A DNA stretch of 41,759 nt from Tannerella sp. GTDB lineage: Bacteria; Bacteroidota; Bacteroidia; Bacteroidales; Tannerellaceae. The notes beneath the pieces were generated by a model, which saw nothing but the letters and a program-made list of their open reading frames with translations, searched no databases and was not told the origin of the DNA. Positions 1-41,759 of this stretch are shown here, one piece after another (positions within the stretch are counted from its first letter, which is position 1; each line of letters starts with the position of its first letter). A program made the position numbers and the translations under genes. The stretch covers positions 1 through 41,759 of the forward strand of contig JAIRSF010000059.1 of assembly GCA_031255595.1 (NCBI GenBank), written 5' to 3'.

Positions 1-110
1 ATACTATTGCAAATAATATGCCGGAATGATAACAAATTGATACACGCGTATTTGCAAAATGAAGCAGTGTCCGATATTGAACACCCTGTTCGTTTTCGGC
101 ACACAGAAAG

Positions 111-137
111 GGATCACCGCACGAGGCCGGTCCTAAA
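111..137 (+). repeat. Left arm of inverted repeat flanking the GH gene
   Basis: ggatcaccgcacgaggccggtcctaaa; its reverse complement matches 2822-2848 at 25/27 positions. Confidence 0.8.
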
Positions 138-199
138 TCGGCGAGGCTTTGAAGTTAGAAGTTAGAAGAAAATTCGCAATTAACATCGTGTACCAGATT

Positions 200-227
200 A
201 TTCACTATTAACTATTCACTATTCACT
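200..227 (+). repeat. Heptamer tandem array (TATTCAC/TATTAAC x4)
   Basis: tattcac tattaac tattcac tattcac read directly. Confidence 0.8.
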
Positions 228-250
228 AACAACGTTTATTATAGAAGATT

Positions 251-2749
251 ATGAAAAACAATTATCGATTCGTTTATAAAAGGGTGGTTTTATTCGTTTT
301 GCTTTCGTTGCCGGCATTACTATCTGCACAAAGCGACCAGCCGGAAACCTTACGGTCGTTGGCGGAAAAATTCCCGGCGCCCGACGGCGCCTATCACCCT
401 CACGTCTGGTGGCACTGGCTGGGCAGCAACTTCAGCAAGGAAGGGATCACCAAAGACCTCGAAGCGATGAAAGAATCCGGGATCGGCGGTGCGACGATCT
501 TCAATATCACCTCCTCCGTACAAGAATCTCATTTCCCGATCGAAAACAATCCCTGGCCGGAGCAAACCTTCCGAAGCGGAGCCTATTGGGACGCCATGAA
601 GCACACCATGAAAGAGGCGCAGAGGCTCGGGCTCAAAATCGGGCTCCATGGAACACCCGGTTATTCCGTCACAGGCGGGCCCTGGATCACCGAAGAACGG
701 GCTATGAAAGCGCTGATAAGCAGCAAAACCGTTATAGAATCGAAAGGCGGCGAAACGCCGGAGTGTATACTGCCCCGCCCGGAACTACCCGAATTCACAG
801 GCTACGATTCGAAATATACGGAAAACTACAAACCGCATAAGGCGTCCCTTTATTGGGATATCACCGTAATGGCAGTTCCGGATCGTCCGGACGCCTCGGT
901 CGGCGACATCATAGAAGTCGCCGGCTATATGGATGCCGGCGGACGCCTCCAATGGCAGGCGCCGGCAGGGAAATGGGTGATCTACCGCTACGGATATGCC
1001 CCAACAATGGCGCACCCTCACCCGCTCCCCGATGATATCATCGGCAAATCGCTGGAGGTCGACAAGATGAGCCTCGAAGACAACAAGTACCACTGGGAAG
1101 AACTGCTGGCGCCGTTAGAAGAACAGGTCGGCGATTATTTCGGCAGCACGTTCACCTATATATGGGTAGACAGCTACGAAGCAGGCGCACAAAACTGGAC
1201 GCCGGGTTTCCGGGAAGCATTTATCCGTATCAAGGGATACGACCCCATGCCCTGGATAGCCTTGTACCAGTTCAAAGAAAAAAAAGAGTTGGAGCACCGG
1301 TTCAACGCATGGCACAGCCCCGGATTTGAAAGCGACATGCCGGACTTCAAACTATTCATCCGGGACTACGGCGATGTTGTCAACCGGCTGTTTATCGACA
1401 ACGGGTGGCAGGTGGCGAAAGAGATGCTGCACAAGCGGCGCCTCAAATTCTATTGGGAACCTTATGGCGGGCCTTTCAGTAGCTACGAGGGGGCGATGCT
1501 TGCCGATATACCGGTAGGCGAATTTTGGTCGTCGGACGAGATCGTCTACGGGCATCCGCATATACTGCAGGCGGCTGTCGATTTTAACAAACGGATTATT
1601 GCTGCGGAAGCGCTTACCGGCTCGCCCATCTTCAGCCGCTACAACGAAGACCCCGCTTTCCTGAAACACACCGTCGACGGCGGATATGCAAGCGGGTACA
1701 ACCTCTACTTCCTGCACCACTGGGTTCACCAACCGTTCGGCGACAAATACCAGCCCGGCATGGGAATGGGTTGGTGGGGCACACATTTCGGGCGCCACCA
1801 GACCTGGTATAAACCCGGAAAAGCATTCTTCACCTATATGGCACGCTGCCAGATGCTACTGCAACAAGGCAGTTACGTCCCATCCGCCGCACATACGGCA
1901 CACCGGAGAACCCCGGAAGCTGAAATTTTCTTTGTAATCAACGCGTACGGCGATGTACGCAAAACGTTCGCTTTCCCCGTCACCTCCCGGGAACCGCAAC
2001 TATGGGACGCCTACCGCGGAACGATACGGAAGGCCTCCCGGTGGAAACAACAGGGAGACACCGCCTATATAGACCTGAACCTCGGAAAAGATGAATCCAT
2101 GTTTGTTGTCTTCCCCCACACCACAGGCACATACGGCATACTACCGGAAGAAGCGCCGGTGCTGGGAGAAACCTCCTCGGCGGTTACGGGCGCATGGAAC
2201 GTCACCTTCCAACCCAAATTAGGCAAACCTTTCAAACGCACACTCCCCTCTCTGACCGACTGGAGCCGGCAAAAAGACGAAGCATTGAAATATTTCTCCG
2301 GAACGGCAAAATATGAAAAAACCATTTGGGTAGAAGCGGCAGACCTGAGTGCGGACAAACAAGTCCGCTTAGACCTCGGCGAACTGCACGACATTGCCGA
2401 GCTGGAGGTCAACGGAAAAAACGCAGGCGTTTTGTGGGCGCCTCCCTACCGGACGGACATCACCCCATACCTAAAACCCGGCAAGAACAAACTAACGGTA
2501 TACATAACGAACAACTGGGCGAACCGTTTGATCGGAGATGAACAATACCCCGCCGATTTCGAATGGGGGCAAGAAAGAGGCGAAGAAGGACGTGCCATGA
2601 AAGCATTCCCCGACTGGTTCCTGCAAAACAAGCCACGCCCCTCGAAAGGACGCAAAACCTTCAACGTCTGGTACTATTACAAAAAAGATTCCCCCTTACA
2701 CCCCGCCGGATTACTCGGCCCCGTTCAACTAATCAAAATTAGAAATTAG
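251..2749 (+). CDS. Secreted glycoside hydrolase, GH106-like (alpha-L-rhamnosidase-type) with C-terminal GH2-like sugar-binding domain
   Basis: 832 aa ORF with N-terminal signal peptide; motif PHVWWHWLGSNFSKEGITKDLEAMKESGIGGATIF is typical of GH106-like proteins; C-terminal beta-sandwich-like segment (LDLGELHDIAELEVNGKNAGVLWAPPYRTDITPYLKPGKNKLTV). Confidence 0.75.
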   Translation: MKNNYRFVYKRVVLFVLLSLPALLSAQSDQPETLRSLAEKFPAPDGAYHPHVWWHWLGSNFSKEGITKDLEAMKESGIGGATIFNITSSVQESHFPIENNPWPEQTFRSGAYWDAMKHTMKEAQRLGLKIGLHGTPGYSVTGGPWITEERAMKALISSKTVIESKGGETPECILPRPELPEFTGYDSKYTENYKPHKASLYWDITVMAVPDRPDASVGDIIEVAGYMDAGGRLQWQAPAGKWVIYRYGYAPTMAHPHPLPDDIIGKSLEVDKMSLEDNKYHWEELLAPLEEQVGDYFGSTFTYIWVDSYEAGAQNWTPGFREAFIRIKGYDPMPWIALYQFKEKKELEHRFNAWHSPGFESDMPDFKLFIRDYGDVVNRLFIDNGWQVAKEMLHKRRLKFYWEPYGGPFSSYEGAMLADIPVGEFWSSDEIVYGHPHILQAAVDFNKRIIAAEALTGSPIFSRYNEDPAFLKHTVDGGYASGYNLYFLHHWVHQPFGDKYQPGMGMGWWGTHFGRHQTWYKPGKAFFTYMARCQMLLQQGSYVPSAAHTAHRRTPEAEIFFVINAYGDVRKTFAFPVTSREPQLWDAYRGTIRKASRWKQQGDTAYIDLNLGKDESMFVVFPHTTGTYGILPEEAPVLGETSSAVTGAWNVTFQPKLGKPFKRTLPSLTDWSRQKDEALKYFSGTAKYEKTIWVEAADLSADKQVRLDLGELHDIAELEVNGKNAGVLWAPPYRTDITPYLKPGKNKLTVYITNNWANRLIGDEQYPADFEWGQERGEEGRAMKAFPDWFLQNKPRPSKGRKTFNVWYYYKKDSPLHPAGLLGPVQLIKIRN

Positions 2750-2773
2750 AAGTTAGAAGTTAGAAATTAGAAG
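2739..2773 (+). repeat. Heptamer tandem array (TTAGAAR x5) overlapping the GH gene stop codon
   Basis: ttagaaa ttagaag ttagaag ttagaaa ttagaag; two more TTAGAAG units at 155-168. Confidence 0.85.
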
Positions 2774-2821
2774 TTAATAAAAAGTGCCAATAAAAAGTCA
2801 ATAAAAAGCAAAGTTAAGGAG

Positions 2822-2848
2822 TTTAGGACCAGCCTCGTGCGGTGAGCC
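2822..2848 (-). repeat. Right arm of inverted repeat flanking the GH gene
   Basis: tttaggaccagcctcgtgcggtgagcc, 25/27 match to the reverse complement of 111-137. Confidence 0.8.
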
Positions 2849-2874
2849 GTTAAGTAGCGAAGAGAGGCGTCAAG

Positions 2875-2995
2875 AAATCTGTGCTGTTTGAGCGAAGCGA
2901 GTTACACAGATTTCAGCCGACCGGAGCGTTAAGCTTAACGGGGCGAAGCGCACGAAGCCTTGATTTTTTGGTACTTTTTATCAAGAAAAAAGTAC
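2875..2995. repeat. Stacked palindromes, probable interspersed non-coding repeat element
   Basis: AAATCTGTG/CACAGATTT stem (2875-2883/2905-2913), perfect palindrome CGTTAAGCTTAACG (2927-2940), GTACTTTTT/AAAAAGTAC stem (2971-2979/2987-2995). Confidence 0.65.
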
Positions 2996-3061
2996 GAAAC
3001 CCCGAACACATACTTTTGCAGGTGATCCGAAAAGAATGTACCTTTTCCAGCATGCTTATTT

Positions 3062-3523
3062 TCAATTAACAAGGGTAAGCGCTTCCTGTACTTTGTAGAC
3101 CAGTTCCATCCAAACCCAGTAACGAAGGGCTTTGCCGGCAAGCATGGAAAGGGCGACGATCCAGATGTTGGCCCTTAGAAAGCCAAGCGCCACAGCGATG
3201 AAATCGCCGATGCCGGGCAAGAAGACAAAAAAGGCGATCCAGGCTCCTTTTTCCCGGATACGTTCCCGGATACGTTCCAGTTTGGTGATATCCAAGTGGA
3301 GGTACTTCTTTATCCAGAGGGTCTTGCCTGCCATTCCCAGCCAGTAGCAGGTCATTCCGCCGAGAAAATTTCCCGTCGTAGCTGCGATCATACAGCGTCC
3401 GTAGGAGGCTCCGCTCATCAGTACGCCCGTCAGGACGACTTCCGAACTAAACGGCAGTATCGTCGCAGCCAGAAAGGAGGCGGCGAAAACGCCGAGGTAC
3501 CCGTAGGTTATCAATATATCCAT
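3062..3523 (-). CDS. YqaA/DedA-like (VTT domain) small membrane protein
   Basis: 153 aa hydrophobic ORF; AATTGNFLGGMTCYWLGMAGK and FFVFLPGIGDFIAVALGFLR resemble the YqaA/SNARE-associated family. Confidence 0.75.
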   Translation of the reverse strand: MDILITYGYLGVFAASFLAATILPFSSEVVLTGVLMSGASYGRCMIAATTGNFLGGMTCYWLGMAGKTLWIKKYLHLDITKLERIRERIREKGAWIAFFVFLPGIGDFIAVALGFLRANIWIVALSMLAGKALRYWVWMELVYKVQEALTLVN

Positions 3524-4506
3524 ATACGTAACAGAAAAGAGGTCAGGCAGACCGACAATATAAAGTAATACAAAATAAAACGAAACATACGCCGGAGGTT
3601 TTCAAGAAAAGAGGCAATAATGACGGACAAGGGAATATATATCACCGCCAGAAACGAATCCGTATCTTTTCCGTACAACAGGATCAGGACAAAGATCCAG
3701 ACAGCGGCATTGAGTAAAAAGGAAAGTATCCGGCGCACACGCAGGCTGTTATTGTAAGCTTCCGCTTTTATATGAAAGAAAGCCATCGTGAAAACGATCA
3801 GTATCACGATCGATTCCACCCGATAGTATATGCCGTCGGACAACCATCCGAAGTCGGTCAATCCGTCGTAGAAAGGCCGGAAGATCAAAAAATCATGTTT
3901 CCATACACACCAGGCCAGCACAAACCAATAAATAATCGCCACTCCCGTCAGCGAAGCCGCGAAGCTCACAGTGTTCAGGGAACGAAACTGATACATGCCG
4001 ATCCAGAAAAGCGGGAGGAGCCACAGTGACTGCGGCATAAACAATCCCGCAATGCCGGTTAATAGGCCTATGTTGAAGAAATTCCCTTTCGACTGGGGGG
4101 ACTGGTAAGCGGAAAACAACTCCCGGAGGGCAAAAGCAAAGCATATCAATACAACGGATACTTCCCTTACGGGCAGCAGGCCCGCGTTGGTGCTTATCAG
4201 CAACAGGTACAACATAAACGGCAAACGTGTACGCTCACGTATCAGCACCTCCGTATCGCTGATACGCTGTATGACACAGGCAACAAGCAGGAGGATGAAT
4301 ATGCCGGTGAAAGAGGCGACCATCCGGTTGTTATTGATGAGCCTGCCGAGAAATAGCCACATCGACGTCGTCGAGGCTTTTTCCTCCACAGGCGGAAAAG
4401 CGTTTGCCGCCGCATAACATAAAACCCAGCACAGGAAACAAACGGCAACTGTCGGCAAGATCGACAATGATTTCAATCGTTTATCCGTACTACGAAAATG
4501 TTTCAT
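3511..4506 (-). CDS. Polytopic membrane protein of unknown function (DUF6427-like)
   Basis: 331 aa ORF with many hydrophobic segments; overlaps the next gene by 13 nt. Confidence 0.6.
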   Translation of the reverse strand: MKHFRSTDKRLKSLSILPTVAVCFLCWVLCYAAANAFPPVEEKASTTSMWLFLGRLINNNRMVASFTGIFILLLVACVIQRISDTEVLIRERTRLPFMLYLLLISTNAGLLPVREVSVVLICFAFALRELFSAYQSPQSKGNFFNIGLLTGIAGLFMPQSLWLLPLFWIGMYQFRSLNTVSFAASLTGVAIIYWFVLAWCVWKHDFLIFRPFYDGLTDFGWLSDGIYYRVESIVILIVFTMAFFHIKAEAYNNSLRVRRILSFLLNAAVWIFVLILLYGKDTDSFLAVIYIPLSVIIASFLENLRRMFRFILYYFILSVCLTSFLLRIWIY

Positions 4507-4570
4507 AAAAATGTCCGATTACATCCGTTTTCAATACCATGAGAAGGAGGGGCAGTCCCCAAGTCCGGAT

Positions 4571-5842
4571 TCAAATATCAAATCCGATATCGCGGCGAAA
4601 ATATTTTTTATCAAACCGTATCATCCCGGCTCCGGCAAACGAGTGGGCCAAAGCATCCTCTTTGGTAGCGCCGCAAGAGCTGAGGGCGATCACGCGGCCG
4701 CCGTTCGTCAGGATTTGCCCGTCTTTCAGCGTCGTTCCCGCATGAAAAACAACACATTCGCGTGGCACGTTTTCAAGTCCGGTAATCACTTTCCCTTTCT
4801 CATAGGCTTCGGGATATCCGCCGCTGACAAGCATGACCGTCGCCGCCGCGCGGCAGTCTTCCGTCAGTTTCCGGCGCGCAAGATCTCCCCGGGCCACTCC
4901 TTCCAGCAAATCGACCAGGTCGCTCTCTATGCGCAGCATCACTACTTCCGTTTCCGGATCGCCCATCCGGCAGTTATATTCAATCACCATCGGCTCTCCG
5001 TCCACATTGATCAGCCCGAGAAAAATAAATCCCTTATAATCTATCTCCTCCTCCTTCAACCCCCGGATCGTAGGACGGATGATACGTTCCTCCACCTTCC
5101 GCATAAACGCCTCGTCGGCAAAGGGAACAGGAGAAACGGCGCCCATACCCCCTGTGTTCAGTCCGGTATTTCCTTCGCCGATGCGCTTATAATCTTTCGC
5201 CACCGGCAATATCTTGTAATCATTGCCGTCGGTGAGAACAAAAACGGAACATTCCACGCCGTCTAAAAACTCCTCGATCACAACCTTGCGGCTTGCCTGT
5301 CCGAACATGCCCTGCAGCATATTTCGCAGTTCACCGGCCGCATCCGCCAAAGAATCGATAATCAATACTCCCTTGCCGGCGGCCAATCCATCCGCTTTCA
5401 GCACATAAGGGGGCTGCAGGGTGCTCAGAAACGCAATCCCTTCATCCACCTGTTCGCCGGTAAAACTCCTGTACCGCGCCGTAGGGATCCGGTGACGCAT
5501 CATAAAGGCTTTCGCAAAATCCTTGCTTCCTTCCAGCCGCGCCCCCTGGCGGCTCGGCCCGATCACAGGGATGCCCGACAAAGCTTCGTCGGCTTTAAAG
5601 AAATCATAGATCCCCTCCACCAACGGATCTTCCGGCCCCACGACCACCATATCTATTTCATGTTCCAGCACAAATTCCCCGATACGGGGAAAATCATTCA
5701 CTTTCATATCAACATTCACACCGGTTGCTGCGGTTCCCGCATTACCCGGCGCAATGTACAGCCGCTCCGTTTTCGGACTTTGCCCGATCTTCCAGGCCAA
5801 CGCATGTTCGCGCCCTCCGGAGCCTAATAACAGAATATTCAT
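4571..5842 (-). CDS. purD: Phosphoribosylamine--glycine ligase
   Basis: [66 protein letters not shown]. Confidence 0.95.
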
Positions 5843-5883
5843 TTGATGTATTGTTTAATTGTAAAATCGTACATTGTCGAGCC

Positions 5884-8082
5884 TCAATCATCCACTGGCT
5901 TTAATTGGGCGTCGAAATACCGGGTGATTTTCTCATACAGATGCGGACGGTCTTTTCCGACCACATTATGAGGATGGCCCGGATACACAAAATAATCGGG
6001 AAATGTTCCTGCGTCGACACATGCCTTCACAAACAAAAGGCTGTGTTGCCACACCACAACCGGATCCTCATCGCCATGAATAAGCAATAAGTTCCCTTTC
6101 AGGTTACCGGCCTTATTCAATAGGTCGGACGCTTTGTATCCTTCCGGATTTTCTTTCGGATGATCCATATAACGTTCTCCGTACATGATTTCATAACGGT
6201 TCCAGTCGATCACAGGGCCTCCGGCCACCCCCACCCTGAACACATCCGGATGGGTGAGCATCAGGTTTGTCGTCATAAAACCGCCATAACTCCAGCCATG
6301 CACGCCGATACGTTCGGTATCGACATAAGGGAGTGACTTCAGAAAATCGATTCCTTTCATCTGATCTGCCATCTCTACTTCTCCAAGCCGGCGATGGATC
6401 ACACTCTCAAATTCAAATCCCCGATTGGCGGAACCGCGATTATCCACCGTAAACATAATATACCCCCGACGCGCCATATACAAGTCCCAGCCGCCGGCGC
6501 CGTTCATCCATCCGCCGGTAACCATCTGTGCATGAGGCCCGCCGTAGACATACACAATAACGGGGTATTTTTTCGTTTCATCCATGTCGGGCGGCGTGAC
6601 CAGGCGGTAATAAAGTTTCGTCCGGTTGTCGGCGGCCGTAAGCGTACCCACCCGAACATCCGGCATCCTGTAGCTTTCGTAAGGATCCTTTGCCGTTAAC
6701 AAAGACCGGATCGACCGACCGGTTCCTACATTTATGATATCTATATCACGAGGCGTCGCCGGCGCAGACGTTTGGTCGATCAGATAAGTTGCCGTTACAT
6801 TCAGTTGAACCCGGTGTACGCCTTCTTTCGGATTCAGGCAATCTCGTTTGCCGTTCTTCATATTCAATTTCCAGGCATACGTTTCAAGCGGACTGCCTTC
6901 TTCCGCAGACCGGACATCCCGGGGAGCCGTAGCCGTAAAAAACACGTGATGTCCTGTTTCATCAAAGCCCAGCACCTCCTGAACAGCCCAGCGGCCCGCA
7001 GTCAACTGTTTTAACATTTTACCGGACGTATCATACAAATAGAGATGATTATATCCGTCACGCCGGCTCTGCCATATAAACCGTTCCGCATGACCGGGAA
7101 GAAACCGTACCGGTTGCTGCGGCTCGACATAACGCTCATTCGTTTCGACAAACAACTCCGCCTCGCATTCGCCTGTTTCCGCACTGTAACGCACCAGCCG
7201 GCAGGTGTCCTGACCGCGGTTCAACTCCGCAATATAAAGGCTTTTCTCATCGGGGCTCCAAGCCACATTCGTAAGATATTTCTCTTTCGGCAAACCGGTC
7301 TTCAGCCACACCGTCCGTTTATCCGACAGGCGGAAAACCCCAACTGTCACTTCATGGCTTTTCATCCCCGCCATCGGATATTTAAAAGGTTCCGCTTTCG
7401 CCGTCCGTTCGCTGATATGAACGACCGGATAATCCGTCACCATCGACTCGTCCATCCGGTAAAAAGCCAGGGCGCTCCCTTTCGGAGCCCAGAACAGCCC
7501 TTTATGAATACCAAATTCATTCTGATGCACCGAGGTTCCGCAAACGATCCCCGGATCCGTTTCGTTTGTCACCGTTTCCGTCCGGCCGTCGGGGGTGATT
7601 ATATACACATTATTTTCTTTCGTATAGGCAATATTTCCGTTTGCCTTATCATATTCCCACCGGCTACCGGATTTATCCGGTTCATAACGGGCTGTGATTC
7701 GATTCGTTGCCAGGTCATAATGTACCCGGTTATTTTTGTACTGAAATGCGATCTCCGTTTTCTTCTGATCGGGAACAAAAAAAGCCGGCATGGAACCGGT
7801 TTCGGGCAAACCTGCCGACGCCAGTACGGCATTCAACTGCTTGCGTGTAAAAGCGACCTGTTCCTTTTTACCGGCAGGATCGGACGTCAGCAGGCTGTCG
7901 CCTCTCACGTACATATACTTGTCGCCACACCATTGCAATTGCCTGATATTTTGCGGGATAAAACGATAGTTAGAACTTCCTCCCGGTATCAGATCCTGAA
8001 AAGTCAATTCTTTTTCCTGCGCCTTAACCGGCATAGATATTAACATTACCCATACATAAATAATAATATACTTAATCTTCAT
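5884..8082 (-). CDS. S9 family peptidase, dipeptidyl peptidase IV-like
   Basis: Start revised from 8199 to 8082 (MKIKYIIIYVWVMLISMPVKAQ signal peptide); GWSYGGFM nucleophile motif, DEDPVV, PGHPHNV; N-terminal DPPIV propeller. Confidence 0.88.
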   Translation of the reverse strand: MKIKYIIIYVWVMLISMPVKAQEKELTFQDLIPGGSSNYRFIPQNIRQLQWCGDKYMYVRGDSLLTSDPAGKKEQVAFTRKQLNAVLASAGLPETGSMPAFFVPDQKKTEIAFQYKNNRVHYDLATNRITARYEPDKSGSRWEYDKANGNIAYTKENNVYIITPDGRTETVTNETDPGIVCGTSVHQNEFGIHKGLFWAPKGSALAFYRMDESMVTDYPVVHISERTAKAEPFKYPMAGMKSHEVTVGVFRLSDKRTVWLKTGLPKEKYLTNVAWSPDEKSLYIAELNRGQDTCRLVRYSAETGECEAELFVETNERYVEPQQPVRFLPGHAERFIWQSRRDGYNHLYLYDTSGKMLKQLTAGRWAVQEVLGFDETGHHVFFTATAPRDVRSAEEGSPLETYAWKLNMKNGKRDCLNPKEGVHRVQLNVTATYLIDQTSAPATPRDIDIINVGTGRSIRSLLTAKDPYESYRMPDVRVGTLTAADNRTKLYYRLVTPPDMDETKKYPVIVYVYGGPHAQMVTGGWMNGAGGWDLYMARRGYIMFTVDNRGSANRGFEFESVIHRRLGEVEMADQMKGIDFLKSLPYVDTERIGVHGWSYGGFMTTNLMLTHPDVFRVGVAGGPVIDWNRYEIMYGERYMDHPKENPEGYKASDLLNKAGNLKGNLLLIHGDEDPVVVWQHSLLFVKACVDAGTFPDYFVYPGHPHNVVGKDRPHLYEKITRYFDAQLKPVDD

Positions 8083-9778
8083 ACGGTTTATTTTTAAACG
8101 ACTTGCTATTTCTGTCGTACGGTTTATCTTTCTTTCCGAAAAACTTGTCATCTTTTCCCAAAACCTTACGGTCACGAGCCGGTTTCCGATCCTTATCAAA
8201 ACGATCGCTCCCTTTTCCGAATGATCCGCGACTTCCGCCCGACGATTCCGGGTTCCTGCCCGACGATTCGCGCCCTCTCACAAACGGTTTGTCCTTCCAA
8301 TCGGACGAGCGGCTTTTCCCGGAAGAAGACGGCGTGTTATTTTCTAACCGTTTACGATCTTTTGCCGCCAATCGTTCTTCCGCAAACTTCTTATTTATAC
8401 GGGAATCCGTACGAGTGCGTTCTTCATAAAATTTCCCCTGCCGTTCACCGGATTTCTTCTGCCGTTCACCGAACTTTTCATCACTGCCGAAAGACCTTCT
8501 CCGTTCACCTTCACGACCGAACCGTTCAACCCTATCCCGATGTTCGATGCCGCCGGGTTTTCGTGCGGAAAAATCCGTCTTATTCAAGGTTCTTTCCGGT
8601 AGCCTGCCGCCATGCTCCCGGATTGCTTTCTTATAATCCGTTTTTTTGCCTTCAAACAGCTCATAACAACGATATTCACAGTCCAGATCACCGTTTATCA
8701 GTTTGATTTTATGTTTGGGACGCAACCCGATCTTATCAAAACATTCGTCCTTATAACTCAATATCCAGGCCTCATACCCGGAAAAAACATGTTTCAACCG
8801 CTCGCCGATCATGGAGTATAATTCCATGATGTCCCCGGAAGAAATCCGTTCGCCATAAGGCGGATTCATCACCAATATTCCCGGACGAACCGCCTCCGTA
8901 TATTGCTGGAACGGCATGCTCTTAATCTCAATATATTTAGACAGGCCTGCGCTTCGTATATTTTTCATTGCCTTTTCAATCGCTATCGGCGATATATCCG
9001 ATCCATAGCATTTGAAATCAAATTCCCTTTCCGACGATTCGTCATTATATATTTCATCCAGCAACTCCCGGTCGAAATCCGGCCACCGTTCAAACGCATA
9101 TTCTTTGCGAAAAACACCCGGAGCAATATTCAATGCAATCATCGCCGCCTCAATCAGCAAAGTACCGGAGCCACACATCGGGTCGATGAAATTTGTTTCC
9201 CCTCTCCAATCCGTCCGAAGAATCATGCCGGCCGCAAGCACTTCGTTCAGCGGCGCCTCGACCTGGGCTACACGATAACCGCGTTTATGCAGGCTCTCGC
9301 CCGAACTGTCGAGCGAAACGGTGCAATCATTATGCGAAATATGGATATTTATATATACGTCCGGATTGTTGACCCTGACGGAAGGGCGCTTCCCATATTT
9401 ATCATTAAAATAATCGGCAATTGCATCTTTTGTCCGGTATGCCACAAATTTCGAATGATTAAACTTTTCCGAATAAACGACCGCATCAATTGCAAATGTT
9501 TTATCGGGCGACAGGTAGTCGTCCCAATCCATATTTTTTATTTCCCGGTAAACCACATCGGCATGGTCTGCCTTAAAATGAGCGATAGGTTTCAGGATCC
9601 TCAACGCTGTACGGCAATGAAAATTTGCTTTATAAAGCATTGCCTTATCACCGGAAAACGAAACCATCCGCCGGCCCGTTTCCACATCATCCGCACCAAG
9701 AGCCGTAAGCTCCCCGGCCAAAATATCCTCCAAACCATAGAGGGTTTTAGCCACCATTTCAAAATGATTCTCTTTCAT
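8072..9778 (-). CDS. THUMP-domain class I SAM-dependent RNA methyltransferase (RlmL/YpsC-like) with long basic low-complexity C-terminal tail
   Basis: FIDPMCGSGTLLIEAAMIA and LVMNPPYGERI (N6/N2-MTase NPPY motif); tail of about 180 residues rich in R/K/D/G/S. Confidence 0.88.
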   Translation of the reverse strand: MKENHFEMVAKTLYGLEDILAGELTALGADDVETGRRMVSFSGDKAMLYKANFHCRTALRILKPIAHFKADHADVVYREIKNMDWDDYLSPDKTFAIDAVVYSEKFNHSKFVAYRTKDAIADYFNDKYGKRPSVRVNNPDVYINIHISHNDCTVSLDSSGESLHKRGYRVAQVEAPLNEVLAAGMILRTDWRGETNFIDPMCGSGTLLIEAAMIALNIAPGVFRKEYAFERWPDFDRELLDEIYNDESSEREFDFKCYGSDISPIAIEKAMKNIRSAGLSKYIEIKSMPFQQYTEAVRPGILVMNPPYGERISSGDIMELYSMIGERLKHVFSGYEAWILSYKDECFDKIGLRPKHKIKLINGDLDCEYRCYELFEGKKTDYKKAIREHGGRLPERTLNKTDFSARKPGGIEHRDRVERFGREGERRRSFGSDEKFGERQKKSGERQGKFYEERTRTDSRINKKFAEERLAAKDRKRLENNTPSSSGKSRSSDWKDKPFVRGRESSGRNPESSGGSRGSFGKGSDRFDKDRKPARDRKVLGKDDKFFGKKDKPYDRNSKSFKNKPYED

Positions 9779-10269
9779 CAGTAATTGAGCACAACTCTGA
9801 ACCTCTTGGTGCCGGGCCTGTTTCCGGTATAAAAATCACTGTATTCCACCTTGAACATAACACTGCCGACCGCATAATCACATTTATAGGTTTCCGTCCA
9901 AAGATAATCCGATCCGGTAGAAGGATTATACTCGCCTAAATGAATTACTTCAGGCAGTTCCGCCTGAATTCTGTAATCTTTGTCCAGATACATATAACCG
10001 GTCATCTTTCCATCATAAAAAATGTCTTCATCCAATTCGGGCATTGAAACTTCATATTGATAATAAGAATTAAGGTCATCCACACCTCCTCCTACTAATA
10101 CCCATTGATCTGATCTCACCGTATATTCTCTTATATACCACTCGCTTCCCGCCTCGCCTTTCTCGCCTTTCTCGCCTCTTTCCCCCATAGGGCCCATAGG
10201 CCCCATAGGCCCTTCACACGAAACAGACATCAGGATTATGACCGACAATAAAAACAAAATTTTCTTCAT
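9778..10269 (-). CDS. Lipoprotein with short collagen-like (Gly-X-Y) segment
   Basis: MKKILFLLSVIILMSVSCEGPMGPMGPMGERGEKGEKGEAGS: lipobox Cys immediately followed by G-X-Y triplets. Confidence 0.75.
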   Translation of the reverse strand: MKKILFLLSVIILMSVSCEGPMGPMGPMGERGEKGEKGEAGSEWYIREYTVRSDQWVLVGGGVDDLNSYYQYEVSMPELDEDIFYDGKMTGYMYLDKDYRIQAELPEVIHLGEYNPSTGSDYLWTETYKCDYAVGSVMFKVEYSDFYTGNRPGTKRFRVVLNY

Positions 10270-10540
10270 TTTTTTTCTATTTAAAACATTTCGGGCAAAG
10301 ATAGTGATTTTTTTTGGAATAGCGCTTAACTCAAGGGATTGAGAAAACCGTACGGGAAAAGCTACTCCATTTGAGAATGTTGATATTTGTAATCATCCGG
10401 CCGGAACTAACGCAAATTTATAAACATTTTTAACGAAACTGCGACAAAAGTAAACAACGGAAGAACCCCTCCTCAAAATTTACGGCAAGTCATTAAGGAA
10501 AATTTTCCGTAATAACTTGCTTTTTATCTTTTCTTTATAG

Positions 10541-10548
10541 TATCTTTG
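10541..10548 (+). promoter_or_regulatory. Putative Bacteroidetes -7 box (TATCTTTG) for the frd/sdh operon
   Basis: tagTATCTTTGtagc, TAnnTTTG consensus, 53 nt upstream of the ATG at 10601. Confidence 0.6.
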
Positions 10549-10600
10549 TAGCTTGATACCGACAATTTATACATTAATAAATAACTAAAATTTAATTCTT

Positions 10601-11305
10601 ATGTGGTTGATTCATTCTTCTATCGGGAGGAAATTAGTGATGAGTATCTCAGGGACTGTCCTGTTGATGTTCTTACTGTTTCACTTATCCATGAATGTTG
10701 TAGCGGTCTTCTCGCCTGATGCATACAACGTGATTTGTGCACTGTTGGGCGCAAACTGGTATGCCGTCGCAGCAACAGTCGTGCTGGCAGGCATTATTGT
10801 CCTGCATTTCGTCTACGCCGCAATGATTACGCTGCAAAACCGTAAAGCGCGCGGCAACGATCGTTATACGGTTAGTACCCGTCCCAAGGGGGTTAGCTGG
10901 GCGTCGCAAAACATGTTTGTGATCGGAATCGTGATCATCGGTTTCATGATTCTCCATTTCAGCCAGTTCTGGTACAAAATGATGTTTGCCGAACTGCTGG
11001 GACATCATGAGGTAACGCTTTGTGACGGTTCGGTTGTAAGTCCTCAGGATGGCGCTGCTTTCGTCAGCTATTATTTCAGTCACCTGTGGGTCGTCATTGC
11101 ATATCTGATCTGGTATGTTGCATTATGGTTTCATCTTACGCATGGTGTATGGAGTGCAATTCAGACGATCGGCTGGAGTAACCGGCTTTGGCTGAAACGC
11201 TGGAAAGTAGTCGGTAACATTGTTGCCACCCTTATTTTCCTCGGTTTTGCTTTCGTGACACTATTTTTCTATGCAAAAAGCCTTTGTGGCGGAAGCTGTT
11301 GTTAA
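10601..11305 (+). CDS. frdC: Succinate dehydrogenase/fumarate reductase cytochrome b subunit
   Basis: 234 aa membrane protein (SSIGRKLVMSISGTVLLMFLLFHLSMN), directly upstream of the flavoprotein and Fe-S subunits. Confidence 0.92.
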   Translation: MWLIHSSIGRKLVMSISGTVLLMFLLFHLSMNVVAVFSPDAYNVICALLGANWYAVAATVVLAGIIVLHFVYAAMITLQNRKARGNDRYTVSTRPKGVSWASQNMFVIGIVIIGFMILHFSQFWYKMMFAELLGHHEVTLCDGSVVSPQDGAAFVSYYFSHLWVVIAYLIWYVALWFHLTHGVWSAIQTIGWSNRLWLKRWKVVGNIVATLIFLGFAFVTLFFYAKSLCGGSCC

Positions 11306-11336
11306 TAATGGTTGGACTCTTTAATTCATTAAAATT

Positions 11337-13277
11337 ATGTCTGAAATAAATTCAAAAATACCACAAGGCCCGTTGGCTGAAAAGTGGACCAATTATAAAG
11401 ACCATCAGAAATTGGTTAATCCTGCAAACAAACGCCGCTTGGATATTATCATTGTCGGAACGGGACTGGCCGGCGCTTCCGCCGCCGCTTCTATGGCGGA
11501 AATGGGATTTAATGTACTGAACTTCTGTATACAGGACTCACCGCGCCGCGCACACTCCATTGCGGCACAGGGAGGTATCAATGCGGCAAAAAACTACCAA
11601 AACGACGGCGACTCCGTCTACCGTTTGTTTTACGATACCATCAAGGGAGGCGACTACCGCGCACGCGAAGCCAACGTTTATCGCTTAGCGGAGGTAGCAA
11701 ACTCCATCATTGACCAGTGTGTAGCGCAAGGCGTCCCCTTTGCCCGCGAATACGGCGGCTTGCTGGATAACCGTTCCTTCGGCGGAGCGCAGGTGTCACG
11801 CACTTTCTATGCACGCGGACAAACGGGACAGCAACTCCTGCTCGGCGCTTACTCCGCATTAAGCCGTCAGATCGGTCTGGGGAAAGTAAAAATGTATACC
11901 CGCTATGAAATGCTGGATGTAGTCGTCATCGAAGGGCGTGCACGCGGTATTATTGCGCGTAACTTAGTAACAGGCGAGATCGAACGGTTCGCCGCCCATG
12001 CCGTTGTCATTGCAAGCGGCGGCTACGCGAACACCTTCTTCCTCTCGACCAACGCTATGGCGTCCAACGGTTCGGCAGCATGGCAGTGCTACAAGAAAGG
12101 AGCCTATTTTGCCAATCCATGTATGGCGCAGATTCACCCGACCTGTATCCCCGTACATGGTGAATTTCAGTCGAAACTGACCTTGATGTCCGAATCGCTT
12201 CGCAACGACGGGCGTATCTGGGTGCCGAAGAAAAAAGAAGATGCCGAAGCCGTCCGCGCCGGCAAACTCAAACCGACGCAGATCAAAGAAGAAGACCGCG
12301 ATTATTACCTGGAACGCCGCTATCCGGCATTCGGCAACCTGGTTCCACGCGACGTAGCTTCGCGCGCTGCAAAAGAACGTTGCGACGCAGGATTCGGCGT
12401 AGGGACGGGACAAGCCGTATACCTTGATTTCTCGGACGCTATCAACCGCCTTGGGAAAAACGTCGTCGAACAACGCTACGGAAACCTTTTCCAGATGTAC
12501 GAAAAAATCGTGGATGATAACCCGTATGAAACACCGATGATGATCTTCCCGGCGCTTCACTACACCATGGGCGGTATCTGGGTGGATTATGAACTGATGA
12601 CCTCCGTTAAAGGCCTGTTTGCAATCGGCGAAGCCAATTTCTCCGACCATGGCGCGAACCGTCTTGGTGCATCGGCATTAATGCAGGGACTGGCCGACGG
12701 ATATTTTGTACTCCCCTACACGATACAGAACTATCTTGCCGACCAGATACAGGTTCCGCGTTTCAGCGCCGACCGTCCCGAATTTGAAGAAGCGGAAAAG
12801 AATATCAAAGAACGCATCTATAAATTGATGAATATCAAAGGTAACCGGTCGGTAGACAGTCTGCATAAAGAGCTTGGACATATCATGTGGGATCATGTAG
12901 GTATGGCGCGTGATGCACAAGGACTTAAAGAAGCGATCGAAATGCTGAAAGCCCTGAAAAAGGAATTTTGGAGCAATGTCCGGATTCCGGGTAAGGCGAA
13001 CGACCTGAATGTGGAACTGGAAAAAGCGTTGCGTCTGGCCGACTTCATCGAAATCGGCATGCTGATGGCGCACGACTCTTTAGATCGTGAGGAATCATGC
13101 GGCGGACATTTCCGCGTAGAACATCAGACCGAAGAAGGCGAAGCGCTTCGCCACGACGATAAATTCTCTTATGTGTCATGCTGGAAATACGAAGGTGAAG
13201 ACAAAGACCCGGTGATGCTCAAAGAGCCTCTTAATTATGAATTTGTTGTACGTCAACAGAGAAATTATAAAAATTAA
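11337..13277 (+). CDS. frdA: Fumarate reductase/succinate dehydrogenase flavoprotein subunit
   Basis: [23 protein letters not shown] motif, [35 protein letters not shown]. Confidence 0.95.
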
Positions 13278-13285
13278 TAAGAGCC

Positions 13286-14041
13286 ATGGATAAAAATATT
13301 GATATAACCCTTAAAGTTTGGCGCCAGAAAGGGCCGAAAGAAAAAGGCGCATTTGAAACCTATCAGTTGAAAAATGTATCGCAAAGCAGTTCATTCCTCG
13401 AAATGCTGGATGTACTGAACGAACAATTAATAAACGGCGGAAAAGAACCCGTATTCTTCGACCACGATTGTCGCGAAGGAATCTGCGGCATGTGTTCGCT
13501 TTACATTAACGGACATCCGCATGGGCCGGACTCGGCCGTAACCACCTGTCAGCTCCACATGCGTAAGTTTAAAAACGGCGAAACGATTACGATCGAACCC
13601 TGGCGTTCGGCAGGTTTCCCCGTCATACGCGACCTGACGGTAGATCGCCGGGCTTACGACAAGATTATACAGGCGGGAGGATTTGTTTCGGTGAATACGG
13701 GAGGCGTACCCGACGCGAACGCCATTCCCATTCCGAAGAAAGACGCCGATCTGGCAATGGACGCAGCGGCTTGTATCGGCTGCGGAGCTTGTGCGGCGGC
13801 CTGTAAAAACGGCTCTGCAATGCTGTTCGTTTCGGCTAAGGTAAGCCAGTTAGCACTTCTCCCGCAGGGAAAGGTGGAAGCCGCACGCCGCGCCAAAGCG
13901 ATGGTGGCCAAAATGGACGAACTCGGGTTCGGCAACTGCACTAATACACAGGCATGCGAGATGGAATGTCCGAAAGAAATTTCGGTAACAAACATCGCCC
14001 GTTTGAATCGTGAATTTCTGTCGGCAAAGTTTAAAGATTAA
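13286..14041 (+). CDS. frdB: Fumarate reductase/succinate dehydrogenase iron-sulfur subunit
   Basis: [27 protein letters not shown] (2Fe-2S), [15 protein letters not shown] and [15 protein letters not shown] cluster motifs. Confidence 0.95.
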
Positions 14042-14096
14042 AACGCGGTTACAGGTTTTACTGAAAATAATCCGAAAAATACGGACATAAATCATT

Positions 14097-14137
14097 AAAA
14101 GAGGATGTGGTCAAATGCGGTCATATCCTCTTTTTTT
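14097..14137 (+). terminator. Rho-independent terminator after frdB
   Basis: aaaagaggat...atcctctttttttt stem followed by T tract. Confidence 0.75.
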
Positions 14138-14298
14138 CACCAAACCGGAATGCCAAAAGCAGAACCTAAATTGTGTTTTTTACACTAATTTCACACAAAA
14201 GAGCCGATTTGTCGGAGGTGTAAACTTTTTTTGCCATATATGCTCTCATATTTAACATTATTTATTCGGAAACACTTGTATAGTTACTCGTAGGATAG

Positions 14299-14306
14299 TA
14301 CCTTTG
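14299..14306 (+). promoter_or_regulatory. Putative -33/-7 promoter with no intact downstream gene
   Basis: TTG at 14276-14278, 20-nt spacer, TACCTTTG at 14299-14306. Confidence 0.6.
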
Positions 14307-14360
14307 TGCCGTGGTTTTTTCATAATAGTATTAGATTTAAGGTTAACAAAATTGATTAGG

Positions 14361-14391
14361 GGTTGTCGTGAGACAGCCTTTAATTGTTTTT
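14361..14391 (+). terminator. Hairpin with GTGA tetraloop followed by T-rich tract
   Basis: ggttgtc-gtga-gacagcc then tttaattgttttt. Confidence 0.5.
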
Positions 14392-14480
14392 AGGAGGCTT
14401 TAAAAATTATACATGTATGCAACTTGACTACAATATGGTTCCCGCCCGACACGATAGATCATCCGCTAAGAAAGTAGTTT

Positions 14481-15590
14481 TCAGTTCAATTTATAGATGC
14501 CTCCCGGCAATGCTTTTATATATCCTTCCAGCTCCAGCTCAAATAACATAGACGATAATCTATGAACCGGAAGATTCATCTCCGCCGCCAGGTCGTTGAT
14601 CTGAAACATTCCTTTCTCCGTAAGCAAACGGATAATCGGATGATCGGATTTTTCCTGAAAATCTATTGATTGTTGCACAGGCTGCGCTTTGGCGCCGGCA
14701 TCCCAGCAAAGCGACATCACAAGGTCTTTTGCAGAACCGATCAACCCGGCTTTATTCATTTGTATCAATCGGTTGCAACCTGCCGAAAATTCGTCCGTAA
14801 CACGCCCGGGAAAGGTATACACATCGCGCCCGTAAGAGAAAGCAATGTCGGCCGTAACAAGCGAGCCTCCTTTTTCTGCCGATTCGACCACGATGGTCGC
14901 ATCGGATAAACCCGCCACCAACCGATTTCTCCGAAGAAAATTTTCCCGGTCGGGATTCGTTCCGCTCACAAAATCCGTAAGCAGTCCCCCCGTTTCAATC
15001 ATCCCGGCTGCAATATTCCGGTGTACGGCAGGGTAGATCCGATCCAGTCCATGGGCAAGCACGCCTATGGTAGGCAAATTTTTCTTCAAAGCGCTGCGAT
15101 GGGCGCAAACATCGACGCCGTATGCAAGTCCGCTGACAATAAGCAAGTCCGGAAACATTGCCGACAAATCTCCGACAAGCGTTTCCGTCAGTTTACGTCC
15201 ATAATCCGATATGCGGCGTGTACCGACAATACTGATGATTTTTGCGGCATCCGGATCGGCGTGACCTTTGTAATAAAAAACGACAGGAGCGTCCTGGCAT
15301 TCTTTCAGGCGACAAGGATAATCGTCTTCCGTTATGGCATACAACCGAATCTTATTTTTATCAATAAAAGATACTTCCTTTTCCGCGCGCTCCAAAGCTC
15401 CGGTTCGGGCATTCTCAATCTGTTCCGCCGTATAAACACCGATACCCGGCACTTTCTCCAAAAAAGAACGCTTCGCTTTGAATACCTCTTCCGCCGAACC
15501 GAAATACTGCAAAAGATGGCGGGCGAGCACATCGCCCACTCCTTTCAGGAAGGTAAGCCCTATCAGATAGAATCGTTCGTCTGTTATCAT
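14481..15590 (-). CDS. dprA: DNA processing protein DprA
   Basis: IISIVGTRRISDYGRKLTETLV, SGLAYGVDVCAHRSAL, VVESAEKGGSLVTADIAFSYGRDVYTFPGR. Confidence 0.95.
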   Translation of the reverse strand: MITDERFYLIGLTFLKGVGDVLARHLLQYFGSAEEVFKAKRSFLEKVPGIGVYTAEQIENARTGALERAEKEVSFIDKNKIRLYAITEDDYPCRLKECQDAPVVFYYKGHADPDAAKIISIVGTRRISDYGRKLTETLVGDLSAMFPDLLIVSGLAYGVDVCAHRSALKKNLPTIGVLAHGLDRIYPAVHRNIAAGMIETGGLLTDFVSGTNPDRENFLRRNRLVAGLSDATIVVESAEKGGSLVTADIAFSYGRDVYTFPGRVTDEFSAGCNRLIQMNKAGLIGSAKDLVMSLCWDAGAKAQPVQQSIDFQEKSDHPIIRLLTEKGMFQINDLAAEMNLPVHRLSSMLFELELEGYIKALPGGIYKLN

Positions 15591-15652
15591 AGAGATGTTT
15601 TTCGTTTGTTTAACTCAATCCGGTAATGATCGTATGACGATAAACCGTATGG

Positions 15653-16057
15653 TCACTTTTCCGAAGCGGCAATTATTTTATCAAAATATTCGCCGCGGGT
15701 AAGTTTTCCGTTCTCTACAATAACAGCCTCAACTTTCCCCGCCGCAGCCAAAACCATATCGGACATTCTGTAAATATGCTGTTCAAACACAAGCTTGACG
15801 CCTTCACGTTTCAGGTTCAGGCAGGACAAAAACCGGTCGCCGCTACGCAGCGAATGTTTGAACTTTATTTCTACCTTCGAAACAAAAGCGTCTACACCGT
15901 TTTCATGCATCCGCCCGAAATTTTCACCGAGAAACTCCATATATTCGTGACGTGTATGTTCCATGTACCGCTGATAGTTCGAATTATTTACCACCCCCTG
16001 CAAGTCACATTCGTAATCGCGTACTTTCAGCTCCAGTTCGAAAACATATTCTTTCAT
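15653..16057 (-). CDS. Acyl-CoA thioesterase (hotdog fold, 4HBT-like)
   Basis: VRDYECDLQGVVNNSNYQRYMEHTRHEYM hotdog motif. Confidence 0.88.
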   Translation of the reverse strand: MKEYVFELELKVRDYECDLQGVVNNSNYQRYMEHTRHEYMEFLGENFGRMHENGVDAFVSKVEIKFKHSLRSGDRFLSCLNLKREGVKLVFEQHIYRMSDMVLAAAGKVEAVIVENGKLTRGEYFDKIIAASEK

Positions 16058-16175
16058 TGTCTAAACTTTTAACCGTTACTTTTTTCCCGGTTTCAAAGAT
16101 ACATGATAAATTCAAATTTCCACACGAAAAAACAAAAATCCGTCTTTTTGAAATCGTTTTATGCCAAAAGTACAC

Positions 16176-16183
16176 TATATTTG
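16176..16183 (+). promoter_or_regulatory. Putative -7 box (TATATTTG) for the DHODH-like gene
   Basis: acacTATATTTGcaag, 28 nt upstream of the likely ATG at 16211. Confidence 0.5.
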
Positions 16184-16210
16184 CAAGACAATTACCAAAC
16201 AGAGGATGCT

Positions 16211-17191
16211 ATGATACAGTTTGAAACAAATTATGCCGGATTAACTTTAAAAAACCCATTCATCATCGGCAGTTCCGGCCTCACAAACAGTGCAAAAAAG
16301 AATAAAGAACTTGAAGACGCCGGCGCCGGCGCTGTCGTCTTGAAATCGTTGTTTGAAGAACAAATTGAAAATCAAGGCAATGCGTTAATGCACACCACAG
16401 ATTTTCCCGAAGCCGCCGATTATATAAGAAGTTATGTGAAAGCAAATCGGATAGAGGAATACTTGTCGCTCATCAAAGAAAGTAAAGCCTTATGTACAAT
16501 ACCCGTTATCGCCAGCATAAACTGTTATAAAGCCAACGCATGGGTCGAATTTGCCGGACAGATGGAAGAAGCGGGAGCGGACGCTCTTGAGTTAAATATA
16601 TTTTACCTCTGTACCGACCCGAATACTTCGGCCAATGAGATGTACGACCTCTATATCTCTATCCTTAAAAAGGTGAAGAAACACGTATCGATCCCCATCA
16701 TTCTGAAAATCGGAAAATCATTCAGCAATATTCCGGGGCTTGTCAACCAGATCAAACTGCATGAAGCACAGGGCGTCGTTCTGTTTAACCGGTATTACAG
16801 GCCGGACATTGACATCCGTAAAATGCAGATCGTTTCGGGACACGTATTCAGCACCTCATCGGAACTGAGCGATACATTACGCTGGACGGCGCTCGTCGCA
16901 GGCTCCATACCGGGCATATCTATTTCTTCGTCGTGCGGAATACACAACCGGGAAGATGTAATAAAATGCCTGTTGGCGGGAGCGGATACGGTTCAGCTTT
17001 GCAGTACGATTTATAAAAACGGGCGGGATGTGATCGCACAAATACGGGAAGGCGTCGAAAACTGGATGAATATGCAAAAATATGAATCCATCTCCGAATT
17101 TCGGGGAAAATTGAGTTTTTCCAACGTAGAAGACCCTTCACTTTATGAACGTTCACAATTCATGAAATATTTTTCGGATCACAAGGCGTGA
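16211..17191 (+). CDS. Dihydroorotate dehydrogenase-like protein
   Basis: Start revised from 16103 to 16211 (MIQFETNYAGLTLKNPFIIGSSGLTNS); TIM-barrel DHODH-like motifs. Confidence 0.85.
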   Translation: MIQFETNYAGLTLKNPFIIGSSGLTNSAKKNKELEDAGAGAVVLKSLFEEQIENQGNALMHTTDFPEAADYIRSYVKANRIEEYLSLIKESKALCTIPVIASINCYKANAWVEFAGQMEEAGADALELNIFYLCTDPNTSANEMYDLYISILKKVKKHVSIPIILKIGKSFSNIPGLVNQIKLHEAQGVVLFNRYYRPDIDIRKMQIVSGHVFSTSSELSDTLRWTALVAGSIPGISISSSCGIHNREDVIKCLLAGADTVQLCSTIYKNGRDVIAQIREGVENWMNMQKYESISEFRGKLSFSNVEDPSLYERSQFMKYFSDHKA

Positions 17192-18460
17192 TTACCGGTC
17201 ATGAAACGATTCGTCTGTCGGCATCATCTTATACATCCGATCCGACGGACGGATTTTTTCATCTATCCTGATAGAAAAATGTTCGCCTTTCACCGTTTGC
17301 CGAACAGACTGCAGCTCTACGCGTATCTCTTTCACCGTTTTCAATAAAGCTCCCGTAGTAGGGCCTGTAATCAGGATCTCATCGCCAACCTTCAACGAGC
17401 CGCTCTCCATCTCAAACTCAGCCACCCGTATATCACTATAATACTTGATCCCCTTGGCCACATACTCTTTACGCCGCGTGGCGCTCGATCCATAACGGCT
17501 GCTCCATTCCCCAAGGCGCCGACCCAGATAGTAACCGTCCCAAAAACCACGATTAAAAACCGATTTCAGGCGTTCGTCCCAGATCCCGATCTTTTCTTCC
17601 GAGAACGTTCCGTCGCAATAGCACTTTACCGCTTCCTTATAACATTCCGTCACAATCCGCACATATTCAGGCCCACGAGCACGCCCTTCGATCTTAAACA
17701 CACGAACGCCCGCATCGATCATCTTATTTATAAAATGAATCGTTTTCAGGTCTTTAGGCGACATAATGTACGGGTTATCCACTTCCAGTTCGATATCCGT
17801 TTCCCGGTCTTTAACCGTATACCCCCGGCGACAGATTTGTGTGCAGGCGCCGCGGTTCGCCGACAAATTCAGCTCATGCAAGCTGAGGTAACACTTCCCG
17901 GAAACCGCCATACAAAGCGCTCCATGGCAAAACATTTCAATGCGTACCCGTTCACCTTTCGGCCCTTTAATATCTCCGGCATGAATCTCATCGTAGACCG
18001 CACGCACCTGTTCAAGGTTCAGTTCACGCGCAAGCACCACCACATCGGCAAACCGGGCATAAAATCTCAACGCTTCGACATTGGAAATATTAAGTTGTGT
18101 CGAAAGGTGCACTTCCTGCCCGATCCGGTTCGCATAAATCATTGCCGCCACATCCGAGGCTATGACAGCCGAAACGCCGGCAGCTTTTGCCGCATCTATA
18201 ATCTCACGCATCAGCGGCAAATCCTCGCCATAAATAACCGTATTAACGGTCAGATAGCTCTTAATGCCATGCTCCCGGCAGATAGAAGCTATTTTATGCA
18301 GGTCGTCCGTCGTAAAATTATTCGACGAGCGCGAACGCATATTCAACCCTTCTATCCCAAAATAAATCGAATCGGCCCCGCCCTGTATCGCCGCCATAAG
18401 CGACTCATACGACCCGACGGGCGACATTATTTCAAAATCCTGTATCTTATATTCCATCAT
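17192..18460 (-). CDS. U32 family peptidase (YegQ/TrhP-like)
   Basis: GGADSIYFGIEGLNMRSRSSNF-type start, EMFCHGALCMAVSGKCYLS, NRGACTQICRRGY, RVFKIEGRARGPEYV. Confidence 0.93.
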   Translation of the reverse strand: MMEYKIQDFEIMSPVGSYESLMAAIQGGADSIYFGIEGLNMRSRSSNNFTTDDLHKIASICREHGIKSYLTVNTVIYGEDLPLMREIIDAAKAAGVSAVIASDVAAMIYANRIGQEVHLSTQLNISNVEALRFYARFADVVVLARELNLEQVRAVYDEIHAGDIKGPKGERVRIEMFCHGALCMAVSGKCYLSLHELNLSANRGACTQICRRGYTVKDRETDIELEVDNPYIMSPKDLKTIHFINKMIDAGVRVFKIEGRARGPEYVRIVTECYKEAVKCYCDGTFSEEKIGIWDERLKSVFNRGFWDGYYLGRRLGEWSSRYGSSATRRKEYVAKGIKYYSDIRVAEFEMESGSLKVGDEILITGPTTGALLKTVKEIRVELQSVRQTVKGEHFSIRIDEKIRPSDRMYKMMPTDESFHDR

Positions 18461-18556
18461 ATCACCTTAATTTCACAGTGCAAAGTTAATACGTAATATT
18501 CCCATTTCAAAATATTGTTTTTCTCTGATTTCAGCCGATGTTTGCCGGATTCTTTT

Positions 18557-18564
18557 TATTTTTG
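18557..18564 (+). promoter_or_regulatory. Putative -7 box (TATTTTTG) for the MutS-like gene
   Basis: tttTATTTTTGcgcc, 22 nt upstream of the ATG at 18587. Confidence 0.45.
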
Positions 18565-18586
18565 CGCCTTTCTAACGAATAAAGAC

Positions 18587-20404
18587 ATGGAGCAAAAGAC
18601 AACTATCGACGAAATTTTTCTATTTTACCGGACGAAACAAAAGGAACATTCTGATATTCTGCAAACACTCAAAAGAAATATTCATAACACAGGTACACTA
18701 AGACTGTTAGTAATAATCGGTATGATCGTAACGCTTTGGTTATGCCGCGGTTATAGCGTTACGGCGTTAATGGCTGTTGCGGCGGCGTTCCTCCTCCCTT
18801 TCTTCGTACTCGTCGTTTATCATACCGGGTTACACGCCAAACGCGCTTATGAAGAAGGCGTCATTCGTTTATGTGAAAACGAACTGAAAGCACTGAATTA
18901 CGATTTCAGCGCCTTCGACGGAGCTGCGGAACTAACGGATTCTCAACATCCGTTCAGTCTTGACCTGGATGTTTTCGGTGAAAAATCATTGTTTCAAAGC
19001 ATAAACAGAACCGTCACCTTAATCGGCAAAAAACGATTAGCCGGTTGGTTTAAAAATCCCTTATCGAACAAACCGGACATTCTATCCCGGCAACAGGCGG
19101 TAAAAGAAATGTGCACAAAAACCGATTTTCGCCATAACTTTTATGTGACCGGAAAAGAACAGCCGAACAGTGATAAAGATGTTCGGCAATTAAATGAATT
19201 AGCCTCCCGGACAACACATTTTTCCGAAAACCTTTTATGGAAAGCCCTGATTTGGCTGGTTCCTCTCGCATGGATCATAACAATAGCCGCACTCATATGG
19301 ACGAACATGTCGTTCGGCGCGTTCAACGTGATGTTTTTCCTCAGCCTGATCATTGCGAATATACATACGAAGCGCATTACCAAACTGCATCAGACAATGG
19401 ATCACATGAATAAAATGTTGTCCGTATACTCCAAGCTGATGAAACATATTGAAAACGAGAAATTTAATTCCGACACATTAAAAAACAGCCAACAGAAACT
19501 TACCTCGAACGGAGCGGCAGCTTCAAAAACAATTAAAAAATTGTCCGGTATCATCGGCGGGCTTGACCAGCGTTTCAACATGGCGGCTATTATTTTCAAT
19601 CTGCTCTACCTGCGTGATCTGCGCCATGTGATGCAACTGGAAAAATGGGTTAAAACGTATGCCGGCCGTTTCGACACATGGTTCGACGCCCTGGCGGAAT
19701 TTGACGCTTTCTGTTCGCTCGCCAACTTCACATTCAACCATCCCGGCTACATCTTCCCTTCGATTGCAGACACTTATTGTCAAATGGAAGGAAAAGCGCT
19801 GGGACATCCGTTAATCCACCGGGACAAATGTGTCCGCAACGATATCGATATTCCCGGCAATAAATATTTCCTGATCGTAACCGGAGCCAATATGGCCGGC
19901 AAAAGTACGTATCTGCGGACGATCGGCGTAAATTTCCTCTTTGCCTGCATGGGCATGCCCGTCTGTGCCGAATCTCTTAGCGTCTATCCCGCGCACTTAG
20001 TCACAAGCCTGCGAACCGCCGATTCGCTCGTTTCGAACGAATCCTATTTTTTTGCCGAACTGAAACGCCTGAAAATGATCATCGACCTGCTGAATACCGG
20101 CCGGGAACTGTTTATCATTCTGGATGAGATACTGAAAGGAACAAATTCGATCGATAAACAAAAAGGCTCCGTCGCGCTCGTAAAACAGCTCCTGAAAAAA
20201 GGCGCTTGCGGCATGATCGCCACCCACGACCTGACACTTGGCTCGCTAACGGAGATATTTCCGGAAAATATACGGAACAAACGGTTTGAAGCGGATATCA
20301 CAAACGACAAACTAACCTTCACCTACCGGATAAGAGAAGGCATTGCACAAAACATGAATGCAACATTCCTGATGAAAAAGATGGGAATATCCGAGGATGA
20401 ATAG
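18587..20404 (+). CDS. Membrane-anchored MutS-family ATPase lacking the mismatch-recognition domain
   Basis: Start revised to MEQKTTIDEIF; Walker A TGANMAGKSTYLRTIG, Walker B LFIILDEILKGTNS; hydrophobic segments near residues 50-95 and 215-260. Confidence 0.88.
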   Translation: MEQKTTIDEIFLFYRTKQKEHSDILQTLKRNIHNTGTLRLLVIIGMIVTLWLCRGYSVTALMAVAAAFLLPFFVLVVYHTGLHAKRAYEEGVIRLCENELKALNYDFSAFDGAAELTDSQHPFSLDLDVFGEKSLFQSINRTVTLIGKKRLAGWFKNPLSNKPDILSRQQAVKEMCTKTDFRHNFYVTGKEQPNSDKDVRQLNELASRTTHFSENLLWKALIWLVPLAWIITIAALIWTNMSFGAFNVMFFLSLIIANIHTKRITKLHQTMDHMNKMLSVYSKLMKHIENEKFNSDTLKNSQQKLTSNGAAASKTIKKLSGIIGGLDQRFNMAAIIFNLLYLRDLRHVMQLEKWVKTYAGRFDTWFDALAEFDAFCSLANFTFNHPGYIFPSIADTYCQMEGKALGHPLIHRDKCVRNDIDIPGNKYFLIVTGANMAGKSTYLRTIGVNFLFACMGMPVCAESLSVYPAHLVTSLRTADSLVSNESYFFAELKRLKMIIDLLNTGRELFIILDEILKGTNSIDKQKGSVALVKQLLKKGACGMIATHDLTLGSLTEIFPENIRNKRFEADITNDKLTFTYRIREGIAQNMNATFLMKKMGISEDE

Positions 20405-20406
20405 AT

Positions 20407-21633
20407 TCACTCGAAAATATCTACCATCGCCATATAATGGGTATCCGAAACTACCGGACAAAGGGACATATAACCGGAGCGTATTCTTCCATTCTCAAGG
20501 AAAAGAGGCGAAGACAACTGCATCCGTTGATGCTCTTTCAACATGTCGTAAAGATAAATAATACGCAACAATCCATGAGATCCGGGGTATACAAACTGCC
20601 GGCTGAACTGCATGGCGACAAGCCCCATCGTATAACGCAGATTAAGTTCCACAAACGGATGTATGGCATAATTACCTTCACTCGTTTTGTAAATCATCAT
20701 ATCCACTCCCATAAATCCGGTATAAGAACTGCCCAGCGTTTCTTTTAAAACAATGCGCACCTGCTCAACCAGAAACATATAATCTTCGGGCGAAATAAAA
20801 TCGTTAAGACGTTGCAAAAGCAGCTCCTGTGTTCCCAGCATACAACCGACAAACTGTCCCTGGGCCTGCGTTTCAAATATGGATAATCCCACATACTTGA
20901 TATCTCCCTGCCCGTCGGAATAAAATTCCACAGCAAAGTCCAGCGTCTTATCCAGCGCAGGCTCTATGCTAACGGCTCCCTGTTTCTTTAATGCCCCGTT
21001 AATCCAGCTAACGGCGCGATTATCCAATTGTTTTTCGGACAACCAGTACAGTCCGCGCCCCGATGATGAGAAAGGGGTCTTAATTACAAACGGAGGTGTA
21101 TTTTTTAATACATATTTCTCCAATGCATCTACCTCCGAAAAAAACTCCGGTATTTCTATAGAGGGCGTGATCGGAAAAATCTCCTGCAGGCGTTTCAAAC
21201 ATACGGCAGCCGTCTGCCGTCCCGTAAGCGTCGCATACTCGTCTTTCCATTCCGGAACTTCGATATCCATCCCGGCCTGCTTCAACTCATTAAAAGTAGC
21301 AATGCTACGGGGAGAAACACCCCAGGAGGAAGACGTTAAAGGCGGGAGTTTGGGTTTCTCGCCGGCTTTTTTTCGTTTGTACAACTCTTTCATCATCAGA
21401 TTCAAAATCATAGGTGATGACAAATGAGGACGAAATTCTTTCGGCAACGAAGATATAAACTGTGATGATTTCACGTTTCTGACAAGCGTAAAACTCCCCG
21501 CACCTCCATACCAGACAGGTAACAACTCCAGATCTGCAGCCATTTTTTGTACTGTATATGGAGGGGTGTAATGGGACTTGCCCCATAAGATTTCCATCTC
21601 ATGCCCCGGATTAAACAAATGCAATTGTGGCAT
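20407..21633 (-). CDS. Conserved Bacteroidales protein, possible ATP-grasp fold
   Basis: 408 aa; FVIKTPFSSSGRGLYWL, GFMGVDMMIY and HPFVELNLRYTMG resemble ATP-grasp nucleotide- and metal-binding segments. Confidence 0.6.
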   Translation of the reverse strand: MPQLHLFNPGHEMEILWGKSHYTPPYTVQKMAADLELLPVWYGGAGSFTLVRNVKSSQFISSLPKEFRPHLSSPMILNLMMKELYKRKKAGEKPKLPPLTSSSWGVSPRSIATFNELKQAGMDIEVPEWKDEYATLTGRQTAAVCLKRLQEIFPITPSIEIPEFFSEVDALEKYVLKNTPPFVIKTPFSSSGRGLYWLSEKQLDNRAVSWINGALKKQGAVSIEPALDKTLDFAVEFYSDGQGDIKYVGLSIFETQAQGQFVGCMLGTQELLLQRLNDFISPEDYMFLVEQVRIVLKETLGSSYTGFMGVDMMIYKTSEGNYAIHPFVELNLRYTMGLVAMQFSRQFVYPGSHGLLRIIYLYDMLKEHQRMQLSSPLFLENGRIRSGYMSLCPVVSDTHYMAMVDIFE

Positions 21634-21658
21634 TATAAATACTGTATATTGTTTTAAA

Positions 21659-24193
21659 TTATTCTAAATTTTCGTCTATCGCTTCTATTTTCTTAACAAC
21701 TATCTCCATTTCTTCTCTCAGGCGATCTATCTTACGATCCATCTCCTTCAGCAACCCATCACCACCTTTTGAAGATATATTAAAAAAACCTATATTATTC
21801 TCATACGTTTGAAGTTCATTTTTCATCCGTTCATATACCCGCATAAGCCTATCTCTTTCACTATATAGCTTATTCTTACCAACGCCGGCAAGCTCTGTCA
21901 GGTTAGAGCGGAATTGTTGCACACGACGGTCGCGTTCGTTCACCTTTAATCTGTCGAATTGTTTGTCTACCGCTTCGCGGAAAGATTTATACAGTTTATC
22001 TTTTTCCCTGAAAGGAACAAAGCCGATACTTCCCCAATCCGAAATATATTTGCGCAACGTTGAGAGTGCGTCTTCATCCGCCATGTTCTCATCAATCGTA
22101 CGGATTTTCTCTATCAAGGCTTTTTTGGCCTCCAGATTATCATTTTCTTCCGATTTTTGAGAAGACATCTCTTTGTTTTTCTGCTCAAAGAAATAATCGC
22201 ATGCTGCAATAAACTGCCTCCAGACCGATTCCGAGTATTTACGTGCAACCGGCCCGATTTTCTTCCATTCGTTCTGAATTTCGACAAATGCCTTTGTAGC
22301 ATCTTTCCAATCGGTACGGTCTTTCATTGACTCGGCTTTTTCAACAAGCGCCTTCTTCAATTCAAGATTTTTGTCCATCTCCTGTTTGACGGACTTATAA
22401 AACTCACTTTTCTTATTAAAATAAGCATCGCACGCCGCACGAAAACGTTCAAATATTTTTACGTTCTGTTTTTTGGTTGCAAAACCAATTGTACGCCATT
22501 TTGCCTGCAGCGCTATCACTTCTTCGGTCTTTTTCTCCCAATCCCTCATTGTTTTGAGAGCCTCGGAATCTATATGTTCTATTTGTTCGCATATAGCGAT
22601 TTTTTCTTCGAGATTTTTTTCCTCATTGGCTTTCAATGACTCAAAATGCGCCTGGTGCTTTTTGTTTATAACCGTCGACGCTTCTTTAAAACGATCCCAG
22701 ATGGAATCCCGAAATTCCTTGGCAACCGGGCCTATCTCACGCCATTGTTGATGAAGCTTTTGTAATTGATGAAAAGCCGAAACTACGTCCGCTTCGGAAT
22801 CAAGACGCTCAACAGCTTCACACAAAGCGGTTTTCAACTCCAGATTTTTCTTGAAATCATAATCACGAAATTGATTGTTTATTTTTACGATATCATAAAA
22901 ACGCTCATTATAAAGCTGATATTTACGCCATAATTCTTTCGCATAATCCTGGGGAACCGATTTTATTTCCTTCCATTTACGTTGTATTTCACGAAATTCA
23001 TTATAACGTTTATTGAAATCATCCTGACTTTCCGTCAGGGCTTTCAGGCGTTCGATAAGGTGTTGCTTGAAGACATAATTTTCCTCTTTCAGGCGTTCTT
23101 CTTCAGCAGCCATGGATGCACGCTTTTCTTTATACTCGGAGATAAGTGATTTCAATTGTGTTTCGGTTTCATCTTCCGGTATCACAAAAGCATTTTCTTC
23201 TCCACCTCCCTCAAGGAACTCTTTCTTCATTGTTTCCACCTCAATACGGCGGAGTTTGTAATAAGTTTGTTTAAGGACATCCGCCTCATTCCGGGTATAT
23301 CTTTTCGGTTCGGCAACGATCCGCTTCAAGCGTTCTATAATCTCCTGCTTGGTAATAATAGCCAAAGCCACAGCATCTAAAGGCGCAATCATCCCTTCCG
23401 ACACTTCCGGTTCAGGAGCCGCATCTTCGTCCGAAGCGTCTTCCCCGAATTCCTCCGTTACCACCGGCGCTTCCGAATCTGCACTTTCTTCAACTTCCGG
23501 CTCTTCGACAACCGCTTCGACCGGAGTTTCCGATTCAACGCCCGGCGCTTCAACAGCCGCGTCAGCCGAAACTTCCGAATCTGCGCTTTCCTCAACTTCC
23601 GGTTCTTCGGCTACCGCTTCGACCGGAGTTTCCGATTCAACGCCCGGCGCTTCAATAGCCGCATCAGCCGGAGCTTCCGAATCCGCGCTTTCTTCAACTT
23701 CCGGTTCTTCAGCTACCGCTTCGACCGGAGTTTCCGATTCAACGCCCGGCGTTTCAACCACCGCGTCAGCCGGAGCTTCCGAATCTGCGCTTTCTTCAAC
23801 TTCCGGTTCTTCGGCTACCGCTTCGACCGGCGTTTCCGATTCAACGCCCGGCGTTTCACCCGCTGCATCAGCCGGAGCTTCCGAATCTGCGCCCGGCGTT
23901 TCAACCACCGCATCAGCCGGAGCTTCCGAATCTGCGCTTTCTTCAACTTCGGCTACCGCTTCTTCAACGATCGCCTCAAGTGGAGCCGGCGCTTCAACCT
24001 GTTCGTCAACTTCAGTCGCTGTTGCTTCAACGTTTGTTTCAGCTTGGGTTATTACTTCCTCAACCTCTTTGTCGGGTTCGGCAGTTGTTACTTCCGGACT
24101 TACTTCCGGTGCCTGAGATTCTTCCAATTTACCTGTTTCTTCAGTAGATTCTTTTTCTTCTTTAGGCAAATTCGTTTCTTGCGTGTCCATCAT
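21659..24193 (-). CDS. DUF349-repeat protein with acidic, tandemly repetitive N-terminal region
   Basis: Repeated W(R/K)xIGPVxxxxxxxxWxxF helical modules; N-terminal E/A/P-rich repeats. Confidence 0.9.
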   Translation of the reverse strand: MMDTQETNLPKEEKESTEETGKLEESQAPEVSPEVTTAEPDKEVEEVITQAETNVEATATEVDEQVEAPAPLEAIVEEAVAEVEESADSEAPADAVVETPGADSEAPADAAGETPGVESETPVEAVAEEPEVEESADSEAPADAVVETPGVESETPVEAVAEEPEVEESADSEAPADAAIEAPGVESETPVEAVAEEPEVEESADSEVSADAAVEAPGVESETPVEAVVEEPEVEESADSEAPVVTEEFGEDASDEDAAPEPEVSEGMIAPLDAVALAIITKQEIIERLKRIVAEPKRYTRNEADVLKQTYYKLRRIEVETMKKEFLEGGGEENAFVIPEDETETQLKSLISEYKEKRASMAAEEERLKEENYVFKQHLIERLKALTESQDDFNKRYNEFREIQRKWKEIKSVPQDYAKELWRKYQLYNERFYDIVKINNQFRDYDFKKNLELKTALCEAVERLDSEADVVSAFHQLQKLHQQWREIGPVAKEFRDSIWDRFKEASTVINKKHQAHFESLKANEEKNLEEKIAICEQIEHIDSEALKTMRDWEKKTEEVIALQAKWRTIGFATKKQNVKIFERFRAACDAYFNKKSEFYKSVKQEMDKNLELKKALVEKAESMKDRTDWKDATKAFVEIQNEWKKIGPVARKYSESVWRQFIAACDYFFEQKNKEMSSQKSEENDNLEAKKALIEKIRTIDENMADEDALSTLRKYISDWGSIGFVPFREKDKLYKSFREAVDKQFDRLKVNERDRRVQQFRSNLTELAGVGKNKLYSERDRLMRVYERMKNELQTYENNIGFFNISSKGGDGLLKEMDRKIDRLREEMEIVVKKIEAIDENLE
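23454..23950 (-). repeat. 102-bp (34-codon) in-frame tandem repeats within the DUF349 gene
   Basis: gattcaacgcccggc recurs at 23532, 23634, 23736 and 23838 (exact 102-nt spacing); protein unit VESETPVEAVAEEPEVEESADSEAPADAxxExPG. Confidence 0.92.
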
Positions 24194-24290
24194 AAACTTA
24201 TCACTATTTTAAATATACAGGGAACTATCCCTCCGTATAAGAGATACAAAATAAAGAGTTATTTTCGGATTTGCCAAAAAAAAATTAAAA

Positions 24291-24325
24291 AAAATCGCAA
24301 AGAAAGGATATTTCTTTGCGATTTT
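24291..24325 (-). terminator. Rho-independent terminator after the oadGAB operon
   Basis: aaaatcgcaaagaaa ggata tttctttgcgatttt perfect 15-bp stem; T tract on the minus strand. Confidence 0.85.
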
Positions 24326-24348
24326 ATCTAATTTATAACATATTACGC

Positions 24349-25587
24349 TTAACTAAGAAAAGAGATTAAGATACCTGCAGCAACAGCAGAACCGATCACA
24401 CCCGATATATTACTGGACATACAATACTGCAAAACATGATTTTTTGTGTCATATTTCAAAGCGATTTCATTTGCAACACGCGACGCCATGGGTACGGCGC
24501 TCAACCCGGTAGCTCCGATAAGCGGGTTAATTTTCCGTTTCGACCACAGATTCCAGATCTTCACCATACATATACCGGACGTTATAGACAAAGCAAAAGC
24601 AAGGAAGCCGCCGACAACAATACCGATCGTAGTCCAGTTCAGAAAAGAATCGCATGTCATCGTAGCGCCGACACACAAGCCGAGAAAGATCGTCGCCGTA
24701 TTCATAATACTGTTCGACGCCGTATCAAATAAACGGAACGTATCACTTCCGATCTCTTTGATCAGGTTTCCGAACATAAGCATCCCGATTAGCGGAACAG
24801 CCGTAGGCACAAATATGGCCACGAGCGTCGTTACGGCTATCGGAAATATTATTTTTATCACACGCATATTTTTAATATACACAGGCTTGGCCGCTTTTTT
24901 CTCTTCTTCCTTCATGTTGATGGAAAGCTCCTTTTTTGTACAGGTTAATTTTACGACCAAAGGAATAATAACCGGCACCAATGCCATGTACGAATAGGCG
25001 GCAATTGCAATAGGCCCCAGCAGGTGAGGCGCAAGCTTAATTGTAGTAAAAATAGCCGTTGGCCCGTCGGCGCCCCCGATGATTCCGAGCGACGCCGCCT
25101 CTTTAGGGGTGAATCCCATCAATACGGCAATCAACAAGACCGCAAATATACCCATCTGGGCGGCAGCGCCAAAGATGGAAAGGCGAAGATTTCGCAACAT
25201 AGGCCCAAAATCGGTCAGCGCGCCTACTCCCATAAAGATTATAGGAGGAAGAAAACCCGTCTTTATAAGCATATAATACAAAAAATTCATTAATCCTAAC
25301 TCATGCGCAATATCATGCAACGGCATATCCCAGATATTCTTCGTTACACCACTACTCAACATCATATTTCCATCCTGGTCGGCCTGTATGATACCCATTT
25401 CACCTCCCGGAAAATTGGCCAGTAATACGCCGAAAGCGATCGGAACCAGCAGTAACGGCTCATAATGCTTCTTTATACCAAGATACAGCAATACAAATGC
25501 AATAGCATACATAATCAGGAACTGGGGCTTGTCGATGATATCGCCGAAAGCCGTCATTTCATATATTTTCTGAAATAGATTTTCCAT
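24349..25587 (-). CDS. oadB: Sodium ion-translocating decarboxylase subunit beta
   Basis: GGEMGIIQADQDGNM..., GFTPKEAASLGIIGGADGPTAIF, TFRLFDTASNSIMNTATIFLGLCVGATM. Confidence 0.93.
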   Translation of the reverse strand: MENLFQKIYEMTAFGDIIDKPQFLIMYAIAFVLLYLGIKKHYEPLLLVPIAFGVLLANFPGGEMGIIQADQDGNMMLSSGVTKNIWDMPLHDIAHELGLMNFLYYMLIKTGFLPPIIFMGVGALTDFGPMLRNLRLSIFGAAAQMGIFAVLLIAVLMGFTPKEAASLGIIGGADGPTAIFTTIKLAPHLLGPIAIAAYSYMALVPVIIPLVVKLTCTKKELSINMKEEEKKAAKPVYIKNMRVIKIIFPIAVTTLVAIFVPTAVPLIGMLMFGNLIKEIGSDTFRLFDTASNSIMNTATIFLGLCVGATMTCDSFLNWTTIGIVVGGFLAFALSITSGICMVKIWNLWSKRKINPLIGATGLSAVPMASRVANEIALKYDTKNHVLQYCMSSNISGVIGSAVAAGILISFLS

Positions 25588-25592
25588 CAGCC

Positions 25593-27512
25593 TTATTTTA
25601 TTGTCATCAAAACATCGTCTTCAGATACCATATCTCCCGAATTAAAACAAATAGATGTGACAACACCATCGCACTCCGCACTAACGGCATTATAGGTTTT
25701 CATTGCCTCAATATAACATACGGTCTGCCCTTTCTTCACAAGATCGCCTACTTTAACCGGCACATCCGAGGTATTTTTAACCGGGAAAAATTTACCTTCC
25801 AAAGGCGAAAGCAACGCTTCTCCATCTCCCGAAGCGGCATCATCCGGCGAAACCGGTGCGACCGGCGCATTAGCAGGCACCGGGCCGGATGCCACAGGCG
25901 CGGAACCGGAATTTGCCGTATTACCAAAAGCCACCGTAACACGATAAGGTTGCCCGTTGACGTCTACATTTAATACCTGAGGCGTAGTCGGGAAGGCGAA
26001 AGCTCCGGCGGCAGTTTCCGCCTGACGGTCTGCCGTTGCAGATTTTTCTTTCTCTTTTTTACGCTTGGCGACATCCGCCAGAAATTCAACTTTCGCCTTA
26101 CCGGAACGATAAGCCTCATATTGGGCCGGGTGCATTGCATATTCCAACAACTCCTCATCATCTTCACCCACTTCCCAATGCTTCTCATTCATCAATTTCC
26201 GATATTTATCCAAAGCGTCCGGATAATTATCCTGCGGGTTGCCATCAAAAAATTCACGCCCTTCCGCTTTTGCTTTTTCTATAATTTCAGGTGCAAGCTC
26301 TCCCGGCAAACGACCTGCTTTACCCAGTATCATGTCCCAGATATCATCGGCAATCATGCTCCAACGCTCTTTTCCTTTCAGCATTTGCATCACATTCATC
26401 AATGCCAGGTTTTTCACATATTGGCTGAATGGCGTAACTAAAGGCGGATAGCCGACACGCGGCCACACATAGGCCACTTCATCAAATAGTTTTATCAATA
26501 AATCATCCTGTGTCAGAGGCAGTTCGTTTTTCTTTGCACGACTTTTATTGATCGTTTCCAGGTTTGTTTCCAAATCCGCCATCAGGCTACCCATCATTCC
26601 TCCGGGCAAACCGGGGCCTATTAACAACGAATTCATTAATCTGTTTTTCGGGCTGATATATAAGCCCAGGAAATCATCCGAAAATTCCTGAATCATACTG
26701 CGCACCTTCATATAAGCGCTCATATTTATTTCAGGAACCCGATACCCCGCATCTTTAAGCATGGCCTGTACGGTAAGCAAGTCGGCATGCCCTGTTCCCC
26801 AGGAAAGAGGTTCCATTCCCACGTCGATATAATCACATCCGGCGTCGCAGACTTCCAGTATGGAAGCTACGCTAAACCCAGGCCCGGCATGGCTGTGATA
26901 CTGTATGGGAATTTCAGGATGCACCTTTTTGATATCGGAAACAATCTTACCTAACGTACGCGGACGACCGACCCCTGCCATATCCTTAATACAAATCTCA
27001 TCGGCGCCGTTTTCGATCAACTCTAACGCCATTTTTGTATAATATTCAACCGTATGAATCGGCGAATGTGTAATACTAAGCGCACATTGTGAAATCATTC
27101 CGGCATCATGTGCATATTTTATAGACGGTATGATATTTCTCACATCATTCAACCCGCAAAAGGTACGTGTGATATCGGTTCCCTGTATTTTTTTGACCTG
27201 ATAAAAAAGCTGACGCACATCTGCCGGGACGGGACTCATACGAAGCCCATTCAATCCGCGATCAAGCATATGAGTCTGTATACCGGCGTCATGAAACGGT
27301 TTTGTCCAATCACGAACCGCTTTGTTCGGATTTTCCCCGAACAGGAGGTTTACTTGTTCAAAACCTCCTCCATTTGTTTCTACGCGGGCAAAACATCCCA
27401 TTTCTATAATTACAGGCGCTACACGCACCAATTGATCTACACGCGGCACATACTTGCCGGCCGATTGCCACATGTCACGAAAGACTAAGCTGAATTTTAT
27501 TTCTCTACTCAT
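25593..27512 (-). CDS. oadA: Oxaloacetate decarboxylase/pyruvate carboxylase-type carboxyltransferase alpha subunit with C-terminal biotinyl domain
   Basis: carboxyltransferase barrel (ICIKDMAGVGRPRTLG, YHSHAGPGFSVASILE), AP-rich linker, biotin motif CYIEAMKTYNAV. Confidence 0.92.
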   Translation of the reverse strand: MSREIKFSLVFRDMWQSAGKYVPRVDQLVRVAPVIIEMGCFARVETNGGGFEQVNLLFGENPNKAVRDWTKPFHDAGIQTHMLDRGLNGLRMSPVPADVRQLFYQVKKIQGTDITRTFCGLNDVRNIIPSIKYAHDAGMISQCALSITHSPIHTVEYYTKMALELIENGADEICIKDMAGVGRPRTLGKIVSDIKKVHPEIPIQYHSHAGPGFSVASILEVCDAGCDYIDVGMEPLSWGTGHADLLTVQAMLKDAGYRVPEINMSAYMKVRSMIQEFSDDFLGLYISPKNRLMNSLLIGPGLPGGMMGSLMADLETNLETINKSRAKKNELPLTQDDLLIKLFDEVAYVWPRVGYPPLVTPFSQYVKNLALMNVMQMLKGKERWSMIADDIWDMILGKAGRLPGELAPEIIEKAKAEGREFFDGNPQDNYPDALDKYRKLMNEKHWEVGEDDEELLEYAMHPAQYEAYRSGKAKVEFLADVAKRKKEKEKSATADRQAETAAGAFAFPTTPQVLNVDVNGQPYRVTVAFGNTANSGSAPVASGPVPANAPVAPVSPDDAASGDGEALLSPLEGKFFPVKNTSDVPVKVGDLVKKGQTVCYIEAMKTYNAVSAECDGVVTSICFNSGDMVSEDDVLMTIK

Positions 27513-27541
27513 GTTTTTATCGTTTGATTATTCGTATTTTA

Positions 27542-27811
27542 TTATTTCTCTATTTTTGTCACTTTACCCTTACCACCCGTAAGAGTACTTACCGCCGCAA
27601 CAATCGCCGCCGCAGTTTGTTTCGGCAGAGCCTCATGGCCCGTACCGGCAGGTATGTTCCGAACGGCTTTAGGCGCCGCCGTTTCTTCCGGTGCATATTT
27701 ATTCACCAAAAAAATCAGTCCTTTGCCCAGGCCGATAACAAGTAACAATATGGCAAAAACCGTCGACATACCCACAATCATTAATAGCAGTCCTAATTCA
27801 AAATTATCCAT
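27542..27811 (-). CDS. oadG: OadG-family decarboxylase gamma subunit
   Basis: 89 aa, N-terminal TM (LLLMIVGMSTVFAILLLVIGLGKGLI), position upstream of oadA and oadB. Confidence 0.85.
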   Translation of the reverse strand: MDNFELGLLLMIVGMSTVFAILLLVIGLGKGLIFLVNKYAPEETAAPKAVRNIPAGTGHEALPKQTAAAIVAAVSTLTGGKGKVTKIEK

Positions 27812-28184
27812 AACAATGTATTTATAAAGGGATTCATATTATTATTCACGTAAAAGGCAGACAAAAATATAAAAAATGTGCGAAACTGTAACCATTAAGG
27901 GCTTAAAAAAACAAAAAAAGAACTTACGTGTGTCATTTGGATACAAATTTTATCCCATTTATACAAAATCCCGAACCACCCGCAAAAAATCAGATCACCT
28001 GCAAAAAGTTTGCCCTGACGTTCTCACGATGCGATCATCAAAAAAAGTTTATCTTTGTATCCTGTTATTCTTCCAAAATAAAGAAAGCAGAACGTATTTT
28101 GTATGGACATGACCTTAAATAAACGGTTCAAAAAAAACAGCGGTTATGATTCAACAGTTTCTTGCTTCGATGCGCAGGAATCGC

Positions 28185-29237
28185 TCAGTTCGTACCGGAA
28201 GTCGGCGGCTCGGCCGGATAATTTCCCATACGGTAAAGCTTTCGGGTATCTAATTTGATTTTCAGGTTCGCATCCGGCAAAGGATCCGATATAGCGGATA
28301 TTTTATGTGAGTGAATAATACGTTCCTCTCTCTCCGGCTTTCCTACTAAAAATGAATAATCATCGTTACGTACCAACTCATACAAATAATACCCGTTATC
28401 TCCCTTTTTAAATTCTGCAAAAAACGAATAATACACCGGCTTGGCTTTGAACGTTATATAATGCCTGTATTTTTTTTGCATACCGGAACCTGACTCATAC
28501 TCAATCCGGATAAGGGTCGTATCGCTCCTATTTATCGTGCATACAATAACATCGCCCTCATAACATCCGTTATAAATAACAATGACCGAATCCAAAACAG
28601 ACATTGAATTTCTTTCGGATTTATACATCTTATTGACGATACGATTAAAAAACAGGTTGCTCTCATAAAGCATATTATTTTCCAATACCCTACTTTTTTT
28701 CGTTCCGGGAACAACCTTCATCCCGGATAACAGAATATCGTAATCCAATCTTGTTTTTTTAGGATTAACCTTCCCCGGTTCAGCCGTAAACAGGATCTTC
28801 AGGCTACGTTCATCTCCAAAGTTTATCTCCTTTTCAACCTCTTCACACTTGTATGATATTTTATGCTTAACCAGCCTGCTTTTCAGATTATAAATCGCCT
28901 TCTCATGCAGCTCATACATATTTGCAGGCGTGATCGTCACTTCCGGCAAATCCCACCGCATCTGACGAAACAGAACTACCTTGCCGTTAAGATTCAACAC
29001 GTTCCTTATTGTCAATTCGGTAGCAGTATAACCGTCCGACACAAACAGGAGCGTATCCGCGTCATTACCCTCAACGGCGAAAAATCCCGAATTGTCCGAA
29101 AATACAATTTCTCCCGTTTTCAGATTCTTGATCTCTACCCTCCTCAAAGGACTACCGTCAATGTCATAAACATGGCTTTGTATCCTCATTGCCGACATAC
29201 CCACACTGACCATCAAAAACAGAAATAACAGCTTCAT
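28185..29237 (-). CDS. Carboxypeptidase-like regulatory domain-containing secreted protein
   Basis: signal peptide followed by QSHVYDIDGSPLRRVEIKNLKTGEIVFSDNSGFFAVEGNDADTLLFVSDGY (CarboxypepD_reg-like). Confidence 0.75.
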   Translation of the reverse strand: MKLLFLFLMVSVGMSAMRIQSHVYDIDGSPLRRVEIKNLKTGEIVFSDNSGFFAVEGNDADTLLFVSDGYTATELTIRNVLNLNGKVVLFRQMRWDLPEVTITPANMYELHEKAIYNLKSRLVKHKISYKCEEVEKEINFGDERSLKILFTAEPGKVNPKKTRLDYDILLSGMKVVPGTKKSRVLENNMLYESNLFFNRIVNKMYKSERNSMSVLDSVIVIYNGCYEGDVIVCTINRSDTTLIRIEYESGSGMQKKYRHYITFKAKPVYYSFFAEFKKGDNGYYLYELVRNDDYSFLVGKPEREERIIHSHKISAISDPLPDANLKIKLDTRKLYRMGNYPAEPPTSGTN

Positions 29238-29346
29238 CGTTTATGATTTAATTTGTTCATAATTTTATGCGGAGTTAGGGATTAAACACATACTTTTGCA
29301 GGTGATCCATAATTCTACTACTTACCTGTTAACTCTCCACCCCCCC

Positions 29347-29381
29347 AAAAAAAAATCCCGGAACTCACGTTCGGGGATTTT
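29347..29381 (-). terminator. Rho-independent terminator with GUGA tetraloop
   Basis: minus strand AATCCCCGAAC-GTGA-GTTCCGGGATT followed by T tract; one internal mismatch. Confidence 0.75.
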
Positions 29382-29619
29382 CAGTAATGAATAATGAATA
29401 ACGTTTAGCATTATGCTCTAGCACCCGAGTAAAACTCGAGTTTACCGCATAGAAGCCCAAATTAACCACGCCATTCAGGCGTATAACCAATCGCCCTATC
29501 AGTGTGTGTGATCGAAAAAAAATCACTTCACACAACCGGCTTTCAGCATAAAAATTAGATTTTTACAAGGATAATGACACCACCATGCCAAACTTGATTA
29601 TCCTTCTTCATCTAACATC
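29347..29619 (-). ncRNA. Candidate structured small RNA (~270 nt) with its own promoter and terminator; class not identified
   Basis: minus-strand TTG-N19-TATCTTTG promoter, at least five local hairpins, Rho-independent terminator, no ORF. Confidence 0.6.
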
Positions 29620-29625
29620 TTTGCG

Positions 29626-29655
29626 CAAAGATAAGTATATTTTTCAAAACAGCAA
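29626..29655 (-). promoter_or_regulatory. Consensus -33/-7 promoter of the ncRNA candidate
   Basis: reverse complement reads TTG-ctgttttgaaaaatatact-TATCTTTG; spacer 19 nt. Confidence 0.7.
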
Positions 29656-29873
29656 GTTTTTTTTCTTTTTTTTTTGGATATTTCCCGCATAAAAATACAA
29701 ACTGTCTGATTGTCAAAAAATTATTTTTCATATTTTTTTTATTTCATACCATCAAACGATATGCAACTAAAATAATTCCCGACATTCAGGGATGTAAAAA
29801 ATCGGAAATACCCAACCTTTCGCTCAATACCGGGGAAAGATCCGGCAATTGCCATACGATTAAAGGCAACGTA

Positions 29874-30893
29874 TTACAATAAATTATGTTTTTTGCAATC
29901 GTTAATCGTTTCCTCCAACCCTTCTTTCAGATTATACCGCGGCACAAAACCAAGTTCCCGCCGGATAGGTTCCGTTTCACAAATCCAGTTACGTTGTTTA
30001 AGAATACAATATTTATCCGTATTAAGGGTCATGGCCCGGCCCGCCAGGTGACCGAACGCTTCGGAAAACAAGCAGGCCACGTAACACATCCAGACAGGTA
30101 TACGGAGGTTTATCACTATTTTTTTGCCCAGCAATTTCTTTATAAGCTGCGCAAAATCCGTATCTGTGTATACATCTCCGTCGGCCACAAAATAAGATAC
30201 ATTTTTGGCCTCTTTGTTTTCGAGGGCCATAAAAGCGGCAACGGCAAGATCTTTGACATATATAAATGTAAGCTGCTGCGATTTCAGGCCTACTTTCAGG
30301 TCAATCCCGGAGCGGATACTTTTTATTTCCATCAGATAATCCTTATCTCCAGGCCCATAAACGCCGGTAGGCAACAGTATGACATAGGGGAAATAAGTCT
30401 GGGATTTAACGAACAGTTCCGCTTCAAATTTACTTTTCCCATAAACGGAATCGGGATTCCGGTCATCATCTATACGGATCGGCCTGAATGAATATTCTTT
30501 TACCGGCCCGTAACTGCTAAGGCTACTCATCAACAGAAATTTGTCGGGCTTACAATCCGCAGCGGCAAGCGCTTCTATTAATAAATGTGTATGAAAAGCA
30601 TTGACCTGATAAAAATCGGACTTCCGAAGTGTTTTTGTGATACCGGCATTATGTATTACGTAACGCCATGCTCCAACGGAAGAAGCTATTTCGCGTAATT
30701 GTGCGACAAGTGCGTCTTTCGAATCATACCGCAGATAAACAAACTTAATCCTTTCATCCTGCAAATGTTCCCGGGAACTGTGCGGACGTATACCCGCCCA
30801 GACCTCATAACCCCGGCTCAGAGCTTCTTTTACAAGATACCCTCCGATAAAACCGCTTGCCCCGGTGATTAATATACGTTTTTGTTCTTCCAT
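29874..30893 (-). CDS. NAD(P)-dependent epimerase/dehydratase family protein (extended SDR)
   Basis: ILITGASGFIGGYLVKEAL Rossmann motif; YGKSKFEAE (YxxxK). Confidence 0.88.
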   Translation of the reverse strand: MEEQKRILITGASGFIGGYLVKEALSRGYEVWAGIRPHSSREHLQDERIKFVYLRYDSKDALVAQLREIASSVGAWRYVIHNAGITKTLRKSDFYQVNAFHTHLLIEALAAADCKPDKFLLMSSLSSYGPVKEYSFRPIRIDDDRNPDSVYGKSKFEAELFVKSQTYFPYVILLPTGVYGPGDKDYLMEIKSIRSGIDLKVGLKSQQLTFIYVKDLAVAAFMALENKEAKNVSYFVADGDVYTDTDFAQLIKKLLGKKIVINLRIPVWMCYVACLFSEAFGHLAGRAMTLNTDKYCILKQRNWICETEPIRRELGFVPRYNLKEGLEETINDCKKHNLL

Positions 30894-31040
30894 AACAATA
30901 ATAATAAACTCACATCATTCCGTTTTTCTGTCCGGGCCTGCCGCCTCATCAAAAAATCGCACATGAGAAATTGCGCCTCCGGGCGTCCGTTTTTCCGGTT
31001 TCGCCGAAAAAAAAGGCCTTCGGGCCGTACATTGTGCCTA

Positions 31041-31805
31041 TTATTCAATATTCTCATGCTTTTCAAGCACCCTGTGAGGCAAATCGCCATGCCCGACAAT
31101 CTCAATAGGACAGGTATATGTTTCATTCAACCAATCGCCGGATATATCCGAACCGCAATGGTAATGAAGCGTTTCATTTACACACGCCACATTTTTGACC
31201 ATCGGCAGCAAGGTTCCCACATCATGTGAAACAAGTATGATTGCCGTTTCCCGGTTGATCTTTCCAAGCAATTCATAGAAATGAGATTCAAACTTCTTGT
31301 CAACATACGTGTTAGGCTCATCAAGAATAAGGATCTGCGGCCTCGAAACAACAGCGCGCGCCAATAACACACGCTGTAATTGCCCACCCGAAAGTTCTCC
31401 GATCGCACGCCCGGCCAACTGCTCCAGCCCCATTTGAACCGTAAGCTCATGAATCCGCTCTTTCTGCAAGGCGGTAAAATCACGAAACCGGGGCTTCTCT
31501 CCTGCCAATCCGGAAGCTATAACCTCGCGTACGGATATGGGAAAACGTTTATCTATGGGATTTACCTGCGGAAGATAGCCAATCTTTAATGAAGAAACAC
31601 TTTTCCCACAATCAAAAAAAGAGATCGTACCCGAGGCGGGCCTCATCAGGCTCAGGATAACTTTCAGCAGTGTGGTTTTTCCGCCGCCGTTCGGCCCGAT
31701 CACACCAAGAAAATCATCTTTCCATACGTCAAGGCAAACATCCCTCAACACCGGCTTTGTATCATATACAACAGATACATTCTTTATCTCAATCAGTTTT
31801 TCCAT
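31041..31805 (-). CDS. znuC: Zinc/metal ABC transporter ATP-binding protein, ZnuC-like
   Basis: GPNGGGKTTLLKVIL, LSGGQLQRVLLARAVVSRPQILILDEP; follows ZnuA-like sequence. Confidence 0.85.
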   Translation of the reverse strand: MEKLIEIKNVSVVYDTKPVLRDVCLDVWKDDFLGVIGPNGGGKTTLLKVILSLMRPASGTISFFDCGKSVSSLKIGYLPQVNPIDKRFPISVREVIASGLAGEKPRFRDFTALQKERIHELTVQMGLEQLAGRAIGELSGGQLQRVLLARAVVSRPQILILDEPNTYVDKKFESHFYELLGKINRETAIILVSHDVGTLLPMVKNVACVNETLHYHCGSDISGDWLNETYTCPIEIVGHGDLPHRVLEKHENIE

Positions 31806-33912
31806 TTCCGGCCAATGCTTTTGCGATTATTTCCATCTGTTTATCCCATTGATAATCCAACGGATTTATAATGACCGTTTTCGCATCTATTTCCCGGGCG
31901 ATCTGCTCCGCATGTTTACGGTCAAACTCCATTTGCACAAACACAATACCCACTTTTTCGGCATTGGTTTCTTCAATCAGCCTTTTCAACAAAGCGGGAG
32001 AAGGTTCTTTCCCGTCATTTTCAATACTGTATTGCTTCAACCCAAACTCATCCGCAAAATAAGTCAGGGCCGGATGATAAATAACAAAGCTGCGGCATGA
32101 AAGATTTTCCAACTGTTTATGCAACGTTTCTTCCAATGAGTCAAGCCGCTGAACCAGCCGGCTGTAATTCGATTGATAACAGGGCTGATTTTCTTTATCT
32201 AAAGAGGTAAGCGCCTTCAGTATATTTTCGGATATCACTTTTGCGCCTTTAAAAGACGTCCATATATGCGGGTCGTGACCGTCATGCCCATGGTTATGAT
32301 CATAACTGCCGGAATCGTGGTCGTGTGAGCTGCAGGCGTCTTCATGAAAAACCATCCCATCCGATAAATCAAACGGGTATGCATTCGCATTATTTTCGCG
32401 GATGAAATGCACCATCACCGGTTCAAATCCAAGTCGCCCGATATGAAAATAGGCAACTCCATTCCCGACCCTCATCATCTCCCGGGGTGACGGGTCGTAA
32501 GTTTCCGGGCTTTGCCCGACGGGAACTACCGAAAAGAATCGATACCGGTCGCCGGCGATCTGTTCGGCAAAATAACGAAGAGGCTCGATTGTAACGGCTA
32601 TTTCTTTCACATCCCCGGCTTTCGGGTCTTTATTTTTCACTCCGCAACTCATCACAAACGGCAACAGCAAACAGGCAACCGTTGTGTTATTAAACCATTT
32701 TTTGCCCAGATGGTGCACCGGGTACAGTACCGCCAGAAATCCAAGGGCGATAACGGTTACAAAAACAGTCAGTACATCCATCCATACGATTTCGATAGGA
32801 TAAGCGTCGATAACAAAAGTTCCGGCGGTTTCTCCCAACGGGATAAGCCCGAAATATTTTTGTAACAGGCATAATAAAATACCCAGCACAACGCCGATGA
32901 CTGCCCCCAAAAGGGAAATCATCCAGCCTTCAAAAAGAAATATCTTGTTTATAAGTCGATTATTTGCTCCCATATTACGTAATTTAATTATATCCGCTTC
33001 TTTTTCTATCATCAAAATAGCTAACGAACCTAAAACATTAAATAATGCCAGTACGAGAATAAAACAAAGCATCAGGTATGCCACCCATTTCTCAATCTGT
33101 ATCATATTGAAAGAAAGTTCCTGTTGTTCATACCGATCCCGGACGATAAAATCATTCCCTATCAACTGTGCGATTCTTTTCTTTACAGACGACACATCCG
33201 CTCCGGGCGTAAGTTTAAGCTCAAGCGCCGACACCTCTCCCCCGTCATAATCCAGCATGGCACGCATAAGGTCGATCGACACAAGCATAAAACCTTCATC
33301 ATATACAGGCTGATTGATATAATAGACGCCTCCCACAAAAACATATCTTACCAAAAAGAGCGAGGTCGGGTTTGCAAGGTTAGTGCTTCCGGTACGTTTC
33401 GGCATGTAGATCTCCATCGGTTGCGTAAAAGCTGCGTTCACGCCCAATGTCGAGGCCAGCCCGATACCCACTACGGCATACGAAAAGTCCCCTTCTTTTA
33501 AAATAAATTCCCCGTCAATAATGGCGGTATCAATCTCTACCGATTTATTAAATGTCGTATCAACTCCTTTCAGAACCGAGATGCCCTGACGATTGCCGTA
33601 GCAGACAAAACCGTTTTCCTGAAGTACTTCGCAACAAAACTCCACTTCGGAAAGTTCGCGAACCTGCTTCATCTCAGGAGTGGCAGGATCAAAAACTTTA
33701 CCCGACACAGGCGTTATTTTTAATTCGGGATCGAAAACACTGAAAAGTATGGATGTGAGGCCTTTAAAACCGTTGAAAACAGACAGGGTGCAGATCATAG
33801 CAATCGTAGCGACAACAACGCCGCAAACAGATATCATCGAGATAATATTTATGGCATTATGCGATTTTTTCGCAAATAAGTATCTACGCGCTATGTAAAA
33901 GGCCAGGTTCAA
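31789..33912 (-). CDS. Apparent fusion: LolC/E-type FtsX-like permease (about residues 1-402) plus ZnuA-like zinc-binding lipoprotein (about residues 403-707)
   Basis: single 707-codon ORF; LolE-like topology ending LAVLYPVHHLGKK, then WFNNTTVACLLLPFVMSC lipobox, metal-receptor body with His-rich loop HDHDSGSYDHNHGHDGHDPHIW. Confidence 0.8.
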   Translation of the reverse strand: MNLAFYIARRYLFAKKSHNAINIISMISVCGVVVATIAMICTLSVFNGFKGLTSILFSVFDPELKITPVSGKVFDPATPEMKQVRELSEVEFCCEVLQENGFVCYGNRQGISVLKGVDTTFNKSVEIDTAIIDGEFILKEGDFSYAVVGIGLASTLGVNAAFTQPMEIYMPKRTGSTNLANPTSLFLVRYVFVGGVYYINQPVYDEGFMLVSIDLMRAMLDYDGGEVSALELKLTPGADVSSVKKRIAQLIGNDFIVRDRYEQQELSFNMIQIEKWVAYLMLCFILVLALFNVLGSLAILMIEKEADIIKLRNMGANNRLINKIFLFEGWMISLLGAVIGVVLGILLCLLQKYFGLIPLGETAGTFVIDAYPIEIVWMDVLTVFVTVIALGFLAVLYPVHHLGKKWFNNTTVACLLLPFVMSCGVKNKDPKAGDVKEIAVTIEPLRYFAEQIAGDRYRFFSVVPVGQSPETYDPSPREMMRVGNGVAYFHIGRLGFEPVMVHFIRENNANAYPFDLSDGMVFHEDACSSHDHDSGSYDHNHGHDGHDPHIWTSFKGAKVISENILKALTSLDKENQPCYQSNYSRLVQRLDSLEETLHKQLENLSCRSFVIYHPALTYFADEFGLKQYSIENDGKEPSPALLKRLIEETNAEKVGIVFVQMEFDRKHAEQIAREIDAKTVIINPLDYQWDKQMEIIAKALAGNGKTD

Positions 33913-33919
33913 TCTCTCG

Positions 33920-34255
33920 CTATTTTTTTAGCAGTTTATCTATATTTTCCACATAATCAAGAGAATCATCCGGATAAAACACAAGTTCGGGGATTCTGCG
34001 CAATTGCATACGTACAATTTGACCCAAGTCGTAGCGCAATGTCTTTTTGTTTTTTTCTATTGATTCGATCAGTTCTTTCCCTTTTTCGGAAGGGAATATG
34101 CTCAGATAAACTTTTGCAACGCCAAGGTCGGGACTGACACGTACCCTGCTAACCGTAACGAGCGTCCCCCTCATCATTGCAGTCTGCCTGCGAAAAAGCT
34201 CGCTAAGCTCTTTCTGTAACAGGCGCTCTATTTTATTTAATCTTGTTCCTTCCAT
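33920..34255 (-). CDS. rbfA: Ribosome-binding factor A
   Basis: RLNKIERLLQKELSELFRRQ, VTVSRVRVSPDLGVAKVYLSIFP, LRRIPELVFYPDDSLDY. Confidence 0.93.
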   Translation of the reverse strand: MEGTRLNKIERLLQKELSELFRRQTAMMRGTLVTVSRVRVSPDLGVAKVYLSIFPSEKGKELIESIEKNKKTLRYDLGQIVRMQLRRIPELVFYPDDSLDYVENIDKLLKK

Positions 34256-34291
34256 ATATTTTTCATTTAAGAATTTATTTCAAATCCGCTC

Positions 34292-34885
34292 TCAGAGTCC
34301 CTGCTTCAGCAACTTTTCTATCGTATCCGCAAGTTCGGCAAACTTTTTTTCTTCATACCCGACCGAGGTAAAAACAACTTTCCCCTCCCTATCAATTAAA
34401 TAATTGCGCGGAATATAAATCTCCGCATACAAACTATAAACCGCTTTATCGGGATCCAGTCCAACCGGAAAATCAATTCCGGCTTTTTTCAATTGCTCCA
34501 TTTTTTTTCGAACCGTTTCGCGTGTTTCTTCACGTGAAACGGGAATGAAAACAAAATCGGGATTTCCCTCAAAACGTTTTAATATTTTATCCGGTATTTC
34601 CTTAAATTCCTGCATGCATGGCCCGCACCATGTCGCCCAGAAATTAAGCAACACAATTTTTCCTTCCATCTCCGATAAGTTAAAGACACTACCGTCGAGC
34701 ATTTCAACGGAAAAGGCCGGAGCTTTATCTCCCATTTTAACAATCGAAGCTTCTTCCATCGCATTTCGATCGGGATTAGCCGTTGTTCCGGCAGAGTTCT
34801 GCGCATGAACGCAAACACCGGATACAAGCAAAAAAAACATGAAAAACCCTGCCGGAATTTTAAACTTACTGATTTTTGATTTCAT
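34292..34885 (-). CDS. TlpA/ResA-like thioredoxin-fold protein
   Basis: start revised to MKSKISKFKIP signal peptide; NFWATWCGPCMQEFKEIP. Confidence 0.88.
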   Translation of the reverse strand: MKSKISKFKIPAGFFMFFLLVSGVCVHAQNSAGTTANPDRNAMEEASIVKMGDKAPAFSVEMLDGSVFNLSEMEGKIVLLNFWATWCGPCMQEFKEIPDKILKRFEGNPDFVFIPVSREETRETVRKKMEQLKKAGIDFPVGLDPDKAVYSLYAEIYIPRNYLIDREGKVVFTSVGYEEKKFAELADTIEKLLKQGL

Positions 34886-34964
34886 ACTCTTGTAATTAAA
34901 ATGCACGTAAAGTTATTCATAATTTTTCAATCTGCAACAAAAAGCAAATTTTTCCATCTAATGA

Positions 34965-35597
34965 TTATTTTTTCCAAATCATTGTCAAGCCGTCGCGGAC
35001 GGGAATCATAACTTTCTCCACACGTCCGTCATGCCTGATTTTTTCATTAAATGCCAAAATTCCCTGCGTTTGCCTGTCGGATGCGACAGGATGCGTTTCA
35101 ACTACTTTTCCCGACCATAAGGTGTTGTCCGCCAGAATCAGCCCTCCCGGCCTAAGACGCGGAAATACCAGATCGTAATATTTACAATAATCACGTTTGT
35201 TTGCATCCATATAAACGATGTCGAATATTTCATCGAATGTAGGATACAGGTCTTCTATATCCCCCCAGAACAAACGAATCTTGTTTTTAGAGGGAGATTT
35301 TTCAATGTACGGAGTTGTAAACGGTTGTAGTTCATCATTTATTTCGACCGTATAGATAAGCGCGTCGTCGTCGATCCCTTCCGCCATACAAAGCGTTGCA
35401 TATCCCGTATAGGTTCCGATCTCAAGGATCCGTTTGGGGCGCATCATCCGGCAAAACATTTTCAGCATACGCCCCTGCAGATGGCCTGCAATCATACGGG
35501 GATATAATAATTTGACATGAGCGTCGCGATTCAGCGTAGCCAGTAACGCTCCTTCTTCATCAATATGTTCAAGTATGTAGTCGTCTATCGTCTGCAC
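34965..35597 (-). CDS. O-methyltransferase family protein (class I SAM)
   Basis: RILEIGTYTGYATLCMAEG, FDIVYMDANKRDYCKYYDLVFPRLRPGGLILADNTLWSG. Confidence 0.9.
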   Translation of the reverse strand: MQTIDDYILEHIDEEGALLATLNRDAHVKLLYPRMIAGHLQGRMLKMFCRMMRPKRILEIGTYTGYATLCMAEGIDDDALIYTVEINDELQPFTTPYIEKSPSKNKIRLFWGDIEDLYPTFDEIFDIVYMDANKRDYCKYYDLVFPRLRPGGLILADNTLWSGKVVETHPVASDRQTQGILAFNEKIRHDGRVEKVMIPVRDGLTMIWKK

Positions 35598-35702
35598 TTT
35601 TTTTGTAATTATAGGGTATGTTACTTCACTTCAAACCCGCCGGCCGCTCCTCCGGGCAGAGTGAATTTTTCAGCATCAGGAGGACGTTGTGTCGAATGGC
35701 GT

Positions 35703-37154
35703 TCAATCGTTGAATGTGGGCAACTGATAATTATCTCCCGCGCTAAGCACACGTTTCACATCGTTTATTTCAAGGAATGTAGTTCCGCCTCCCTCTCCGA
35801 AACTGCCGCTCAGGTATGCAACCTTATCTTTTTCCGTAATCATGCCGTTGTTTATAAGTTGGTGCAACGCTTCGTAGTAATAACCCCGGCGACTTTTAAG
35901 CCATGGCTGATAAACGGCCCATACGCCGTACGAAAGCGAAAGCATACGCATAGTTTCCCGTCTGTAGCAAATGGCAAAAACGGTTGCTTTTCCGCGAAAG
36001 GCGGCCAGGTAACGCGCTGTGCGCCCGGTTACGCTATCGGATATGATGGCGCGTACGTTCAGCTTGGACGATGATTTAACGGCCTGTTTGGCAAGGAATG
36101 AGGTCACATCCAGGTCGTCGCCCGTTATAGGTACCCGGATATCATTGGCGGAAAGTTTGGTCTTTTCGGCTTCATGTATGATCTTAGACATGGTCTGTAC
36201 GGCCTCTACCGGATATTTCCCGTAAGCGGTTTCGCCGCTCAGCATCAAGGCATCCGTCCGGTAATATATGGCATTCGCCACATCCGTCACTTCCGCACGC
36301 GTAGGACGCGGGTTTTTGATCATGGTATGCAGCATCTGCGTTGCCACGATTACCGGCTTCTTCGCTTCCACACATTTGCGGATCAGCACGCGCTGCAAAC
36401 CCGGAATTTTTTCCGCCGGAACCTCGATCCCCAGGTCGCCCCGGGCAATCATGACGCCGTATGCCGCCATCAATATATCATCAATATTATCGACCCCTTC
36501 CTGATTCTCTATTTTGGCTATGATTTTGATAGGGCTACTATGGGCGTCTAAGATATCCTGTATATCCAGAACGTCCTGCTTTGTGCGCACAAAAGAGTGG
36601 GCGATGAAATCAATGCCGTTTTTGATCGACCATTCGATATTTTTGCGGTCTTTGTCCGTCAACGACGGAAGGTTTATGCGGACTCCGGGCACATTCACAC
36701 TTTTACGGCTTCCGAGCGTAGCGTCATTCTGCGCTTCGCAGATAAGATATTCCGGTGTTTTTTCTATAACTTTCAGTTCCAGATCTCCGTCGTCAATCAG
36801 GATATCGCTTCCGATTTCCAGATCTTTTACGAAGTTTTCATAGGAAACACAGATATGGTCGCGCAGGGTTTCACCCAAAGGATCACCGGTCATTTTCACC
36901 CGGTCTCCGCATTTAAAATCAATAGGCGCCGATGTTATCGTGGTTCGCACCTCCGGCCCTTTCGTGTCGACCAATATACCGATCCGATCCGATACCATCC
37001 GTATATTGTTAATGATACGCGCCAATCCTTCTTCCTGTAAATGAGCCGTATTAAGACGCGCTACGTTCATGCCGGCTTTGTATAGTTTTTTGATAAATTC
37101 TACTTCGCAACGCTGATCGGATATGGTTGCTACAATTTTTGTATGTTTCAACAT
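35703..37154 (-). CDS. pyk: Pyruvate kinase
   Basis: HTKIVATISDQR, ILVDTKGPEVRTT, MIARGDLGIEVP, VIVATQMLHTMIKNPRPTRAEVTDVANAI, LMLSGETAYGKYP. Confidence 0.95.
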   Translation of the reverse strand: MLKHTKIVATISDQRCEVEFIKKLYKAGMNVARLNTAHLQEEGLARIINNIRMVSDRIGILVDTKGPEVRTTITSAPIDFKCGDRVKMTGDPLGETLRDHICVSYENFVKDLEIGSDILIDDGDLELKVIEKTPEYLICEAQNDATLGSRKSVNVPGVRINLPSLTDKDRKNIEWSIKNGIDFIAHSFVRTKQDVLDIQDILDAHSSPIKIIAKIENQEGVDNIDDILMAAYGVMIARGDLGIEVPAEKIPGLQRVLIRKCVEAKKPVIVATQMLHTMIKNPRPTRAEVTDVANAIYYRTDALMLSGETAYGKYPVEAVQTMSKIIHEAEKTKLSANDIRVPITGDDLDVTSFLAKQAVKSSSKLNVRAIISDSVTGRTARYLAAFRGKATVFAICYRRETMRMLSLSYGVWAVYQPWLKSRRGYYYEALHQLINNGMITEKDKVAYLSGSFGEGGGTTFLEINDVKRVLSAGDNYQLPTFND

Positions 37155-37165
37155 ATAATTTATAA

Positions 37166-37591
37166 TTAATGATTAATAGTGAAAGATTCCACCGCAAGCC
37201 GGTACGAATCCAGGCCAAAACCTGCAATGACCCCTTTGCATGCAGCCGAAATCATTGATTGATGACGAAACGCCTCACGTGCATGCACATTTGAGATATG
37301 CACCTCTACCACAGGAGCTTCGATTGCTTTGATCGCATCGGCTAATGCGATGGAGGTGTGTGTATACCCCCCTGCATTAAGGATGATTCCATCTACCGTA
37401 AAGCCGGTTTCGTGAATCTTATCGATCAGTGCGCCTTCACAATTACTCTGGAAATAACGGATATCATAATCCGGAAAGAAAGAACGTAAACGTTCAAGAT
37501 AAGTTTCAAAATCCGACTTGCCGTACACCGCCGGCTCGCGTTTGCCTAATAAGTTCAGATTAGGGCCGTTAATAATCTGTATCTTCTTCAT
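37166..37591 (-). CDS. aroQ: Type II 3-dehydroquinate dehydratase
   Basis: start revised to MKKIQIINGPNLNLLGKREPAVYG; ILNAGGYTHTSIALADAI; EVHISNVHAREAFRHQS. Confidence 0.95.
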   Translation of the reverse strand: MKKIQIINGPNLNLLGKREPAVYGKSDFETYLERLRSFFPDYDIRYFQSNCEGALIDKIHETGFTVDGIILNAGGYTHTSIALADAIKAIEAPVVEVHISNVHAREAFRHQSMISAACKGVIAGFGLDSYRLAVESFTINH

Positions 37592-37665
37592 ATCTCTCCG
37601 ATCTGTTTTTAAAAAATCCAACCTCAATTTACCTTCCAATCTTTTCCTTTTCGCATCAAAAATGA

Positions 37666-37673
37666 TACCTTTG
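37666..37673 (+). promoter_or_regulatory. Putative -7 box (TACCTTTG) for the XerD-like gene
   Basis: atgaTACCTTTGcctc, about 55 nt upstream of the ATG at 37729. Confidence 0.5.
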
Positions 37674-37728
37674 CCTCATCAATGACATCGGAATAAGGTG
37701 CAAAGGTAGTGTTTTTTTTGATATATTA

Positions 37729-38673
37729 ATGTATATGGCGCAAAAAGAAACAGACATTTTCAGCAAATATACGACATACCTGTGTCTGGAAAAAGGACTT
37801 TCGGATAATACGATGGATGCGTATATGAACGATCTGAACAAACTGGTACGCTTCATCGAATGTGAACCCGATATAAGTATTTTTAACCTGACATACGGAG
37901 ATATTCAGCAATTCATTGCGCAATTGAACGATTTGGGTATATCCGCCCGTTCACAGGCACGTATTATTTCCGGGATTAAGTCGTTTTACCGGTTTCTGCT
38001 AACGGATGGTTTTCTGGAAACAGATCCTACGGAATTACTTGAAAGCCCCAAAATCGGCATGAAACTACCCGAAGTGCTGACGGTAAATGAAATAAATAAC
38101 CTGATCAATTCTATAGACCTTTCCAAATCCGAAGGACAACGCAACCGGGCCATGCTTGAAGTGTTATATAGTTGCGGGCTGCGCGTTTCGGAACTGACCG
38201 GCCTCCGATGTTCAAATATCTACTTCGACGAACAGTTTATCATCGTGAAAGGGAAAGGAGATAAGCAACGGTTAACGCCGATTTCCGGCAAAGCGATCAA
38301 AGATATACAAAATTACCTGATAGACCGGCATAACATCAAAGTGCAAAAAGGATTCGAAGACATCTTATTCCTGAACAGGCGGGGCGCCGAACTTACTCGT
38401 GTCATGGTTTTCCACATCATCAAAGAACAGGCGAAGATCGCGGGGATCCGTAAAAACATCAGTCCGCATACCTTGCGTCATTCATTCGCCACACATCTGC
38501 TTGAGGGAGGCGCCAACCTGCGCGCCATACAAATGATGTTGGGACACGAGAGCATCACCACGACGGAGATCTATACGCATATAGACCGGGAATTTCTGCG
38601 CAAAGAGATTATTGCACATCATCCCCGGAATCGTAATTTTGATAAAGAAAATCATTGTAAGGAAAACGAGTGA
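37729..38673 (+). CDS. xerD: XerC/D-type tyrosine recombinase
   Basis: YSCGLRVSELTGL, SPHTLRHSFATHLLEGGANLRAIQMMLGHESITTTEIYTH (R-H-R-H-Y catalytic set). Confidence 0.92.
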   Translation: MYMAQKETDIFSKYTTYLCLEKGLSDNTMDAYMNDLNKLVRFIECEPDISIFNLTYGDIQQFIAQLNDLGISARSQARIISGIKSFYRFLLTDGFLETDPTELLESPKIGMKLPEVLTVNEINNLINSIDLSKSEGQRNRAMLEVLYSCGLRVSELTGLRCSNIYFDEQFIIVKGKGDKQRLTPISGKAIKDIQNYLIDRHNIKVQKGFEDILFLNRRGAELTRVMVFHIIKEQAKIAGIRKNISPHTLRHSFATHLLEGGANLRAIQMMLGHESITTTEIYTHIDREFLRKEIIAHHPRNRNFDKENHCKENE

Positions 38674-39832
38674 CATGAATTTCACGAACACGTTTGTACA
38701 TCAAGCTCCGCAGTTCATCTATATTCGTCTTATTTTTAGCGGAGATAAAAATGCAATGATCGGGCAATTTATTCATCCAGGTCGATTTTAACTCATTCAA
38801 AGAAATGTTTTCGCGCGTACGTGGCGTTAGGTCATCTTCATCTTTCGGTGTGAAAGTGAAGGTGTCGATCTTATTGAAAACTATGATAACCGGCTTCGGC
38901 GTCTTGTCAATTTCCGCCAATGTACGGTTCACTACTTCGATCTGTTCCTCAAACGCCGGGTGCGAAATATCCACTACGTGCAACAGCAAATCCGCGTCGC
39001 GCACTTCGTCGAGCGTCGACTTAAACGATTCGATCAGCTCGGTCGGCAACTTGCGGATAAACCCGACCGTATCCGAAAGCAGAAACGGCAGGTTGCCGAC
39101 GATCAGCTTACGCACCGTAGTGTCCAATGTTGCAAACAGCTTGTTTTCCGCAAATACTTCCGTCTTACAGAGCAAATTCATAAGCGTGGATTTTCCTACA
39201 TTCGTATAGCCGACTAACGCCACACGCACCATCTTACCGCGGTTTTTGCGCTGCGACGACATCTGCCGGTCGATCTCCGCCAAGTCTTTCTTCAATTTAG
39301 CGATCCGGTCAAGAATGATACGGCGATCCGTTTCGATCTGCGTTTCGCCCGGCCCGCGCATTCCGATTCCTCCGCGCTGGCGTTCGAGGTGTGTCCACAG
39401 GCCCGTCAGACGCGGGAGCATGTACTGATACTGTGCCAGTTCGACCTGCGTTTTAGCGTGCGCCGTCTGCGCCCGTTTCGCAAAGATATCCAGAATCAGG
39501 TTGGTCCGGTCCAGAATCCGTACGCCCAGCGCTTTCTCTATGTTACGGATCTGTTTCGCCGAAAGTTCGTCATCAAAAATAACAAGCCCCGCGTCATGCT
39601 CCCCGACATATTCGCCGATCTCCTGCAACTTGCCCTTCCCGACAAACGTTGTCCGGTTCGGATAATCTAATCGCTGCGTGAACCGTTTCACCGCTTTCGC
39701 GCCTGCCGTTTCCGCAAGAAATGCCAGTTCGTCCAGATACTCTTTCACTTGGTGTTCATTCTGTTGGGGCGTTATCAGCCCCACCAGCACCGCATTTTCC
39801 GTCTTTGCTTCCGATAGGATAAATTCTTTCAT
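38609..39832 (-). CDS. hflX: GTPase HflX
   Basis: WTHLERQRGGIGMRGPGETQIETDRR, ALVGYTNVGKSTLMNLL, FLLSDTVGFIRKLP. Confidence 0.95.
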   Translation of the reverse strand: MKEFILSEAKTENAVLVGLITPQQNEHQVKEYLDELAFLAETAGAKAVKRFTQRLDYPNRTTFVGKGKLQEIGEYVGEHDAGLVIFDDELSAKQIRNIEKALGVRILDRTNLILDIFAKRAQTAHAKTQVELAQYQYMLPRLTGLWTHLERQRGGIGMRGPGETQIETDRRIILDRIAKLKKDLAEIDRQMSSQRKNRGKMVRVALVGYTNVGKSTLMNLLCKTEVFAENKLFATLDTTVRKLIVGNLPFLLSDTVGFIRKLPTELIESFKSTLDEVRDADLLLHVVDISHPAFEEQIEVVNRTLAEIDKTPKPVIIVFNKIDTFTFTPKDEDDLTPRTRENISLNELKSTWMNKLPDHCIFISAKNKTNIDELRSLMYKRVREIHVTRFPYNDFLYQNYDSGDDVQ

Positions 39833-39956
39833 ACTGATTTTAACAAGTATCCTTTCCGACGGAAATGACCTGCCGGAATGGATTGAATGAGTTGTTTTTT
39901 AGCTGCGCATACGCCCCATGGCCGTTGTTCCCGGCTTCGAGGCAAAGAAAAGGGTT

Positions 39957-41465
39957 CTATTTTTCTAAACATGAATTAATTAGCTTTACAAGAGGCGACA
40001 TATTGGACGGTCTGGCTACCAGGTCATGAATCCGCCCTTCCCGGTCGATCAGCATATAGGTTGGAAAACCTTTGACCGCGTGTGCTCCCATGAAAATTTT
40101 CGAAGCATTTTCGTCTAAGTAGTAATTTTCGCTTTGGTCGGTTTGCCTGTTCACGATTTTCCGCCAGTTTTCGACCGTCGATTCCAAACACAAATTGACA
40201 AATACAACCTCTTTACCTGCAAACAAGGTGTGCAGGGCGGGAGTATGTTTCATCTCTTCCAGACAGGGACCGCACCACGTGGCCCAGACGTCTATGTAAA
40301 GAACTTTATTTTTATAACGTTCCAATAAATAAGGCATTAACTCTATGGCGGGGAGTGTGACAAGGCTGTCTTTGTCGAAGTAAAGAATGCCTTCCGTTGC
40401 ATTTCCGGTCGACGCGATCTCTTGCTTCGTGTCTGCCATTTGCTTCCGTACGGAACGTTCCAGCGTCTCGCCGAAAACAGGTTGCGAAAAGAAAGATTGC
40501 AATTCGGGAACAGCATCGTATAATTCCGGATGTTCTTCCAGTATGGGATATATCGACAGATAGAGTATCATGTCGCGGGCCGCTCCTTCGGGCGTTCTCT
40601 CCGACAATTTTTTCATCAATACGCGGAGGATCGCGGCGTAATCGTCCTCTTGGAGTTGAAGTTCTTCCTGCATATCCCTGATCTCGGCCAGCAGGGCGCT
40701 GCCACAGGCGGATAAGTGGTAGGGATAGTACATGGTTTGGAAATTATCTTCGTTGCAGATGTCAAATATCGGATCGGTGAAGACCTTCCACCGGCTTTTC
40801 CTGTCTTTATAGTCCTGTAGTTGATTGGCTACTACAAATTTATAATCGGTAAAAGCCCAGCGTTTCATGAACTCGTTCATCGGGTTGCGTTGGGCAAAGG
40901 CGTCAATCGTATCCTGCATGGCGTTGAAACATTGCCGGATGCTTTGCAGGTATTCGGTTGGGGAGGCGGACGGATCAAATTCCGGGATCGGCAATTTGTA
41001 CGCATAGCAGGTCCACCGGAACAGTTGTTCGTTGATCTGCGCTTTGTCGCCTGAGAACAGGACGGCGTCGTCCTGTTGCTGTTGGAGCTTCTGCCCGTCG
41101 ATTGTTAAGAATACCGAATCGCCCGGAGCAACGTACAGGTTGATAAACGAATTATTGTAGCGGATAGTCAGATTCTGGGCGAAAGCATAATCGTGTGCAA
41201 CGTGAAACGTTCCGCCTGAAACGGTCAGATCCTGTGCAAAGCGTCTCTTTTCGCTCAGCGGATCGCAAAAATTGACCAGCAACGCGGTCGAATGATCAAA
41301 CAGGTTTTCCACTTTTCCGGCGATGACGGTCCGTCGAGGCTGCCATTCACCCGTTGGGGATGTACAGGCAGAAAATAAAACAGCGCTCACCGCAACCCAA
41401 TACCATACGGGCTTGCCTGTCATGCGGCTGATTATGTTTATCTGCCATGAAATTTTCCTTTCCAT
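39957..41465 (-). CDS. TlpA-like thiol:disulfide oxidoreductase with N-terminal domain (DUF4369-like)
   Basis: lipobox AVSAVLFSAC; YIDVWATWCGPCLEEMKHTPALHTLF; Bacteroidales-type multi-domain layout. Confidence 0.82.
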   Translation of the reverse strand: MERKISWQINIISRMTGKPVWYWVAVSAVLFSACTSPTGEWQPRRTVIAGKVENLFDHSTALLVNFCDPLSEKRRFAQDLTVSGGTFHVAHDYAFAQNLTIRYNNSFINLYVAPGDSVFLTIDGQKLQQQQDDAVLFSGDKAQINEQLFRWTCYAYKLPIPEFDPSASPTEYLQSIRQCFNAMQDTIDAFAQRNPMNEFMKRWAFTDYKFVVANQLQDYKDRKSRWKVFTDPIFDICNEDNFQTMYYPYHLSACGSALLAEIRDMQEELQLQEDDYAAILRVLMKKLSERTPEGAARDMILYLSIYPILEEHPELYDAVPELQSFFSQPVFGETLERSVRKQMADTKQEIASTGNATEGILYFDKDSLVTLPAIELMPYLLERYKNKVLYIDVWATWCGPCLEEMKHTPALHTLFAGKEVVFVNLCLESTVENWRKIVNRQTDQSENYYLDENASKIFMGAHAVKGFPTYMLIDREGRIHDLVARPSNMSPLVKLINSCLEK

Positions 41466-41759
41466 TTCACCGTTATTTTATGCGACAAAGATAGCATAAA
41501 ATCCTCAATTATACCCAAACGGATAAAAATCGGCGTTACAAAGCCCTTTCGCAGCTTCATTAAAAGAATCTAAATCCGATATTTCGTATCTTTTGAGCGA
41601 AAAAACACAGTATAATCCGCAGCGTGTTCACATTTACGAGCCCGTAAAAGTGGAACATAAAATCAAATATCACGAAAGAGAAATCGAACAGGCAAAGAAA
41701 CTGATTGTCTGAATACGATATTTTAGCGTAAAGGTCGGGTAATTTTGTGGTGGCTACCT

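Follow-up and report, generated by a model that had tools for sequence, protein, structure and literature searches.

A structured RNA gene of Tannerella with conserved complementarity to an Mfa1-type fimbrial operon

The RNA gene and its fold

The window, by which we mean the whole 41,759-nt stretch of Tannerella sp. DNA that was analysed, carries on its minus strand a predicted transcript of about 275 nt (29347..29620, start accurate to a few nucleotides), the extent of which rests on a covariance model match and on 18 homologous copies. Upstream of it lies an NAD-dependent epimerase gene (29874..30893, minus strand), its constant neighbor, and downstream lies a 350-aa gene without a Pfam match (28185-29237, minus strand), which separates the RNA from a decarboxylase operon in the window only. 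The promoter (29626..29655, minus strand) is made up of a TTG at -33 (29655-29653) and TAtcTTTG at -7 (29633-29626). It fits the TAnnTTTG/-33 consensus of the Bacteroides sigma-ABfr (PMC7366714) and is kept in the homologs. The other end is formed by an intrinsic terminator, GAAAAUCCCcGAAC-GUGA-GUUCcGGGAUUUUUUUUU (29347..29382, minus strand), which is helix 9 of the consensus fold. An earlier note on this DNA had proposed a TTG-N19-TAtcTTTG promoter, some 270 nt rich in hairpins and free of open reading frames, and a Rho-independent terminator with a GUGA loop; all three were found at the position and strand given there, the terminator at 29382-29347 on the minus strand, and the hairpin-bearing stretch in between holds no convincing open reading frame. 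One candidate for a small-protein gene, the ATGAAGAAG frame, was rejected as it is absent, shifted or shortened in several copies and the indels in the alignment do not come in threes. The stretch has a folding energy of -82.8 kcal/mol compared with -64.5 +/- 5.2 kcal/mol for dinucleotide shuffles (z -3.5; none of 200 shuffles as low). As far as sequence can tell, it is a free-standing structured RNA gene, its transcription being predicted.

The RNA falls outside the known classes, as had been suspected. No Rfam family reaches its cut-off, and cmscan down to E=10 returns unrelated fragments only. The guess that it may be 6S-like, for example Bacteroidales-1, did not survive: neither family turns up even at that threshold, and the Bacteroidales-1 RNA (RF01693) of the same genome sits at a separate locus, where it scores 164.5 bits (contig C199, 3712-3895). 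6S-Flavo (RF01685) has no match in the window's genome, and the multi-branched fold is unlike that of 6S RNA, in which one long hairpin with a central bubble is expected. A relative of either family would share the size and the own promoter and terminator of this RNA, and we nevertheless regard such kinship as next to inconceivable. The Bacteroidales-1 RNA at C199 occurs in most of the genus. RNase P RNA was not found in the window's genome assembly, which is 77% complete, and the RNA does not contain what we take to be the RNase P core sequences. Elsewhere in the window, positions 14311-14393 on the plus strand match Rfam BTncRNA_FopS (RF04319) at 60.5 bits; the members of this family are paralogous sRNAs of Bacteroidetes.

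The consensus fold is made up of a closing helix P1, which has three parts and joins both ends of the RNA, followed by P2, P3, P4 and the terminator. Across the alignment, 96.5% of the cells of its 63 pairs are paired, falling to 36-46% when partners are slid by 1-3 columns. The covariation that the earlier note had proposed to look for is present, with changes on both sides in 16 pairs compared with 7.1 +/- 1.8 in shuffled alignments (none of 500 shuffles as high). Nearly all of these double changes fall in P2, P3 and the inner P4 hairpin. P2 (GCUGA..GCC..GUGUG/CACAC..GGC..UUGGU, 29486..29547, minus strand) comprises helices 4 and 5 and contains six of them; the GUGUG/CACAC stem noticed earlier is conserved, and is the tip of this longer stem. 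P3, the covarying helix 6 (UACGCC/GGCGUG, 29467..29483, minus strand), contains the previously described ACGCC-UGAAU-GGCGU hairpin, which is conserved with compensatory changes. The same is true of the ACUCGAGU/ACUCGGGU stem, which forms the inner hairpin (29441-29423, minus strand) of P4 (UAUGC/GCAUA, 29412..29451, minus strand; helices 7 and 8). Two other proposed helices fared less well. AAAAAU-CUA-AUUUUU is not conserved as a helix, its AAUCUAA core being instead a conserved unpaired sequence, and the 5' hairpin GGAUAAU...UGGCA/UGUCA...AUUAUCC, while present in the window sequence, does not covary and has 76.8% of its cells paired, as in shuffles. GGAUAAU and GUUUGGCAU pair with the 3' end of the RNA (GUUAUUC and AUGCUAAAC) and so belong to P1, the 5' strand of which, GAUGAA-GGAUAA-GUUUGGCAU (29585..29612, minus strand), resembles the mRNA site described below. 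P1 displays one-sided changes and no double ones because its 3' strand never varies.

Distribution and neighbors

The earlier note had staked its RNA on conservation in relatives, and this was found: BLAST recovered 17 further copies, all within a single genus, for a total of 18 copies in 16 species. Weak BLAST matches at other loci (L017-L027) were rejected as homologs since they cover pieces of the terminator or promoter. A covariance model, R1, built from all 18 copies scores 304 bits across 29346-29625 of the window and, at E <= 4e-56, finds the full-length RNA in 16 of the 41 genomes (species) of the genus; a short match at 3e-7 comes next. Searching the family (125 genomes, 16 genera) placed the RNA in the window's genus only, and in the order (394 genomes) there were just short terminator-like matches beyond the window's own genome. 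No homologs were found in phage, plasmid or viral contigs.

The same epimerase lies upstream in 17 of the 18 copies, that is, in every copy with a long enough contig, and its identity to the window's copy drops to 52% among the carriers. In the epimerase tree a branch with 100/98 support splits the RNA-bearing genomes from those lacking the RNA, a distribution that fits a single gain or a single loss. The downstream side differs. Of the 17 other copies, 8 have the sodium-pump decarboxylase genes next on the same strand, and in the window these stand behind one inserted gene, an arrangement that could suggest that the RNA acts in cis, as a leader or attenuator of the gene behind it. We consider this very improbable, as the downstream content changes (ATPase-like, HTH and convergent genes, and the window's insertion) while the RNA and its complete terminator do not, and a riboswitch or cis leader, including one regulating oadG, was rejected on these grounds. 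As other copies have different downstream genes, the region behind the RNA is evidently often rearranged. The metagenome-assembled genome (MAG) from which the window comes also contains three syntenic ABC-epimerase-RNA copies (contigs C198, C200 and C256) with 85-90% epimerase identity; because these occur in a single assembly, it probably merges related species beyond what its 2.3% contamination figure indicates.

Complementarity to the fimbrial operon

The most conserved element of the RNA is a 35-nt 3' strand, GAGCAUAAUGCUAAACGUUAUUCAUUAUUCAUUAC (29384..29418, minus strand), which forms the 3' side of P1 and P4 and is 100% identical in all 18 copies. Other parts of the RNA are less uniform, with mean pairwise identities of 62% (5' part), 67% (middle) and 52% (around the P4 hairpin). 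Because the 5' partner strand varies, pairing within the RNA cannot explain this invariance, and therefore something else should read the 3' strand. BLAST over the relatives found fragments resembling it at other loci, several of which belong to an Mfa1-type fimbrial operon and are oriented so that its mRNA is complementary to the RNA. The order of this operon is DUF3575, DUF3868, fimbrillin, an Mfa2-like gene and a tip-like gene. Pfam identifies DUF3575, DUF3868, Fimbrillin_C and Mfa2, and the last large gene has weak FimA/Mfa2 matches in one copy.

The complementarity of about 30 nt lies at the DUF3868/fimbrillin junction and was scored over 200 nt around the DUF3868 stop codon at the DUF3868 loci of the genus. 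All eight RNA-bearing genomes with an assembled junction have the site, at about -26 to -43 kcal/mol (G022 -43.0, G002 -35.7, G001 -35.1, G028 -36.9, G035 -26.9, G006 -40.6, G013 -31.8 and G034 -34.9); it is present even in G034, where an assembly gap falls in the DUF3868 gene. Two further genomes, G015 (-32.8 kcal/mol) and G432 (-35.1 kcal/mol), carry the site with no RNA seen in assemblies that are 79% and 72% complete. The 17 DUF3868 homologs from other genomes lacking the RNA score -14.3 to -20.8 kcal/mol, the level of shuffled sequence, and have no site. In G022 the mRNA site reads GGTAATGAATAATGAATAACGGTTTGGCATTATAAC, as compared with CAGTAATGAATAATGAATAACG-TTTAGCATTATGC for the complement of the RNA. 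Seven of the 10 junction sites have a central U-U mismatch in common. The DUF3868 stop codon is inside or adjoining the site in six genomes, and the fimbrillin start follows about 140-220 nt past it, usually with no TAnnTTTG box between.

Downstream of the last operon gene, in its 3'UTR and ahead of a terminator-like hairpin, a second site complementary to the RNA is present in G035, G006, G034, G028 and G013, and in part in G015. The window's own genome has it on contig C26 as a bipartite site, GATTTTCAGTA and TAATGAATGATGGATAGCG, at -38.7 kcal/mol, with a core that departs from the perfect complement three times, each time as a G-U pair. This contig ends within the 3'UTR and has the same adjoining lipoprotein and transporter genes as G035. 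The 3'UTR site is the only one seen in this genome, the DUF3868 gene and its junction not being found in the fragmentary, incomplete assembly.

Several controls bear on the specificity of these matches. When 6,890 windows from both strands of the analysed stretch and of six fimbrial or control loci were scored, most of the top non-self duplexes fell on the fimbrial sites described above. A search of 41 genomes for the pattern ATGAATAACGN{0,2}TTTRG gave matches in all 16 RNA carriers and in G015 and G432, and nothing in the other 23. Besides RNA genes and junction sites it picks out four further places; the matches at G002:C102, G002:C174 and G005:C313 are probably coincidental. Plain ATTCATT heptads occur in many intergenic stretches, with 26 matches in G018, which lacks the RNA, none of them extending into ACGTTTAGC, and because they are so widespread heptads alone were not counted as sites. 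In G018, TTATTCATTATTCATTA heptad repeats are scattered over many contigs. At the contig end of G005:C289 (locus L146, 1-200), a small GTTTAGCA / ATGAATGATGAATGACGTTTAGCA repeat array is complementary to the RNA at -38.8 kcal/mol and is perhaps a different target or a sponge in this most diverged carrier.

The junction site is also more conserved than its surroundings (0.77 compared with 0.53 for the rest of the leader). Its transitions keep the pairing through G-U at eight distinct positions and break it at one, compared with a roughly even split under chance (one-sided binomial p ~0.02, shared ancestry ignored), and an insertion of 1-2 nt between the half-sites is tolerated. These details speak to whether the shared sequence might instead work as a DNA element, for example an operator or a site of recombination, with one copy at the RNA gene and two in the operon, the RNA itself acting in some other way. 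The loci do share the same 30 bp or so as double-stranded DNA, and since complementarity alone does not distinguish the strands, this reading gains some support. We think it unlikely: the copies all lie within predicted transcribed regions (the intercistronic junction, and the RNA 3' end and the 3'UTR, each ahead of a terminator) and not in promoters, the 8:1 transitions are of the kind that preserves RNA pairing, the tolerated insertion is bulge-like, and the same strand is used in the P1 of the RNA itself. Complementarity to the fimbrial operon is a likely reason for the invariance of the 3' strand.

The DUF3868 gene was not seen in 8 of the 16 RNA-bearing genomes, which are mostly incomplete MAGs, including, as the most telling case, G009 at 94% completeness. 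As no such gene is seen in half of the carriers, the RNA may well have other or further targets besides the fimbrial junction. It might also be that the RNA has a function of its own, perhaps in complex with a protein, to which the fimbrial mRNA is a sponge, a decoy or one partner among several. The large conserved P2-P4 domains and conserved loops, which are not obviously needed for an antisense role, and the presence of the RNA in genomes where the operon is unseen would suit this alternative. Conservation of the RNA peaks, however, precisely in the strand that matches the fimbrial mRNA, and we give the alternative a small share of the probability, if slightly more than the DNA element.

A proposed antisense regulator

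Taken together, the RNA is best explained as a free-standing, structured, trans-acting antisense RNA that controls the Mfa1-type fimbrial operon, a reading to which we assign a probability of roughly 80%. It is an independent unit with its own predicted promoter and terminator, and its target operon is on other contigs. In the free RNA the invariant 3' strand would be held in P1 by the target-like 5' end of the same molecule. The fimbrial mRNA, offering some 28-30 bp, would be the better partner and would displace the 5' strand of P1. The computed P1 duplex is worth -7 to -21 kcal/mol compared with -26 to -43 kcal/mol for the target duplex, and folding the RNA jointly with its target is favored by -19 to -34 kcal/mol, with P1 opened, so capture of the target by strand displacement should be energetically easy. 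The paired region would span the DUF3868 stop codon or start shortly after it, within the fimbrillin leader of about 140-220 nt, with the 3'UTR of the last operon gene, before the terminator, as the second place. Pairing at the junction would presumably alter fimbrillin output. Most likely, double-strand cleavage or decay at the junction would repress fimbrillin or uncouple it from the genes upstream. A more specific version, which we offer tentatively, is a strand-exchange riboregulator in which the 5' end mimics the fimbrial mRNA and keeps the antisense strand blocked until the mRNA itself takes over the pairing, while the two sites would tag either end of the fimbrillin-Mfa2-tip segment so that it is processed separately or differs in stability.

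In Staphylococcus aureus, RNAIII is long and structured and base-pairs with the mRNAs of surface proteins; it also codes for a peptide and relies on C-rich loops, neither of which was seen here. The likeness of our RNA to it and to similar large structured antisense RNAs is in the way of working only. Bacteroidales-1 and 6S-Flavo are likewise free-standing structured RNAs of Bacteroidetes, but the former lies at a separate locus and there is no homology. The trans-encoded sRNAs of B. thetaiotaomicron (PMC7366714) are alike in promoter type, intergenic position and predicted pairing with mRNAs encoded elsewhere. They share no Rfam family with the present RNA, which has a larger, multi-branched fold and about 30 nt of conserved complementarity at two places of one operon. 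A small RNA is reported to act on phase variation of P-fimbriae in uropathogenic Escherichia coli (PMC4546395), which makes small-RNA control of fimbrial output the shared trait; the phylum, the RNA and the fimbrial type are different, and in our case the predicted pairing is directly on the operon mRNA.

A literature search of incomplete coverage found no paper on an RNA regulator of Mfa1-type fimbriae, and to our knowledge few sRNA targets are known in Bacteroidota. The RNA of about 275 nt was previously uncatalogued, and its putative antisense role had not been foreseen by the earlier note. Because gene, fold and pairing site are all legible in the sequences of about ten species, the RNA provides a ready-made model for testing RNA control of Mfa1-type fimbriae, and it is also suited to asking how long structured antisense RNAs work in Bacteroidota.
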